Shown piece after piece: positions 1 to 64,000 of a stretch of 64,000 bases of DNA. The DNA comes from Massilia atriviolacea (lineage in GTDB: Bacteria > Pseudomonadota > Gammaproteobacteria > Burkholderiales > Burkholderiaceae_D), in NCBI RefSeq assembly GCF_003953935.1, contig NZ_RXLQ01000004.1, positions 124,001 to 188,000 of the forward strand. Reading direction: 5' to 3'. Below the pieces are notes generated by a model that was given only the letters and a program-made list of their open reading frames with translations, was not told where the DNA came from and did not search any database. The first letter of the stretch is position 1. Each line of letters starts with the position of its first letter. Made by a program: the position numbers and the translations under genes.

Positions 1-686
<686 letters not shown>

Positions 687-718
687 TATTATTGTCTCCG
701 TTATTCATGGTGTTCCCC

Positions 719-1756
719 CTAAAAATCATGATTCGGGGGATAGTTACTGTAGAAGTCGTTCGGCCAGCGGAAATTGGTCGTCGACAGCGTCACCGAAATA
801 TCGAGCCCTTCCACGTAATGCCACCAGCCGACCGGCAGGAACAGGATCTCGCCCGGTTCCAGCACGCATTCGAGGACCTGCACCTCGGCCATGGCGGGAA
901 AGCGCGCCAGGTCGATGTTGCGGGCGTCTACCTCGGTAAAGCAGTGCCGGTGGTTGTAGATCCTTGGCGTGTCCGACGGCGCCATCAGCTTGATCTTCTT
1001 GCGCCCGATGATCTGGGCCATGAAGTTATTGGTCAGGTCGTGGTGGAACGGGGTCACCGTTCCAGCAGGACCGAACCAGAAAAAGCCGCGCCGGCCCGGG
1101 TCGTCATCGAGGTACTCGGGCAGGGTGCCTACGTCCTCGAACAATTCCTTCAACGCATCGCGGTTGAGCGAGTCGTTGTTGGCGGTCATGTAGAAGTCAT
1201 TCGTGCGGCCGCTGTTGCGGACCATCTCCACGTACTCGCCGAAAGGCATCTTGCGCTTGTGGGCGATACTGTTGAGCTCGTATTGCGGATCGGCTTCGCG
1301 TCCGAACTGCACCTCGACCACGCGTTCGCCGAAGCGCTGCGCAAAATAGTCGAGGTTCCATTTCTGGCGTGCCGGGAAGTGCTCCAGCATGCCGGTGATG
1401 ATCACCGGCCGGTTGGTGCGGTAATACTGTTGCAGGAACTCCTCGCCGGAGAGCCGCTCCCGTCGTTCAATCCCCTCGTCGTACAGCCGGTTCAATTGCG
1501 CCTGGATGCCGAGCACCCAGTCGCGCTTGTTGACCCGATTGGCCAGCCTGCGCGCAGCCTGCAGATACGGGCTGCGCAGCGCCGCGTCGATTTCGGTGCG
1601 GGCATTCGCCTGCGACACGTTCGATTTGACCAGGATGGCGGCAATCGCCTCGGGCGAGGTGCCGAGCATCAGGTTTTCGCCGATCCAGCGGCGCCAGTCG
1701 TCGTTGACCTGCATGGTCGGCTGCACGTTCGGCTGCACGTTCGATTGAATTTTCAA
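719..1756 (-). CDS. Cupin-like/JmjC-type Fe(II) dioxygenase family protein
   Basis: About 345 residues. The C-terminal half is a JmjC/cupin_8 fold: TPFHHD gives a metal-binding HxD pair (H238, D240), and WWHYVEGLDISVT supplies the distal His. IIGRKKIKLMAP and the final SNYPPNHDF are typical of the family. The start is unclear: an in-frame ATG lies at 1783, but a TTG at 1756 has a well-placed GGAG seven bases upstream and is preferred. It lies between two chitinase genes on the same strand, with a 32-base gap to the downstream one. Known members are often found beside TonB receptors and polysaccharide-use genes. The substrate is unknown; protein hydroxylation is possible. Confidence 0.78.
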   Translation of the reverse strand: MKIQSNVQPNVQPTMQVNDDWRRWIGENLMLGTSPEAIAAILVKSNVSQANARTEIDAALRSPYLQAARRLANRVNKRDWVLGIQAQLNRLYDEGIERRERLSGEEFLQQYYRTNRPVIITGMLEHFPARQKWNLDYFAQRFGERVVEVQFGREADPQYELNSIAHKRKMPFGEYVEMVRNSGRTNDFYMTANNDSLNRDALKELFEDVGTLPEYLDDDPGRRGFFWFGPAGTVTPFHHDLTNNFMAQIIGRKKIKLMAPSDTPRIYNHRHCFTEVDARNIDLARFPAMAEVQVLECVLEPGEILFLPVGWWHYVEGLDISVTLSTTNFRWPNDFYSNYPPNHDF

Positions 1757-1834
1757 GAGGTTTCTCCAGGAGGTTGCGGGCATGGAGAAACCGGCCGCCT
1801 TGTGTGGCGACAGCCGGTCCCTCCGCTTAGCCGC

Positions 1835-3535
1835 TTAGCGGCCCTTCCATACTGCGCTGGTCAGGGCACCGTTGGCATCGCCGTCGAGTTCCCAGGAGAA
1901 CGCGCCGCGCAGGCCCTGATCGCGCATATACTTCATCTTAATGTCGATGGTCGCCGGATCGTCATAGCTCCACCATTCGTTGCTGGTCGTCAGCAGGTAC
2001 AACTGCTTGGTCACCGGATGAGTCCAGCGGGTGCCGGCCTTATTGATGAGAACCTTGTAGTCGTCGATGCCGGCTTCGTACTGGCCCGCTGCCGGGCCGC
2101 TTGCTGCCTGGTACAAACCGTCGCCGCGCGGGCCGGGGCTCACGCCTTTCCAGCCGCGGCCGTAGAACGGCACGCCCAGCAGGATTTTGTTTTTCGGCAT
2201 GCCGGCTGCGACCAGGGTCTTGATCGCGTCGTCGGTGTTGTACTTGACCAGGTTGCCGGTCGCCGGGTCGGCCGGATCACGGTACAGCGGCGCGTGGAAG
2301 TTGGTGGTGTTTTCCCATCCGCCGTGGAAGTCGTACGTCATCACGTTGACCCAGTCCATGTACTGACTATACAGCGCAGGTTCGGTCTGGGCAATCTTCT
2401 CGCCGCCGGCGCCGATGGCGGCCGTCAGCGGATAGCGTTTGCCGTCCTTCTTGCCCTGTTCATCGAGCTGGGCCCGGAACTCGGCCATCAGCAGGGTGAA
2501 GTTGCGCTTGTCGTTGACCGTGTCGACCGTGTTGTACGGCTGACCGCCACCGCCCGGGTATTCCCAGTCGATATCGATCCCGTCGAACACGCCCTTGGCC
2601 GCGCCCGGACCGCCGCGGCCATCCTGCACCGGCAAGTCGCCCACGATAAATTGCTTGATGCACGAGCGGGCCAGTTGTTTGCGCAGGGCATCGGTTTTTG
2701 CCGCTGCCGAGAAGTAACGCGACCAGCTCCAGCCGCCCAGCGAGATGAAGATCTTCAGGTTCGGGTGGGCCGCTTTCAGCAGTTTCAGCTGGGCGAAGTT
2801 GCCGGTCAGCTTGGCATCCCACGGGATGACCTTGCCGTCGACGGTGCGCGCAGGCGAACGCTGGTAGTCGGCGTAGGCGTCGCCGCCGGTGCCGGCGTCG
2901 GCTGGCGGCGGCACGCTGTTGCCGGTTTCGGCCTTGGTCACCATATCGCATTCGTAGCCGCCGTTTTTGGCGTACACGTTGCCGAAGGCGTAGTTGATGA
3001 AGGTCAGCTGGTCGGCCACGCTGGTCGGCACGCCGTTCACTGGTGTCTTGGTGGTATGGATGTCTGCCACTTCGTAGCTGCGGCCGTACACGCCCCACTG
3101 CGCGAAGTAGGAACCGATTTCACGGCCGGCGACCGGGGTCGGGGTCGGGGTCGGGGTCGGCGTTGGCGTCGGGGTAGGCGTTGGTGTCGGGGTAGGCGTC
3201 GGCGTCGGCGTTGGAGTCGGCGTCGGCGTCGGCGTTGGGGTAGGCGTTGGCGTCGGGGTGTCCGTCGTCAGTTGCCATGGGCCCCATTCTTCGGTGCCCG
3301 GGATATTGTTCTGGGTCCACCACTTGGCTTTGTAGACCTTGCCCTGGTAGACCACGCAATTACCGACGGTGTAGACCGCGGTCGCATTCCAGTCGGCACA
3401 GGCGACCACGGCGGCAGCCGTCTTGGTCATGCTGCCCTGCAGGCTGGATTTGTCGCCGCCGCTGCCGCCTCCGCAGGCGGCAAGCATGCCGCCCATGAGC
3501 GCGATCAGCAGGCCGCTCTTTGTGTTGTATTCCAT
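1835..3535 (-). CDS. GH18 chitinase lipoprotein with CBM5/12 and Pro-Thr linker
   Basis: Endo-acting chitinase of 566 residues. The start ATG at 3535 follows AAGGAG at ideal spacing; an upstream in-frame start would bury the signal. The signal ends in LAACGGG (Cys21), so export with lipidation is expected. A CBM5/12-like module ([30 protein letters not shown]) precedes a Thr-Pro linker. The GH18 barrel follows, with the catalytic DGIDIDWEYPGG (D318, D321, D323, E325), VMTYDFHGGWE and SWELDGD near the end. All expected catalytic residues are present. It is the first gene of the chitinase-cupin-chitinase run, so the region upstream of 3535 should hold the promoter. Confidence 0.93.
   Translation of the reverse strand: MEYNTKSGLLIALMGGMLAACGGGSGGDKSSLQGSMTKTAAAVVACADWNATAVYTVGNCVVYQGKVYKAKWWTQNNIPGTEEWGPWQLTTDTPTPTPTPTPTPTPTPTPTPTPTPTPTPTPTPTPTPTPTPTPVAGREIGSYFAQWGVYGRSYEVADIHTTKTPVNGVPTSVADQLTFINYAFGNVYAKNGGYECDMVTKAETGNSVPPPADAGTGGDAYADYQRSPARTVDGKVIPWDAKLTGNFAQLKLLKAAHPNLKIFISLGGWSWSRYFSAAAKTDALRKQLARSCIKQFIVGDLPVQDGRGGPGAAKGVFDGIDIDWEYPGGGGQPYNTVDTVNDKRNFTLLMAEFRAQLDEQGKKDGKRYPLTAAIGAGGEKIAQTEPALYSQYMDWVNVMTYDFHGGWENTTNFHAPLYRDPADPATGNLVKYNTDDAIKTLVAAGMPKNKILLGVPFYGRGWKGVSPGPRGDGLYQAASGPAAGQYEAGIDDYKVLINKAGTRWTHPVTKQLYLLTTSNEWWSYDDPATIDIKMKYMRDQGLRGAFSWELDGDANGALTSAVWKGR
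3133..3260 (-). repeat. Pro-Thr linker microsatellite of the right chitinase
   Basis: Hexamer-like GGCGTC/GGGGTC/GGGGTAGGCGTT repeats on the plus strand that encode (Thr-Pro)n on the minus strand between the chitin-binding module and the catalytic domain. It is shorter and less uniform than the array at 231-420. Confidence 0.82.
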
Positions 3536-3910
3536 GTTGTCTCCTTGGTCGATAGGTGTCCGTTTTACGATCAGTTGCAATCGGAACTTACGCCGATCAA
3601 TCGGAAAAACGGTGAGTCAGAGTGAGCCGAGGAGAATTGGTAGTCAAGTGGTTTTATTGGTTTAACTAAAATGAAATACCAGTTAAATTTGCGAAAGAAT
3701 GTCTCGTCCAGGCAAGGTATGCCTTTATCGAGGATGCATATACGGGGAACGCATAGTTAAATGTGGAGGCGGAGAAAGGCGAGATATCAGAGAGATATCA
3801 AATTGTACACAAGATGAGTAGTACCGCTTTAGTACCCGTTTGGATTGGTATTAACCGCGCCGCAGGTGTATACGGCGCGTTTTTCGTGCGGGTGGGGATT
3901 TTGTTGAAAA
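3536..3910. promoter_or_regulatory. Chitinase upstream region with operator-like repeats
   Basis: This 375-base AT-richer stretch between the chitinase start and the hpt stop holds no convincing gene. It contains an inverted repeat, TTTAACT-N13-AGTTAAA (3661-3687), and a 9-base direct repeat, GAGATATCA, at 3781-3789 and 3792-3800, an 11-base period that puts both copies on one face of the helix. These resemble regulator-binding sites for the chitinase genes. Which regulator binds is not evident; no promoter hexamers were assigned with confidence. Confidence 0.35.
3856..3884 (+). terminator. Rho-independent terminator-like hairpin
   Basis: CGCGCCG pairs with CGGCGCG across a 10-base loop and is followed by five T on the plus strand. 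No plus-strand gene precedes it, so it may end an unrecognised small RNA, or its orientation may be coincidental and it may serve hpt on the minus strand, where the T tract is poor. Confidence 0.4.
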
Positions 3911-4492
3911 TTACCGTTGCTTGAGGTCTTCGGCGCGGATTGCCCACAGGCCAGGCAAGTTGCGCCAGTAGCCATACACATCCATGCCGAAACCGACCAC
4001 GAACTTGTTCGGAATCGACAGGCCGACGATGTCCGCCTTGACCGGCTTGCTGCGCTTGAGGGCCTTGTCGGCGAACACGGCGATGACGACTTCCGCCGCC
4101 CCCATGTCGAGCAGGCGCTGCTTGACCTGGGCCAGGGTTTCGCCTTCGTCCAGGATATCGTCGAGCACGATGATGATGCGGCCTGCCACGCTGGGGCGCG
4201 GAATGACTTTCCACACGACATTGCCACCCTGGTCGTCGTCGCCGTAGCGGCTGACGTGGATGTAGTCGAATTCGAGGGGGAAGCGCAGTTGCGGGAGCAG
4301 GCTGCCGGTGAACACCACCGCGCCGCCCATCACGCCGAGGACCAGGGGAAAGGCGGCGTTGCCGGGCTGGTCGAAGCGGGTGTTGAGTTTGTCGGCGACC
4401 TGGCGTACGGCGGCCTGGACGGCGGCGGCATCGAAGATCTCCTCGGCATTGTCGAGAAGGGCGCGTGCGCGTTCGGCGTGGAATTCTTGCAT
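3911..4492 (-). CDS. hpt: Hypoxanthine-guanine phosphoribosyltransferase
   Basis: Purine salvage enzyme of 193 residues that converts hypoxanthine or guanine plus PRPP to IMP or GMP in the cytoplasm. The PRPP-binding loop is clear (IIIVLDDILDEGETL), as are GVMGGAVVFTGSLL near the N-terminus, a flexible-loop region (DYIHVSRYGDD) and the base-binding FVVGFGMDVYGYWRNLP near the end. The ATG at 4492 (MQEFHAERA) is preferred to an upstream in-frame ATG because the extra ten residues are not family-like. It is a single gene. Confidence 0.9.
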   Translation of the reverse strand: MQEFHAERARALLDNAEEIFDAAAVQAAVRQVADKLNTRFDQPGNAAFPLVLGVMGGAVVFTGSLLPQLRFPLEFDYIHVSRYGDDDQGGNVVWKVIPRPSVAGRIIIVLDDILDEGETLAQVKQRLLDMGAAEVVIAVFADKALKRSKPVKADIVGLSIPNKFVVGFGMDVYGYWRNLPGLWAIRAEDLKQR

Positions 4493-4655
4493 GGTGGTTA
4501 GCTCATAAAGGACACCAGGCAATTATCCTGCAAAGTGCACTGCACAATGCGCTTAGTTGGTATTGTGCGACAGGCGCCGGCTGCGTTTGGCGCTCATCGT
4601 TTGGGATGCATCGTCATCGCGGCGACACCGCTGTCATCGTTTCCACCACAAGCTT

Positions 4656-4744
4656 CGTCGTTCCCGCAAAGGCGGGAACCCACGTTCGTGCCCTGGTCGA
4701 CGGCTAATCTTCCAACTTGGGTTCCCGCCTGCGCGGGAACGACG
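4656..4744. repeat. Paired REP/dRS3-like palindromes in inverted orientation
   Basis: Two GC-rich hairpins face each other. The left one is CGTTCCCGC-aaag-GCGGGAAC (4659-4679), the right one GTTCCCGC-ctgc-GCGGGAAC (4721-4740). Outer flanks CGTCG and CGACG, and inner flanks ACCCA and TGGGT, are mutually inverted, so the block is a roughly 90-base mirror-like element. The same sequence family recurs at 10697-10773 and 58791-58828. Confidence 0.8.
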
Positions 4745-4782
4745 GCGGTGGCGGGAGCGGGAACCACGGCGGTGGCGGGAGC
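4742..4782. repeat. 17-base direct repeat, 24-base period
   Basis: ACGGCGGTGGCGGGAGC occurs at 4742-4758 and again at 4766-4782, directly next to the REP-like pair. No function is suggested. Confidence 0.7.
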
Positions 4783-4817
4783 CATGGAGGCGGACGCGGC
4801 AACGACGCGGTATCGGT

Positions 4818-6089
4818 TCAGCTGTAATCCCTCAGATCCTCGATCACCTTCCCATCGTCGGCCAGGGTTCCCGGCGACTCGAAGCGCACTTCTCCGCGCA
4901 GCTTGGTCACCTCGCGAATCGACTCCACGATCGCCGCCGCCTGCGCCGCATCGGGCGCGCTGGCCACCTCGCAGTGCAAGGTCATCACATCGTTCGCCAT
5001 GCGCCCGGTTACCACCATGCGCGCCTTCAGAATGCCCGGATGGCGGCGCACGATGTTATTGACCTGCGACGGATGCACGAACATCGCGCGCACCTTGGTG
5101 GTCTGGTCGGCCCGCCCCAGCCAGCCGCGAATCCGGCTGTTGGTGCGCCCGCAGCGCGACGGCTCCGCGTCCACCAGCAGCGCCGACATATCGCCTGTCG
5201 CAAAGCGGATCAGCGGATAGTCGGCATTGAACAAGGTCACCACGATCTCGCCGATGTCGCCCGGCGCCACCGGCTCCCCGCTGCCGGGCCGCACGATTTC
5301 GAGCAGCACGTCCTCGTCGAGCACCATGCCGGGATTGAGCACGCCATCGGTGGCCGTCTCGTACGCCATGCTGCCGATATCGGCCGAGGCATAGGTCTGG
5401 AACACATGCGGCACGCCGTTTTCGCGGAACCACGCGCGCAGGGACTCCGGCAGCGCCTCGGCGCCCATCAGGGCCCGCTGCATGCTGCCGATATCGGCCC
5501 CCATCTCGCGCGCCTTCTCGATGATGATGCGCAAAAACGACGGCGTGCCCACATAGGTGTCCGGACGCAGGTCGGCGATCGCCTGCACCTGCATTTCGGT
5601 CTGCCCGGCGCCGGCCGGAATCACCGCGCAGCCGATGCGCGCCGCCCCGCCTTCGACCATGAAGGCGGCGGGCGTGAAGTGATACGAAAAGCAGTTCTGC
5701 AGCAGCCCGCCCGCGCGCACGCCGGCCGCGTACATCGGCCGCGCAAAGCGCCACCAGTCCTGGCCGCGCCCTTCCGGATCGAAGATCGGCCCCGGCGAGA
5801 CATACACGCGCGACAGTTCGCCCACCGGCGTGACCGCCAGCCCGCCGAAGGGGCGCGAGGCGCTCTGCAGCGCTTTCAGGTCGGCCTTGCGCGTGATCGG
5901 TAGCGCCGCCAGCGCGGCGCGGCTGTTGATGGCGGCGGGGTCGACGCCGTCGAGGATGCGCGCCCAGCCCGGCGCGCTGAGGGCGCGCTCGATCAGTTGC
6001 GGCAGGCGCGCCATCAGGTCGCGTTCGCGCTCCTGCGGGTCGCGCGTCTCCAGCGCGTCCAGGGTATCCACAGGGGTGTCCACCTTCAT
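4818..6089 (-). CDS. Phenylacetate-CoA ligase-like (PaaK family) protein
   Basis: 423-residue adenylate-forming enzyme homologue, last gene of the LIV operon. The ATG at 6089 overlaps the stop of the yjbR-like gene (ATGA) and has GGAG upstream, indicating translational coupling. PaaK-like parts include FQTYASADIGSMAYE (acyl pocket/A5 region), YPLIRFATGDMSALL (adenylate-binding Asp), and a C-terminal domain with GWLGRADQTTKVRAMFVHPSQV and a late DDGKVIEDLRD that could give the catalytic Lys. The usual Ser/Thr/Gly-rich P-loop (SSGTTG) is absent; VYVSPGPIFDPEGRG sits there instead. By context it would make a CoA ester of the imported compound. The substrate is unknown. Confidence 0.8.
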   Translation of the reverse strand: MKVDTPVDTLDALETRDPQERERDLMARLPQLIERALSAPGWARILDGVDPAAINSRAALAALPITRKADLKALQSASRPFGGLAVTPVGELSRVYVSPGPIFDPEGRGQDWWRFARPMYAAGVRAGGLLQNCFSYHFTPAAFMVEGGAARIGCAVIPAGAGQTEMQVQAIADLRPDTYVGTPSFLRIIIEKAREMGADIGSMQRALMGAEALPESLRAWFRENGVPHVFQTYASADIGSMAYETATDGVLNPGMVLDEDVLLEIVRPGSGEPVAPGDIGEIVVTLFNADYPLIRFATGDMSALLVDAEPSRCGRTNSRIRGWLGRADQTTKVRAMFVHPSQVNNIVRRHPGILKARMVVTGRMANDVMTLHCEVASAPDAAQAAAIVESIREVTKLRGEVRFESPGTLADDGKVIEDLRDYS

Positions 6090-6439
6090 GCTTGTTCTCC
6101 GATCTGGCGTTGCAGCTTGCGTGTCAGTTTGGCGAAAATCAGTTCGTAGGCGCGCCGCAGCAGCGCCGCCGCCTCGGCATCGCTGAGGGCCTTCGCGTGC
6201 TCCACATACACCCACTTCGCGCGCGCCAGGTAGGGCGCGGGGATGATGCCGGGGCGGTCGGTGAGCTCCAGGAAGCGCTCGTCGTCCACCTTGAAGCAGA
6301 TGCCGGTCGCCGGCACGGCATGGTCCGACATCGCAAACATCTTCTCGCCCACCGAAAACACGGCGCGCGTCTCCCATTTGCGGTCTTCGGTCGCGCCGGG
6401 GAAGGTGCGGCACAACGCCTTTGCGGCTTCAAAATCCAT
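6086..6439 (-). CDS. MmcQ/YjbR family protein
   Basis: 117-residue protein with the CyaY-like YjbR fold: N-terminal FPGATEDRKWETRAVFSVGEKMFAM, then ICFKVDDERFLELTDRPGIIPAPYLARAKWVYVE. The usual family length is about 110-120. Some members are annotated as DNA-binding, but the biochemical role is unproven. It sits between livF (9-base gap) and the PaaK-like gene (4-base overlap), so it is co-transcribed with them. Why such a gene is in this operon is not clear. Confidence 0.8.
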   Translation of the reverse strand: MDFEAAKALCRTFPGATEDRKWETRAVFSVGEKMFAMSDHAVPATGICFKVDDERFLELTDRPGIIPAPYLARAKWVYVEHAKALSDAEAAALLRRAYELIFAKLTRKLQRQIGEQA

Positions 6440-6448
6440 CGTGATTCC

Positions 6449-7270
6449 TCAAGCCAGCCAGCGTTTGCGGCGGCGGTAAAACTTCATGTCCCTGAAACTC
6501 TTGCGCTCGGCCCCGGATACGCCCAGGTAGAACTCCTTGACGTCCTCGTTGCTGGCCAGTTCCTTCGCCTCGCCTTCCATCACCACGCGCCCGTTTTCCA
6601 GGATGTAGCCGAAGTCGGCGTAGCGCAGCGCCACCGTGGTGTTCTGTTCCGCCAGCAGGAAGGACACGCCTTCCTTCCGGTTCAGATCCTTGACGATGTC
6701 GAAGATCTCTTCGACGATCTGCGGCGCGATGCCCATCGACGGTTCGTCGAGCAAAATCATGGACGGCTTGGCCATCAGCGCGCGCCCGATCGCGCACATC
6801 TGCTGCTCGCCGCCGGAGGTGTAGCCGGCCTGGCTGGCGCGCCGCTCTTTGAGGCGCGGAAAATACTGGTACACCGCATCGAGCGCCGCTTTCAGCTCGG
6901 CGCGCGAGATGTTGCGGGTGTAGGCGCCGGTCAGCAGGTTCTCTTCGATGGTCAGGTGGCCGAAGCAGTGGCGCCCCTCCATCACCTGCGACAGGCCGCG
7001 CTTGACCAGCTCATTCGGCGTGAGCTGGTCGACCCGTTCGCCCTTGAACTGCACCTCGCCCTTGGTCACGTCGCCACGCTCGCCGCGCAGCAGGGTGGAG
7101 ATGGTTTTGAGGGTGGTCGATTTGCCGGCGCCGTTGGCGCCCAGCAGGGCCACGATCTTGCCTTTCGGGACCTGCAGGGAGACGCCCTTCAACACCAGGA
7201 TCACGTGGTCGTAAATGACTTCGATGTTATTGACCGACAGGTAAGGCATGCTGGCAGCGATGGTGTTCAT
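6449..7270 (-). CDS. livF: Branched-chain amino acid-type ABC transporter ATP-binding protein LivF
   Basis: ATPase of 273 residues for a high-affinity importer. Walker A is GANGAGKST; the signature region is YTSGGEQQMCAIGRALM (SGGEQ), followed by Walker B ILLDEPSMGIAP, where SMGI is a LivF hallmark, and an H-loop-region sequence LLAEQN. The N-terminus could start at either of two Met (7270 or 7249). The sixth gene of the operon, it pairs with LivG (10799-11620). It is slightly longer than typical LivF (about 235-240) owing to extra residues at both ends. Confidence 0.9.
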   Translation of the reverse strand: MNTIAASMPYLSVNNIEVIYDHVILVLKGVSLQVPKGKIVALLGANGAGKSTTLKTISTLLRGERGDVTKGEVQFKGERVDQLTPNELVKRGLSQVMEGRHCFGHLTIEENLLTGAYTRNISRAELKAALDAVYQYFPRLKERRASQAGYTSGGEQQMCAIGRALMAKPSMILLDEPSMGIAPQIVEEIFDIVKDLNRKEGVSFLLAEQNTTVALRYADFGYILENGRVVMEGEAKELASNEDVKEFYLGVSGAERKSFRDMKFYRRRKRWLA

Positions 7271-7358
7271 AGGCTTTTCGCGTAGTGTAAAAATCCCCCG
7301 CGCCGCTGCTCTGGCGCGAGGGCAAGGGAACGGTTGCCGGGTCTGGCTGCTTCCCGGC

Positions 7359-8687
7359 TTACTTCATGCAGGCCGGCGTGATCTTCTTCTCGGCCGCGTA
7401 GGCGTTCGACGACTCGTCGACCAGCTTGCGCGTGAGGGCCTTGTCGCCCACCACCCAGTTCGGCGTGATGGCGATCCACTTCTTGCCGTCCCACTGCTGG
7501 ACCTTGACCGCGCCCGAGCCTTCGTGATCGTCGCAGCTGGTCTTCACGGTCGGGAACATGCCGAAGGCGCCCAGCGCTTTCTGGCGCGCTTCGTCCACGT
7601 TCAGGTTTTCCAGGCCCCAGCGAATCTGGTCGCCCGTCATGGTCTTCCCCTTGCCGAATTTTTCCTGCGCCACGCGGATCGCTTCCACCCACAGGATGCC
7701 GGCGGTCAGCCCGCGCATGTGGTACACCGAGCCGATACGCGCCTGGTCGGCCAGGTTGCCCTTGCCGGCGGCGTAGACCTTCTTGCGGATCTCGTCGATC
7801 AGCGGGTAGTTACCCGGCGTGTTGAAGGTCATCGAGGTGTAGCCCTTGGCCGCGTCGCCCGACGGGATCATGTCCTCTTCCGAACCGGCCCACCACACGC
7901 CCAGCATCTTCTCGCGCGGGAAGCCGTTGCGCTGCGCGGTCTTGATCGCGACCGAATTCATCACGCCCCAGCCCCACAGGATCACGTGGTCCGGCCTGGC
8001 CTGGCGGATCTGCAGCCACTGCGACTGCTGCTCGCTGCCCGGCGGCGCCACCGCGATCTTGATCAATTCGAAGCCGTACTGCTTGGCCTGCGCTTCCAGC
8101 ACCGGCAGCGGTTCCTTGCCGAAGGCCGAATCGTGGTACAGGTGGACGATCTTCTTGCCTTTCAGCTTGGCGTAGCCGCCTTCCTTGTCGGCCAGGTACT
8201 TGACCATCGCCGCCGCCTGGTTCCAGTAGCTGGTAATGAGCGGGAACACGTACGGGAAGACCTTGCCGTTGGCAGCATCCGAGCGGCCGTAGCCGAGGGT
8301 GGTCATCGGGATCTTGTCCTGCACCAGGCGATCGAGCACGCCGTAGGCGATCCCGGTGGAGAGCGGCTCGACCATGGTGGCGCCGCCGTTCTTGGTTTTC
8401 AGCCGTTCGTAGCATTCGATCCCGCGCGAGGGGTTGTATTCGGTCTCGCATTCTTCCCACAGGATCTTGACGCCATTGACGCCGCCGTTGGCGTTGACCA
8501 GGTTGAAGTAATCGATCGCACCGCCGTAGAAGCCCGAGCCGCCGGCCGCATACGGGCCCACGCGGTAGGACGGCAGCGCGAGGAACTGGTCGGCCGCCTG
8601 CACCTGGTTGAAGGCGCCGATCAGGGCGGCGCACAACAGCAGGCTCTTGATTTTAGCGCTCTTCATCTTCTGTTTTACGTGATTCAT
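7359..8687 (-). CDS. LIV-type ABC transporter periplasmic substrate-binding protein
   Basis: 442-residue Leu/Ile/Val-binding-protein-like receptor with a signal peptide (KIKSLLLCAALIGAFNQVQA-AD). The type I periplasmic-binding fold shows in PYAAGGSGFYGGAIDYFNLVNANGGVNG, in the ECYERLK region, and in KKIVHLYHDSAFGKEPLPVLEAQAKQYG. The C-terminal CxxHxGSG-like region (TSCDDHEGSGAV) is typical of a subgroup found beside aromatic or acyl-CoA ligase genes, so the ligand may be an aromatic or branched carboxylate and not an amino acid; this is inference. It is flanked by livM and livF. Confidence 0.87.
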   Translation of the reverse strand: MNHVKQKMKSAKIKSLLLCAALIGAFNQVQAADQFLALPSYRVGPYAAGGSGFYGGAIDYFNLVNANGGVNGVKILWEECETEYNPSRGIECYERLKTKNGGATMVEPLSTGIAYGVLDRLVQDKIPMTTLGYGRSDAANGKVFPYVFPLITSYWNQAAAMVKYLADKEGGYAKLKGKKIVHLYHDSAFGKEPLPVLEAQAKQYGFELIKIAVAPPGSEQQSQWLQIRQARPDHVILWGWGVMNSVAIKTAQRNGFPREKMLGVWWAGSEEDMIPSGDAAKGYTSMTFNTPGNYPLIDEIRKKVYAAGKGNLADQARIGSVYHMRGLTAGILWVEAIRVAQEKFGKGKTMTGDQIRWGLENLNVDEARQKALGAFGMFPTVKTSCDDHEGSGAVKVQQWDGKKWIAITPNWVVGDKALTRKLVDESSNAYAAEKKITPACMK

Positions 8688-8709
8688 GATGGTCTCCGGG
8701 ATGATGCGG

Positions 8710-9768
8710 TTAATGCGGGAACGGCCAAAGCCGCAGTTTTTCTTTACCTACTTGCCACAGGCGCGCAAGGCCGTGCGGCTCCACGATCAGAAAAAAGATA
8801 ATCAGCGCGCCGAACACCATCAACTCCAGGTTCGACGCCACCGAGGTTGGCAGCGACAGGCTGTGCGCCAAAATATTCAGGAACACCGGCAGCAGCACGA
8901 TGAAGGCCGCGCCGAGAAAGGAGCCGAGCACCGAGCCGACCCCGCCGATGATGATCATGAACAGGATGCGGAACGACAGGTCGAGGTTGTACGCTTCCGG
9001 TTCGACCGTGCCCAGGTAGGCGTAGGCGTACAGCGCGCCGGCCACGCCGCAGTAGAAGGAGCTGACCGCGAAGGCCAGCAGCTTGGTGCGCATCGGCCGA
9101 AAGCCGATCACTTCGGCCGCCACGTCCATGTCGCGCACGGCCATCCACGAGCGGCCCACGTTCGAGCGGATCATGTTCTTGGCCAGCAGCGCCATGAGCG
9201 CCACGATCGCCAGCACCAGCACGTACTTGCTGGCCGGCGTATCGAACTGGTAGCCGAAGATGACGATCTTCTGCGCCGTGATCACGCCCGAGGCGCTGCC
9301 GTTGGTCAGGTAGGGGATCTTGGTCAGGCACCAGACCACGAAGAACTGGGTCGCCAGGGTCGACGCGGCCAGGTAGAAGCCGCGAATGCGCAGCGAGGGC
9401 AGGCCGAAGGCGATGCCCACCATGGCCGCGCACAGGCCGCCCAGCACGAAGGCCAGCAGCATCGGGATGCCGGGCAGGCGGGCGATGAAGTTAAACGAGG
9501 CAAAGGCGCCGACCGCCATGAAGGCGGCGGTGCCCAGCGAAAGCTGGCCGCAGTAGCCGGTCAGGATGTTCAGGCCCAGCGCGGCCAGCGAAAAGATCAG
9601 GAAGGGAATCAGGATCGCCGACAGCATGTAGGGCGAGGCGAACAGCGGCACGATGGCCAGCGCCACCAGCAGCAGGGCGCCCAGGGCGATGCGCTCCTGG
9701 CGGATCGGGAAGATCTGGCCGTCGGATTCGTAGGTGGTCTTGAATTGTCCGGCTTCGCGGTAAAACAT
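8710..9768 (-). CDS. livM: LIV-type ABC transporter permease LivM
   Basis: Integral membrane permease of 352 residues with about nine to ten hydrophobic segments. Family features include LGLNILTGYCGQLSLGTAAFMAVGAFASF, LRIRGFYLAASTLATQFF, the cytoplasmic coupling stretch GRSWMAVRDMDVAAEVIGF, and IIGGVGSVLGSFLGAAFI. The start is one base after the livH stop. It forms the membrane channel with LivH. Confidence 0.9.
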   Translation of the reverse strand: MFYREAGQFKTTYESDGQIFPIRQERIALGALLLVALAIVPLFASPYMLSAILIPFLIFSLAALGLNILTGYCGQLSLGTAAFMAVGAFASFNFIARLPGIPMLLAFVLGGLCAAMVGIAFGLPSLRIRGFYLAASTLATQFFVVWCLTKIPYLTNGSASGVITAQKIVIFGYQFDTPASKYVLVLAIVALMALLAKNMIRSNVGRSWMAVRDMDVAAEVIGFRPMRTKLLAFAVSSFYCGVAGALYAYAYLGTVEPEAYNLDLSFRILFMIIIGGVGSVLGSFLGAAFIVLLPVFLNILAHSLSLPTSVASNLELMVFGALIIFFLIVEPHGLARLWQVGKEKLRLWPFPH

Positions 9769-9769
9769 A

Positions 9770-10666
9770 TCAGATTCTCCGGATGATTTTTTCGCCGAAC
9801 AGGCCTTCCGGCCGCACCAGCAGGAACAGCAGGGCCAGCACGTACGGGAACCAGCCTTCGATGCCGCCGCCGACCATCGGGCCGATATACACCTCGGCCA
9901 GTTTTTCGGAGGCGCCGATGATCAGGCCGCCGACGATCGCGCCGGGGACCGAGGTAAAGCCGCCCAGGATCAGTACCGGCAGCGCTTTCAGGGCGATGAA
10001 GGTGAGCGCGAACTGCACGCCGTTGCGCGCGCCCCACAGCAGGCCCGCCACCAGCGCCACCAGCCCGGCCACGGCCCATACCACGGCCCAGATCTGCTGC
10101 AGCGGGATGCCGACCGCGAGCGCCGCCTGGTGGTCGTCGGCGACCGCGCGCAGGGCGCGGCCCACTTTGGTTTTCGAGAACAGCAGCGCCAGTGCGGTCA
10201 CCAGCAGCGCGCAGATGGCGGCGGCGGTGACGTCGAACTGGGAGACGATGATGTTGTAGTTATCGAGCAGGTAGGGGATCGGCACGTCCTCGATCGGCAG
10301 GTCCAGCTTGTGCACCTGCGAGCCCCACAGCAGCTGCGCCAGGCCCTCGATGAAGAAGGCTAGGCCGATGGTGGCCATGAAGAGGGTGATCTCGGGCTGG
10401 TTCACCAGCGGGCGCAGGACCACCCGTTCGATGGCCAGGCCGAGCGCGATCATCACCACGATGGTCAGCGGAATGGCGAGCCAGATCGAGACGCCGAACT
10501 TGTCGATGATGCCGACGCAGGTAAGGGCGGCGAAGAACACCATCGCGCCCTGGGCAAAGTTGAACACGCCCGAGGCTTTGTAGATCAGCACGAAACCGAT
10601 GGCCACCAGCGCGTACATGACGCCCGAGAGCAGGCCGCCGATCAGGACTTCAAAGAAAAAATTCAT
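9770..10666 (-). CDS. livH: LIV-type ABC transporter permease LivH
   Basis: Permease of 298 residues with the LivH signature order: GGLLSGVMYALVAIGFVLIYKASGVFNFAQGAM, the coupling helix VGRALRAVADDHQAALAVGI, and a final GGFTSVPGAIVGGLIIGASEKL. The ATG at 10666 follows GAGAGGACGCACC. The in-frame extension upstream reads through the REP-like repeat and is not real. A 132-base gap holding that repeat separates it from livG. Confidence 0.9.
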   Translation of the reverse strand: MNFFFEVLIGGLLSGVMYALVAIGFVLIYKASGVFNFAQGAMVFFAALTCVGIIDKFGVSIWLAIPLTIVVMIALGLAIERVVLRPLVNQPEITLFMATIGLAFFIEGLAQLLWGSQVHKLDLPIEDVPIPYLLDNYNIIVSQFDVTAAAICALLVTALALLFSKTKVGRALRAVADDHQAALAVGIPLQQIWAVVWAVAGLVALVAGLLWGARNGVQFALTFIALKALPVLILGGFTSVPGAIVGGLIIGASEKLAEVYIGPMVGGGIEGWFPYVLALLFLLVRPEGLFGEKIIRRI

Positions 10667-10696
10667 GGTGCGTCCTCTCGGTCCGTCGGTTAACCC

Positions 10697-10773
10697 CGTC
10701 GTTCCCGCGCAGGCGGAAATCCATAGCACCTTTGAGCATAGGTGCCATGGACCCGCGCCTGCGCGGGGGCGAC
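10697..10773. repeat. Composite REP-like palindrome inside the LIV operon
   Basis: CGTCGTTCCCGCGCAGGCGG at the left is mirrored by CGCCTGCGCGGGGGCGACG at the right. A small inner hairpin (GCACCT/AGGTGC) lies between them. It belongs to the same family as 4656-4744 and 58791-58828. Lying in the livG-livH gap, it could affect mRNA stability or relative expression. Confidence 0.75.
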
Positions 10774-10798
10774 GCGCTGATAGTTTTTGGTGATCGCT

Positions 10799-11620
10799 TC
10801 AATGCGCCACTCCCAGATACGCATTAATCACGTTTTGGTTGCTGCGCACTTCATCGGGCGTGCCGTCCCCGATCTTCTTGCCGTAATCGAGCACCACCAC
10901 CCGGTCCGAAATATCCATCACCACGCCCATGTCGTGCTCGATCAGCACGATGGTGGTCCCGAACTGGTCGTTCACGTCCAGGATGAAGCGGCACATGTCC
11001 TGTTTTTCTTCCACGTTCATCCCCGCCATCGGTTCGTCGAGCAGCAGGATATCGGGTTCGGCGGCCAGCGCCCGTCCCAGCTCCACGCGCTTTTGCAGGC
11101 CGTAGGGCAGGCGCCCCACCGGCGTCTTGCGGATCGCCTGGATCTCGAGGAAGTCGATGATCTCCTCCGCCTTTTCGCGGTGCGCCAGCTCCTCGCGCCG
11201 CGCCGGGCCCCAGTACAGGGCCTGCATCAGGAAATTCGACTTCATCTTCAGGTTCCTGCCGGTCATGATGTTGTCCAATACCGTCATCCCCTTGAACAGC
11301 GCGATGTTCTGGAAGGTGCGCGCAATGCCCGCCTTGGCCGCGCCGTGGCAATCCATGTTCTTGCGGTGCTCCCCGCGCAGCACGATCTCGCCCTGCTGCG
11401 GGCGGTACACGCCGTTGATCACGTTGAGCATCGAGCTTTTGCCGGCGCCGTTCGGCCCGATGATCGCGCGGATTTCGTGCTGGCGCACATCGAACGAGAT
11501 ATCGGTCAGCGCCTTGACCCCGCCGAACGACAGCGAGATATTCTTCAGGTCGAGGATCACCGGGCCGGTCTGGCGCGTCGATCCGCCGGTCGCGGGTTCA
11601 TTGGGTTCGTTCATATTCAT
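10799..11620 (-). CDS. livG: LIV-type ABC transporter ATP-binding protein LivG
   Basis: ATPase of 273 residues. Walker A is GPNGAGKSS (with SM after), the signature region is LPYGLQKRVELGRALA, Walker B ILLLDEPMAGMN, and the H-loop VLIEHDM. LivG's typical extra segment before the signature is present (TGRNLKMKSNFLMQALYWGPARREE). The ATG at 11620 has GAGGAG upstream and overlaps nothing coding; longer in-frame starts would run into the preceding ligase gene. It pairs with LivF. Confidence 0.9.
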   Translation of the reverse strand: MNMNEPNEPATGGSTRQTGPVILDLKNISLSFGGVKALTDISFDVRQHEIRAIIGPNGAGKSSMLNVINGVYRPQQGEIVLRGEHRKNMDCHGAAKAGIARTFQNIALFKGMTVLDNIMTGRNLKMKSNFLMQALYWGPARREELAHREKAEEIIDFLEIQAIRKTPVGRLPYGLQKRVELGRALAAEPDILLLDEPMAGMNVEEKQDMCRFILDVNDQFGTTIVLIEHDMGVVMDISDRVVVLDYGKKIGDGTPDEVRSNQNVINAYLGVAH

Positions 11621-11633
11621 CGCAACGCGCTCC

Positions 11634-13589
11634 TCACGCAGCCTTCTCCAAAACGGGGTAAGTAGTGGCCCCGCAGATGCGCAGATCGGCGCTGACGATC
11701 CCCACGCGCCCATCTTCGAACTTGACCTGGGTGCTGATGAACTGGCTGGTCTTGTCGGTGTACAGCGCGTCGATCAGCACCGCGTATTTGTCGGCGATGA
11801 ATTTGCGCCGCACCTTGCGCGTGCGCGTCAGTTCGTCGTCGTCCGGGTCGAGCTCCTTGTGCAGCACCAGGAAGCGGTGGATCTGGGTCGCGCCCATCAG
11901 CGCTTCGCCGGCCAGGTCGGCGTTGACCTTCTCGACGCAGTCGCGTATCAGGTCGTAGGTGGTGGCATGCGCAGCCAGGTCGGTGTAGCCGGCGTAGGCG
12001 ATATTGCGCCGCTCGGCCCAGTTGCCGACCGCTTCCATGTCGATATTGATGAAGGCGCACACCTGGCTGCGCGCATTCCCGAAGGCGACCGCCTCCTTGA
12101 TGAAGGGGAAGAACTTGAGCTTGTTCTCGATGTAGTTGGGCGCGAAGATCGCGCCGCAGTTCATCTTGCCCACGTCGGCCGCGCGGTCGATGATTTTCAG
12201 GTGGCCTTCGGCATCAAAAATGCCGGCGTCACCCGTGTGGAAGTAGCCCTCGGCGTCGATCACTTCCGCCGTCGCATCGGCGCGCTTGAAGTAGCCGGCC
12301 ATGGTGGCGGCCGACTTGACCAGCACTTCGCCGCTGGCGGCGATCTTCACCTCGACGCCGGGCGCGGGCAGGCCGACGCTGTCGAACTTGATGTTCCCGT
12401 CCGGTTGCAGGCACACGTAGGCGCAGGTTTCGGTGGAGCCGTACAGCTGCTTGAGGTTGACGCCGATCGAGCGGTAGAAGCGGAACAGGTCCGGTCCGAT
12501 CGCCGCGCCGGCGGTGTAGGCCACGCGCACGCGCGACAGGCCAAGCACGTTTTTCAGCGGGCCATACACCAGCAGGCTCCCGAGCGCATACGCGGCGCGG
12601 TCCGCGCCCGATACCGGTTTGCCGTCCAGGATATCGGCGCCGCAGCGCCTGGCCACCTCCATGAAATGGTGGAACATCCTGCGCTTGATGGCGCTCGCGT
12701 CTTCCATCCGGATCATGACGGTGGTGAGCATGTTCTCGAACACGCGCGGCGGCGCAAAATAGTAGGTCGGGCCGATCTCGCGCAGGTCGGTCAGCACCGT
12801 GTCGCCCGATTCCGGGCAGTTGACCGTAAAGCCGGCCACCATGGCCTGCGCCAGCGAGAACAGGCAGTCGCCCACCCAGGCCATCGGCAGGTAGGACAGG
12901 ATGTCTTCGCGGTCGGTGAGTTTGTCGAAGCCGACCCCGCCCACGCCGGCCGCCATCAGCGCCGCATGCGACTGGCATACGCCCTTCGGTTTGCCGGTGG
13001 TGCCGGAGGTGTACAGGATGATCGCAATGTCGCTGCCGCTGCCGGCGGCCAGCGCCGCTTCGAAGGCGCCGGGATGCGCCTGGTCCCATGCGCGGCCCAG
13101 CGTTTGCAGCGCCGCGAAGGAGCACAGGCCGGGCTGTTTGTAGTGGCGCATGCCGCGTTCGTCGTCAAAGGCGATGTGGCGCACCTGCGGGCACTGGTCC
13201 CGCAGTTCGAGCAGCTTGTCGACCTGTTCCTGGTCTTCGACGATGGCGAAGGCGATCTCGGCGTCGTTGAGCACATACGCCATGTCGGCCGCCGGCGCAT
13301 CCTGGTACAGCGGCACCGGCACGCCGCCAAAGGCTTGCGCGGCCAGCATGGCCCAGTACAGGCGCGGGCGGTTGTCGCCGATGATGGCCAGGTTCATCCC
13401 GCGCGTGAAACCCAGCGACGCCAGGCCGCAGGCCAGTGCGCGCACCTCGGCGTTGACCTGCTGCCAGCTCCAGGTCTGCCAGATGCCCAGGTGCTTTTCG
13501 CGGAAGGCGGGGCGCTGCGGGCGTTCCTGTCCGTGCGCCAGCAGGCGCCGTGGAAAAGTCTGCAATTGCGAGCCATCGAGTGTCTGCAC
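11634..13589 (-). CDS. AMP-dependent long-chain-type acyl-CoA synthetase
   Basis: 651-residue adenylate-forming ligase, first gene of the LIV operon. It starts with GTG at 13589 after GGGGA. The P-loop is intact (IILYTSGTTGKPKGV); further motifs are YGSTETCAYVC (A5), GYFHTGDAGIFDAEGHLKIIDRAADVGKMNCGA (A7-A8) and a C-terminal TRTRKVRRKFI. It resembles enzymes annotated long-chain-fatty-acid-CoA ligase. With the importer and the second, PaaK-like ligase it suggests uptake and CoA activation of a carboxylic acid. The chain length preference cannot be read from sequence. Confidence 0.87.
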   Translation of the reverse strand: MQTLDGSQLQTFPRRLLAHGQERPQRPAFREKHLGIWQTWSWQQVNAEVRALACGLASLGFTRGMNLAIIGDNRPRLYWAMLAAQAFGGVPVPLYQDAPAADMAYVLNDAEIAFAIVEDQEQVDKLLELRDQCPQVRHIAFDDERGMRHYKQPGLCSFAALQTLGRAWDQAHPGAFEAALAAGSGSDIAIILYTSGTTGKPKGVCQSHAALMAAGVGGVGFDKLTDREDILSYLPMAWVGDCLFSLAQAMVAGFTVNCPESGDTVLTDLREIGPTYYFAPPRVFENMLTTVMIRMEDASAIKRRMFHHFMEVARRCGADILDGKPVSGADRAAYALGSLLVYGPLKNVLGLSRVRVAYTAGAAIGPDLFRFYRSIGVNLKQLYGSTETCAYVCLQPDGNIKFDSVGLPAPGVEVKIAASGEVLVKSAATMAGYFKRADATAEVIDAEGYFHTGDAGIFDAEGHLKIIDRAADVGKMNCGAIFAPNYIENKLKFFPFIKEAVAFGNARSQVCAFINIDMEAVGNWAERRNIAYAGYTDLAAHATTYDLIRDCVEKVNADLAGEALMGATQIHRFLVLHKELDPDDDELTRTRKVRRKFIADKYAVLIDALYTDKTSQFISTQVKFEDGRVGIVSADLRICGATTYPVLEKAA

Positions 13590-13744
13590 CAGCGTCCCCT
13601 TTTGATTGTCTGGCCCCCTCCGTCACGTCAAAATCGGGGTGGCGCGTTTTTTGTGTGATGATATTAGCTCGCGTTGGGCCAGCAGGTTGTCTTTTGGATG
13701 ACAATTCGCCCTCAAATTCGCGACTTTCGATGCTGCGACGCACA

Positions 13745-14431
13745 ATGACAAACCAGACACAGACATTAGTAGATCACCTGCGCTCGACCATCTGGGCCCG
13801 CACCCTCACGCCCGCCGAGATGATCCGGGTCGAGGCCGACTGCTTCGAGCAGTTCGTGCCCAAGGGCGGTTTCGTGTGCCGCAAGGGGGAGCCGCTGGAA
13901 AACTGGGTCGGGATCATCGACGGCCTGGTCAAGATCAACAATTTTTCGCCGTCCGGGAAAAACGTCACCTTCGCCGGCGTGCCCACCGGCGGCTGGTTCG
14001 GCGAGGGCTCGCTGCTCAAGGACCAGATGCGCAAATACGATGTGATGGCGCTGCGCGACACGCGCGTGGCGCGCATGCCGCGCGAAACGTTCGAATGGCT
14101 GCTGGAAGTGAGCCTGCCGTTCACGCGTTTTCTGCTGATGCAGCTCAACGAACGCCTGGGCCAGTTCATCGGCCTGGTCGAAAACGACCGCACGCTCGAT
14201 ATCGACACCCGGGTGGCGCGCTGCCTGGCCGCCATGTTCAACTCGCACCTGTACCCGGGGCTGGAAAAGATGGTGCAGATTTCGCAGGAAGAAATCGGCT
14301 ACCTGTCGGGCGCCTCGCGCCAGCGCGCCAACCAGGCCTTGCAACTGCTCGAAAAAGAAGGACTGGTGCGGCTCGACTACGGCGGCATCCGCGTGCTCGA
14401 CCTGGAAGGGCTGCGCCACTTCCAGGCTTGA
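13745..14431 (+). CDS. Crp/Fnr-family transcriptional regulator
   Basis: 228-residue regulator: a cyclic-nucleotide-binding-type beta-roll (GGFVCRKGEPLENWVGIIDGLVKI, then GGWFGEGSLL), a dimer helix, and a C-terminal winged helix with recognition region ISQEEIGYLSGASRQRANQALQLLEKEGLV. No N-terminal Cys cluster for an Fnr-type Fe-S centre was seen. The ATG at 13745 is chosen; an alternative ATG lies at 13730. It is divergent from the acyl-CoA synthetase gene with about 155 bases between, so it is the likely controller of the LIV operon. Confidence 0.85.
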   Translation: MTNQTQTLVDHLRSTIWARTLTPAEMIRVEADCFEQFVPKGGFVCRKGEPLENWVGIIDGLVKINNFSPSGKNVTFAGVPTGGWFGEGSLLKDQMRKYDVMALRDTRVARMPRETFEWLLEVSLPFTRFLLMQLNERLGQFIGLVENDRTLDIDTRVARCLAAMFNSHLYPGLEKMVQISQEEIGYLSGASRQRANQALQLLEKEGLVRLDYGGIRVLDLEGLRHFQA

Positions 14432-14534
14432 CGAAACGCCGTCGACGTAAGTTTTTTTGAACAGCAGACACTCCCAGACGGGCGATGACGCGTGCCGCGC
14501 CACGGCCGGGCGCGATAGAGGTATCATTAGACCA

Positions 14535-16370
14535 ATGACACCACCCGATTCAACGCTGCCCATGCCCACCTCCACCACGCGCGATGAACGCCTCGCGCAA
14601 CTGCGCGCCGCCATGCGGGGCGCGCAGGTCGACGCCTGCATCATCCCTTCGTCCGACCCGCACCTGTCCGAATACCTGCCCGGCCGCTGGCAGGGGCGCG
14701 AATGGCTGACCGGTTTCACCGGCTCGGTCGGCACCTTCATCGCCACCGCCGACTTCGCGGGCTGCTGGACCGATGGCCGCTATTGGACCCAGGCCGAGAC
14801 CGAACTGGCCGGCAGCAGCGTGCAACTGATGAAGATCCCGTCAGGCGCCAGCCTGCTGCACATCGACTGGCTGGCCGCCAAGCTGGCGCCCGGCCAGACG
14901 GTGGCGGTGGACGCCCGCGTATTGGGCCTGTCCACCGCGCGCCTGCTGGCCGACGCCCTGGGCGCGCGCGGCATCGTTCTGCGCACCGATATCGACCTGC
15001 TCGACGGCGTCTGGAGCGAGCGCCCCGCGCTGCCGCCCGCTGCGGTGTTCGAGCACGGCGCGCCGTTCGCCTCCTTGAGCCGCGCCGACAAGTTGGCCGC
15101 CACCCGCGCCGCCATGGCCAAGGCGGGCGCGCAGCGCCACTTCATCTCCACCCTCGACGACATCGCCTGGCTGTTCAACCTGCGCGGCGCCGACGTGAGC
15201 TACAACCCGGTGTTCCTGGCCCATGCCCTGATCGACAACGACGGCGCCACCCTGTTCGTGGCCGACGCCAAGGTCCCGCCCGAGCTGCGCGCGCGCCTGT
15301 CGCGGGATGGCGTGACGCTCGCCGCGTACGACGATGCCGCCGCCGCCCTGGCAACGCTGGCGGCCGATTCCACCCTGCTGGTCGACCCGCGCCGCATCAC
15401 GGCCGGCATGCGCGGCGCCGTCGCGCCCGGCGTGACGGTGATCGAGGCGGTCAACCCGAGCACCTTCGCCAAGTCCAGGAAATCCGCAGCCGACGCCGCC
15501 CACGTGCGCGCCACCATGGAGCAGGATGGCGCGGCCCTGTGCGAATTTTTCGCCTGGCTCGAGGCCGAACTGGCCGACCCGGCGCGCGCCCCGTTGACCG
15601 AAACGGCCATCGACCGCCACATCACGGCCGCGCGCGCGCGCCGGCCAAATTTTGTGAGCCCCAGTTTCGGCACCATCGCCGGCTTTAACGCCAACGGCGC
15701 CATCATCCACTACCGCGCCAGCGAGGCGGCGCACGCCGTCATCGAAGGCGACGGCCTGCTGCTGATCGATTCCGGCGGCCAGTACCTGGGCGGCACCACC
15801 GACATCACCCGCGTGGTGCCGGTGGGCGCCACCAGCGAGGCGCAGCGCAGCGACTTTACCCGGGTGCTTCAGGGCGTGATCGCACTGTCGTCGGCGCGCT
15901 TCCCGCGCGGCACCCGTTCGCCGATGCTCGATGCGCTGGCGCGCGCCCCGATCTGGGCCGCCGGCATCGACTACGGCCACGGCACCGGGCACGGGGTCGG
16001 CTTCTTCCTGAATGTGCACGAAGGCCCGCAGTCGATCTCCGCAAGCGCCATGCCGGAGCCGCACAGCGCCATGGAAGAGGGCATGATCACCTCGGTCGAA
16101 CCGGGCATCTACCGGCCCGGCCGCTGGGGCATCCGCATCGAAAACCTGGTCCTGAACGTGGCCGCCGAGCGTACCGAATTCGGCGACTGGCTGCGCTTCG
16201 AGACATTGACCCTGTGTCCGATCGACACGCGCTGCCTGCACCTGCCGCTGCTGCGCGCCGACGAAATCGCCTGGATCAACGACTACCACGCCACCGTGCG
16301 CGCGCGCCTGGCGCCGCATGTGAGCGGCCCGGCCGCCGCCTGGCTCCATTTACGCACGCAGGAGATCTGA
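14535..16370 (+). CDS. Xaa-Pro aminopeptidase (aminopeptidase P, M24B)
   Basis: 611-residue enzyme that removes an N-terminal residue preceding proline. The creatinase-type N-terminal domain (DACIIPSSDPHLSEYLP, GFTGSVGTF) and a second similar domain (ISTLDDIAWLFNLRG) precede the pita-bread domain. Dinuclear metal ligands are visible: LLIDSGGQYLGGTTDITR (two Asp), GHGTGHGVGFFLNVHE (His), MITSVEPGIY (Glu) and GIRIENLV (Glu). The length matches the three-domain, cytosolic type. The next gene begins on its stop codon (TGATG). Confidence 0.9.
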   Translation: MTPPDSTLPMPTSTTRDERLAQLRAAMRGAQVDACIIPSSDPHLSEYLPGRWQGREWLTGFTGSVGTFIATADFAGCWTDGRYWTQAETELAGSSVQLMKIPSGASLLHIDWLAAKLAPGQTVAVDARVLGLSTARLLADALGARGIVLRTDIDLLDGVWSERPALPPAAVFEHGAPFASLSRADKLAATRAAMAKAGAQRHFISTLDDIAWLFNLRGADVSYNPVFLAHALIDNDGATLFVADAKVPPELRARLSRDGVTLAAYDDAAAALATLAADSTLLVDPRRITAGMRGAVAPGVTVIEAVNPSTFAKSRKSAADAAHVRATMEQDGAALCEFFAWLEAELADPARAPLTETAIDRHITAARARRPNFVSPSFGTIAGFNANGAIIHYRASEAAHAVIEGDGLLLIDSGGQYLGGTTDITRVVPVGATSEAQRSDFTRVLQGVIALSSARFPRGTRSPMLDALARAPIWAAGIDYGHGTGHGVGFFLNVHEGPQSISASAMPEPHSAMEEGMITSVEPGIYRPGRWGIRIENLVLNVAAERTEFGDWLRFETLTLCPIDTRCLHLPLLRADEIAWINDYHATVRARLAPHVSGPAAAWLHLRTQEI

Positions 16371-16636
16371 TGTCGACCGCCCGTTCAACCCGCGCCAGCG
16401 CCGCCGTCGACCGCCTCAAGGTCCGCAGCGGCAACGCCGGCTACTCGATGGCCCGCACCGGCGACGGCCTGTTCTTCCTGTCCGAAGCGCCGGGCGAGCC
16501 GCCCCTGTGCGCCCCGCTCGAACTCGACCAGTTTGTCGCCTTCGTCAACAAGCTCGGACCGCAGGTGGCGCGGCGCGTCAGCAAACTCGACGTCGCCTTC
16601 GAAAAGCAGCTGGTGAAAAAGAAGCCGGCTCCCTAG
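16370..16636 (+). CDS. Small conserved-looking hypothetical protein
   Basis: 88 residues. The ATG overlaps the TGA of the aminopeptidase gene and is preceded by GGAG, which settles the start and indicates coupling. The protein is basic at both ends, with a central FFLSEAPGEPPLCAPLELDQFVAFVNKLG. It has no signal peptide or membrane segment. No family was recognised. Confidence 0.65.
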   Translation: MSTARSTRASAAVDRLKVRSGNAGYSMARTGDGLFFLSEAPGEPPLCAPLELDQFVAFVNKLGPQVARRVSKLDVAFEKQLVKKKPAP

Positions 16637-16666
16637 GCTCCCTAGCATCACCCTGAAGGAAAGCGC

Positions 16667-17413
16667 ATGTCGTTCACGGAGCTGATCTCGGCCTACTGGT
16701 CGAAACCGGAAATCGCCACCAATGGCCTGATCCTGCTTAACCTGCTGGGCGCGCTGGCGCTCGGGCTGCTGGTCGGCTACGAACGCTCCTACCACGGGCG
16801 CGCGGCCGGCATGCGCACCTATGGACTGGTGTGCATGGCCTCGGCCGCGCTGACCATCGTCGGCGGCTATCCGGGTTTCTGGTTCGGCGGCAGCGGCGCC
16901 TCGCTGCTGGCGGCGGTCGACCCCACGCGCGTGATCCAGGGCATCGTCACCGGCATCGGCTTCCTCGGCGCGGGCGTGATCATGCGCGAAGGTTTCAACA
17001 TCAGCGGCCTGACCACGGCCGCCTCGATCTGGACCTCGTCGGTGATCGGCATCCTGGTCGGCGTCGGCTTTTACCTGGCTGCGATGGGGCTGGCCTTCTT
17101 TTCGGCGATGATCATGATTTACCTGTCCAAGGTCGAAGCCTGGCTGCCCTCGCGCCACGCGGTGGCGGTGATGATGCGCTTCAAGCAAGGCTATGTGCCG
17201 CGCGAAGACGCGCTGCGCCGCATCGCGCTCGAACGCGGCTACGCCATCGCCGGCGGCTCGCTCACCATCGGCAGCGACAACAGCAAGCAGGAATGGCGTT
17301 TCGTGGCGCTGGCGCTGTCCAAGAAAAGCGGTGCGCCGCTGTCCGAGCTGGCGGCCGAACTGGCGCGCTTCGAAGGCATCGACAGTTTCCAGATCTCCCA
17401 CGCCCGCAACTAA
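16667..17413 (+). CDS. MgtC/SapB family inner-membrane protein
   Basis: 248 residues. The N-terminal half has four to five hydrophobic helices with the family hallmark LLVGYERSYHGRAAGMRTYGLVCMASA, VIQGIVTGIGFLGAGVIMREG and ISGLTTAASIWTSSVIGILVGVGFY. The C-terminal soluble part (about 160-248) resembles the ACT-like domain of MgtC relatives. MgtC itself modulates ATP synthase and phosphate/magnesium homeostasis in Salmonella; most environmental members are uncharacterised. An AAGGAAAG motif lies upstream. It stands between the small protein and the DUF924 gene. Confidence 0.87.
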   Translation: MSFTELISAYWSKPEIATNGLILLNLLGALALGLLVGYERSYHGRAAGMRTYGLVCMASAALTIVGGYPGFWFGGSGASLLAAVDPTRVIQGIVTGIGFLGAGVIMREGFNISGLTTAASIWTSSVIGILVGVGFYLAAMGLAFFSAMIMIYLSKVEAWLPSRHAVAVMMRFKQGYVPREDALRRIALERGYAIAGGSLTIGSDNSKQEWRFVALALSKKSGAPLSELAAELARFEGIDSFQISHARN

Positions 17414-17425
17414 GAAGGAGCACCC

Positions 17426-18004
17426 ATGAAAGCCCAGGACATACTCGATTTCTGGTTCCTGCCCGAGGGGACGGAAGGCCACGACCAGCCGCGCCAGGCC
17501 TGGTTCCGCAAGAGCGAGGCCTTCGATGCCGAGGTGGTCGAACGCTTCGGCCACCTGCTCGAACACGCGGTCGCCGGCGGCCTGCGCGAATGGGAGGAGG
17601 AAGGGCCGCAAGGGGCGCTGGCGCGCATCGTGCTGCTCGACCAGCTCACCCGCAACGCCTGGCGCGGCCAGCCGGCCTCGTTTTCCGGCGACGCGCTGGC
17701 GCTGGCCGCCGCCACGCGCCTGGTCGACAGCGGCGCCGACAGGACTCTCACGCCCGTGCAGCGCTGGTTCGCCTACATGCCGTTCGAGCACGCCGAGGAC
17801 GCGCGCATGCAGGAGCGTTCGGTGGCTCTGTTTGCCGGGCTGGCGCAGTACGGCGAGGCCTTCGAAGGCGCGCTCGATTACGCCCACCGCCACCGTGGCG
17901 TGATTGCGCGCTTCGGCCGCTTCCCGCACCGTAACCCGATCCTCGGGCGCGCCTCGACGCCCGAGGAAGCCGGGTACCTCGAGCAGCCGGGTTCGGGCTT
18001 CTAG
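17426..18004 (+). CDS. DUF924 family protein
   Basis: 192-residue all-helical, TPR-like protein with the DUF924 pattern: ILDFWFLPEG, QAWFRKSEAFDAEVVERFG, ALARIVLLDQLTRNAWRG, FAYMPFEHAEDARMQERSVALF and GRFPHRNPILGRASTPEEAGYL. AGAAGGAG precedes the ATG. Its function is unknown. The next gene starts on the base after its stop. Confidence 0.87.
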   Translation: MKAQDILDFWFLPEGTEGHDQPRQAWFRKSEAFDAEVVERFGHLLEHAVAGGLREWEEEGPQGALARIVLLDQLTRNAWRGQPASFSGDALALAAATRLVDSGADRTLTPVQRWFAYMPFEHAEDARMQERSVALFAGLAQYGEAFEGALDYAHRHRGVIARFGRFPHRNPILGRASTPEEAGYLEQPGSGF

Positions 18005-18850
18005 GTGGCGCGCACCCTCAACCTGATCGGCGCCGGCCATGTGGGCCGCGTGCTGGGGCGCCTGTTCGCGGCAAGCGGCGCGTTGACGGTGCAGGACGTG
18101 CTGACCCGCTCGCAGGCGGGCGCGCTCGACGCGATCGGCTTCATCGGCGCCGGGCGCGCGGTGGCGGCGCTGGACCAGATGCGCGCCGCCGATGTGTGGA
18201 TGCTGGCCGTCGGCGACGACCGGATCGGCGCCGTGTGCGCGCAGCTGGCCGCCCGCCATCGCATCAAGGACGCCATCGTGTTCCATTGCAGCGGCGCGAA
18301 GTCGTCGGCCGAACTGGCGCCGGCCGGCGCCGCCGGGGCGCTGGCGGCGAGCGTGCATCCGATCCGCAGCTTTGCCGATCCGGCCCAGGTGGCGCAGGAC
18401 TTCGGCGGCACCTTTTGCGGGGTCGAGGGCGATGAGGGAGCGCTGGCGGTGCTCCTGCCGGCGCTGGCGTCGATCGGCGCGCAGCCGGTGGCCATCGACG
18501 CGCGCGCCAAGACGGTGTATCACGCGGCCTCGGTGTTCGCCTCGAATTACCTGGTGACGGTGCTCGACGCCGCCCTGCGCGCCTACCAGGCGGCGGGCGT
18601 GCCGGAACCGGTGGCGCGCGCGCTGGCCCAGCCGCTGGCGTCGGAGAGCATGGCCAATGTATTCCGCCTGGGCGCGGCGGCGGCGCTGAGCGGGCCGGTC
18701 GCGCGCGGCGACATGGAGACGGTGGCGCGCCAGCAGGCCGCGCTGGCCGCGTGGGACGGGCCGACCGGGGAACTGTACGCGGCGCTGGTGGCGCCGACCC
18801 GGGACCTGGCGCGGCGCAAGATCGACAACCTTGGCAAGGACGCAAAATGA
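18005..18850 (+). CDS. Rossmann-like and DUF2520 domain protein
   Basis: 281 residues, starting with GTG directly after the DUF924 stop. The N-terminal Rossmann fold is evident in LNLIGAGHVGRVLGRLF, and VFHCSGAKSSAELAPAG is the usual second motif. The C-terminal helical DUF2520 domain includes AKTVYHAASVFASNYLVTVLDAALR. It is related to F420/NADP oxidoreductase-like and 6-phosphogluconate-like dehydrogenases; the substrate is unknown. It ends overlapping the GNAT start by four bases. Confidence 0.85.
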   Translation: MARTLNLIGAGHVGRVLGRLFAASGALTVQDVLTRSQAGALDAIGFIGAGRAVAALDQMRAADVWMLAVGDDRIGAVCAQLAARHRIKDAIVFHCSGAKSSAELAPAGAAGALAASVHPIRSFADPAQVAQDFGGTFCGVEGDEGALAVLLPALASIGAQPVAIDARAKTVYHAASVFASNYLVTVLDAALRAYQAAGVPEPVARALAQPLASESMANVFRLGAAAALSGPVARGDMETVARQQAALAAWDGPTGELYAALVAPTRDLARRKIDNLGKDAK

Positions 18851-19350
18851 TCAGGAAAGCCGAAGCGAAGGACCATGCGCAGCTGCTCGCGCTGTACAAG
18901 GCGGTGGCGCGCATCCCGGACGGCATCGCGCGCACGCCGGACGAAGTGACGGACGATTACATCAGTGGCTTCATGCGCAAGGCGGCCGCCGACGGCATCG
19001 AATTCGTCTACGAGGAAGAAGGCACGATCGGTGGCGAGATCCACGCTTCGCGCGTGGGCGTCGCCGCGCTGTCGCACCTGCTGACCGACCTGACCATCGC
19101 GGTGGCGCCCGCGTGCCAGGGCAAGGGCGTGGGACGCGCCCTGTTCGGCGCGCTGCTGGCCGAGGTGAGCGAACGCATGCCCCACATCACGCGGGTCGAG
19201 CTGTTCGCGCGCGAATCGAATGTCAAGGCGCGCGCATTGTATGCCTCGCTCGGTTTCGTCGAGGAAGGGCGGCTGCGCGGGCGCGTGCGCAATGCGCGCG
19301 GCGAGATCGAAGACGATGCCCTGATGGGCTGGATCAGGCCGGGGCCGTAA
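18847..19350 (+). CDS. GNAT-family N-acetyltransferase
   Basis: 167 residues. The ATG overlaps the previous stop (ATGA), fixing the start. The acetyl-CoA-binding motif is plain: LTIAVAPACQGKGVGRALFGALL, then ARALYASLGFVEEGRLRGRVRN. The EGRLRGRVR ending resembles ribosomal-protein or antibiotic-type GNATs, but no substrate can be assigned. It is the last gene of the run from 14535. Confidence 0.85.
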   Translation: MIRKAEAKDHAQLLALYKAVARIPDGIARTPDEVTDDYISGFMRKAAADGIEFVYEEEGTIGGEIHASRVGVAALSHLLTDLTIAVAPACQGKGVGRALFGALLAEVSERMPHITRVELFARESNVKARALYASLGFVEEGRLRGRVRNARGEIEDDALMGWIRPGP

Positions 19351-19524
19351 AGTCCCTGCCGCCGCTATGCAACGCGGCTGATGCATTAATGCGAAAAGAT
19401 GCAACCATGCATCGACAAACGCAAAAAATCGCAATAAGCTAGACCGTTACGGTGATGTTGCGGGAGACTTGCCAAAACGGCAGGGATCGCCATGCCGCTG
19501 CTTACGTCGACCAGGGAGACCAGC

Positions 19525-19887
19525 ATGCTATTTTTGAAAAGTACGTCTGTCACAAAGGCGCCCGGCATTTATGAAGTCGACATTGCCGCCAAACCCCCCG
19601 GCAAGACTTTCGGCGTGTTCCTCGCCACCGATCCCGACAATCCACCGAATGCGGTGCTGGCCGGCCTGGCCGAGCTGGGCTTCCAGAACACCCACAGCGA
19701 GGCCTATACCCACAAGGACCGCGGCAAGGTGCTCGACCTGCACTTTCAAAAGGACGGCACCGACATCTTCAAGGGCTGGAAAACCGAAGAGTGCGAGGCC
19801 AACCTGAAAGCCATCGATACCCTGTTCGGCAATGTCGGCATCACCGTCACGCCGCGCGTGATGTCGCTGGCCGAAGCGTATTCCTGA
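19525..19887 (+). CDS. Hypothetical soluble protein
   Basis: 120 residues. The ATG at 19525 follows GGGAGACCAGC. It has no signal peptide or transmembrane segment; the visible pattern is mixed alpha/beta with GKTFGVFLATDPDNPPNAVLAGLAELGF. No family was recognised. Upstream, 19351-19524 is AT-richer and includes two ATGCAT-centred palindromic stretches (around 19380-19413) that may be regulatory. Confidence 0.65.
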   Translation: MLFLKSTSVTKAPGIYEVDIAAKPPGKTFGVFLATDPDNPPNAVLAGLAELGFQNTHSEAYTHKDRGKVLDLHFQKDGTDIFKGWKTEECEANLKAIDTLFGNVGITVTPRVMSLAEAYS

Positions 19888-19897
19888 GCCGGGAGCC

Positions 19898-20479
19898 TCA
19901 CGCCACCTCGATGTGATACAGGGCCCACGGACAGGCGCCGAAGCGTTCGGCGACCGGTTTGGCGGCCATTTCCGGAAAGCGGTCGGCATCGTACACCGCC
20001 CATAGCGGCCCCAGACCGCCCAGCGCCATCGGCGCGCCGTCCAGGTGGGTGGCGACCATGAAGCGCTGCGCGCGCGCCTGCGCCACCGGCAGCGCCACCG
20101 CATAGCCGTCGACCGCGCGCAGCAGCAGTTTGCCGTCCTCGCGCAGCCGCGTGCCGCTCAGCGCCACCACATCGAGCAGCAGCGGCCCGCGCAGCGCGTG
20201 CGGCTTGCCGTCGTATTCCAGGGTCGGGCGGATGTCCACCGCCGGCAGGGCCAGCAGGGCGGCGAAGTCGAGGCTGAAGGCCTTGTCGAAACTGAGCTTT
20301 TGCTTGTGCATCATCTGGTCGCGCACCGGGTCGAACGGGCCGCGGTTGCTGCGCGCCAGGGCGCCGGTCAGGGTCAGCAGGGCCGGTCCGGGCGCCGCCC
20401 TGGCGGCCGCGGACGCCGCAGCGGCGGCGGGCAGGGCGGCGGCGCCCAGCGCCGCGCCCAGGAATTGGCGTTTTTTCAT
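19898..20479 (-). CDS. Exported molybdopterin-oxidoreductase-like domain protein
   Basis: 193 residues with an alanine-rich signal peptide (MKKRQFLGAALGAAALPAAA). The mature part resembles the short family often annotated as molybdopterin-dependent oxidoreductase: LTLTGAL, RGPLLLDVVALSGTRL, LLRAVDGYAVALPVAQA, MVATHLDGAPMALGGLGPLWAVYDAD. The only clear Cys is near the C-terminus, and cofactor ligands of the sulfite-oxidase fold are not evident, so enzymatic activity is doubtful. It is divergent from the alkB-like gene at 20538. Confidence 0.65.
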   Translation of the reverse strand: MKKRQFLGAALGAAALPAAAAASAAARAAPGPALLTLTGALARSNRGPFDPVRDQMMHKQKLSFDKAFSLDFAALLALPAVDIRPTLEYDGKPHALRGPLLLDVVALSGTRLREDGKLLLRAVDGYAVALPVAQARAQRFMVATHLDGAPMALGGLGPLWAVYDADRFPEMAAKPVAERFGACPWALYHIEVA

Positions 20480-20537
20480 GCGAGAATAGCTCCGTCGTGA
20501 GTGTCTTCCCGCCATCATATCGCCATCCCGCCTCCCC

Positions 20538-21131
20538 ATGGACCTGTTTCAAGAAACCCGGCTGACCCCGTTTCCGCTCGAGGACGGCGCCCTGGCGGTG
20601 CTGCCCCAGCTGCCGCTGCCCATCAGCAATGCCGAGGTGCTGGCGCGCCTCATCGCCGAAACCGACTGGCGCGCCGAATCGATCACCTTGTGGGGCAAGC
20701 GCCACCCGCAGCCGCGCCTGACCGCCTGGCATGGCGAGGCGGCGTACACCTATTCCGGCCTGCGCCTCGAACCGCTGCCGTTCACACCGCTGCAGCTGGA
20801 ACTCAAACAGGCGGTCGAAGCCGCCTGCGGCCATCGCTTCAACAGCGTCCTGCTCAATTACTACCGCAACGAGCGCGACAGCATGGGCATGCACAGCGAC
20901 GACGAAATCGAGCTCGGCCCCGAGCCGGTGATCGCCTCGCTCAGTTTCGGGGCCCCCCGCAGCTTCGTCCTGCGCCACAAAGGGACGAAACAGACACTTA
21001 AACTAGGCTTAAATGACGGTACTTTATTAGTGATGTCCGGAAACACTCAAAAGCACTGGCAGCATGGAATCAACAAGTCGACGCGCGCCATCGGCCCGCG
21101 AGTGAATCTAACTTTCCGCTACGTCTTTTAA
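20538..21131 (+). CDS. alkB: AlkB-like 2-oxoglutarate-dependent dioxygenase
   Basis: 197 residues. Fe(II) ligands are MHSDDE (HxD) and the distal His in KHWQHGI; the 2-oxoglutarate-binding Arg is in RVNLTFRY. The family stretch FNSVLLNYYRNERDSMGMHSDDE and IASLSFGAPRSFVLRHK are clear. It is probably direct reversal of alkylation damage in nucleic acids, closer to the short AlkB2/3-like forms. The last quarter (about 20985-21065) switches to AT-rich codons, with several rare Leu codons, unlike the rest of the gene. Confidence 0.9.
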   Translation: MDLFQETRLTPFPLEDGALAVLPQLPLPISNAEVLARLIAETDWRAESITLWGKRHPQPRLTAWHGEAAYTYSGLRLEPLPFTPLQLELKQAVEAACGHRFNSVLLNYYRNERDSMGMHSDDEIELGPEPVIASLSFGAPRSFVLRHKGTKQTLKLGLNDGTLLVMSGNTQKHWQHGINKSTRAIGPRVNLTFRYVF

Positions 21132-21334
21132 TTTGCGCTTAACGTGCCCTATCTAAAAAATACATATAGCTGAACTCCTGGTCAGTTATTCGCCGGAAGC
21201 ACGATTTTTCGCGTTACATTTGCTTACAAGTCTTACGGAATGCCCCTTCATGCGGCCTGTTCGCAGTGCTATCTTGATTACCTCGCAATTCATTGGGAAT
21301 TGCGGAACAGACTGTTTCACACAAAGGATTCCGC

Positions 21335-21892
21335 ATGAAAAAGCTCATTTTTGCATTGATCGCCGGCGTCACCGCGATGACCGCAGCGCAAGCTCAGAAC
21401 CCAGTTCCCTACATCGGCCTCGGCGTCGCTTCGTCCGACCATAATTTCAAGATCGGCGGCAACGACTACGACGGCGACGGCTTCAAGCCATCGCTGAAAG
21501 TCTTCGGCGGCGTCGACATCACCCCGATGTGGGGCGTGGAAGCCGGTTACACCGACCTGCGCAAGGCTGAGTACGACTACAAGATCGGCAACCTCAACGG
21601 CACCGGCAGCACCGAAGGCAAGCGCGCCTACGTCGCCGGCAAGGGCACCATGCCAGTCAACGAGATGTTCTCGGTCTACGGCAAGCTGGGCGTAGGCTAC
21701 AGCAAGGTCGACAGCACTTCGTCGAACCTGAACTACAAGGAAAGCGACACGGGTGTGTACGCGGGCGTCGGCGCTCAGTACAACATCAACAAGCAGGTCG
21801 CCCTGACGCTCGAATACGAGCGCTATGGCAAGAGCAAGGACTTCGGTGCCAAGGCAGACGCCATCACCGTCGGTGCCCGCTATAGCTTCTGA
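21335..21892 (+). CDS. OmpA-like/porin-type outer-membrane beta-barrel protein
   Basis: 185 residues with a classic signal peptide (MKKLIFALIAGVTAMTAAQAQ). The mature part alternates polar and aromatic residues, as in an eight-stranded barrel: YIGLGVASSDHNF, WGVEAGYTDL, FSVYGKLGVGYSKV, GVYAGVGAQYNINKQVALTLEYERYG, ending in ...ITVGARYSF with the terminal Phe required by the BAM machinery. The ATG at 21335 has AAAGGA upstream. No periplasmic OmpA domain is present. Confidence 0.87.
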   Translation: MKKLIFALIAGVTAMTAAQAQNPVPYIGLGVASSDHNFKIGGNDYDGDGFKPSLKVFGGVDITPMWGVEAGYTDLRKAEYDYKIGNLNGTGSTEGKRAYVAGKGTMPVNEMFSVYGKLGVGYSKVDSTSSNLNYKESDTGVYAGVGAQYNINKQVALTLEYERYGKSKDFGAKADAITVGARYSF

Positions 21893-21898
21893 TCGACC

Positions 21899-21931
21899 GT
21901 TCAGGCCGGACGCCCCGCGCCCGGCCTGAAC
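21899..21931. terminator. Stem-loop after the barrel protein gene
   Basis: GTTCAGGCCGG pairs perfectly with CCGGCCTGAAC across an 11-base loop, seven bases after the stop. It lacks a T tract, so it is more likely an mRNA-stabilising or Rho-assisted structure than a simple terminator. Confidence 0.5.
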
Positions 21932-21971
21932 CGCTCCGTACAGAAGGGCTGACCGTCACAGGCACGGCGCC

Positions 21972-21981
21972 TTCCAGTGTG
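21972..21981 (+). repeat. Left copy of 10-base direct repeat flanking the RAYT gene
   Basis: TTCCAGTGTG, identical to 22536-22545. It lies just before a 9-base-pair stem-loop (CAGCAAGCG/CGCTTGCTG, 21984-22008). It may be element ends or chance. Confidence 0.45.
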
Positions 21982-22044
21982 TGCAGCAAGCGCCCCCTCC
22001 GCTTGCTGTACCCATCGGGAGGCGCTTTGTCTGTTGCGGTCTTT

Positions 22045-22533
22045 TTACGCGCTGTTCGATCCGGCCACCATCCCGGCCGCGATGAAGCGGTGCAGCGACG
22101 ACCAGGGCCACTCCTGGGGCGCCCCGCACAGGCCGTGGCGCAGGGGATTGTGGTGGATGTAGTCGACCAGGCCGGCGTACTCGTCGCTCCCGACCGGATG
22201 CTGGCGGTAATGCGGTTCCCAGATGGTATCGGGCGCCGCGCCCGCGCGCGACTTTCCCAGCGACTTCCCCAGCGACTTCGAAAATGCGATCTTGACGGCG
22301 CGCCAGCGCGTCGCGCAATCGTGGTCGCCCGGCGGCAGGGTCCAGATGGCGTGGGCGTGGTCGGGCAGGGCGACCCAGGCGTCGACGTGGAAGGGTTTGC
22401 GGCTGCGCGCCTGGCGGATGGCTTCGCCGAAGGCGGCGATATGGTCGGTCAGCAGGGTGCTGTCGCGCCCGGACAGGCGCACCGTGAAGAAGTAGCTGTG
22501 CCCGGCGACCCGGTTGGCGCGATAGTCATTCAT
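22045..22533 (-). CDS. REP-associated tyrosine transposase (RAYT)
   Basis: 162-residue HUH nuclease of the Y1/IS200-like class. The metal-binding His pair is in LPDHAHAIWTLP, and the catalytic Tyr is expected in DYIHHNPLRHGL. The N-terminus NRVAGHSYFFTVRL and the final WPWSSLHRF are RAYT hallmarks. RAYTs are usually single-copy domesticated relatives of IS200/IS605 linked to spread of REP palindromes. TTCCAGTGTG occurs on both sides of the gene (21972-21981 and 22536-22545). Confidence 0.87.
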   Translation of the reverse strand: MNDYRANRVAGHSYFFTVRLSGRDSTLLTDHIAAFGEAIRQARSRKPFHVDAWVALPDHAHAIWTLPPGDHDCATRWRAVKIAFSKSLGKSLGKSRAGAAPDTIWEPHYRQHPVGSDEYAGLVDYIHHNPLRHGLCGAPQEWPWSSLHRFIAAGMVAGSNSA

Positions 22534-22535
22534 CT

Positions 22536-22545
22536 TTCCAGTGTG
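22536..22545 (+). repeat. Right copy of 10-base direct repeat flanking the RAYT gene
   Basis: TTCCAGTGTG, identical to 21972-21981, two bases upstream of the RAYT start codon. Confidence 0.45.
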
Positions 22546-22612
22546 GCGGGCAGGCGCGGCTTGTCGTTCGATTGGCGCAAAGGTGGAGCGGATTTAAAGC
22601 GGACTGTACTGC

Positions 22613-22646
22613 AAAAAGCGCTGGCGCCACCCCGCGCAGGGGTGGC
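22613..22646 (-). terminator. Rho-independent terminator of ettA
   Basis: On the minus strand GCCACCCC pairs with GGGGTGGC, then GCCAGCGC and five T follow, about 20 bases after the ettA stop. Confidence 0.65.
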
Positions 22647-22667
22647 TTGCCGCGCCTGCTGTATCGC

Positions 22668-24335
<1,668 letters not shown>

Positions 24336-24636
24336 TGAGTTTCTTGAAATGGGAACGGAAGGTCAACAGGATACAATAAGTCGCCCCGCTGTTGGCCCTT
24401 TCCTGCGCCGCAAGCGCGGGCGCCCCGCCGCAAGGGCGCGCGCCATGCGGGCTGCATGCCGTGCCGCCGGGTCATGTCGGAAAACTTTACACTTTTAAAA
24501 ATGTTCAAGTGCAATGTTGCCTTAAGTCATTGATTCAGTGCATCTTTTAGTTGGGGGTATGGATATTGCTTTATTTTCAACGAGCAACACGCTCCGATAA
24601 AACTCACCTCCAACGCTTACCTGAAAAGAACAGACA
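24336..24636. other. Intergenic region between ettA and a PEP-CTERM gene
   Basis: 301 bases between divergent genes. No coding sequence was found. The left part should drive ettA; the right part is AT-rich and carries a sigma-54-type promoter candidate (24555-24570). Confidence 0.55.
24555..24570 (+). promoter_or_regulatory. Sigma-54-like -24/-12 promoter
   Basis: GGGTATGGATATTGCT matches the TGGCAC-N5-TTGC layout with correct GG-to-GC spacing, about 67 bases before the PEP-CTERM gene. The -12 half (TTGC) is perfect; the -24 half is partial. PEP-CTERM genes in Zoogloea-like betaproteobacteria are known to depend on RpoN and the PrsK/PrsR pair, which supports the call. Confidence 0.45.
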
Positions 24637-25407
24637 ATGACATCTCACTCGATCCGCAGCGTGCTCTCGGCCGTCCTGATGCTGGCCGCCAGCCAGGCGC
24701 ACGCACTGCTCGTGACCAACAGCACCAGCGCCGATGCCCTGGCCAATGCCCTGGTGGGCGCGGGAGTCAAGATCAGCAACGCCGCCCTGGCCAGCGCCAC
24801 GCCGGCCGCCAGCGGCCTGTTTACCGAAGGCGGCAATATCGGTTTCGGCCAAGGCGTCCTGTTGACCACCGGCACCACCAACTGCGCCATCGGCGGCAAC
24901 AACGGCGGCAGCTGCTCCGGCGGCGGCAGGACCACCTCGCTCAAGTTCGATTTCACCAGCTCCACCGGCAACGTCTTCTTCAACTATGTGTTCGCGTCCG
25001 AGGAATACAATGAATTCGTCGGTTCCCAGTTCAACGACCTGTTCGAGCTCAAGCTCAACGGCGTGAACATCGCCTTGGTGCCAGGCAACAATGGCGTGGT
25101 GTCGATCAATAACGTGAACAACAAGTTCAATCCCGGTTTCTACCGCGACAATGCCAAGCAGACCGTCGATACCGGCTACGACGGCCTGACCACGGTCATG
25201 ACCGCCAAGGCGTCCGGCCTGGTCGGCGTGAACACCTTCGAATTCCTGATCCAGGACCGGGGCGACACCAACCTCGATTCGGGCGTGTTCATCCAGGGCG
25301 GCACCTTCTCGGCCGACCCGGTCGGCGTGCCGGAACCGGGCAGCCTGGCCCTGCTCGGCCTGGGCCTGGCCGGACTCGGCGTCGCCAAGCGCAAAAAAGC
25401 GGCGTAA
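24637..25407 (+). CDS. Choice-of-anchor-L domain PEP-CTERM protein
   Basis: 256 residues, exported (signal MTSHSIRSVLSAVLMLAASQAHA). The body is a choice-of-anchor-L-type domain: GFGQGVLLTTGTT, FNYVFASEEYNEFVGSQFNDLFELKLNG. It ends in the sorting tag VPEPGSLALLGLGLAGLGVAKRKK, a motif plus hydrophobic helix plus basic tail recognised by exosortase. It is a cell-surface or biofilm matrix protein by analogy. No exosortase lies in the window. A sigma-54-like promoter precedes it, and a terminator follows. Confidence 0.9.
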   Translation: MTSHSIRSVLSAVLMLAASQAHALLVTNSTSADALANALVGAGVKISNAALASATPAASGLFTEGGNIGFGQGVLLTTGTTNCAIGGNNGGSCSGGGRTTSLKFDFTSSTGNVFFNYVFASEEYNEFVGSQFNDLFELKLNGVNIALVPGNNGVVSINNVNNKFNPGFYRDNAKQTVDTGYDGLTTVMTAKASGLVGVNTFEFLIQDRGDTNLDSGVFIQGGTFSADPVGVPEPGSLALLGLGLAGLGVAKRKKAA

Positions 25408-25426
25408 TCCCCGCGCCTGCAGCAAG

Positions 25427-25451
25427 AACAGCGGCCCGGGCCGCTGTTTTT
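25427..25451 (+). terminator. Rho-independent terminator
   Basis: AACAGCGGCC and GGCCGCTGTT form a perfect hairpin followed by TTTTA, 20 bases after the PEP-CTERM gene stop and before the convergent rarD stop. Confidence 0.85.
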
Positions 25452-25468
25452 ACATTCGCGCCGCCGGC

Positions 25469-26335
25469 TTACTTGCGCCTGAGCAGTCCCTCGGCCGCAT
25501 ACAGCGCCAGCGCGCTCCAGATGATGGCGAAGCCGATCATGCGTTCCTGGTTGAAGGCTTCGTGGAACAGGAAGATCCCCAGGCTGAGCTGAATGGTCGG
25601 CCCGATGTACTGCAGCAAACCGAGCACCGACAGGGGAATCTTGCGCGCGCCGCTGGCGAACAGCAGCAGCGGAATGGCGGTGATCGGGCCGGATGCGATC
25701 AGCAGCCAGCGCGTGCCGTCCGAGGGCGTGTTCAGAAAGGCGTTATCGCCCGTCATGGTCAGCCAGGCCACGAAGCCGAGCGCGAACGGGAACAGCAGCA
25801 TGGTTTCGAACGACAAGCCTTCCAGCGCGCCCAGCGAGGCGGTCTTGCGCAGCAGGCCGTAGCCGCCGAAGGAAGCGGCCAGCAGCAGCGCGATCCACGG
25901 CATGCGCCCGGCCTGCCAGGTCAGCCACAGCACGCCGCAGGTGGCCAGCCCGATCGCCAGCCACTGGACCACGCGCAGCCTTTCCTTGAGCACCAGGAAG
26001 CCGAGCATCACATTGAACAGGGGATTGATGAAGTAGCCCAGGCTCGCTTCGATCACGTGGCCGCTGTTGACGGCCCAGATGTACAGCAGCCAGTTCAGGC
26101 TGAGCAGCAGGGCGCTGAGGGCGAAACTGGCGACCACGCGCGGCTGCCGGCGCAGCTCTCCCAGCCATGTCCACTGGCGCCGGACGGTCAGGACGATGAC
26201 CAGGAACAGCAGCGACCAGAGCACCCGGTGGCCCATGATCTGGGCCGGCGGAACGTCTTTGAGGGCGTGGAAATACAAGGGAAACAAACCCCAGCACAGG
26301 AAGGCCAGGGCGGCGGACAGGATGCCGGTACGCAT
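25469..26335 (-). CDS. rarD: EamA-family transporter RarD
   Basis: 288-residue inner-membrane protein with about ten helices in two EamA repeats. RarD-specific stretches are ALAFLCWGLFPLYFHALKDVPPAQIMGHRVLWSL, YFINPLFNVMLGFLVLKERL and GLLQYIGPTIQLSLGIFLFHEAF. RarD family members are drug/metabolite exporters; the E. coli protein is annotated as a chloramphenicol-sensitivity protein. The ATG at 26335 is chosen over a TTG nine bases upstream; neither has a strong ribosome binding site. Confidence 0.9.
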   Translation of the reverse strand: MRTGILSAALAFLCWGLFPLYFHALKDVPPAQIMGHRVLWSLLFLVIVLTVRRQWTWLGELRRQPRVVASFALSALLLSLNWLLYIWAVNSGHVIEASLGYFINPLFNVMLGFLVLKERLRVVQWLAIGLATCGVLWLTWQAGRMPWIALLLAASFGGYGLLRKTASLGALEGLSFETMLLFPFALGFVAWLTMTGDNAFLNTPSDGTRWLLIASGPITAIPLLLFASGARKIPLSVLGLLQYIGPTIQLSLGIFLFHEAFNQERMIGFAIIWSALALYAAEGLLRRK

Positions 26336-26592
26336 GAGTGACAATCAGAGATTCATTGGATCAACATTATCCCGCAGTTAGTGGAAGCTTGCTGGCTGCC
26401 GGGCAATTCCCGACGAGGCAAGAATGCGCATCGCGAACGCCTTCATGCGCACTCTGCGTTTATCATGGCGTCTTCGAAAGCAAGTGGATTCTTGCTGTAA
26501 CCTGAGGTGTGAATGATGCAACGAATTGTGCTTGCTTTTTATACGGTCATCTTCTATTGTGCAATGCACCAAAACAAGAACATGGTGCAATC

Positions 26593-28473
26593 TTGACAGC
26601 GCAACACAAGAAAAGCAGCCTGGCGGCCCTGACCCTGGCCGCCGTCGGTATCGTCTACGGCGATATCGGCACCAGTCCCCTGTACACCCTCAAGGCCGTG
26701 TTCCACGAAGACCACGGCCTGGTCCTGAATACCCCCAACCTGCTGGGCATCATTTCCCTGATCTTCTGGGGCCTGACCCTGATCGTTTCGCTCAAGTATG
26801 TGGCCCTGATCCTGCGCGCCGACAACCGCGGCGAAGGCGGCATCATGGCGCTGATGGCGCTGGCGCTCAATTCGGTGACCAAGGCCTCCAAATGGTATTT
26901 CCCGCTGATGGTGCTGGGGGTGTTCGGCGCCACCATGTTCTACGGCGACAGCGTGATCACGCCCGCCATTTCGGTGCTCGGCGCGATCGAAGGCCTGGAA
27001 GTGGCGCTGCCCGGCATCCCCAACTGGGTGGTGCTGCTGATCACCGCCGTGGTGCTGGTGGCCCTGTATTCCCTGCAGCGGCGCGGCACGGCCGGCATCG
27101 GGCGCTGGTTCGGCCCGGTCATGCTGGCCTGGTTCGCCGCCCTGGCGGCAATGGGCGTGGTCAACATCGTCGAGGCGCCGCAGATCCTGGCCGCGCTCAA
27201 TCCCTTGCATGCTTTCCGCTTCATGCTGGAAAACCAGTACACCGCCTTCATCGCGCTCGGCGCGGTGGTGCTGTCGCTGACCGGCGCCGAGGCGCTGTAC
27301 GCCGACATGGGCCACTTCGGCAAGAAGCCGATCCGCGCCGCCTGGTTCCTGATCGCCTTTCCGGCGCTGGCGCTGAACTACATGGGCCAGGGCGCGCTGC
27401 TGATCATGCACCCCGAGCACGTCAGCAACCCCTTTTATAACCAGCTCGGCAGCTGGAGCATCTACCCGCTGGTGCTGCTCTCGACCATGGCCGCCGTGAT
27501 CGCTTCGCAAGCGACCATTTCCGGCACCTTCTCGATGACCAAGCAAGCCATCGCGCTGGGCCTGATGCCGCGCATGCGCGTGCTGCACACCTCGGAAAGC
27601 GAGATCGGCCAGATCTACATCCCGGCCGTCAACTGGCTGCAACTGGTGGTGGTGCTGATCGGCGTGATGATTTTCCAGTCCTCGGACGACATGGCCGGCG
27701 CCTACGGCATCGCGGTCACCGCCACCATGCTGTGCACCACCATCCTGACCTTCTTCGTGACGCGCTACCGCTGGCACCTGCCGCTGGTGCTGTGCTTCGG
27801 CGCGACCGGCTTTTTCATCGTGATGGACATCATGCTGTTCTCGTCGAGCACCCTGAAACTGTTCCATGGCGGCTGGTTCCCGCTGCTGCTGGGCGCGATC
27901 CTGTTTACCGCCATGATGACCTGGAAGCGCGGGCGCCAGCTGGTGTTCGAAAACCTGCAGTCGCACGCCATCCCGCTCGACGAATTCCTGGAGTCGCTGT
28001 TCGTGGCGCCGCCCACCCGCGTGTACGGCACCGCCATCTTCCTGCGCGGCGAAAGCGACGGCGTGCCGCACGCGCTGCTGCACAACCTGTCGCACAACAA
28101 GGTGCTGCACGAGCGCGTGGTGTTCCTCACCGTGCACATGATGGAAGAGCCATGGGTGGCGGAAGCCGAACAGGTCAAGGTGACCGCGCTCGGCCACGAC
28201 TGCTTCCAGATCAATGTCTACTACGGCTTCAAGGACGAGCCGGACATTCCCAAGGTGCTGGTCCAGTGCGCCGACCACGGCCTGCCGTTCGAGATGATGG
28301 AAACTTCCTTCTTCATCGCGCGCCAGACCGTCATTTCGGCCCCGGGCGGCGGCATGGCGCCATGGCGCGAGCATCTGTTCGTGACCATGTCGCGCAATGC
28401 GCGCGGCGCCGCCGACTACTACCAGATACCACCGAACCGGGTGATCGAACTGGGTACCCAGGTCGAGATCTGA
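26593..28473 (+). CDS. kup: Potassium uptake protein Kup
   Basis: K+/H+ symporter of 626 residues, equal to the family norm. It begins LTAQHKKSSLAALTLAAVGIVYGDIGTSPLYTLKAVF, the Kup hallmark. About twelve transmembrane helices lie in the first 430 residues (GVFGATMFYGDSVITPAISVLGAIEGLEV, FSMTKQAIALGLMPRM), then a cytoplasmic tail. No ATG fits; a TTG at 26593 gives the best length, although a GTG at 26509 would add 28 unfamily-like residues. A four-codon ORF (26582-26596) ends overlapping the TTG. Confidence 0.92.
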   Translation: MTAQHKKSSLAALTLAAVGIVYGDIGTSPLYTLKAVFHEDHGLVLNTPNLLGIISLIFWGLTLIVSLKYVALILRADNRGEGGIMALMALALNSVTKASKWYFPLMVLGVFGATMFYGDSVITPAISVLGAIEGLEVALPGIPNWVVLLITAVVLVALYSLQRRGTAGIGRWFGPVMLAWFAALAAMGVVNIVEAPQILAALNPLHAFRFMLENQYTAFIALGAVVLSLTGAEALYADMGHFGKKPIRAAWFLIAFPALALNYMGQGALLIMHPEHVSNPFYNQLGSWSIYPLVLLSTMAAVIASQATISGTFSMTKQAIALGLMPRMRVLHTSESEIGQIYIPAVNWLQLVVVLIGVMIFQSSDDMAGAYGIAVTATMLCTTILTFFVTRYRWHLPLVLCFGATGFFIVMDIMLFSSSTLKLFHGGWFPLLLGAILFTAMMTWKRGRQLVFENLQSHAIPLDEFLESLFVAPPTRVYGTAIFLRGESDGVPHALLHNLSHNKVLHERVVFLTVHMMEEPWVAEAEQVKVTALGHDCFQINVYYGFKDEPDIPKVLVQCADHGLPFEMMETSFFIARQTVISAPGGGMAPWREHLFVTMSRNARGAADYYQIPPNRVIELGTQVEI

Positions 28474-28595
28474 TCGTTGCGGGCAAAATACAAATCGATA
28501 CACAAAGCCCACAATTTTGATGCGACATGGATAGTGCGGTGAGCGGCAAAGCTGCTAAACTTTGGCAACTTTTTCCGTCACCGCCCAAGGATTTC

Positions 28596-29048
28596 ATGAA
28601 ACTCAAGCTTACTCTCGTCGCCGCCTTCGTTGCCACGCTCGCCCTGACCGCTTGCGGCAGTTCGGATAACAGCCCGGTCCAGGTGCCGCCGCTGGCAGTG
28701 ACCAACCCGGCCGCCTTCTCCAGCAAGGACATCTCGATCGGCACCGGCGCCGAAGCCGCGCTCGGCAAGAACATCACCGTGCACTACACCGGCTGGCTGT
28801 ACGATTCGTCCAAACCGGACAACAAGGGTACGCAATTCGAAACCACCGTCGGCAAGACGCCGGCCACGTTCGCGCTGAACAAGGGCAACCTGATCGAAGG
28901 CTGGACCGACGGCATCCCGGGCATGAAAGTGGGCGGCAAGCGCACCCTGACGATTCCAGCCGCCAAGGCCTACGGCAGCGCCGGCCGCGGCGTCATTCCA
29001 GGCAACGCCGGCCTGGTGTTCGACATCGAACTGACCGAAGTCAAGTAA
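28596..29048 (+). CDS. FKBP-type peptidyl-prolyl isomerase lipoprotein
   Basis: 150 residues. The lipoprotein signal ends in LALTACGSS (Cys18), so it is probably anchored in a membrane and faces the periplasm. The FKBP domain covers about 40-150: ITVHYTGWLYD, then FALNKGNLIEGWTDGIPGMKVGGKRTLTIPAAKAYGSAGRGVIPGNAGLVFDIELTEV, with the usual active-site aromatic and Asp/Tyr positions. AAGGA precedes the ATG at 28596. Confidence 0.9.
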   Translation: MKLKLTLVAAFVATLALTACGSSDNSPVQVPPLAVTNPAAFSSKDISIGTGAEAALGKNITVHYTGWLYDSSKPDNKGTQFETTVGKTPATFALNKGNLIEGWTDGIPGMKVGGKRTLTIPAAKAYGSAGRGVIPGNAGLVFDIELTEVK

Positions 29049-29191
29049 TTTCCCCGCCGGCCCACTGATGGGGCCGATGTGGCGCGCGCCGCAGCGATCG
29101 CCATCGCATCGGCGCGCGCCTGATCCGCCTCAAGGAAAGCGGCCCAAGTCGGCCGATGCTGGATCTTTTCAGACCATGAAAGGATCCCGCC

Positions 29192-30265
29192 ATGTCCCTC
29201 CGTACACGCTTGCCGGCGCTGCTGCTGCCGGTGCTGATGGCGCCGCTCGCCGGCCTTGCCGCGCCGCGCTACAGCGTCACGCCCCTGCCCGCCGCGACCA
29301 ATCCGCTCGGCATCAACAATGCCGGCCAGATCGTCGGCGACCATCCCACTGCCGACGGCCGGCGCGGCTTCATCTGGTCCGCCGGCACGCTCGCCGTCAT
29401 GGGTACCCTGGGCGGCACCGACAGCTCGGCCGCGGCCATCAACCGGGCCGGCCAGGCGGCCGGCTATGCCAGGCTCGCCAGCGGCGCCGCGCGCGCGGTG
29501 CGCCATGCGGGCGGCAGCCTGGCCGCACTGCCCGTCCCGGCCAGCATCGACAGCCTTGCCACCGCCATCAACGATGGCGGACAGATCGCCGGCCAGTATC
29601 TGGACAGCACGTCCTATCGCGCTTTCCTGTACAGCGGCGGCGCCAGCACCGACCTCGGCACCCTGGGCGGCAACTTCGCCTACGCGGCCGGCATCAACAA
29701 TGCCGGGCACGTGGTCGGGGTGTCGGCGCTCGACGACAGCACGCCCTGGCTGGCGCACGCCTTTTTGTACGCCGACGGCCGCATGAGCGACCTCGGCACC
29801 CTGGGCGGCAGCTACAGCGCGGCGGCCGACATCAACGAGGCCGGCCTGGTGGTCGGCAATGCCTGGGTGCAGGGCAGCGAGCACGCGTTTTTGTACGCTA
29901 ACGGCAAGATGAGCGACCTCGGCACCCTGGGCGGACGGCGCAGCTTCGCCCACGCCGTCAACCGGGGCGGCCAGGTGGTGGGGCGCTCCGACACGCCCGG
30001 CGAGAACGGCTCGGCCGCCTTCCTGTACGAGGGCGCCGCCCTGATCGACCTGAACACCCTGATCGATCCGGCGCTCGGCTACACCGTGCACAACGCCACC
30101 GGCATCAACGACAGCGGCCAGATCGCCGCCTATGGCTGCCGCCTCGGCGGCAGCGAATGCGGCGGCCTGCTGCTGCAACCGAGCCCGGCGCCCGAGGCGG
30201 GGACCTGGGCCATGTTGCTGGCCGGATTGGGGATGCTGGGCTGGCGCCGCCTGCGCATGACATAA
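29192..30265 (+). CDS. HAF-repeat PEP-CTERM protein (first of tandem pair)
   Basis: 357 residues. A signal peptide (to PLAGLA) precedes a beta-propeller-like body of repeated units of the form INNAGQIVG ... AFLYADGRMSDLGTLGG (HAF repeats, roughly every 45-50 residues). The C-terminus is PAPEAGTWAMLLAGLGMLGWRRLRMT, a PEP-CTERM variant with PEAG in place of PEPG. AAAGGATCCCGCC precedes the ATG. The role is unknown, probably at the cell surface. The second copy lies 62 bases downstream. Confidence 0.87.
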   Translation: MSLRTRLPALLLPVLMAPLAGLAAPRYSVTPLPAATNPLGINNAGQIVGDHPTADGRRGFIWSAGTLAVMGTLGGTDSSAAAINRAGQAAGYARLASGAARAVRHAGGSLAALPVPASIDSLATAINDGGQIAGQYLDSTSYRAFLYSGGASTDLGTLGGNFAYAAGINNAGHVVGVSALDDSTPWLAHAFLYADGRMSDLGTLGGSYSAAADINEAGLVVGNAWVQGSEHAFLYANGKMSDLGTLGGRRSFAHAVNRGGQVVGRSDTPGENGSAAFLYEGAALIDLNTLIDPALGYTVHNATGINDSGQIAAYGCRLGGSECGGLLLQPSPAPEAGTWAMLLAGLGMLGWRRLRMT

Positions 30266-30327
30266 CACAGGGTACGCGGCGGTGCGGCGCGCACGATGGC
30301 AGCTGGTCCACCTTCGAGGAATTCGCC

Positions 30328-31380
30328 ATGTCGACTCCCCTTGCACTTGCCCTGCTGCTGTCCGCCGCCACCGCCGCCGCCGCGCCGGCCTATACCCTGA
30401 CCGTTTTGCCTGATGGAATGTCCCCTTCCGGCATCAACAATGCGGGCCAGGTCGTCGGCACCCGCAACGACCACGCCTACCTGTGGTCGAGCGCGGGCGG
30501 GATCGACCTCGGCACCCTGGGCGGCGCCAGCAGCAGCGGCGCCGCCCTCAACCGCTTCGGCGAGGTCACCGGCGGCGCGCTCACGGCCAGCGGCGAAGAG
30601 CACGCCTTCATCTACAGCAAGGGCGTCATGAGCGACCTCGGCCTCGTCGGCGGCGGCGACATGACGCGCGGCATGGCGATCAACGACCTGGGCCAGGTGG
30701 CGGGGATATTTCATGCGCCCAGCGCCGGCTGGGGCGCCTTCGTGCGCCAGGACGGCCGGCTGCGCGACATCGGCAAGCTGGGCGGCCAAAGCATCTGGGC
30801 CACCGGCATCAACAACGCCGGGCGCGTGGTCGGCAGTTCGCTGGGGCAGGGCGAATTCCATCCGCCGCAGACGGCCTTCATCTACGAGAACGACGTCATG
30901 AGCGCGCTCAACTATTCGCCCTCGGGCAGCAGTACCGCCAACGCCGTCAACCAGGCCGGCCAGGTCACCGGCACCGACTGGCACGGGCCGGAGTCGGCCT
31001 ACCTGTACACCAACGGGATGACGCAAGTCCTGGGCAGCATGTACGGCCTGGCCGCCTGGGGCACGGCGCTCAACAACCGGGGCGAGGTCGTCGGCAACCT
31101 GGGCGGGGCGCTGCAGGTGCCCTTCTTTGCGTTCATCTACGCCAACGGCGCCATGAGCGACCTGAATACCCTGATCGACCCCGCGCTCGGCTGGACCGTG
31201 CACAGCGCCGCCGGCATCAACGACCTGGGCCAGATCGCCGCCTACGGCTGCCACGACAGCGGCGGCTGCGGCGGCTTGCTGCTGCAGCTGACCAGCCCCG
31301 TGCCCGAGCCGCAGGCCGCGGCCATGCTGCTGGCGGGACTGGGCCTGCTGGCGGCGGCGCGGCGCCGGCGCCGCGCTTAA
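30328..31380 (+). CDS. HAF-repeat PEP-CTERM protein (second of tandem pair)
   Basis: 350 residues with a short Ala-rich signal peptide. HAF-type units (INNAGQVVGTRNDHAYLWSSAGGIDLGTLGG; AFIYSKGVMSDLG; FIYANGAMSDLNTLIDPALGWTVH) closely match the upstream paralogue, including the last unit, ending INDLGQIAAYGCH. The sorting tag is VPEPQAAAMLLAGLGLLAAARRRRRA. GAGGA precedes the ATG at 30328. Its stop overlaps the stop of the convergent GNAT gene. Confidence 0.87.
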   Translation: MSTPLALALLLSAATAAAAPAYTLTVLPDGMSPSGINNAGQVVGTRNDHAYLWSSAGGIDLGTLGGASSSGAALNRFGEVTGGALTASGEEHAFIYSKGVMSDLGLVGGGDMTRGMAINDLGQVAGIFHAPSAGWGAFVRQDGRLRDIGKLGGQSIWATGINNAGRVVGSSLGQGEFHPPQTAFIYENDVMSALNYSPSGSSTANAVNQAGQVTGTDWHGPESAYLYTNGMTQVLGSMYGLAAWGTALNNRGEVVGNLGGALQVPFFAFIYANGAMSDLNTLIDPALGWTVHSAAGINDLGQIAAYGCHDSGGCGGLLLQLTSPVPEPQAAAMLLAGLGLLAAARRRRRA

Positions 31381-31844
31381 CGCAGCATATCGATGTGCAT
31401 GATGCCGTCTTCGTCGTAGGGGGCGCTGACGGTGGCGAAGCCGAAGCTGGCGTAGAACCCTTCGAGGTGCTGCTGGGCGCCGATGCGGATGCGCTGGCCC
31501 GGATGCTGGCGTTCGGCGCGCGCGATGCCCTCGGCCAGCAGCGCGCGTCCGCTGCCGCCGCCGCGCGCGCCTTTGGTGGTGAGCACGCGCCCGAGCGACA
31601 TCTCGTCGAACTTCACCCCGGGCGCGATGCAGCGCAGGTAGGCGGCCAGCACGCGCGCGCCGTCGACCGTGTGCCAGCCGAGCAGGTGGTGCGCGCCCTG
31701 GTCGTAGCCGTCGAGGTCCGGGTACAGGCAGCGCTGTTCGAGGATGAACACATCCTGGCGGCTGGCCATGAGCGCGTACAGGTCGCGGCCGGACAGCTGG
31801 TCGAAGCGGCGCCATTCCCAATCGATGGGCGGATTGCGTGGCAT
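31377..31844 (-). CDS. ElaA-like GNAT acetyltransferase
   Basis: 155 residues of the ElaA type: WEWRRFDQLSGRDLYALMASRQDVFILEQRCLYPDLDGYDQGAHHLLG, then GRVLTTKGARGGGSGRALLAEGIARAERQHPG with the acetyl-CoA loop, and FYASFGFATVSAPYDEDGIMHIDM. The ATG at 31844 has AAAGG seven bases upstream; an in-frame ATG at 31859 is possible. It lies 20 bases after the deacetylase-like gene and is probably co-transcribed with it. Confidence 0.87.
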   Translation of the reverse strand: MPRNPPIDWEWRRFDQLSGRDLYALMASRQDVFILEQRCLYPDLDGYDQGAHHLLGWHTVDGARVLAAYLRCIAPGVKFDEMSLGRVLTTKGARGGGSGRALLAEGIARAERQHPGQRIRIGAQQHLEGFYASFGFATVSAPYDEDGIMHIDMLR

Positions 31845-31863
31845 GGTGGGGCCTTTCATGGTT

Positions 31864-32907
31864 CTAGTTAGCGGTTTCGAAGCCTTCGAGCACATTGACG
31901 ACATTGATGCCGATCTCGCCGACCGCATAGCCGCCTTCGAACACGAAGGCGGTCGGCAGGCCGGTATGGGCGATGCGCTCGCCGATGCGCAGGAAGTCGC
32001 CGCTTTGCAGCGCGAACGAGGACAGCGGATCGCCCGCGAAGGTGTCCACCCCGAGCGAGACCACCAGCGCATCGGGCGCGAAGCTGGCCAGCTTGACGCA
32101 GGCCGATTCCAGCGCCAGGAACCACTGGGCCGGGGTCGACCCGGCCGCCAGCGGCAGGTTCAGGTTGTAACCGGTGCCCTCGCCTTCACCGGTCTCGTTG
32201 GCGTGCCCGAGGTAGAACGGATACTCGGTGCGCGGATCGGCGTGGATCGAGATGAACAGCACGTCGTTGCGGCCGTAGAAAATGCTCTGCGTGCCGTTGC
32301 CGTGGTGGTAGTCGATATCGAGGATGGCGACCTTGCTGGCGCCGTCGTCGAGCAGGTGCTGGGCCGCCAGCGCGGCATTGTTCAGGAAGCAGTAGCCGCC
32401 GAAGAAATCGGCGCCCGCATGGTGGCCGGGAGGGCGGGTCAGGGCGAAGGTGCCGCGTTCGCCGAGGCGCAGCGCATGCGCGGCATTGACCGCGCAGTCG
32501 GCGCCGGTCTTGGCGGCGATCCAGGTGCCGGCCGTGAGCGGGGTGCCGCTGTCCATCGAGTACAGGCCCATGCGCGCGGCGAAATTATCGGGCTCGATAT
32601 CGCTGCGCATGCCGCGGATCGGCCACACCGACGGAAACGCGTCCTTGTCGGCATTGGCTTCGTCCAGCGCGACCCACTCGCTCCAGGCGTTGCGCAAGAA
32701 GTGCAGGTAGCGCGGCGTGTGGATGCGTTCCAGCGAGACCAGCGACACGCCGTGCGGCGTGACGATCCTGCCCAGGCCGCGCCGTTCGAATTCGGCCAGC
32801 ACCATGTCGACCCGCTCCGGCTTTTCGAAGCAGGGCACGAGGGCGCCGCGAAACATCTCGTGGCGCCCGCGGTGCTGGGCATGGTGTTCGTTATAGAAGG
32901 TCAGCAC
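31864..32907 (-). CDS. Histone deacetylase family / acetylpolyamine amidohydrolase-like protein
   Basis: 347-residue zinc hydrolase, starting with GTG after GGGGAA. Zn ligands and catalytic residues: TRPPGHHAGADFFGGYCFLNNAAL (His-His dyad), AILDIDYHHGNGTQSIFYG (Asp and His ligands), SLGVDTFAGDPLSSFAL (second Asp) and FVFEGGYAVGEIG. Family members remove acetyl groups from polyamines or lysine. It lies 21 bases after gshA and before the GNAT gene. Confidence 0.9.
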   Translation of the reverse strand: MLTFYNEHHAQHRGRHEMFRGALVPCFEKPERVDMVLAEFERRGLGRIVTPHGVSLVSLERIHTPRYLHFLRNAWSEWVALDEANADKDAFPSVWPIRGMRSDIEPDNFAARMGLYSMDSGTPLTAGTWIAAKTGADCAVNAAHALRLGERGTFALTRPPGHHAGADFFGGYCFLNNAALAAQHLLDDGASKVAILDIDYHHGNGTQSIFYGRNDVLFISIHADPRTEYPFYLGHANETGEGEGTGYNLNLPLAAGSTPAQWFLALESACVKLASFAPDALVVSLGVDTFAGDPLSSFALQSGDFLRIGERIAHTGLPTAFVFEGGYAVGEIGINVVNVLEGFETAN

Positions 32908-32928
32908 GGCCGTTCCCCGCTCGCTGCC

Positions 32929-34521
32929 CTAGTCGCCACACAGTGTGCTGCTGTTGTAGGCGGCCACGAAGTCGTCGAAGCTGCCGGTCTGGGTCTGCTC
33001 GACGATCAGCTGTTCGGCCAGCGAGGCGGCCGCCATCTCGTCGAACAGCGCCGCTTCGGCCGGCATCAGCGGGCTGTCGCGGAACGCCGCCGCATGCAGC
33101 TCGCTCTGGCGCAGGCCGAACGCGGCCGCCGAGCCGAGCGCGCGCACCTCGTCCAGCACCCGCGCCGACGGCGTCAGGGCCGGATTGGCGACCTTGGCGC
33201 GCTGCGCCGCCAGCGAGGCGGCATGCACGCCGTCTTCGTTGTGCTGGCTGTCGAGCAGCGCCGCCACCGGGGCGATGCGCTCGATCAGCTGGTTGGCCCA
33301 CTCCTGCAAGGCCACTTCTTCGCCGTTGCGGGTCAGGGTCAGGCCCGGACGGCGGCCTTCCTTCACCGTGCGCGCGAAATTGCGGGCGTGCACCTGGCTG
33401 TCCATGTGGTTGATCAGCGGGCTCTCGTCGAGCGCGCAGAACAGCAGGAAGGCATCCATGAAGCGGCCCGTCTCGACGCTGATGCCGATCGGCTCGAAGG
33501 GATCGACGTCGAGGCAGCGCACTTCGATGTACTGCACGCCGCGCTTGCACAGCGCCTGCACCGGGCGCTCGCCGGTGCGGATCACGCGCTTGGGCCGGAT
33601 CGTCGAATAGTATTCGTTCTCGATCTGCAGCACGTTGGTCGACAGCTGGATCCACTCGCCATCGCGCTTGGTGCCGAGCGCCTGGTACGGCTTGTAGGGG
33701 CGGTTCACCGCGTCCATCAGGGTGGTGACGTAGCTCTCCAGCGAATTCTCGTGCGGGGTCAGGCCCGACTGCGCATCGTTCTGGTAACCGAGGTCGCTCA
33801 TGCGCAGGCTGGTCGCATACGGCAGGTACAGGGTGTCGCCGGAGAGCGTGTCGAGCTGGTGTTCGCGCCCGCGCAGGAAGCCGGTCGACAGCGCCGGCGA
33901 GGCGCCGAACAGGTACATCAGCAGCCAGCTGTAGCGGCGGAAGTTGCGGATCAGGGCGATGTAGCTTTCGGACTGGAAGTCGCGCAGCGCGCTGCGCCGT
34001 TCTTCGGCGATGCCTTCGCTGCTGGAGAACAGCTGGAACATCTGCTCCGGCAGCGAGTAGTTGTAGTGGATGCCGGCGATGCACTGCATCGCCTTGCCGT
34101 AGCGCAGCGCCAGTCCGCGCCGGTACACATGCTTGAGCATGCCGATGTTCGACTTGCCGTACCAGGCGATGTCGATCTCGGCTTCGGCCGGCAGCTCGCA
34201 CGGCATCGATTCGCTCCACAGCATCTCGTCGCCCAGCTTGGTGTAGGCGTAGCGGTGGATGGCGTCGAGCTTGTGCAGGGTGGTGCCGATATCGTTTTCC
34301 GCCGGCGTGATGAATTCGAGCAGGGCTTCGGCGTAGTCGGTGGTGATCTGCGGGTGGGTCAGGGCGGAACCCAGCGCTTCCGGGTGCGGCGTGCGCGCCA
34401 GGCGTCCGGCGCGGTCCACGCGCAGGGTTTCGCGCTCGATGCCGCGCAGGCCCTGGCCCAGCAGGGCGCGGTGTTCATCATCGTCGAGCAGGGCCAGGCG
34501 GCGGGTCAGTTGGTTCGACAC
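32929..34521 (-). CDS. gshA: Glutamate-cysteine ligase
   Basis: 530-residue enzyme catalysing the first step of glutathione synthesis. It starts with GTG after AAAGGATTCACC. Family features of the gammaproteobacterial-type Gsh[94 protein letters not shown]. It is the first gene of the gshA-deacetylase-GNAT group. Confidence 0.93.
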
Positions 34522-34571
34522 GGTGAATCCTTTCTTGTACTGCCAAATAGGTAAGTGCTGCGAGATTAACC

Positions 34572-34605
34572 GAAATCCGGCAAGCGCGCCCGAGGTCCGG
34601 ATTTC
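34572..34605. terminator. Stem-loop between the DUF885 gene and gshA
   Basis: GAAATCCGG pairs with CCGGATTTC across a 16-base loop. It may end the DUF885 transcript; the T tract is weak. Confidence 0.4.
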
Positions 34606-34652
34606 CTGCTGGGATGGGGCCGGCTTTCTTATTTTATATGCAATGCGATCGG

Positions 34653-36473
34653 CTACGAGGCCGGCTTCCTGGCCGCCGCGATCCAGGCGTCGACCTGCTG
34701 TTCGAGCAGCGCCAGGGTCAGCGGCCCGTTATCGAGCACCACGCTGTGAAAGCGCCGGATGTCGAATTTTTCGCCCAGCGCGGCCTGCGCCTTGTCGCGC
34801 AGCGCGCGGATCTTCAGCTGCCCGACCTTGTAGCCGAGCGCCTGTCCCGGCCAGGCGATGTAGCGGTCCACTTCCAGTTCGTTGTCGCCGGGCGCGTTGG
34901 CGGTGTTGGCGTTCATGTAGTCGAGCGCCTGCTGGCGCGTCCAGCCCTGGGTGTGGATGCCGGTGTCGACCACCAGCCGCACCGCGCGGAACATCTCGGC
35001 GTTGAGGTGGCCGAAGGCCGAAAACGCGTCCTTGTAAAAACCCAGTTCGGGACCGAGCGTCTCGGCATACAGGGCCCAGCCTTCGCCGTAGGCCGCGTGC
35101 CAGCCGTGGCGGCGGAAGGCCGGCAGGTCGGCGATGCCGGCCGCGCGCACCACCTGCAGGTGGTGGCCGGGCAGCGCTTCGTGCAGGGCCAGCGTTTCCA
35201 TCTCCCACATGGGGCGCGTTTCCATCAGCGAGGTGTTGACCACGAACGCCGCCGGACGGTCGGCGCTGCCGGCCTCGTACCAGGCCGCGCCCTGTTTTTC
35301 GGTGCCCGGGCCGGTGGCCGCCTTGACCAGCACCTCCTGCGCGGGCACGGCCGCGAACAGTTTCGGCACGGCCGCGCCGGCGCGCGCGATGATGCGCCGG
35401 TAGCGCGCCAGCAGCGCGTCGCCGCTGGTATAGAACAGGCGCGGATCGGTCTTGGCGAACGCGATGAACTGGGCGAAGCTGCCGGAAAATCCGGTGCGCG
35501 CGATCGCCGCCGTCATCTCGCCGCGCAGGCGCGCCACTTCCTTCAGGCCGAGCGCGTGGATGGCGGCCGGCGCCATGTCGACGGTGGTCTGGCGCGCCAC
35601 CGCCAGCAGGTAGTAATCGAGGCCGGAGGGCAGCGCGCTGGCCGCGATGCTGTCGCGCGCGCCCGGCACGTACTCGTTGCGCAGGAAGTCTTCCAGCTCC
35701 TGCAGCGCCGGCGCCACGCGGTTGCGCAGCATGACCGGGCCGGCCAGCGCGAGCGCATCGCGCACCGGCTTGTCGATGGTGGCGGGGATCTGGCGGAAGG
35801 GCAGGCCGAGCGCGCCGTCGACCGCGTTTTCGCGCAGTTGCCTGAGCATCGGCGGCACGCCGCGCACCGCCGCTTTCGGCGCGACCCAGCCGCTGCGCAT
35901 GCCTTCGCGCAGCTGCTCGATCAGGCCCGAGACATGGGCCGGCACCGCGTCCAGGCGCGCCAGGTAGTTGCGGTAGTCGTTCTCGGTGGCGAACGGCATC
36001 TGGGCGGCCACTTGCGCCAGCGTGACGTGGATGCCGGCGTAGGCGCTGATCGGCTGCGCCTGGAACGGGTACAGCGCGGCCGCCTTGACCGCCTGCTGCT
36101 TTTCCCACACGAACAGGTCGTAGGACAGCTGCTGCTGGGGCGAGAGCCTGTCGCGCTCGATCTGCCCGGCCTGTTCCAGCATCTTGCGCTGGTGCGCATT
36201 GGCGGCCCGGCTGGCGGCCAGGGTGGTGTCGCTCAGGAGCGTGTCGTAGCGGTAGTCGCCCAGCGAGGTGGCGTATTCGGGCTGGTTTTGCAGGCGCCAT
36301 TCCCAGTCGCTGTCGAACAGCGCGCGCGCCTGCTGGTCGGGCGTGGGCCGTTCGGCGGCGGCGCGTTCCGCTGCCGGCTTGTCGGGCACCGACCGTTCGG
36401 GCGCGGCGGCCTGGCCCGCGCCGGCGTGCAGCGGGGCGAGCATCAGGACACAGCTGGCGATCAGTTTGCGCAT
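34653..36473 (-). CDS. DUF885 family exported metallopeptidase-like protein
   Basis: 606 residues with a signal peptide ([22 protein letters not shown]). The DUF885 zinc motif is present as [14 protein letters not shown] (HExxxGHH type), with [17 protein letters not shown] before it and [19 protein letters not shown] after it. The C-terminus has [25 protein letters not shown], also typical. It is probably a periplasmic or membrane-associated peptidase; the substrate is unknown. It is monocistronic. Confidence 0.88.
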
Positions 36474-36520
36474 CTGGTCATTTTAGCAAAGGGGACGGTG
36501 CGTACCTTGCACCGCAGAAC

Positions 36521-37369
36521 TTATGTAGTGCCGCTCAGCTGTCCACCGCCGAGCCGTCCGCCGCTCACGCGTTCGATGCCGGCCAGGTCGCGCCAGCTCC
36601 GCACCTCGCCGTAGCCGCCGGCGTCCAGCAGGGCGCGCACCTGGGCCGCCTGGTCGTAGCCGTGCTCCATCAGCAGCCAGCCCTGCGGCGCGAGATGGTG
36701 TGGCGCGCCCGCCACAATGGTGCGCAGGGCCGACAGGCCGTCGGCATGGTCGGTCAGCGCGCCGGCCGGCTCGAAGCGCAGGTCGCCCTGGGCCAGGTGG
36801 ACGTCGCCGGCGGCGATGTAGGGGGGATTCGAGACGACCAGGTCGAAGCGCTCGCCGGCGATGGCGCCGAACCAGTCGCTTTGCACGAAGCGCACGGCGG
36901 CGCGGTTGCTGGCCGCATTGGCGCGCGCCACGGCCAGCGCGGCGGCGCTGACATCGAGGGCGGTCACGCCGGCGTCGGGCCGGGTGTGCGCCACGGCCAC
37001 CGCGATGGCGCCGCTGCCGGTGCCCATGTCGAGCATGCGCCCGCGCACTGGCAGGCGTTCGAGCGCCAGTTCGACCAGCAGTTCGGTATCGGGACGGGGA
37101 ATCAGCACGGCCTCGCTGACGGCGAAATCGAGGCCGTAGAATTCGCGCTTGCCGACGATGTAGGCAATCGGCTCGCCCGCCAGGCGCCGCTGCACCAGCG
37201 CCGCCAGCGCCTCGGCCTCGGGCTCCGTGAGCGCGCGTTCCGACTGGGTGATCAGGCCGATGCGCGTGATGCCGAGCGCATGGCAGGCCAGGATGCGGTT
37301 TTCCAGCGGGTCGAGCGGCAGCAGCGATTGCAGCGCGCCGACGCGCGCGCCGGCGACGATGGCGGCCAC
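36521..37369 (-). CDS. prmC: Peptide chain release factor N5-glutamine methyltransferase
   Basis: 282-residue SAM-dependent enzyme that methylates the GGQ glutamine of RF1/RF2. The catalytic NPPY is in VVSNPPYIAAGD; the SAM-binding loop is MLDMGTGSGAIAVAVA; REFYGLDFAVSEAVLIPRPDTELLVE is typical. A GTG at 37369, two bases after the dsbB stop, gives the normal N-terminus (VAAIVAGARVGALQSLLPLDPLENRILACHALG); longer starts would overlap dsbB. Its target gene prfA is two genes upstream. Confidence 0.9.
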   Translation of the reverse strand: MAAIVAGARVGALQSLLPLDPLENRILACHALGITRIGLITQSERALTEPEAEALAALVQRRLAGEPIAYIVGKREFYGLDFAVSEAVLIPRPDTELLVELALERLPVRGRMLDMGTGSGAIAVAVAHTRPDAGVTALDVSAAALAVARANAASNRAAVRFVQSDWFGAIAGERFDLVVSNPPYIAAGDVHLAQGDLRFEPAGALTDHADGLSALRTIVAGAPHHLAPQGWLLMEHGYDQAAQVRALLDAGGYGEVRSWRDLAGIERVSGGRLGGGQLSGTT

Positions 37370-37371
37370 GA

Positions 37372-37845
37372 TCAGCGGTTGCTGCGCCGTGCCAGCACGA
37401 CCAGCAGCGCCACGCTGATGATGGCGAACCAGAGTGCCGACCATTGCGGGATCGACAGGCCGAACAGGGTGTCGACCGCATCCTCGCACAGGCCGTCGGC
37501 CTCGAAAATCCATGGCAGGTAGATCGCGGTCGGGATTTTATTGAGCATGGTCTGCATCGGGTCGATGCCGCACGACAGGCCCGGATGGGCCAGCACCCAC
37601 AGCTGCTTGCCGGCGTAGAACAGGCCGGTCAGGGAGCCGGCCAGGCCGAAAAAGCTCCACAGCTTGAACTGCCTGGCCGAGGCCGCCGCCAGGCACACCA
37701 GTCCGCAGAAGAAGTAGGCGTAGCGCTGGATCACGCACAGCGGGCAGGGCAGCATGTTCTTGTAGTGCTGCAGATACAGCGCCGCGCCGAGCAGGGCGAA
37801 GCAGATCGCGGAAAGGGTCATCAGGATCGTGCGGTTGTTGGGCAT
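37372..37845 (-). CDS. dsbB: Disulfide bond formation protein B
   Basis: 157-residue inner-membrane quinone reductase that reoxidises DsbA. Both redox Cys pairs are visible: CPLC (C34, C37) and a second periplasmic loop pair (C92, C120). Four transmembrane helices are seen. An Arg follows CPLC in IQRYAYF, where quinone-interacting Arg is expected. It sits between prfA and prmC, which are often adjacent in related genomes. Confidence 0.93.
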   Translation of the reverse strand: MPNNRTILMTLSAICFALLGAALYLQHYKNMLPCPLCVIQRYAYFFCGLVCLAAASARQFKLWSFFGLAGSLTGLFYAGKQLWVLAHPGLSCGIDPMQTMLNKIPTAIYLPWIFEADGLCEDAVDTLFGLSIPQWSALWFAIISVALLVVLARRSNR

Positions 37846-37954
37846 CGTTTCAAGTCCTAGAAGTGTTTTTTATTGGTCTCGCGACATGCGGCGTGGGTAC
37901 GCAGCATTGTACAGTCTACAACGTCCGGCTTACCGATGGCTTAATCCGCGCCGT

Positions 37955-39031
37955 TCAGTCGCCCAGGGCCGCCAGCAATTCGGCCTGGTGTTCGGCCGCC
38001 AGCGCATTGGTCAGCTCGCTCAGTTCGCCGTCCATGATGAAGTCGAGTTTATACAAGGTCAGGTTGATGCGGTGGTCCGTCATGCGGCCCTGCGGGAAAT
38101 TATAGGTGCGGATCCGCTCGCTGCGGTCGCCCGAGCCGATCAGGCTCTTGCGGGTGGCCGCTTCCTTCGACTGCTGCTCGCGCAGCTGCACGTCCTTGAT
38201 GCGCGCGGCCAGCACCTTGAGCGCCGAGGCCTTGTTCTTGTGCTGGCTGCGGTCGTCCTGGCATTCGACCACGATCCCGGTCGGCAGGTGGGTGATGCGC
38301 ACCGCCGAATCGGTCTTGTTGATGTGCTGCCCGCCGGCGCCCGAGGCGCGGTAGGTGTCGATGCGCAGGTCGGCCGGGTTGATGTTGACGTCTTCGACTT
38401 CATCGGCCTCGGGCATCACGGCCACGGTGCAGGCCGAGGTGTGGATGCGGCCCTGGGTTTCGGTGGCCGGCACGCGCTGCACGCGGTGGCCGCCCGATTC
38501 GAACTTGAGCTTGGAGTAGGCGCCGTTGCCGATCAGGCGCACGATCACCTCGCGGTAGCCGCCCAGGTCCGAGGCCGATTCCGAGACCGTCTCGACCTGC
38601 CAGCGATTGCGTTCGGCGAAGCGCACGTACATGCGCAGCAGGTCGCCTGCGAACAGGGCCGACTCGTCGCCGCCGGTGCCGGCGCGGATTTCGAGGAAGA
38701 TGTTGCGCTCGTCGTTGACGTCCTTCGGCAGCAGCATCTTTTGCAGGTCCAGCTCCAGCTGCGCCACGCGCGCCTTGCCGGCCTCGATTTCTTCCTGCGC
38801 GAAGTCCTTCATGTCGGGGTCGGCCAGCATCTCCTGCGCTTCGGCGATATCGTCCTGGGCGCGCTGGTATTCCTTGAACAGCGCCACCAGCGGGCCGATT
38901 TCGGCGTGCTCGCGCGTCATCTTGCGGTAGGCGTCCATGTTCGCGGTCGCGCCTTCGCTCATGAGCAATTCGTCAAGTTCGACAAGGCGGTTGGCCAGTT
39001 GATCCAGCTTGGCCAGCATCGATGGTTTCAT
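37955..39031 (-). CDS. prfA: Peptide chain release factor 1
   Basis: 358 residues. The GGQ peptidyl-hydrolysis motif is in [21 protein letters not shown], and the PxT-type stop-codon recognition motif is [13 protein letters not shown], which identifies RF1 (UAA/UAG). [28 protein letters not shown] is also diagnostic. It lies 78 bases downstream of hemA, the usual order in many proteobacteria. Confidence 0.96.
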
Positions 39032-39109
39032 AGGGTCCGGATAAGGTAAAGGGGGCTGACAGGGAAGAACGGCGTACGGCCGCGCGCACGCGGCGCGGCG
39101 GCGCGGGCG

Positions 39110-40384
39110 CTAACGGCGGCCGCGGAACAACTGGGGCAGCAGGCTGGCGAGGCGGGCGCGCTCGTCGCCCTGGGCGCGGTGCAGCGCCTGCTGCGGGCCG
39201 TGCAGGAACTTGGCGGTCAGGCCCTTGGAGAGGGCGTCCAGCACGGCGTCGACATCGTCGCCGCGCGCCAGCATTTTTTTGGCGCGTTCGAGTTCGAACA
39301 GGCGCATCGCTTCGCTATTTTCTTGCAGGTCCTGGATCACCGGCACCATGGCGCGGTCGTCGATCCAGTGCATGAAGGACTGCACGCGCGTTTCGATGAT
39401 GGCCTCGGCCTGGGCCACGGCGGCCTGGCGGCTTTCCAGCCCGGTCTGGACCACCTGTCCGAGGTCGTCGACGGTGTACAGGAAGACGTCGTCGAGGCGG
39501 CCGACTTCCGGTTCGATATCGCGCGGCACGGCCAGGTCGACCATGAACATCGGCTTGTGGCGGCGCGCCTTGATCGCCCGTTCGACCAGGCCCAGGCCGA
39601 TCAGCGGCAGCGAGGACGCGGTGCAGGAGATGACGATGTCGAACTGCGCCAGCTGCTCGGGCAGGGCGGCCAGGCGGATCGCCTTGCCGTTGAAGCGGTG
39701 CGCCAGCGTTTCGCCGCGCTCCATGGTGCGGTTGGCGATGGTGATGTTCTTCGGGTTCTGGGCCGCGAAGTGCGTGGCGCACAGTTCGATCATTTCGCCG
39801 GCGCCGATGAACAGCACGTTCTGGTCGGAGATCTTGTCGAAGATGCGCTGCGACAGGCGCACCGCGGCGGCCGCCATCGACACGCTGTGGGCCCCGATTT
39901 CGGTAGTGGTGCGCACTTCCTTGGCCACCGAAAAACTGCGCTGGAACAGCTGGTGCAGGTAGGTGCCCAGGCCCCCGGCTTCGTCGGCCAGGCGCATCGC
40001 GTCCTTCATCTGGCCGAGGATCTGCGGTTCGCCCAGCACCATGGAGTCGAGCCCGGAGGCGACCCGGAATGCATGACGCACGGCGGCATCGTGCGGCAGC
40101 ATGTACAGATGCGGGCGCAGTTCGGCGAAGTTGAGCTTGTGGTAGTCGGCCAGGAAGTGGGCGCTCGCATCGAGCGGGTTGGCGACGTCGCTGGCGGCGT
40201 ACATCTCGGTGCGGTTGCAGGTCGAGAGGATGGCCGCTTCGTCGCCGCCGCGGTTGTCGATGCGGGCAAACCAGCCGCGCGCCGCCTGCACCGCCTGGCC
40301 GAGCTGGTCGGGCGCGAGCGCCAGCTGCTCGCGAAGCGAGACCGGTGCGGTGGTGTGGTTGAGGCCGACGGCGAGCAGTTGCAT
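39110..40384 (-). CDS. hemA: Glutamyl-tRNA reductase
   Basis: 424-residue NADPH-dependent enzyme that makes glutamate-1-semialdehyde, the first step of C5 tetrapyrrole synthesis. It begins [22 protein letters not shown]; the catalytic Cys is in [17 protein letters not shown]-binding is [18 protein letters not shown], and [29 protein letters not shown] is conserved. A minus-strand TATAAT at 40419-40414, about 30 bases before the ATG, is a likely own promoter. Confidence 0.96.
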
Positions 40385-40562
40385 GGCTTTACAGTGTACG
40401 GAGGTATGCCGGCATTATACCGTGATGTGGCAATGGCCTACCGAAAGGAGGGGTTTTTGGTGCAGGAGGGCAACGCTTGGGAGCGATGAAGCGGGACAGC
40501 GGGGGCGCTGGTTGCCGGATCGGCAATCGGGAATCAGCTGAACCATTGGCGAACATGCCGGT

Positions 40563-40691
40563 CAAACAATGACAAACCCGCCGGGAGGCGGGTTTGGCGG
40601 AATTCTGGATGGCCCCGGCGGACCGGGGCCAAGATCGGACCTAGTGTCATCACCAGTAAGGGTGGCTGGGAGAGGACATTCCTAGGGCTGC
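40563..40691 (-). ncRNA. Candidate structured small RNA, family not recognised
   Basis: A roughly 129-base transcript is predicted from a TTGATT-16-TATAAT promoter at 40725-40698 to a terminator at 40595-40565. From 5' to 3' the RNA has a nested stem (CCUAG/CUAGG, UGUC/GACA, CCAG/CUGG, with a CCACCCUUA apical loop), then an 8-base-pair GC stem with UCCG tetraloop (40630-40611), then the terminator hairpin. It matches none of 6S, SRP, tmRNA or RNase P signatures. It is divergent from a HEPN Abi-family gene and upstream of hemA on the same strand, so an attenuated hemA leader is the alternative. Confidence 0.5.
40574..40595 (-). terminator. Terminator of the candidate small RNA
   Basis: AAACCCGCC and GGCGGGTTT form a 9-base-pair hairpin with a four-base loop. 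On the minus strand it runs into TTTGTCATTGTTT, an interrupted T tract. Confidence 0.6.
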
Positions 40692-40697
40692 GACAAA

Positions 40698-40725
40698 ATT
40701 ATAGCACCCTGTGCCTAAAAATCAA
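40698..40725 (-). promoter_or_regulatory. Near-consensus sigma-70 promoter
   Basis: On the minus strand TTGATT (40725-40720) and a perfect TATAAT (40703-40698) are 16 bases apart. The predicted transcription start is near 40691, and the only thing transcribed before the terminator is the candidate small RNA. Confidence 0.65.
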
Positions 40726-40737
40726 GCAGGTACCGAT

Positions 40738-41379
40738 ATGAAATGGACCGACCTGGAACGACATTTTTCAGCTGCCAGGCTGGGCCGTTACTGGGCCTTG
40801 TGCCCGGGCGATGAAGCCAAGGCCGCATCCGTGTATGTGAACAATATGCTGCTGGCTGGCGCGATGACACCCATGCTGAGTGTCCTGGAAATTGCGCTCA
40901 GAAATGGTATTCACAGTCGCATGTCCGCGCTGTACCGGCGGCCCGACTGGTGGGAAGTATTGGCAGGCAATCCGGCCTTTGCGCGCCAGACCAAGGAGGT
41001 CAACGGCGCAAAGGAGCGGCTGCAACGGCGTGCCGAAAGCGCCACCTCCGACAAAATTGTGGCGGAGTTAAACTTCGGTTTCTGGAGTTCGCTCTTCAAC
41101 GGCAGCTTCGCAACTGTCGTCTGGAAAGACCTGCGCCTGGCATTTCCGCACTGTCCGAAACCGCTGCGCAAGCGAAAGGCCATCTCATCGGCACTGAATC
41201 AGATGCGCGACTTGCGCAATCGGGTATTCCACCACGAGCCGCTATTGTGGTTGCGCCCCGGCCTGCTCGATTTGCACGCCAGGGGAACGGAAGTGATCGG
41301 CTGGATCGATCCCCAGCTGGCGCGATGGCTGGCCAGCTACGATCCCCTGCCTGCCGCATGGGCCGCTTGCCGGCCGTGA
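40738..41379 (+). CDS. Abi-family HEPN-domain protein
   Basis: 213-residue, all-helical protein resembling Abi-family abortive-infection proteins. Family stretches: an N-terminal LERHFSAARLGRYWALCPGD, LSVLEIALRNGIHSRM, KIVAELNFGFWSSLFNGSF, and a C-terminal HEPN ribonuclease motif RNRVFHHEP (R160, N161, H165). No membrane segment was seen. The ATG at 40738 is chosen; an in-frame GTG lies at 40711. Its base composition is lower in GC than the surrounding housekeeping genes. HEPN Abi proteins are RNA-cleaving toxins or phage-defence effectors. The gene is divergent from the candidate small RNA and converges on the response-regulator gene. Confidence 0.8.
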   Translation: MKWTDLERHFSAARLGRYWALCPGDEAKAASVYVNNMLLAGAMTPMLSVLEIALRNGIHSRMSALYRRPDWWEVLAGNPAFARQTKEVNGAKERLQRRAESATSDKIVAELNFGFWSSLFNGSFATVVWKDLRLAFPHCPKPLRKRKAISSALNQMRDLRNRVFHHEPLLWLRPGLLDLHARGTEVIGWIDPQLARWLASYDPLPAAWAACRP

Positions 41380-41407
41380 CAGCATCCGGCTGGCGCTGCC
41401 TCAGTGC

Positions 41408-42097
41408 TCACACCCCCAGCTTTTCCAGCCGGTAGCCGTAGCTGTACACCGGCACCAGCCGGAAGCCGTTCTCCGGGCGCAGCTGCAATTTGTTTCTTAC
41501 ACGCGACACATGGGTATCCATGGTGCGCGAGGGTACCGCCGTTTCGCGGATCCACACCGCTTCGTGGATATAGGCGCGCGACAGCGGCCGGCCGATATTC
41601 CGAAAAAACAACAGTGCCAGGTAGAATTCCTTGTGCGTGACATCGATGACATTGCCATCCATCAACAGACGCCCGGGCCGGGTTTCGAAAATATACGGTC
41701 CGAACTGCAGTTGTTCGGCCCCGTTCTGGGCCGGATAGGCGCGCCGCAGCAGCGCCTGCACGCGCGCCACCAGTTCGCCCCGGCGCAGCGGCTTGACCAT
41801 GTAATCGTCGGCGCCGGCGCCGATGCCCGCCACGATGTCGTCCTCGGCCGAACTGTTGGTGAGGAACATCATCGGGGTGGTGGCCGGCAGCTTTTCCTTG
41901 GCGCGGCGCAGCACCTCGGTGCCGTTCATATCGCTCACCTGCCAGTCGAGAATGAGCATGTCGAAGCTGTCTTTACGCAGCTGTCCCAGCAAATCCTTAC
42001 CGCTGTCGAATGACTGACAGACGTGTCCGGCGGAGGTCAGCACCTGGCAGATCAGGTCTGCCTGGCTGCGGTCATTGTCTAGGACTGCAATTCTCAT
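41408..42097 (-). CDS. OmpR/PhoB-type response regulator
   Basis: 229 residues. The receiver domain has an acidic N-terminal pocket (DND), phosphoacceptor D51 (LILDWQVSD), T80 (FLTNSS) and K102 (MVKPL). The C-terminal winged helix includes VTHKEFYLALLFFRNIGRPLSRAYIHEAVW and the final VPVYSYGYRLEKL. No cognate histidine kinase is adjacent, so it is an orphan here. It is divergent from the DUF697-like gene across 245 bases. Confidence 0.9.
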   Translation of the reverse strand: MRIAVLDNDRSQADLICQVLTSAGHVCQSFDSGKDLLGQLRKDSFDMLILDWQVSDMNGTEVLRRAKEKLPATTPMMFLTNSSAEDDIVAGIGAGADDYMVKPLRRGELVARVQALLRRAYPAQNGAEQLQFGPYIFETRPGRLLMDGNVIDVTHKEFYLALLFFRNIGRPLSRAYIHEAVWIRETAVPSRTMDTHVSRVRNKLQLRPENGFRLVPVYSYGYRLEKLGV

Positions 42098-42342
42098 GAT
42101 GGCATGTGTCGAACGTAAAAACGTGTCGTAGGAGGAGTCCTACCTTTTGACTAATGAATAGTTACTCTGAATATAACAGACTTTTACAAAGCAACACTTA
42201 ATTGGAACACATTAATTTACACCCGGCAACGAACTGATCTGTCGTGCCATCCCCTCGCCTGATTACACGGTACACTGGAAAAACCCCGATTTCAATCGAC
42301 TTTTTGAGTCTTGAAGGAAATTTACATATCGAAAGGAGCACC

Positions 42343-42834
42343 ATGAACGATGACTTGACAACGATTCCAGGCAATGCGGAAGCTATTTTGCAAGTCCGCG
42401 AAGATTGCCGCCGCATGGTGCGCAACCGCGCCGCCGTCTCGGCCGGCGTCTCGGCGCTGCCGGTTCCCGGCCTCGATGTGATGTCCGACCTGAGCATGCT
42501 GACCGGCCTCGTCAACGACGTCAACGCCGCCTTCGGCCTGACCGCCGAACAGGTCGAGCACTTGCAGCCGGCCTACAAGCGCATCGTGTTCGGCGCGGCG
42601 GCGGGCGTGGGCGGGATGATGGTTGGAAAATTGATCACGCGCCAGCTGGCCGCGCGCCTGCTCAAGCGCGCCGGGACCAGGGTATTGGCCAAGTCGGCCG
42701 CGCGCTTCGTGCCGCTGGCCGGCCAGCTGGCCTCGGCGGCGATCGGGTTTACCGTGTTCCGCAAGCTGGGCTACGACCATGTGGAGGCGTGCACCACGGT
42801 GGCGCAGGAATTGCTGGCGGCGCGCGCCGCCTAG
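42343..42834 (+). CDS. DUF697/YcjF-like membrane-associated protein
   Basis: 163 residues. The ATG at 42343 follows AAAGGAGCACC, a strong ribosome binding site that fixes the start. RAAVSAGVSALPVPGLDVMSDLSMLTGLVNDVNAAFGL and two hydrophobic stretches (FGAAAGVGGMMVGKLI; AARFVPLAGQLASAAIGFTVFRKLG) match the DUF697 domain found next to Era/YcjX-like GTPases. No GTPase is adjacent. Its function is unknown. Confidence 0.72.
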   Translation: MNDDLTTIPGNAEAILQVREDCRRMVRNRAAVSAGVSALPVPGLDVMSDLSMLTGLVNDVNAAFGLTAEQVEHLQPAYKRIVFGAAAGVGGMMVGKLITRQLAARLLKRAGTRVLAKSAARFVPLAGQLASAAIGFTVFRKLGYDHVEACTTVAQELLAARAA

Positions 42835-42883
42835 CGTTGCGGGCTTGCCGCCTCGGCTGTGCTGCCGAGGCGCAGCCGGCGCA

Positions 42884-43135
42884 TCAGGTGTCCGGCAGCA
42901 CCACGTTTACTTCGAGCACTTCCAGGTTGCCCTGGCGGTCCAGCGACAGCTTGATGTCGTCCGGATTGACGCGCGTGTACTTCGAGATCACTTCGAGCAG
43001 TTCGCGGTGCAGCGCCGGCAGGAAATCCGGGCCGGTGCGCTGGCCGCGTTCGCGCGCGATGATGATCTGCAGGCGCTCCTTGGCCGCGGTGGCGCTTTTC
43101 GGCTTGGAGGGGAACAGGAATGAAAGCAGGGCCAT
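42884..43135 (-). CDS. minE: Cell division topological specificity factor MinE
   Basis: 83 residues: an N-terminal amphipathic anti-MinCD segment (SFLFPSKPKSATAAKERLQIIIARER), then a C-terminal topological-specificity domain (LLEVISKYTRVNPDDIKLSLDRQGNLEVLEVNVVLP). It stimulates MinD ATPase and drives pole-to-pole oscillation. It starts one base after the minD stop. Confidence 0.95.
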   Translation of the reverse strand: MALLSFLFPSKPKSATAAKERLQIIIARERGQRTGPDFLPALHRELLEVISKYTRVNPDDIKLSLDRQGNLEVLEVNVVLPDT

Positions 43136-43136
43136 A

Positions 43137-43952
43137 TCACTTTACTCCGAAGATGCGCTGGAATATGCCTGGTTTTTCATAGCTGGTAAAGCGCAGCGGC
43201 ACGTCCTCGCCGAGAAAGCGCGAGACCACGTCCTCGTAGGCCTCGGCCACGTCGGTGCCCTTGAAATGAATCGCCGGATTGCCCTGGTTCGATGCGTGCA
43301 GCACCGACTCGGATTCGGGGATGATGCCGACCAGGGGAATGCGCAGGATTTCCTGCACATCCTGGTAGGACAGCATTTCATCGTTCTCGACCCGCTTCGG
43401 CGAATAGCGCGTGATCAAGAGGTGTTCCTTGACCGGCTCGGCGCCGGTCTGGGCGCGCCGCGACTTGGCCTGGATGATGCCGAGGATGCGGTCCGAATCG
43501 CGCACCGACGACACTTCCGGATTGGTCACGATGATCGCTTCGTCGGCGAAGGTGAGCGCCATCAGCGCGCCATGCTCGATGCCGGCCGGCGAATCGCAGA
43601 TGATGTATTCGAAACCCATGTTGATCAGGTCGTGCAGCACGCGTTCGACGCCTTCTTCCGACAAGGCATCCTTGTCGCGCGTCTGCGAGGCCGGCAAGAT
43701 GAACAGGTTGTCGCAGTGCTTGTCCTTGATCAGCGCCTGGTTGAGCGAGGCTTCGCCATTGATGACGTTGATCAGGTCGTAGACGACGCGCCGTTCGCAA
43801 CCCATGATCAGGTCGAGATTGCGCAGGCCGACATCGAAGTCGAGCACGGCGGTCTTGTGGCCACGCATGGCCAGGCCGGTGGAAAAGCTGGCGCTGGAGG
43901 TCGTCTTGCCGACGCCACCCTTGCCGGAAGTCACAACAATAATTCGTGCCAC
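43137..43952 (-). CDS. minD: Septum site-determining ATPase MinD
   Basis: 271-residue ParA-like ATPase. It has the deviant Walker A VTSGKGGVGKTTSSA, switch regions CDSPAGIEHGALMAL, and a C-terminal amphipathic membrane-targeting helix (GIFQRIFGVK). It recruits MinC to the membrane to block polar Z rings. It lies between minC (27-base gap) and minE. Confidence 0.97.
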   Translation of the reverse strand: MARIIVVTSGKGGVGKTTSSASFSTGLAMRGHKTAVLDFDVGLRNLDLIMGCERRVVYDLINVINGEASLNQALIKDKHCDNLFILPASQTRDKDALSEEGVERVLHDLINMGFEYIICDSPAGIEHGALMALTFADEAIIVTNPEVSSVRDSDRILGIIQAKSRRAQTGAEPVKEHLLITRYSPKRVENDEMLSYQDVQEILRIPLVGIIPESESVLHASNQGNPAIHFKGTDVAEAYEDVVSRFLGEDVPLRFTSYEKPGIFQRIFGVK

Positions 43953-43979
43953 AGGGGGTCCTTTTTTCGTATCTGGTAT

Positions 43980-44726
43980 TTAAACGCGGGAGGCCGGACT
44001 GATCGACAGTATATCGATTCGGTCGCCGATCAAGCGGATTTGCGTGGGCTGGCGCGCCAGCTGCGGCGCGAAGCCATCTTCGAAGGTGCGGTAGACGCCG
44101 GCGATCGAGACCAGTTCGGGCTGCATTGCCATGGCGAAGATACGCGCATCGGCATTGCCCGACGCGCCCGCGAGTGCGCGTCCGAACAGCGACGCGTAAA
44201 TATGGATGCTGCCGTCGGCGATGATCTCGGCGCCGTTGTTGACCACCGCCGTGACGATCAGGTCGCCGCCGCGCGCGTACACGCGCTGGCCGGCGCGCAC
44301 CGGGGTGTCGATGATCATGGTGCCGGGCGTGACGAGGGGGGCGGGCGCGGCGGGCGGCGCGGCGGCGGCCGGCGCCGGCGTGTCGGCGCGCGCCTTGTCG
44401 CCGCTGGCGCCGTCGTCGAGCGACAGGCCGCGCGCGCGGATCGCCTCGTGCATGGAAGCCGGGGCGCCGCGCACGGCCACCGCGTTCAGGTGGTATTTCT
44501 TGAGCAGCCCGACCATCTTGTCCCAGTCGATGCGCGGCGCGTTCTCGGCCAGGGCGCTGATATCGATCACGGCGAATTCGTCTTCGAAGAAATCGGCCGA
44601 GCCGCCCGTCATCTGCTTGAGCGCCGCATCGATGGCCAGCGGGTCGGCCGAATACAGAATCGTGGAGATCGCCACCACGGTGGATATCTTGATTTCGATA
44701 GGCAGTTGGGACGGGCTTTTGAGCAT
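43980..44726 (-). CDS. minC: Septum site-determining protein MinC
   Basis: 248 residues. The N-terminal FtsZ-inhibiting domain (about 1-105) is joined by an Ala/Pro-rich linker (TPAPAAAAPPAAPAPLV) to a C-terminal beta-helix domain (RAGQRVYARGGDLIVTAVVNNGAEIIADGSIHIYASLFGRALAGASGN) that binds MinD. The ATG at 44726 (MLKSPSQLP) is chosen over an upstream in-frame ATG at 44762. Confidence 0.94.
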   Translation of the reverse strand: MLKSPSQLPIEIKISTVVAISTILYSADPLAIDAALKQMTGGSADFFEDEFAVIDISALAENAPRIDWDKMVGLLKKYHLNAVAVRGAPASMHEAIRARGLSLDDGASGDKARADTPAPAAAAPPAAPAPLVTPGTMIIDTPVRAGQRVYARGGDLIVTAVVNNGAEIIADGSIHIYASLFGRALAGASGNADARIFAMAMQPELVSIAGVYRTFEDGFAPQLARQPTQIRLIGDRIDILSISPASRV

Positions 44727-44961
44727 AGACGAGTCGTGAGGGATGGGCGGATCATCGCCCAAAGTGGCGCAGGCTCGTGCATTCTACTGTGAAAATTGCG
44801 GTTCGGGGAGGCTTGCCATGCATGTTCCGCGAGGCAACTCCAAACCGGTTTTGAGGGGCGCCGGCGGCCTTGCGCGCGCTTCTGCAAGGCTCAGGCCGTG
44901 TCCGAATGTCAGACCTGGCACCCGGATGGACACGCACCCGGGTGGACACCGGCAGGGATGG

Positions 44962-47250
44962 CTATGCGCGCAGGCGCCGGGCGGCCGCCACCATGTTGAC
45001 CAGCGCCGCTTCGGTCTCGGCCCAGCCGCGCGTTTTCAGGCCGCAATCGGGATTGACCCACAGGTTGGCGGCCGGGATCACCTGGGCCGCTTTCCTGAGC
45101 AGCCGTTCGATGGCGTCCGTGCTCGGCACCGCCGGCGAATGGATGTCGTATACCCCCGGGCCGATCTCGTTCGGATAGCGATACTCGCCGAAGCCGTCCA
45201 GCAGCGCCATGTCGGAACGGCTGGTCTCGATGGTGATCACGTCGGCGTCCAGGGCCGCGATCTGCGGCAGGATGTCGTTGAACTCGGCATAGCACATATG
45301 CGTGTGGATCTGGGTCGCGTCCTGCGCCGCGCCGGCCGTGATGCGGAAGGCGCGCGTGGCCCAGGCCAGGTACTCGCCCCAGCGCGCGCGCCGCAGCGGC
45401 AAGCCTTCGCGCAGGGCCGGCTCGTCGATCTGGATGATGCCGATCCCGGCCGCCTGCAAGTCCGCCACTTCGTCGCGCATGGCCAGCGCGATCTGCAGCG
45501 CGGTCAGCGCGCGCGGCTGGTCGTCGCGCACGAAGGACCACTGCAGGATCGTGACCGGCCCGGTCAGCATGCCCTTGACCGGCCGCGCCGACAGGCTTTG
45601 CGCATGCGCCGACCAGGCCACCGTCATCGCGCGCCCGCGCGCCACGTCGCCATACAGCACCGGCGGCTTGACGCAGCGCGAGCCGTACGATTGCACCCAG
45701 CCGTGCCGCGTAAAGACGAAGCCGTCGAGCTGCTCGCCGAAATACTCGACCATGTCGTTGCGCTCGGCTTCGCCGTGAACCAGCACGTCGAGGCCGATGG
45801 CTTCCTGGCGCGCCACCGCATGCGCAATCTCGGCGCGCATCGCGCTCTGGTACTGCGCCAGCGGCAGGGCGCCACGGCGGAAGGCGGCGCGCGCGGCGCG
45901 GATCGCCGCCGTCTGCGGGAACGAGCCGATGGTGGTGGTCGGATAGGCGGGCAGGCGCAAGCGCGCGCGCTGCAGCGCCTGGCGCGCGGCGAACGGCGAA
46001 GCGCGCCGGTCGGCATCGTCCGGCAAGGCGCGCACCCGGGCCGCGACGGCGTCGCTGTGCACCCGCGCGCTGCGCGCGCGGCTGGCGATCGCGGCGCGCG
46101 CGACGGCCAGCTGCGGCGCGTGCGCGCCTTGCAGGGCCGCTTTCAGGGTCGCCAGTTCGTCCAGTTTTTCGGTGGCGAAGGCCAGCCAGGAACGCACTTC
46201 GGGGTCGAGCGCGTCTTCGTCGGCCAGGCTCAGGGGCACATGCAGCAGCGAGCACGAGGGCGCAAGCCACAGTTCGCCGCGCTTGTCGAGCAGCGGCGCC
46301 AGCCGGGCAATGGCCGCGTCGAGGTCGGTGCGCCAGATATTCCGCCCGTCGACGATGCCGACCGACAGCACCTTCGGCAGGGCCAGCCAGTCGCACACGC
46401 TGGTCAGCTCATGCGCCGCGCGCACGCCGTCCACATGCAGGCCGGCCACCGGCAGACGGCAGGCCAGGCCGAGGTTTTCTTCGAGCGGCGAAAAATAGGT
46501 CGCCAGCATGATGCGCGCGCCCGATTGCGCCAGCAGCCAGTAGGCGATTTCGAAGGCGTTGCGCCATTCCTGCGGCAAGTCCAGCCCGAGGATCGGTTCG
46601 TCGACCTGCACCCATTCCACGCCCTCGGCTTTGAGGCGCATCAGCAGGGCGGTGTAGACCGGCAGCAGTTTTTCGAGCAGGCTCAAACGGTCGAAACCGG
46701 CCTCGCGCGCCGTGCCCAGCCACAGGAAGGTGAGCGGGCCGATCAGGCTGGCCTTGACCCGGTGCCCGAGCGCCTGCGCTTCGGCCACTTCGGCCAGCAG
46801 GCGCTCGCCGGCCAGGGTGAAGGCGGTGTCCGGGCCGAATTCCGGCACCAGGTAGTGGTAGTTGGTGTCGAACCACTTGGTCATGTCGAGGGCATGGCTG
46901 CCGTGTTCTCCGGCGTGCCCGCCGCAGCAGGCCGCTTGCGCGCCGCGCGCCATGGCGAAATAGCGCGCCAGCGGGGTGGCGCCGGCATCCGGGCCGAAGC
47001 GCGCCGGCTCGCAGCCGAACAGCGCGATGTGATTGGCCATCTGGTCGTAGAAGGCGAAGTCGCCCACCGTCACCAGTTCCAGCCCGGCCCCGGCCTGCAG
47101 GGCCCAGTGGCGCGCGCGCAGGGCGGCGCCGGCCGCTTCCAGCTCGGCTTCGCCGGTGTCGCCGCGCCAGAAGGCTTCGAGGGCGGTTTTCAGTTCGCGG
47201 CGCGCGCCGATGCGGGGAAAGCCAAGTACGTGGGTGTGCAGCGTTTTCAT
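44962..47250 (-). CDS. metE: Cobalamin-independent methionine synthase
   Basis: 762-residue zinc enzyme that transfers the methyl group from 5-methyltetrahydropteroyl-triglutamate to homocysteine. It begins [17 protein letters not shown], an N-terminal hallmark. Zn ligands are in [13 protein letters not shown] (His, Cys) and [13 protein letters not shown] (Cys), with Glu in TIETSRSDM. Both barrel domains are complete. It is divergent from metR, with a MetR-box-like site between. Confidence 0.96.
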
Positions 47251-47334
47251 GATGTCATCGAGATTTCATTGTTCGTGTGTAAAGTTTGCAGCAAACTGTC
47301 ATATAATCAAAACGAAACCTTTTGCAGTTCCGCA

Positions 47335-47347
47335 TGAAAAATTTTCA
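47335..47347. promoter_or_regulatory. MetR box
   Basis: TGAAAAATTTTCA is a perfect match to the known TGAA-N5-TTCA consensus. It lies 14 bases before metR and about 85 bases upstream of metE, suited to activation of metE and autoregulation. A second perfect palindrome, AGTTTGCAGCAAACT (47283-47297), and a TATAAT (47302-47307) lie nearby. Confidence 0.75.
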
Positions 47348-47360
47348 TTGAGCGAGGCCC

Positions 47361-48269
47361 ATGCTTGAACTCCGACACCTGCGCACGCTGACTGCCTTGC
47401 GCTCATCCGGCAGCCTGGTGCGCGCCGCCCAGTTGCTGAACCTGACGCAATCGGCCCTCTCGCACCAGATCAAGCTGATGGAGGAGCGCTACGGCGCCCC
47501 CCTGTTCGAACGCAAGTCGCTGCCGATCGCGTTTACCGCCACCGGCATGCGCCTGCTGGCGCTGGCCGACCAGGTGCTGCCCGAGGTGGAGCAGGCCGAA
47601 CGCGACGTGGCGCGCCTGTCGCAGGGCGACCGCGGCCAGCTGCGCGTGGCGCTCGAATGCCATACCTGCTTCGACTGGCTGATGCCGGTCATGGATGCCT
47701 TCCGCCAGCGCTGGCCGGATGTCGAGATCGACCTGGTGTCGGGCTTTCACAGCGAACCGATCGAGCTGCTGCGCAGCGGCCAGGCCGACCTGGTGATCGG
47801 TTCGGCGGGCGGCCCGGAATACACCGTGTTCCCCCTGTTCCGCTTCGAAATCCTGGTGGTGCTGGCCCAGAAGCACCGCCTGGCCGCCCAGCGCCGCCTG
47901 GAAGCGCCCGATTTTGAAGGCGAAACCCTGATCACCTATCCGGTGCCGGAAGAACGGATCGACCTGATCCGCGAAGTCCTGCGCCCCGCCAAGGTCCGCT
48001 TCGAACGCCGCACGGCCGAGCTGACCGTCGCCATCCTCCAGCTCGTCGCCAGCCGGCGCGGGCTGGCCGCGCTGCCCAACTGGGCCATCAAGAATTACGT
48101 CGATTACGATTACGTGCTGTCGCGCCCGGTGGGCGAGTTCGGCCTGTGGAGCGACCTGTTCGTGTCGGTGCCGCCGGCGCTGGCCGCCAAGGCCTATGTG
48201 AGCGACTTCGTCGGCGTGATCCGCGAGCAATGCGCGCGTACGCTCGACGGCATCACCTTGCTTAGCTGA
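47361..48269 (+). CDS. metR: LysR-family regulator MetR
   Basis: 302 residues. The N-terminal helix-turn-helix (LRTLTALRSSGSLVRAAQLLNLTQSALSHQIKLMEERYGAPLFERKS) and the effector domain with VALECHTCFDWLMPVMDAFRQRWPDVEIDLVSGF match MetR, which senses homocysteine. GAGCGAGG precedes the ATG. It is divergent from metE. Confidence 0.93.
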   Translation: MLELRHLRTLTALRSSGSLVRAAQLLNLTQSALSHQIKLMEERYGAPLFERKSLPIAFTATGMRLLALADQVLPEVEQAERDVARLSQGDRGQLRVALECHTCFDWLMPVMDAFRQRWPDVEIDLVSGFHSEPIELLRSGQADLVIGSAGGPEYTVFPLFRFEILVVLAQKHRLAAQRRLEAPDFEGETLITYPVPEERIDLIREVLRPAKVRFERRTAELTVAILQLVASRRGLAALPNWAIKNYVDYDYVLSRPVGEFGLWSDLFVSVPPALAAKAYVSDFVGVIREQCARTLDGITLLS

Positions 48270-48434
48270 TATTCAAGCGGGGTAATTTGCGGCGGTAGGG
48301 CAATCCCCGATTGTTTTCGGTGAATAAGCTGATAAGATTGATTTTGCTCAAACTCGAACGGAATCTGGAAACTAAGATGGTGGACTTTGCCACGCTGTGT
48401 GCTGTCAAAGCCTGTCCATCCGAAAAGGGAAACC

Positions 48435-48743
48435 ATGTTTTCAAGTTCTGACCCATTTTTCCGCTCCATGCGGGAACTGTTCGACGCCCATGCGGGCATG
48501 TTCGAACGCAGCGTCCAGGCCGCGATGGATGCGGGCGTGTCCGCTGCGCAAGTCAATGTCGATTCGATAAGAACCCTGCTCGCCAGCGCCACCGTCGCAA
48601 CCCGGCAGTGGCAGGTCGCGGGCGGCGCCAGCAACTGGCTGACCCCGGTTCCGCGCGATGCATGGCAGTTTGCAATTTTCGGTCGGCCCCGGTTGGCCGC
48701 GCCGCCGGCCGGAGCAGCGCCGGAAACGGCGGCCGGAATCTAG
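48435..48743 (+). CDS. Phasin-like small protein
   Basis: 102 residues. GGGAAACC precedes the ATG at 48435. An amphipathic helical N-terminus (FFRSMRELFDAHAGMFERSVQAAMDAG) and following Ala-rich helix resemble phasins, the proteins that coat polyhydroxyalkanoate granules. It is shorter than most phasins (about 150-190) and ends in an Ala/Pro-rich tail. It lies 72 bases before phaA, which supports the idea; a plain hypothetical protein remains possible. Confidence 0.6.
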   Translation: MFSSSDPFFRSMRELFDAHAGMFERSVQAAMDAGVSAAQVNVDSIRTLLASATVATRQWQVAGGASNWLTPVPRDAWQFAIFGRPRLAAPPAGAAPETAAGI

Positions 48744-48815
48744 AATCCAGTACCAGGCCGCTCACTTGAAACCCCCACTGGCCCCGCGCCAGAACACAGC
48801 ACATCGGAGATTCAC

Positions 48816-49994
48816 ATGGAAGACGTCGTAATCGTGGCCGCTGGCCGTACCGCAGTCGGTAAATTTGGCGGCGCGCTCGCGAAAATCCCCGCCGCCGAAC
48901 TGGGCGCCCACGTCATCAAGCACCTGCTGGCGAAGATCGACCTCGATCCGGCCAAAGTCAACGAAGTCATCCTCGGCCAGGTGCTCACCGCCGGCGCCGG
49001 CCAGGGCCCGGCGCGCCAGGCCGCCCGCAAGGCCGGCTTGCCCGACATGGTGCCGGCCTTTACCGTCGGCAAAGTCTGCGGCAGCGGCCTGAAGGCCACC
49101 CACCTGGCGGCCCAGGCCATCAAGTGCGGCGACGCCGACATCGTCATCGCCGGCGGCCAGGAAAACATGAGCGCCTCGCCGCACGTGCTGCCCGGCTCGC
49201 GCGACGGTTTCCGCATGGGCGACACCAAGCTGGTCGACACCATGATCGTGGACGGCCTGTGGGACGCCTTCAACCAGTACCACATGGGCGTGACCGCCGA
49301 GAACGTCGCCAAGAAGTACGAAGTCTCGCGCGCCGAGCAGGACGAATTCGCGCTGCAATCCCAGCTCAAGGCCGAGGCCGCGCAAAAAGCCGGCAAGTTC
49401 AAGGATGAAATCATTCCTTTCGAGATCGTGTCCAAGAAGGGCACGGTCGTGTTCGACACCGACGAGTATCCGAAGCACGGCACCACGCTCGACTCGCTGG
49501 CCAGCCTGCGCCCCGCTTTCGACAAAGCCGGTACGGTGACGGCCGGGAATGCGTCGGGCCTGAACGACGGCGCCGCCGCCGTCATCATGATGTCCGCTTC
49601 CAAGGCAAAGGAACTCGGCCTCAAGCCGCTGGCGCGCATCAAGGCCTATTCCTCGGCCGGGCTGGACCCGTCCATCATGGGCATGGGCCCGGTGTCGGCG
49701 ACCAAGCTGTGCCTGCAAAAAGCCGGCTGGAAACACGAAGACGTGGACCTGATGGAAATTAACGAAGCCTTCGCCGCGCAGGCGGTGGCGGTCAACAAAG
49801 AGATGGGCTGGGACACCAGCAAGATCAACGTCAACGGCGGCGCGATCGCACTGGGGCACCCGATTGGTGCATCGGGCTGCCGCGTGCTGGTGACCTTGCT
49901 GCATGAAATGATCCGCCGCGACGCCAAGCGCGGGCTGGCCAGCCTGTGCATCGGCGGCGGCATGGGAGTTGCTTTGGCGGTAGAGCGCGACTGA
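48816..49994 (+). CDS. phaA: Acetyl-CoA C-acetyltransferase
   Basis: 392-residue thiolase that condenses two acetyl-CoA to acetoacetyl-CoA. Nucleophilic Cys is in [67 protein letters not shown] and the final [14 protein letters not shown] are thiolase signatures. The ATG follows CGGAGATTCAC. It is paired with phaB 129 bases downstream; no phaC is in the window, so the same gene could serve other acetyl-CoA uses. Confidence 0.92.
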
Positions 49995-50123
49995 GTGCCC
50001 TTGCGCGCAAGCGCAGCCGGGCCGGGCCGGGCGACACCGGGCATTGCTTAAGCGGGGCAAGGCGGTTCCAATCCGCCCCCGCGATTTGGTTGGAGTTGGT
50101 GTACAAAAACAGGAGAAGACAAC

Positions 50124-50864
50124 ATGGCTAGAGTTGCATTAGTGACCGGCGGTATGGGCGGTTTGGGCGAAGCGGTCTGTTTCAAGCTGGCCGCTCTCGG
50201 ATATCGGGTCGTCACCACGTATTCCCCTGGTAACAAGAAGGTCGCCGAGTGGCTGGCGACCACCAAGGACATGGGCTACGACTTCAAGGCGTATGAGTGC
50301 GACGTGGCCGACTACGATTCGGCCCAGGCCTGCGTGGCCAAGATCCAGGACGAAGTCGGCCTGATCGACGTGCTGGTCAACAACGCGGGCATCACGCGCG
50401 ACATGACGTTCAAGAAAATGGACAAGCCGAACTGGGACGCCGTCATGGCCACCAACCTCGACTCCGTCTTCAACATGACCAAGCCGGTGTGCGATGGCAT
50501 GGTCGAACGCGGCTGGGGCCGTATCATCAACATTTCGTCGGTGAACGGGCAGAAGGGCGCCTTCGGCCAGACCAACTATTCGGCGGCCAAGGCCGGCATG
50601 CACGGCTTCACCAAGGCGCTGGCGCTGGAAGTGGCGCGCAAGGGCGTGACCGTGAACACCATTTCGCCGGGCTACATCGGCACCAAGATGGTCATGGAAA
50701 TCCCGAAAGAAGTGCTCGACACCAAGATCATCCCGCAAATCCCGATGGCGCGCCTGGGCAAACCGGAAGAAGTCGCCGGCCTGGTCGCTTACCTGTCGTC
50801 GGACGAAGCCGCTTTTGTGACCGGTGCCAACATCGCCATCAACGGCGGACAGCACATGTCCTGA
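50124..50864 (+). CDS. phaB: Acetoacetyl-CoA reductase
   Basis: 246-residue NADPH-dependent short-chain dehydrogenase that makes (R)-3-hydroxybutyryl-CoA for polyhydroxybutyrate. Cofactor loop VTGGMGGLGEAV; NNAG; catalytic Ser in INISSVNG, and YSAAKAG (Tyr, Lys). VKMDKPNWDAV-like and NTISPGYIGTKMV stretches are typical of PhaB. A GGAG ribosome binding site precedes the ATG, and a terminator follows the gene. Confidence 0.94.
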   Translation: MARVALVTGGMGGLGEAVCFKLAALGYRVVTTYSPGNKKVAEWLATTKDMGYDFKAYECDVADYDSAQACVAKIQDEVGLIDVLVNNAGITRDMTFKKMDKPNWDAVMATNLDSVFNMTKPVCDGMVERGWGRIINISSVNGQKGAFGQTNYSAAKAGMHGFTKALALEVARKGVTVNTISPGYIGTKMVMEIPKEVLDTKIIPQIPMARLGKPEEVAGLVAYLSSDEAAFVTGANIAINGGQHMS

Positions 50865-50889
50865 TTGCCGCCGGCGTTAGCATCCTCCG

Positions 50890-50919
50890 AAAGCACTGCC
50901 CGTGGGGCGGTGCTTTTTT
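50890..50919 (+). terminator. Rho-independent terminator of phaB
   Basis: AAGCAC-t-GCCC pairs with GGGC-g-GTGCTT, followed by seven T in total, about 25 bases after the stop. Confidence 0.88.
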
Positions 50920-50950
50920 ACTTAATACAGCAGTTATGCGAAGGCGGTTC

Positions 50951-51655
50951 ATGAGCAGTGCTGCATTTGAAATTCTTGAGATTGTCGATACCTTCAAGCC
51001 AGTTCGCAGAAAGAACCATCGTACCCGCTTGGAATTACTGGCACACCGGGTCTTTCGATATGGCTTATTGTTTGCTTTAGGTCTGTCCGCTATCGCGTCG
51101 CTGTTTCTAGCGTGGCATCAATTTCGTTCACCCCTGACGCCTATGGGGATGGACACTATCCTTGGATTGATGGTGGGAACTCTTTTTATGGCTTTCGCCG
51201 CTCTTGGCGCACTTATCGTTGAAGTGGTGTGCTGGGGTATTACGCTCAAGCAGAGCCTGTGGCGCAGCTTTGTATCGGAGCTAAAATGGGATCTTGGCCA
51301 AGCCAGACGCCTGGACAGATTCGATAAAAAAGACTTACAGCGTGCGCACGAGTTCGTGGAACTTAGGGCGAATCGAGCGCGTGAGCGCATTAAGTTGTTT
51401 GTTGGCGGAACAGACAAACTGGCTCTGGTGGTGTTGCTGGCAGGTGGCTGGGCGGTTTTCAGAGAAGTGCCATGGCGGGCATCGTTTTTCCTTGCAAACT
51501 GGGCCGATCCTGCCCATTTTCCCAGTGCGGTCCTGTTTTTGCTGTTTCTGTTCGCCATGTCGACGATAGCTGGCGCGTTCATCTTGAACTTCCAAGTGCA
51601 AAGGTACGTTTATCAGCTTGAGGTTCTAAAACTGCAGTTGTCTACGCGGAACTAG
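50951..51655 (+). CDS. Hypothetical four-helix membrane protein
   Basis: 234 residues. The ATG at 50951 follows GAAGG at good spacing; another in-frame ATG lies at 50936. Hydrophobic segments are seen at about 37-55, 65-95, 150-170 and 190-212, with a charged, Arg-rich loop between pairs (WDLGQARRLDRFDKKDLQRAHEFVELRANRARERIK). No family was recognised. Base composition is clearly lower in GC than in neighbouring genes, suggesting acquisition. The AAA ATPase gene starts two bases after its stop, which points to joint function. Confidence 0.72.
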   Translation: MSSAAFEILEIVDTFKPVRRKNHRTRLELLAHRVFRYGLLFALGLSAIASLFLAWHQFRSPLTPMGMDTILGLMVGTLFMAFAALGALIVEVVCWGITLKQSLWRSFVSELKWDLGQARRLDRFDKKDLQRAHEFVELRANRARERIKLFVGGTDKLALVVLLAGGWAVFREVPWRASFFLANWADPAHFPSAVLFLLFLFAMSTIAGAFILNFQVQRYVYQLEVLKLQLSTRN

Positions 51656-51656
51656 C

Positions 51657-52373
51657 ATGTCGATCAGCGCCAAACCCTACTTACGCGAAATCTCGATCGC
51701 CGGCGATGCCGAAATCGACTTCGACAGCTATCCCTTCAATATTCCCGCCGTGCGCGACATGGGCGTCATCGAGCCGCATGCCGACGTCACATTTTTTGTG
51801 GATGAAAACGGCGCCGGCAAGTCGACCATGCTCGAAGCGATCGCCGTGGCGATGGGCCTGCCCAGCGAAGGCGGCAGCCGTAACGTCCACCGCGAGCAGC
51901 AGGACGTCTCGCCACTGCGGAACTGCCTGAAACTGGTGAAGAGCTTCCGCAAGCCGGCTTGGTCGTATTTTTTGCGCGCCGAGAGCCTGTTTAATGTCTT
52001 CACCTATCTCGACGGCACGTTTCCTCCGCAGCCCTCCAAGCACCTGCGCTCGCATGGCGAAGCCTTCATGGACGTGATCCTGGAGTTTTCCGCCGGCGGC
52101 CTGTACCTGCTCGACGAGCCCGAGGCCGCGCTCTCGCCCAACCGCCAGCTGGCCGCGCTGTCGGCGATCGACCAGCTGGTCAAGCAGGACTGCCAGTTCA
52201 TCATCGCCACCCATTCGCCGATCCTGCTGTCGTACCCGAACGCCAAAATCCTGCAGTTCGACGGCAGCGGCATCGCCGACGTGGCCTACGAAGATACCGA
52301 ACATTTCGCGGTCACGCGCGACTTTCTCAACCACTATCCACGGCGCCTCAAGCAACTGCTTGCCGACGACTGA
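51657..52373 (+). CDS. AAA family ATPase (ABC/RecF-like)
   Basis: 238 residues. Walker A reads FFVDENGAGKSTML: the first residue of the motif is Asp49 where Gly/Ala is usual. Walker B is LYLLDEPEAALSPNRQLAAL, and an H-loop is IIATHSPILLSYPNA, as in SMC/RecF-like cytosolic ATPases. A short central region (between about 70 and 130) replaces a long coiled coil. The start is fixed by the upstream stop (TAG-C-ATG). Its role is unknown; coupling with a membrane protein suggests a two-part complex. Confidence 0.82.
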   Translation: MSISAKPYLREISIAGDAEIDFDSYPFNIPAVRDMGVIEPHADVTFFVDENGAGKSTMLEAIAVAMGLPSEGGSRNVHREQQDVSPLRNCLKLVKSFRKPAWSYFLRAESLFNVFTYLDGTFPPQPSKHLRSHGEAFMDVILEFSAGGLYLLDEPEAALSPNRQLAALSAIDQLVKQDCQFIIATHSPILLSYPNAKILQFDGSGIADVAYEDTEHFAVTRDFLNHYPRRLKQLLADD

Positions 52374-52394
52374 ACAACAGGAACACGACCGACC

Positions 52395-53387
52395 TTGAAT
52401 ACCACTTCCACGCTCACCTTCCGGCTGGCCACCGAAGCCGACATCCCTGCCATGTCGGCCATTCGCCTGGCCGTTACCGAAAACCGCCTGCGCGACCCGG
52501 GCCGCGTCACTCTCGCCATGTACCGCGATTATCTGGGTCGCCTGGGGCGCAGCTGGGTGTGCGAGGACGATGGCGCGATCGCCGGCTTTGCCAGCGCCGA
52601 CCGCGCGCAAGGATCGATCTGGGCGCTGTTCATCGACCCGGCGCGCGAAGGGAAGGGCATCGGCAAGCGCTTGCTGGCGCTGGCCGTCGAGGATCTGTTC
52701 GAACAGGGGCACGAGCAGATCGTGCTCTCGACCGGCGCCGACACGCGCGCCGACATCTTTTACGAATCGCAGGGCTGGGAGCGCGGCAAGATGAAAGACG
52801 ATATCGAAGTCCAGTACTCGCTGCGGCGCGCGCGCGAGCAGCCGTGGGCGAACGAGAATCTGTACGAAGCGAGCGTGCCCGTGTTCCGCCGTTACCTGCG
52901 CCAGATGCGCGCCATGCTGGCGCTGGGCGAAGCGCATGCGGATGCCGGCGCGCTGCTCGGCGCGCGCCTGGCGCCGGGCATGCTGACGCTGGCGGCGCAA
53001 GCCGAGGTGGCGGCCAATTTCGCCGTGCGCGCCTGCGCCCCGCTGGCCGGCAGCGCCCTGTCGGACAGCGGCGCCTTTCCCGCCAGCGCGCTGCGCGACA
53101 GCGGCCAGTTCGCACCGACCTACGAGGGCCTGCGCCAGCGCATCGACTTCGTGCTCGGCTTTCTCGACGCGCTCACGCCCGCGCAGTTCGACGGCGCCGC
53201 CAGCCGCATGGTCAGCGACCGCGCCGGCGAAGCCCTGGTCACCCTGCCGGGCCAGCCCTTCCTGCTGCAGTACGCGCTGCCGAACTTCTTTTTCCACCTG
53301 ACCGCCGCCTACGCCATCCTGCGCCAGGGCGGGGTCGCGCTCGGCAAGGCCGATTTCGACGGGTTCCATGTCTACACCGGCGCCTGA
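52395..53387 (+). CDS. GNAT acetyltransferase fused to DUF1993
   Basis: 330 residues with a likely TTG start at 52395; no better ATG is present. Residues 1-150 form a GNAT domain (FRLATEADIPAMSAIRLAVTENRL, IWALFIDPAREGKGIGKRLLALAVEDLF, FYESQGWERG). Residues about 155-330 match DUF1993 (YEASVPVFRRYLRQMRAMLALGEAHA, MLTLAAQAEVAANFAVRACAPLAG, FLLQYALPNFFFHLTAAYAILRQGGVALGKADFDGFHVY). DUF1993 proteins usually stand alone. Its last 20 bases overlap the next gene in another frame. Confidence 0.85.
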   Translation: MNTTSTLTFRLATEADIPAMSAIRLAVTENRLRDPGRVTLAMYRDYLGRLGRSWVCEDDGAIAGFASADRAQGSIWALFIDPAREGKGIGKRLLALAVEDLFEQGHEQIVLSTGADTRADIFYESQGWERGKMKDDIEVQYSLRRAREQPWANENLYEASVPVFRRYLRQMRAMLALGEAHADAGALLGARLAPGMLTLAAQAEVAANFAVRACAPLAGSALSDSGAFPASALRDSGQFAPTYEGLRQRIDFVLGFLDALTPAQFDGAASRMVSDRAGEALVTLPGQPFLLQYALPNFFFHLTAAYAILRQGGVALGKADFDGFHVYTGA

Positions 53388-53916
53388 CCAGTCGCCGGCG
53401 GCGCTGCTGCACGAGCTGCTGCTGCGCGGGCTGTGGAGCACCGTCATCGACGAAGCCGCGCCGCAAGCGCTGCAGCGGCAGGGCGGCGCCGTCGCCAGGC
53501 TGCTCGCCGCCGGCGTGGACCCGCACGACCTGGTCGACGTCATCCGCGAGGCCCAGGTCGACACCATCTACAACGTGGCGCAGCTGATCGACTGGCCCGA
53601 CGAGCACCTGGCGCCCGGCGCGCTGCCCGAGCTCCGCCTGAGCGCGAGCGTGGCGCACGGCGGCGCCGCGCCGCAGCCGCTGCCCGAGCTGCACTCCTGT
53701 TTGATGGAGCGCGATCCCTCGGGGCGTGCCGGCGAGCCGCGTTCGCCCGAGCTGCGCCGATACGCCCTGCTGGAGGCGGACGTGCGGCGCCAGATCGGCG
53801 CCCTGGTCGGCGCGCGCAAATTCCCGGCCGCCGCCGTCCTGTGGAAGCGCCACGCCGGCGGCGACCTGAAAGCCGCAATGGACGCGGTGCGGCAGCTGGC
53901 CGGCCGCGCGGGGTAG
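53368..53916 (+). CDS. Hypothetical protein
   Basis: 182 residues, overlapping the DUF1993 fusion gene by 20 bases, so it is probably translationally coupled. It is Ala/Leu-rich and predicted mainly helical (LLHELLLRGLWSTVIDEAAPQAL, RRQIGALVGARKFPAAAVLWKRHAGGDLKAAMDAVRQLAG). It has no signal peptide and no membrane helix. No family was recognised. Confidence 0.65.
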   Translation: MSTPAPDQSPAALLHELLLRGLWSTVIDEAAPQALQRQGGAVARLLAAGVDPHDLVDVIREAQVDTIYNVAQLIDWPDEHLAPGALPELRLSASVAHGGAAPQPLPELHSCLMERDPSGRAGEPRSPELRRYALLEADVRRQIGALVGARKFPAAAVLWKRHAGGDLKAAMDAVRQLAGRAG

Positions 53917-53986
53917 GGCGCCACGCTAGCGATTGCGGCGGCGCCCCAGTGCGCTACAATCGCCTGTCAACTCAAAGAGGACTCCC

Positions 53987-54943
53987 ATGCCCGCCATTCC
54001 GACCTGCCTGTTCCCGCCGATCCAGCCGACCCGGCACGGCATGCTGGAAGTCGACGCGGTCCATACCATCTACTGGGAGGAAGTGGGCAACCCGCACGGC
54101 ATTCCCGTGCTGTTCCTGCACGGCGGGCCGGGTGCGGGCCTGTCGCCCCAGCACCGGCGCTTTTTCGACCCGCAGCAGTACCGCATCATCCTGTTCGACC
54201 AGCGCGGCGCCGGCAAATCGACCCCGCTGGGCGAATGGCGCGACAACACCACCCAATTGCTGATCGCCGATATCGAAACCCTGCGCGCCCAGTTCGGCGT
54301 CGACAAGTGGCTGGTGTTCGGCGGCTCGTGGGGCTCGACCCTGGCGCTGGCCTACGGCGAAGCGCATCCCGAGCGCTGCCTCGGCTTCATCCTGCGCGGG
54401 ATTTTCCTGTGCACCGCCGCCGAAGTGGACTGGTTCCTGCACGGCGTGCGCTGGTTCTACCCGGAGCTGTACGACGAATTCGTGGCCCCGATTCCCGAAG
54501 CCGAGCGGGCCGACCTGCTCACCGCTTACACCTCGCGCATGCTGTGCGACGATCCGGCCGTGTACTGGCCGGCGGCGCGCGCCTGGAGCCGCTTCGAAGG
54601 ACGGCGCGTGTTCCTGCTGCCGCAGCCCGAAGACACCGCGTCCGACACGCTCGACCTGGGCGTGGGCCGGCTCGAATCGCATTACATGGCCAACGGCGGC
54701 TTCCTGCGCGAAGACCAGCTGGTGCAGGACGTGGGCCGCATCGCGCACCTGCCGTGCGTGATCGTGCAGGGCCGCTACGACGTGATTTGCCCGCCGCTGT
54801 CGGCCTACCGCCTGCACCAGGCCTGGCCCGGCTCGCGCCTGCGCATGGTGGCCGACGCCGGCCATGGCGCGCTGGAAGCGGGCATCGCCAAGGCGCTGGT
54901 GGGCGCCACCGAGCAGTTCAAGCGCAGCGGGCGCTTCGAGTAG
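53987..54943 (+). CDS. pip: Proline iminopeptidase
   Basis: 318-residue alpha/beta hydrolase (S33) that releases N-terminal proline. The oxyanion motif is VLFLHGGPGAGLSPQHRRFFDP; DQRGAGKS; the nucleophile elbow is VFGGSWGSTLALAYGEAHPE; the acid/His part is VQGRYDVICPP and ADAGHGALE. AGAGGACTCCC precedes the ATG at 53987. The length matches the family. Confidence 0.93.
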   Translation: MPAIPTCLFPPIQPTRHGMLEVDAVHTIYWEEVGNPHGIPVLFLHGGPGAGLSPQHRRFFDPQQYRIILFDQRGAGKSTPLGEWRDNTTQLLIADIETLRAQFGVDKWLVFGGSWGSTLALAYGEAHPERCLGFILRGIFLCTAAEVDWFLHGVRWFYPELYDEFVAPIPEAERADLLTAYTSRMLCDDPAVYWPAARAWSRFEGRRVFLLPQPEDTASDTLDLGVGRLESHYMANGGFLREDQLVQDVGRIAHLPCVIVQGRYDVICPPLSAYRLHQAWPGSRLRMVADAGHGALEAGIAKALVGATEQFKRSGRFE

Positions 54944-55005
54944 CGACGGCGGGGGTGGCCCTGCTACACTAGCGGCTGCATGCATAAACCATTGAACAGC
55001 GCCCT

Positions 55006-55464
55006 ATGAATCTCCAGCTCACCGATATCGGCCACGTCATCCAGCTGGCCATCGCGCCGGTGTTCCTGCTCACCGGGGTGTGCACCAACCTGATGGTGCT
55101 GACCAACCGCCTGGCGCGTATCATCGACCGTTCGCGCGTGCTGGAAGACCGCCTCGATATCGCCTACCAGGACGCCTACATGGACGAACTCGATGTCCTG
55201 TACCGGCGCTGGCACCTGATTAACTACGCCATTGCACTGAGCACCGCCTGCGGCCTGCTGATTTGCCTGGTCATTGCGCTGCTGTTCCTGGGCGATACCA
55301 CCAACGTCCCGCTGGACCAGTACATCGCCGGCCTGTTCGTGATTGCGATGCTGTGCCTGATCGGCAGCTTCGTGTACCTGCTGGTCGAAATTTTTGTCGC
55401 GTCCAAGACGCTGCGTTCGCGCCGTCACGTGCGTCCGCCCGGCTCCCTGCCGAACCCAAACTAA
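55006..55464 (+). CDS. DUF2721 family membrane protein
   Basis: 152 residues with three hydrophobic helices (IAPVFLLTGVCTNLMVLTNRLARIIDRSR; NYAIALSTACGLLICLVIALLFLG; IAGLFVIAMLCLIGSFVYLLVEIFVA), matching the DUF2721 layout in order and length. The basic C-terminal tail faces the cytoplasm by the positive-inside rule. The function is unknown. Confidence 0.87.
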   Translation: MNLQLTDIGHVIQLAIAPVFLLTGVCTNLMVLTNRLARIIDRSRVLEDRLDIAYQDAYMDELDVLYRRWHLINYAIALSTACGLLICLVIALLFLGDTTNVPLDQYIAGLFVIAMLCLIGSFVYLLVEIFVASKTLRSRRHVRPPGSLPNPN

Positions 55465-55480
55465 CAGATTGAGTTTTCCT

Positions 55481-55936
55481 ATGCACGATTATCAACGTCC
55501 CCCGACCCTGTTCCGCTACGCTCCGCGCGCCGAACTGGAAGCCGCGCTGACCCTGGGGCAGTTTCGCCTGGTCCCGGCCAACAACTGCCTGACCCTGTCG
55601 TTCTCGCAAGCCTGGGACAAAGCCCTGTTCGAGATTTTTTCGCCGGCCGACTGCTGCCTGGTGATCCACAATACCGAGGAATTCGGCGAGCGCCTGCACC
55701 GCGCCGTGCAGCGCACCCTGCCAAGTTGGGCCGGCATCGACGGCGCCGTCGAATACGGCGTGCGCGCGGCCCTGGGCGCCGCCTTCACCAAGAGCAGCGC
55801 CGAAGCGGAAGAACGCGAGTGGCAGTTTGCGTGGCGCGCCATGGCGCCGCAAATGAGTCTCAATCCCGTGACCGTCAACATCGGCAGCATCGAAAGCTTC
55901 GCCGAACTGCGCGAGCCGCACAGCTACCAGGCCTGA
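55481..55936 (+). CDS. Hypothetical protein
   Basis: 151 residues, starting 16 bases after the DUF2721 stop with GAG upstream. It is soluble, without a signal. The recognisable pattern is TLFRYAPRAELEAALTLGQFRLVPANNCLTLSFSQAWDKALFEIFSPADCCLVIHN. It is probably in an operon with the DUF2721 gene. No family was recognised. Confidence 0.7.
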   Translation: MHDYQRPPTLFRYAPRAELEAALTLGQFRLVPANNCLTLSFSQAWDKALFEIFSPADCCLVIHNTEEFGERLHRAVQRTLPSWAGIDGAVEYGVRAALGAAFTKSSAEAEEREWQFAWRAMAPQMSLNPVTVNIGSIESFAELREPHSYQA

Positions 55937-55969
55937 TGCGGCCAGGATCGGGCGTGGATTGAGCGCGAT

Positions 55970-56533
55970 TCAGTTGCCGGCACTGTCGCCGCGCTCCAGG
56001 CGCGCCAGCACCGCTTTCATCATGCGCTCGATGTCGGAGCGGATGATGTTCGCGCCCAGCATGCCGGGCACGTAGAACTTCGGCACCAGCTTGCCGCTGT
56101 AGACGATGCGCGTGCCGCCCGTCTCGGGCACCGGCACCAGCTCCCAGCGGCACTGGTAGAGGCGCATGTCGCCCGTAACGAGGCCGATATCGATGGCCGT
56201 CATCGGCTCCTCCGTGGCCTGCACGATCAGGTGGATATCGCGCCGGATGAACAGGAAGCTGGCCACCCCGAACTGCTCGATGATGGCCTTGTTGCCGGTG
56301 CGCGAAAGGACCTTGGAGGTTTTCAGGTCCGGCACGAACTCGGACATGCGATCGTAATTGGTCAGCACCTTCCACACGGCCGCCGGCGACGCCTTTACCT
56401 CGCCGCTGGACGCGACTTCGAAGACGTGCTGGTCGGCCACGTCGACACGCTTGACCGACACTTCCAGCCTGGATTGGGCCAGGACGGGCTCGGAACAAGC
56501 GAGAAGGCAACATAATAGGATTCGCGGAAACAT
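55970..56533 (-). CDS. Exported SRPBCC (START-like) family protein
   Basis: 187 residues with a signal peptide (MFPRILLCCLLACSEPVLAQS). The body is SRPBCC-like: SGEVKASPAAVWKVLTNYDRMSEFVPDLKTSKVLSR, then RWELVPVPETGGTRIVYSGKLVPKF and a terminal helix. The ATG at 56533 is selected because it directly begins the signal peptide. Such proteins bind lipids or hydrophobic ligands; an envelope role is likely but unproven. It is divergent from fadH. Confidence 0.82.
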   Translation of the reverse strand: MFPRILLCCLLACSEPVLAQSRLEVSVKRVDVADQHVFEVASSGEVKASPAAVWKVLTNYDRMSEFVPDLKTSKVLSRTGNKAIIEQFGVASFLFIRRDIHLIVQATEEPMTAIDIGLVTGDMRLYQCRWELVPVPETGGTRIVYSGKLVPKFYVPGMLGANIIRSDIERMMKAVLARLERGDSAGN

Positions 56534-56645
56534 AAGGCCCAGCCTACGGGAAAGCGACGGGCCTGACAAGGGAGCGTGCTCAAGCGTGCGCGGGATAGCG
56601 CCGGGCGCGCGGCGCAAGATTAGAACCCGGCATCTACAGAAGTAG

Positions 56646-58748
<2,103 letters not shown>

Positions 58749-58790
58749 GAACACATGCGACCCAGAACAGAACCGATATCCAATTCACTT

Positions 58791-58828
58791 CAATCCGTCA
58801 TTCCCGCCTGCGCGGGAATGACGGATTG
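58791..58828. repeat. dRS3-like perfect palindrome after fadH
   Basis: CAATCCGTCATTCCCGC is followed by four bases and then its exact inverse complement, a 17-base-pair hairpin. The core ATTCCC-N8-GGGAAT matches the neisserial dRS3 consensus. It belongs to the same family as the repeats at 4656-4744 and 10697-10773. It lies between fadH and the convergent KAS III-like gene and may end or stabilise transcripts. Confidence 0.82.
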
Positions 58829-58903
58829 AAAGTCAACGGTGTTATGACGCCTGGGGCTGGGGCACGGGGCTATTCCCGGTTTTGCGAGCGACCGGTACGG
58901 CAC

Positions 58904-60025
58904 TTACTTCTTGCGCACCACCACGCACCCGATCGAGTACCCCGCGCCGAACGAGCAGATCACCCCGTGCGAGCCGCTCGGCATATCGTCCTGGTACTTG
59001 TGGAAGGCGATGATCGAGCCGGCCGACGAGGTGTTGGCGTAGGTGTCCAGGATGACCGGCGCTTCCTGCGGCTCGGCGTCGCGCCCGAGCAGCATGCGGG
59101 TGATCAGCAGGTTCATGTTCAGGTTGGCCTGGTGCAGCCAGTAGCGCGATACCTGCGCCACTTCCAGCCCGGCGTTGGTGACCGTCTCGCGGATCATCTC
59201 GGCCGCCATCGGGCACACTTCCTTGAATACCTTGCGGCCCTGCTGGCGGAACAGCTTGTCCGGCTGGCCGATGCCCGCTTCGTCGAAGCGGTTCATGAAG
59301 CCGAAGTTGTTGCGGATATTGTTCGAGAACTTGGTCTTGAGCTTCGATTCCAGGATCTCGAACTGGTGATGGCCGGTCGCCGTCTCCGCCGCTTCGATCA
59401 CGATCGCCGTGCAGGCGTCGCCGAAAATGAAGTGGCTGTCGCGGTCGCGGAAGTTCAGGTGGCCGCTGGTGATCTCGGGATTGAGCACCAGTACCGCGCG
59501 CGCCTGGCCGCTCTGCACCGCCGCCATCGCCGTCTGGATGCCGAAGGTGGCCGAGGAACAGGCCACGTTCATGTCGAAGCCGAAGCCGTCGATGCCCAGC
59601 GCTTCCTGCACCTCGACCGCCATCGCCGGGTAGGCGCGCTGCATGTTGCTGCAGGCGACCAGCACCATGTCGATGTCGGCCGCCGTGCGGCCGGCCCGGT
59701 CCAGCGCCTGCCGCGCCGCCGCCACGCAGATCTCGGCCTGCAGCGAGATCTCTTCGTCCGCACGCTCGGGAATGCGCGCCGTCATGCGCGCCGGATCGAG
59801 GATGCCGGTTTTTTCCATCACATAGCGCGATTTGATGCCGGAGGCTTTTTCGATAAAGGCCGCGCTCGAGCCTTCGATGGCCGTCAGCGCGCCCGCCGCG
59901 ATCGCGTCGGCATGCTCCGCGTTGTATTGTTCGGCGTAGGCGTTGAAGGCGACGACCAGCTCTTCGTTGGAGATCGAATGGGGCGGCGTGAACAGGCCCG
60001 TGCCGCTGATGACGACTTGTTTCAT
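58904..60025 (-). CDS. 3-oxoacyl-ACP synthase III-like (KAS III) protein
   Basis: 373-residue thiolase-fold condensing enzyme. The catalytic triad is visible: Cys156 ([11 protein letters not shown]), His (YWLHQANLN) and Asn ([12 protein letters not shown]). The C-terminal [17 protein letters not shown] is typical. It is longer than housekeeping FabH (about 320) because of an N-terminal insertion with [17 protein letters not shown], so it is a secondary FabH homologue; the priming acyl group is unknown. The ATG at 60025 ([10 protein letters not shown]) is preferred. Confidence 0.87.
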
Positions 60026-60383
60026 GGTGGAGCTTTCAAATAGGGTAAGCCGGGCATGACCCGGCACGTGCCGACGATTCTACACAATGACATTCATGGT
60101 GGCGAGAAAAGCGGGCCGCAAGCGCCGCCGCACCCGTCAACTCGCCCTGTCAGTACGTATTCTTGCAGGTTGACAATGCCGTTTCGGCACTTGATAATGA
60201 AAATCATTCTCAATAGACTGGCCCAGCCGCGCCTTGTTGCGCAGCGGGCCGTCGTTTGTGCAGCCGCTCGCCGGCGCTCGCCGCGGACTTTCCCTTGACG
60301 ACATTGCCATCCCCGACACGATGGTGCGGATCTTCCCCATGCAGCGCGCATGGCTGCATGCATCCCACATAAAGGAACCGCCC
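60026..60383. other. Intergenic region between the KAS III-like gene and the TonB receptor
   Basis: 358 bases between divergent genes. No coding sequence was supported. It contains the Fur box at 60193-60211 and, by position, promoters for both genes. Confidence 0.55.
60193..60211 (+). promoter_or_regulatory. Fur box
   Basis: GATAATGAAAATCATTCTC matches the 19-base Fur consensus GATAATGATAATCATTATC at 17 positions. It lies about 170 bases before the TonB receptor start, predicting repression when iron is plentiful. Confidence 0.87.
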
Positions 60384-62516
60384 GTGAAGTCATCGATGTC
60401 CCTGCCGCCGCAACGCCGTCCCCTCCCTGCCGCCGTGATGCTGGCGCTGGCCGCCCTGGCCCCGTCCATGGCGCACGCCCAGTCCGACGAGGCGCCGATG
60501 CAGGCGGTGGTGGTGTCGGCCTCGCGCTCGAACATCGAGGCCGACAAGGCGCCGCAGACGGTGGTCATCATCCGCAAGGAGGAGATCGAGCGCCAGATGG
60601 CCATTTCCACCAATTCCTCGGATCTCCTGAGCAGCGTGCTGCCGTCGTACACGCCCAGCCGCGGCAAGATGAACGGTTCCGGCGAGACCCTGCGCGGGCG
60701 CGCGCCGCTGATCCTGGTCGACGGCGTGCCGCAATCGAACCCGATGCGCCCGACCGGCCGCGAAGCCCACACCATCGACTACGCGATGGTCGACCGGATC
60801 GAAGTGATCCAGGGCGCCAACGCCGTCAACGGCCTGGGGGCGACCGGCGGCACCATCAACATCATCACGCGCCGGCCTGAAAAAGGCTCGTTCAAGCAGC
60901 ACGTCGATGTCCAGGCGACCACCCCGACGTCAAGCCTGGGCAGCGACGTCATGAGCTACAAGACGACTTACCGCGTCTCGGGCCGGGGCGACAAGCTGGA
61001 GTACCTGTTCTCGGCCGGTGTCGAAGACCAGGGCCTGTACCTGGACGGCAAGGGCCGCGCCATCGGCACCGACAATACCCAGGGCGACCTGATGGACTCG
61101 CGCAGCTACGACATGCTGGCCAAGCTGGGCTACTGGATCGACGACAAGCAGCGCGTCCAACTGTCGGTGAACCGCTACCGCATCAAGTCCGAGGCCAGTT
61201 ACTTGGTCGTGGCGGGCGACCGCAAGACCGGCCTGCCGAGCGTCTCGGTCGAAGGCAAGCCGCCCGGCACCGCGCCGTGGAACGATGTCTGGACTTCCAG
61301 CCTGGCCTACAGCCACGCCGACCTGGCGGGCATGGAACTGTCGGCCATGGTGTTCAACCAGGAGTTCGAAGGCTTGTTCGGGGCCGATAATTCGGCCACC
61401 TTCCAGGACGTGCTGATCGCGCCGGTCGGCACCCTGTACGACCAGTCGCGCTCCTTGGCGTCCAAGTACGGCAGCAAGGTCAGTCTCGGCAAGTCGGACC
61501 TGCTGGGCGGGCGCATGAAGCTGACGGGCGGCTTCGACACCCTGTTCGACAAGGGCAAGCAAGACCTGTACGGCACCGGACGCACTTATGTGCCGGAATC
61601 GGATTACCGCAACCTGTCGCTGTTCGTCCAGGGCGAATACAAGCCGCTCGACCAGCTGACCCTGCACGCCGGCGTACGCAAGGAAAACGCGGACCTGCGC
61701 ATCGACAGCTACCGCACGCTGGCGCAGTACAAGCGGGTGGCGGTCGAAGGCGGCAAGCTCAAATTCAACGAGACCCTGTTCAACGCGGGCCTGGTGTACA
61801 AGCCGGTGCAGGAAGTGAGCGTGTTTACCAGCTATTCCGAAGGCTTCGGCATGCCCGACATCGGCCGCGTCCTGCGCTCGATCAATACGCCCGGCCAGAA
61901 CGTGGCCGACATGCAGGACCTGCAACCGATCCTGACCAGGAGCGTGGAACTGGGCACCCGTATCCGCAAGGGCGACTGGGATATCGACGCCAGCATCTTC
62001 CGTTCGGATTCCGATTTCGGCACGCGCGTCATTCCGGTCAACGGCGCCTTCATGATGGCGCGCGAGAAGACCCGCATCGAAGGCGTGGAAGCGTCCGCCG
62101 GCTACCGCATCTCGGCCGCGCACCGCGCCAAGCTGGCCTACGCCTACACCAGGGGCCGTTACGACAGCGACGAAAACGGCTCGCTCGACGCCCGCCTCGA
62201 TGGCCTGAACGTGGCGCCGAACCGCCTGATCGCCACCTGGTCGGCGCACTGGAACGGCAAGCTCAAGTCCTTCGTCCAGGCGCAGCACGCGTTCCACCAG
62301 AACTTCGACGATCCGGCCAAGGAGTTCAGCGGCTACACCCTGGTCGACGCCACCCTCAACTACCAGCTGCCGAAGGGCGAAGTGCGGCTGGCGCTGGCCA
62401 ATCTGCTGGACCGGGATTACATCACCTACTACTCGCAAAGCGCGCTGGTCGAGCCGAAGCGCTATTTCGCCGGACGCGGACGCGTGCTCACGCTCGGCTA
62501 CGCGCTGAACTTCTGA
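60384..62516 (+). CDS. TonB-dependent (siderophore-type) outer-membrane receptor
   Basis: 710 residues, GTG start at 60384 after AAAGGAACCGCCC (a later ATG at 60396 is possible). The signal peptide ends in MAHAQS. The plug domain has VVVSASRSNIEADKAPQTVVIIRKEEIE, LRGRAPLILVDGVPQ and IEVIQGANAVNGLGATGGTINIITRRP. The 22-strand barrel closes with a terminal Phe (LGYALNF). TonB-dependent uptake of a ferric siderophore or related ligand is likely, given the Fur box and the downstream DUF3649 and PepSY genes. The substrate is not evident. Confidence 0.9.
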   Translation: MKSSMSLPPQRRPLPAAVMLALAALAPSMAHAQSDEAPMQAVVVSASRSNIEADKAPQTVVIIRKEEIERQMAISTNSSDLLSSVLPSYTPSRGKMNGSGETLRGRAPLILVDGVPQSNPMRPTGREAHTIDYAMVDRIEVIQGANAVNGLGATGGTINIITRRPEKGSFKQHVDVQATTPTSSLGSDVMSYKTTYRVSGRGDKLEYLFSAGVEDQGLYLDGKGRAIGTDNTQGDLMDSRSYDMLAKLGYWIDDKQRVQLSVNRYRIKSEASYLVVAGDRKTGLPSVSVEGKPPGTAPWNDVWTSSLAYSHADLAGMELSAMVFNQEFEGLFGADNSATFQDVLIAPVGTLYDQSRSLASKYGSKVSLGKSDLLGGRMKLTGGFDTLFDKGKQDLYGTGRTYVPESDYRNLSLFVQGEYKPLDQLTLHAGVRKENADLRIDSYRTLAQYKRVAVEGGKLKFNETLFNAGLVYKPVQEVSVFTSYSEGFGMPDIGRVLRSINTPGQNVADMQDLQPILTRSVELGTRIRKGDWDIDASIFRSDSDFGTRVIPVNGAFMMAREKTRIEGVEASAGYRISAAHRAKLAYAYTRGRYDSDENGSLDARLDGLNVAPNRLIATWSAHWNGKLKSFVQAQHAFHQNFDDPAKEFSGYTLVDATLNYQLPKGEVRLALANLLDRDYITYYSQSALVEPKRYFAGRGRVLTLGYALNF

Positions 62517-62517
62517 C

Positions 62518-62805
62518 ATGCGCGCGGCGGCGGCGTCCTCCGGCGTGCTGACAGGCTTGCGCGTGATCGGTGCGGTGTTCGGCGGCTATGCCGTCACCGC
62601 GCTGGGGGTGAGCACGGCCGCCGCGCTGCTGGCGCGCCTGGGCATGGCGCGCTCCGAAGCGGTGGCGCTGGCCGCCATGACGGGCTTCATCGTGTACCTG
62701 CTACTGCTGCTGTGGGCCTTCAGCGTGCAGAGCGTGCTGCGCCTGTGGACGGTGCTGGCGCTGGCCATGGCGGCCATGGGCGCCTTCCTGTACTTCCTGG
62801 CCTAG
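62518..62805 (+). CDS. DUF3649 family small membrane protein
   Basis: 95 residues with three hydrophobic segments (VIGAVFGGYAVTALGVSTAAALLARL; VALAAMTGFIVYLLLLLWAF; LWTVLALAMAAMGAFLYFL), matching DUF3649 proteins commonly placed between a TonB receptor and a PepSY protein. The ATG lies one base after the receptor stop. The role in iron uptake is inferred from context. Confidence 0.82.
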   Translation: MRAAAASSGVLTGLRVIGAVFGGYAVTALGVSTAAALLARLGMARSEAVALAAMTGFIVYLLLLLWAFSVQSVLRLWTVLALAMAAMGAFLYFLA

Positions 62806-62815
62806 GGGCGCGCGC

Positions 62816-64000
62816 ATGGAACGCACTTTCAGCAAATCGATGGCCTGGCTGCATACCTGGGCCGGTGTGAGCATCGGCAGCCTGCTGTTCGCCATTTTCT
62901 GGATGGGCACCCTGAGCGTGTTCGACCTGGAGATCGACCGCTGGATGATGCCGCAGACGCGCCTCGCGCCCGCCGCGCAGCCGCTCTCGCTGGACCGCAT
63001 CGCCAAGGCGGTCGCGCCGCAGGTGCCGGCCGGCGCCGCGCAGTGGCGGGTCGATTTGCCGACCGCGCGCGAACCGGTGCTGACCTTTTCCCACCGCGAC
63101 AGCAAGGGCCAGGCCACCACCGGCCTGCTCGATCCGGCCAGCCTGGCCTTTATTCCGGAGCAGGGCACCGAAGCCGGTTCGGGCTTCATCTTCCCCTTCC
63201 ATTACAGCCTGCACCTGAAGTGGATGGACCTGGGCAAATGGCTGGTGGGCGTGGCCGGGATGGCCATGCTGGTGCTGCTGGTGTCGGGCGTGGTAATCCA
63301 TAAAAAAATCGTCGCGCAGTTCTTCACCTTCCGCCCGCGCAAGCGCCTGCAGCGCAGCGCGCTCGACCTGCACAACCTGAGCGGCGTGCTGGCGCTGCCG
63401 TTTCACTTCATGATTACCCTGTCCGGGCTGATCATCTTCATCACCATTTATTTTCCGGCGGCGCAGCAGGCGCTGTACGGCAGCGGCGAGAAAGCCAAGG
63501 CCGCGTTTACGGCCGACGCCTACGGCCGCTTCAAGCGCGCCAGGGCCAACGCGCCCGGCACGCTGGGTTCGGTCGACGGCATGCTGGCGCGCGCCGAAGC
63601 CGAGTGGAAAGGCGGGCATCCGTATTTCGTGCGCGTGTTCCATCCGGGCGACGCCAACAGCTACGTGGAGCTGCGCCGTTCCTATGCCGGCGACATCACC
63701 ATGAACCTGGACCAGATCTATTTCGACGCGGCCAGCGGCGCGGTGCTGCATCGCTTCGAGGCCGGCCCGGTCATGACGGTGCAGCGCTTCATGTCGGGTA
63801 TCCATTTCATCCGCTTCGACCACTGGACCTTGCGCTGGCTGTACTTTGCGGCCGGCCTGTCCGGCTGCGTGCTGATCGCCACCGGCTTCCTGTTCTGGAT
63901 CGAGGGGCGCCGCGCCAGCCACGCGAAGAAAGGCCTGGCCGGCGTGCGCGTGGTGGAAGGGCTGGCGATCGGCAGCGTCAGCGGCATCATGCTGGCGACG
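62816..64000 (+). CDS. PepSY-associated TM helix protein (runs off right edge)
   Basis: At least 395 residues, incomplete at the window end. MERTFSKSMAWLHTWAGVSIGSLLFAIFWMGTLSVFDLEIDRWM is the family's first helix region. A periplasmic PepSY-like segment, a helix (WLVGVAGMAMLVLLVSGVVIHKKI), LHNLSGVLALPFHFMITLSGLIIFI and RWLYFAAGLSGCVLIATGFLFWIEGRR follow. The family includes likely inner-membrane ferric-siderophore reductases (conserved His-bearing helices). It is the third gene of the Fur-controlled operon, 10 bases after DUF3649. Confidence 0.87.
   Translation, partial: MERTFSKSMAWLHTWAGVSIGSLLFAIFWMGTLSVFDLEIDRWMMPQTRLAPAAQPLSLDRIAKAVAPQVPAGAAQWRVDLPTAREPVLTFSHRDSKGQATTGLLDPASLAFIPEQGTEAGSGFIFPFHYSLHLKWMDLGKWLVGVAGMAMLVLLVSGVVIHKKIVAQFFTFRPRKRLQRSALDLHNLSGVLALPFHFMITLSGLIIFITIYFPAAQQALYGSGEKAKAAFTADAYGRFKRARANAPGTLGSVDGMLARAEAEWKGGHPYFVRVFHPGDANSYVELRRSYAGDITMNLDQIYFDAASGAVLHRFEAGPVMTVQRFMSGIHFIRFDHWTLRWLYFAAGLSGCVLIATGFLFWIEGRRASHAKKGLAGVRVVEGLAIGSVSGIMLAT

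What the first reader, a model, noticed from the sequence alone, without database searches (positions are those of the whole stretch)
40563..40691. Orphan small RNA with nested stem, UCCG-capped GC stem and terminator
The predicted transcript folds almost completely: CCUAG/CUAGG, UGUC/GACA and CCAG/CUGG helices nested around a CCACCCUUA loop, then an 8-base-pair stem with tetraloop UCCG, then a 9-base-pair terminator. This density of complementary segments in 129 bases is unlikely in non-functional spacer. It does not resemble 6S, SRP, tmRNA or RNase P RNA. A pyrimidine-rich exposed segment (UCCUCUCCC) could pair with GGAG ribosome binding sites. A hemA leader with an attenuator is the main alternative.
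Basis: partly seen in the sequence, partly recalled or inferred. Interest (0 to 1): 0.55.

Follow-up and report, generated by a model that had tools for sequence, protein, structure and literature searches.

The report
RNA partner of an AbiF-like toxin
A small, strongly conserved RNA next to hemA turns out to be the likely RNA antitoxin of a phage-defence ribonuclease gene encoded back-to-back with it, and intact copies of the RNA also exist without the toxin.

Summary
In detail: on the minus strand (40691..40568) there is a compact RNA gene with its own sigma-70-type promoter, a nested 5' domain, a GC hairpin and a terminator. The interpretation needs correcting. It is not an orphan and not a hemA leader. 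Its partner is the gene 46 nt away on the other strand (40738..41379), a 213-aa HEPN ribonuclease whose predicted structure matches the AbiF-ncRNA complex 8VZ6 (Z 13.4). Homologous RNAs lie beside homologous abi genes in beta- and gammaproteobacteria, on plasmids and in viral contigs, mostly divergent, once convergent, once as a tandem pair. Base pairs covary strongly. The RNA type follows one supported clade of Abi proteins. It is not in Rfam 15 and fails the known abiF RNA model (RF03085). Most likely it is the RNA antitoxin of an AbiF-type (type III-like) system, encoded divergently instead of co-transcribed. In two sister genomes abi is gone while the RNA core is intact; in another genus 8 of 11 copies found by a strict scan lie in genomes without a detected AbiF relative, which suggests stand-alone antitoxin RNAs. 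Antitoxin action is inferred by analogy, not shown. A published set of AbiF RNA models could not be checked.

The parts
40698..40725 (-). Promoter of the RNA: TTGATT, 16 nt, TGC-TATAAT (extended -10)
   Evidence: Only promoter-like site found in 40380-40780, 10 of 12 matches; 0.2 expected in shuffles. A TATAAT/TATACT-like -10 is visible in most homologues.
40568..40691 (-). The RNA gene, about 120 nt; 5' end predicted from the promoter and the conserved GCAGCC, 3' end from the terminator
   Evidence: Alignment A2 of 23 homologues; covariation; folding
40640..40691 (-). Conserved 5' domain P1-P3: CCUAG/CUAGG, GUC/GAC, CCAG/CUGG with conserved internal-loop strands; predicted protein-binding part (inferred)
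   Evidence: Core alignments A6 and A7: 96.9% of 420 cells paired, 39 cells with changes on both sides against 9.8 shuffled
40610..40631 (-). GC hairpin H2, 9 bp with UCCG loop; sequence varies, pairing kept
   Evidence: 8 of 9 pairs have changes on both sides
40573..40596 (-). Intrinsic-terminator-like stem, CAAACCCGCC-UCCC-GGCGGGUUUG; T-rich tail is weak here and better in several relatives
   Evidence: alignment
40738..41379 (+). Divergent abi gene, 213 aa, AbiF-like HEPN ribonuclease (predicted toxin/effector)
   Evidence: PADLOC PD-T4-5 E 5.8e-14; Pfam Abi_2 17.3 bits, below the 25.6 cut-off; AlphaFold2 pLDDT 92.5; 8VZ6 Z 13.4 over 201 residues; dN 0.08, dS 0.52 against L023
41215..41232 (+). 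HEPN catalytic motif R160-N-R-V-F-H165
   Evidence: R160, N161 and H165 invariant in 29 aligned sequences
40481..41403 (.). Approximate extent of the inserted abi-RNA cassette between a response-regulator gene and hemA
   Evidence: Homology with the empty-site genome G016 breaks off and resumes at these points
40414..40419 (-). TATAAT before hemA, kept with or without the cassette; probable hemA -10 element
   Evidence: Sequence comparison (not called as a promoter by the scan)

Best explanation
The RNA is the cognate RNA antitoxin of the AbiF-like HEPN ribonuclease encoded divergently beside it. Shown by computation: a real RNA gene with covarying structure, genetically linked to and following one clade of AbiF-like proteins, but able to sit divergent, convergent, duplicated or alone, so it should act in trans. 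Inferred: the RNA promoter keeps the RNA in excess; the conserved P1-P3 domain binds the HEPN protein, as the ncRNA does in the published AbiF complexes, and blocks the RX4H active site; phage infection, or loss of the plasmid or island, lowers the RNA and frees the RNase, which cleaves RNA and stops growth. The GC hairpin and terminator would give stability and a defined 3' end. The pair moves as a small cassette and here landed between a response-regulator gene and hemA.
For: On a tree of 51 Abi proteins all 20 RNA-bearing rows lie in one supported clade of 21 (98/97); label changes 2 against 15.9 in shuffles, 0 of 500 as low. In these rows the RNA lies about 45-260 nt from abi. In 398 sampled genomes of the phylum the RNA core was found in 6; in 4 it lies beside an Abi gene, although only 22 of 398 have one at 1e-10. 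Two of these four (G000, G180) were in the model; of the four genomes not in it, 2 (G762, G420) lie beside Abi. Orientation varies while linkage is kept: convergent in G180, two tandem copies in G762. The predicted Abi fold matches PbAbiF-ncRNA 8VZ6, Z 13.4, next best 4.8. Related AbiFCd is toxic and neutralised in trans by an RNA that binds it (PMC12373285, abstract and sections 6, 7, 11-13 read). Abi can be lost while the RNA stays: G004 and G008 lack abi, G013's is split in two frames.
Against: No binding, toxicity or expression data. In one genus 8 of 11 RNA-bearing genomes have no AbiF relative at E <= 1e-8 (an upper estimate). Of 4 credible RNAs in 399 Burkholderiales genomes, 2 (G227, G173) have no Abi gene beside them. 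9 of 16 opened plasmid loci, which I chose from 60 RNA hits, have no Abi in the 1.5-5 kb flank (in L038 and L040 the RNA 5' end is degenerate or lost). So the RNA may have a life of its own. In G004 and G008 the core is almost unchanged without abi (1 of 53 against 47 of 184 in the spacer), which a pure antitoxin would not need, unless the losses are recent. A truncated and a broken Abi gene (L017, L030) have no RNA. L130, on a long and unsure branch in the clade, has no model hit.
Confidence: 0.74

Rival explanations
1. The RNA is a sensor or activator, not just an inhibitor: it holds the HEPN RNase inactive and releases it, or guides it, when it meets a phage RNA or protein, a forerunner of a crRNA.
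For: AbiD/F HEPN proteins are the proposed ancestors of Cas13 (PMC12165695, passages; PMC12737573, passages). The internal-loop strands are unusually conserved, which would fit recognition of a constant partner.
Against: No variable guide-like stretch is seen: the fast-changing parts are paired stems, hairpin loops and short linkers.
Confidence: 0.12
2. A free-standing regulatory small RNA that pairs with mRNAs, with abi linked for another reason.
For: Stand-alone copies with intact core and compensatory P1 changes in several genomes; conserved pyrimidine-rich strand.
Against: The pyrimidine strand is mostly paired in the consensus fold. The RNA type follows the Abi clade. No neighbour gene common to all 11 stand-alone loci compared was found. 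mRNA targets were not searched for.
Confidence: 0.09
3. Antisense (type I) control of abi mRNA.
For: Short gap to abi; the predicted duplex with the abi 5' region is within the best 5% of 200 (mononucleotide) shuffles for the window (9), L026 (0) and L035 (7).
Against: In the other 11 of 14 loci tested at least 44 of 200 shuffles do as well; the L035 value used an annotated start that tblastn contradicts. The RNA does not overlap abi in these divergent loci.
Confidence: 0.03
4. hemA leader with attenuator.
For: It lies upstream of hemA on the same strand.
Against: 5 of 40 genomes have it; empty sites in G010 and G016; plasmid copies without an annotated hemA in the flank; about 190 nt and a TATAAT between the terminator and hemA.
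Confidence: 0.01
5. Non-functional spacer that folds by chance.
For: GC-rich region.
Against: Covariation; core mismatch 4 of 530 against 368 of 1761 in the adjacent spacer among five sister genomes.
Confidence: 0.005

Closest known systems
AbiFCd-RCd22 of Clostridioides difficile phage phi027 / phiC2 (PMC12373285)
   Same: AbiD/F-type HEPN RNase with RX4H; small structured RNA of about 100-130 nt beside the gene, own promoter and terminator; RNA acts in trans by binding the protein (published there)
   Different: RCd22 is upstream on the same strand with read-through into abiF and carries two abiF motifs; here the RNA is divergent, has one core motif of another sequence, and cannot be the abi leader
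abiF RNA, Rfam RF03085
   Same: A closing stem, an inner hairpin and a CCUCU pyrimidine stretch (consensus seen); linked to AbiF
   Different: No RF03085 match at the window RNA even at E <= 5; different inner stem, a conserved GGUGANGA strand, different gene order
PbAbiF with ncRNA, PDB 8VZ6
   Same: Fold of the predicted Abi protein: Z 13.4, rmsd 3.2, 201 aligned; Foldseek probability 1.00, E 0.076
   Different: 13% identity; the chain is 297 residues against 213; the RNA sequence was not compared
PD-T4-5 (Vassallo et al. 2022, PMC9519451)
   Same: Plasmid-borne defence gene described there as a distant relative of AbiF/D and TA-like (passages); best PADLOC model for the window protein, E 5.8e-14
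   Different: No RNA partner is mentioned in the passages seen
Type III toxin-antitoxin systems ToxIN, TenpIN, CptIN
   Same: RNA antitoxin that binds an RNase toxin, as a working principle (as told in PMC12373285)
   Different: HEPN fold, not the ToxN fold (recalled); no tandem repeat array in the window; no co-transcription

Membership tests
abiF RNA (RF03085) | Covariance-model score at or above gathering (37 bits) | tested here: not met
   No RF03085 match in the window at gathering nor in 40400-40760 at E <= 5; the same tool finds it in phiC2 at 37.6 bits
abiF RNA (RF03085) | Upstream of and co-transcribed with abiF, as in RCd22 | tested here: not met
   RNA on the minus strand, abi on the plus strand
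AbiF/AbiD HEPN proteins | AbiF fold | tested here: met
   Predicted model, 8VZ6_A Z 13.4, 201 of 213 residues; a prediction, not an experiment
AbiF/AbiD HEPN proteins | HEPN motif R-polar-xxx-H | tested here: met
   R160 N161 ... H165, invariant in 29 sequences
Abi_2 (PF07751) | Pfam gathering score 25.6 | tested here: not met
   17.3 bits, E 0.006
PD-T4-5 (PADLOC) | Profile match over most of the model | tested here: inconclusive
   E 5.8e-14, model positions 30-208 of 309
Type III toxin-antitoxin | RNA neutralises the toxin by direct binding | not testable with these tools
   Needs bench work
Type III toxin-antitoxin | Array of RNA repeats before the toxin gene on the same strand | tested here: not met
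   One RNA unit, opposite strand; G762 has two separate units, also divergent
6S, SRP, tmRNA, RNase P and other Rfam families | Gathering score of the family | tested here: not met
   0 matches in the 64-kb window
hemA leader / attenuator | Present upstream of hemA in relatives | tested here: not met
   5 of 40 genomes; empty sites

The most novel reading that the evidence does not exclude
The stand-alone copies are selected in their own right: cells, islands and plasmids without AbiF keep an intact antitoxin RNA that disarms incoming AbiF elements, an RNA-level anti-addiction or immunity device. The same RNA family would then be used on both sides of a conflict between mobile elements, and the divergent gene order would be what lets the RNA part easily from its toxin.
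Probability: 0.35. Interest if true: 0.75.

Novelty: new variant of a known kind. Interest (0 to 1): 0.62.

Why it matters
AbiF-type HEPN RNases are the proposed ancestors of Cas13, and how their RNAs changed from antitoxin to guide is named as an open question in a review (PMC12737573, passages). This family gives a second RNA solution to the same protein fold, with a small conserved core, strong covariation and an unusual gene order. It makes protein-RNA co-evolution testable across a single clade. The stand-alone copies offer a direct test of RNA anti-addiction. It also proposes a function for a gene pair whose protein the plasmid tables call 'Abi family protein' or 'hypothetical protein'; those tables list no RNA genes, so whether the RNA is annotated in the original records is not known.

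Tried and rejected
hemA leader: rejected by empty sites and plasmid copies. Antisense pairing with abi mRNA: no consistent signal. Known Rfam family: none at gathering; the sub-threshold matches (rnk_pseudo 24.7 against 55, P9 17.7 against 43, BjrC174 15.8 against 45 and five more rows) were judged chance. A first full-length model, R1, gave 12 matches of 28-34 bits in 399 Burkholderiales genomes besides four credible ones; seven alignments were seen, four of them of this weak kind, which fit the hairpin and terminator but not P1-P3, and I dropped all 12. The 58-position core model R2 was used after that. R2 found nothing at E <= 10 in 37 of 39 distant Abi loci; the two with hits, L096 and L097, were in the model. 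The IMG/VR pattern scan gave 20 loci, with one short 23.7-bit model hit. No match in the phage collection or the E. coli genomes (query the L042 copy). No PDB sequence relative; the only row was a DARPin at E 0.48. The plus-strand fold was set aside for lack of a promoter. Stand-alone RNAs: a shared neighbour gene was sought and none is common to all. From VIA-align no other family is concluded; families not listed are not excluded. Folding z-scores of divergent regions beside distant Abi genes did not discriminate: the credible RNA of L096 was not flagged on its own strand.

Rows dropped: near-duplicate loci were skipped before alignment; A2 holds 23 of the 30 distinct RNAs (L027, L032, L034, L043 as near-copies, L033 with an insertion, L038 and L040 with degenerate or lost 5' ends left out). 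A6 (21 rows) and A7 (30 rows) are selections of mine. From the tree frameshifted or partial Abi genes (L002, L017, L030, L031, L039, L175), near-identical copies and weaker distant matches were left out; 51 rows were kept.

Print search: in open-licence PubMed Central texts; their listings and the passages opened show no report of a divergent RNA with this clade. The paper of Zilberzwige-Tal et al. was not opened or read; it has its own AbiF covariance models (named in PMC12804078, passages), so this RNA may already be among them.

Full report
What is there. On the minus strand at 40691..40568 lies a small RNA gene. A promoter-like site TTGATT-16-TATAAT with a TG before the -10 ends at 40698, and a 10-pair terminator-like stem lies at 40596..40573. 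These are the only promoter-like site and the better of two terminator-like sites in 40380-40780; shuffles give 0.2 and 0.4. The RNA folds to -53.8 kcal/mol with z -3.77, 0 of 200 shuffles as stable. The reverse strand folds better still (z -4.54), so the strand is argued from the promoter, the terminator and 18 G-U cells. No Rfam family matches at gathering in the window, and RF03085 does not appear in 40400-40760 even at E <= 5.

The partner. 46 nt from the RNA 5' end, on the plus strand, begins a 213-aa ORF (40738..41379). Pfam gives Abi_2 below its cut-off (17.3 against 25.6 bits) and HEPN_Swt1 also below. PADLOC gives PD-T4-5 at 5.8e-14. An AlphaFold2 model from a 29-row alignment has mean pLDDT 92.5. 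Its only clear solved relative is 8VZ6, PbAbiF bound to an ncRNA: Foldseek probability 1.00, E 0.076; VIA Z 13.4, rmsd 3.2, 201 residues, next row Z 4.8. The HEPN motif RNRVFH is present; R160, N161 and H165 are invariant in the 29 sequences. dN and dS against the M. mucilaginosa copy (L023) are 0.079 and 0.523, so the protein is under purifying selection.

Homologues. A blastn search finds the RNA in 60 of 72,556 plasmid records (Aeromonas 24, Pseudomonas 18, Xanthomonas 9, Klebsiella 4 and others). I opened 16 of these RNA loci, chosen for diversity: 7 have an Abi relative in the flank (one of them partial) and 9 do not; L034 and L045 among the nine are near-copies, and L038 and L040 have a degenerate or lost 5' end. 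A scan of genome contigs with the protein gave 8 loci: two Massilia, Undibacterium, Azoarcus, Xanthomonas, Rheinheimera, an uncultured Deefgea and a broken copy in a Pseudogulbenkiania MAG. A viral scan gave one. In 13 of the 14 divergent loci tabulated the distance between the abi ATG and the RNA start is 44-51 nt. The fourteenth, L035, gives 17 from its annotated start and 44 from the start that tblastn supports. L017 (truncated abi) and L030 (broken abi) have no RNA.

Structure by covariation. On 23 RNAs, 98.1% of 672 cells pair; 16 of 30 pairs have changes on both sides against 3.8 in shuffles; slid structures reach at most 6. On the 5' domain alone, with the most divergent copies included (30 sequences), 96.9% of 420 cells pair; 39 cells have changes on both sides against 9.8 shuffled, slid versions reaching at most 5; 6 of 14 pairs have such changes against 3.3 (1 of 500 shuffles as high). 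P1 is CCUAG/CUAGG here, CCCCGGG/CCCGGGG in the viral copy L096 and in G420 (L175), CCAAG/CUUGG in five of the rows and CCAUG/CAUGG in L189. Conserved through this with rare exceptions are the strands CCNCTCCC and GGTGANGA. In G420 the P1 stem runs straight into a T-run, so the smallest form of the RNA is under 60 nt.

Link to a clade of Abi proteins. In 398 sampled genomes of the phylum the core model R2 finds the RNA in 6. In four (G000, G180, G420, G762) it lies beside an Abi gene, split in two frames in G420; 22 of 398 genomes have an Abi match at 1e-10. G000 and G180 contributed to R2, so the fair count is 2 of 4. G603 and G775 have no Abi match. In 399 Burkholderiales genomes R1 gives four credible RNAs (G000, G180, G173, G227), of which G000 and G180 lie beside Abi. 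G180 has the RNA downstream of and convergent with abi. G762 has two RNA units in tandem, each with its own hairpin, divergent from abi. On a tree of 51 Abi proteins, all 20 rows with this RNA lie in one supported clade of 21 (98/97). The label needs 2 changes against 15.9 in shuffles, none of 500 as low, though near relatives cluster anyway. The exception, L130, sits on a long and unsure branch; by my reading it has a related RNA (UCCUCU ... AUGA inside a CCCGGU/ACCGGG stem) but no model match. In the genus of G603, all six Abi matches of 197 bits or more carry the RNA divergently, three of them found only by a local search without filters; the eight further loci examined, of 87-168 bits, had no convincing hit.

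Mobility and loss. In sister genomes with 99% identical HemA, G010 and G016 have an empty site between the response regulator and hemA. G000, G002 and G013 have RNA and abi (split in two frames in G013). G004 and G008 have only the RNA. No Abi was found elsewhere in G004 and G008 at E <= 0.001. Among the five RNA-bearing genomes the core differs at 4 of 530 compared positions and the spacer to hemA at 368 of 1761. Between G004 and G008, both without abi, the figures are 1 of 53 and 47 of 184. Either abi was lost recently or the RNA is still selected.

Stand-alone copies. In 149 genomes of the genus of G603, 11 carry the RNA at E <= 1e-4. Three lie beside an Abi gene; the other eight genomes have no Abi match at 1e-8. 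Because local searches added three more paired RNAs, the strict scan undercounts and the proportion of stand-alone copies is an upper estimate. Six of the eight form a subtype with P1 CCAAG/CUUGG or CCAUG/CAUGG and P2 UUC/GAA, with intact core; two of the six, G603 and G928, are near-identical here. Flanks of several hold antitoxin-like genes: HTH_3, Xre-MbcA-ParS and DUF6088 by Pfam for L150 and L182, with relatives beside others. No neighbour is shared by all.

How it most likely works. In the C. difficile relative the AbiF protein is toxic, mutation of its R202 and H207 removes toxicity, and the RNA neutralises it in trans by binding (PMC12373285: abstract and sections 6, 7, 11-13). The same principle fits here: an RNA transcribed from its own promoter, in excess, binds the HEPN dimer through the conserved P1-P3 domain. 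Binding, toxicity, excess and the trigger are inferred. The difference is the control logic. A divergent RNA cannot set the dose of abi by read-through, as RCd22 does, so the balance must come from two transcription units that face away from each other within about 50 nt. The freedom of orientation and copy number argues for action in trans.

Novelty. The kind is known: AbiF with an RNA antitoxin. The RNA family is not in Rfam 15, and it, the gene order and the stand-alone copies were not found in the texts searched. The main AbiF structure paper was not read, so a match to its own RNA models remains possible. I rate it a new variant of a known kind.

A wider lead. Some Abi genes outside the clade may have other structured RNAs in the same divergent position. 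Of 19 Abi loci scanned upstream (L096 included), 9 have a reverse-strand window with z below -2.5, five of them below -4 (L065, L067, L101, L113, L114; 40 shuffles each). But the credible RNA of L096 is not among them, and single folds range from z -6.3 (L113) and -4.4 (L065) to -0.4 (L100). One search shows promoter-like, C-rich and terminator-like runs by eye. L102 matches the inner hairpin of RF03085 at 17.2 bits, E 0.74, on the divergent strand. This was not tested as a set.

Noticed in passing
L034 and L045 at 1501-1638 (plasmids NZ_CP022176, NZ_CP121793): A copy of the RNA without an Abi match follows the csy3-cas6f genes (and, in L045, repeat units) of a type I-F element; by eye only a remnant of the abi start remains. 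NZ_CP121793 also carries a complete abi-RNA pair elsewhere (L016).
   Followed up: partly
L154/L158 (G762), RNA at L158 1255-1313 and 1013-1071, minus: Two tandem copies of the RNA, each with its own hairpin, divergent from one Abi gene.
   Followed up: partly
L150, L182, L183, L185, L186, L189: Stand-alone RNA subtype (P1 CCAAG/CUUGG or CCAUG/CAUGG) in genomes without an AbiF match; several flanks hold antitoxin-like genes (HTH_3, DUF6088, Xre-MbcA-ParS).
   Followed up: partly
L046 1501-1623 (G227): Intact stand-alone RNA about 13 bp from the 3' end of an AbiTii gene (Pfam 1.2e-43); a distant AbiF relative lies elsewhere in this genome.
   Followed up: no
L065, L067, L100, L102, L107, L113, L115, L162, L166, L168 upstream of the Abi gene: Abi genes outside the clade may have other divergent structured RNAs with C-rich stretches and terminators (by eye; folding scores mixed); L102 matches part of RF03085 at 17.2 bits.
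   Followed up: partly
L006, L032, L033, L043, L044 (rep_cluster_573 plasmids): The RNA is kept with its -10 element while no abi gene is found beside it; tni, IS4, IS6100 or recombinase genes lie nearby.
   Followed up: partly
L020 2939-3578 (G013): The abi gene beside the intact RNA is split in two reading frames.
   Followed up: no
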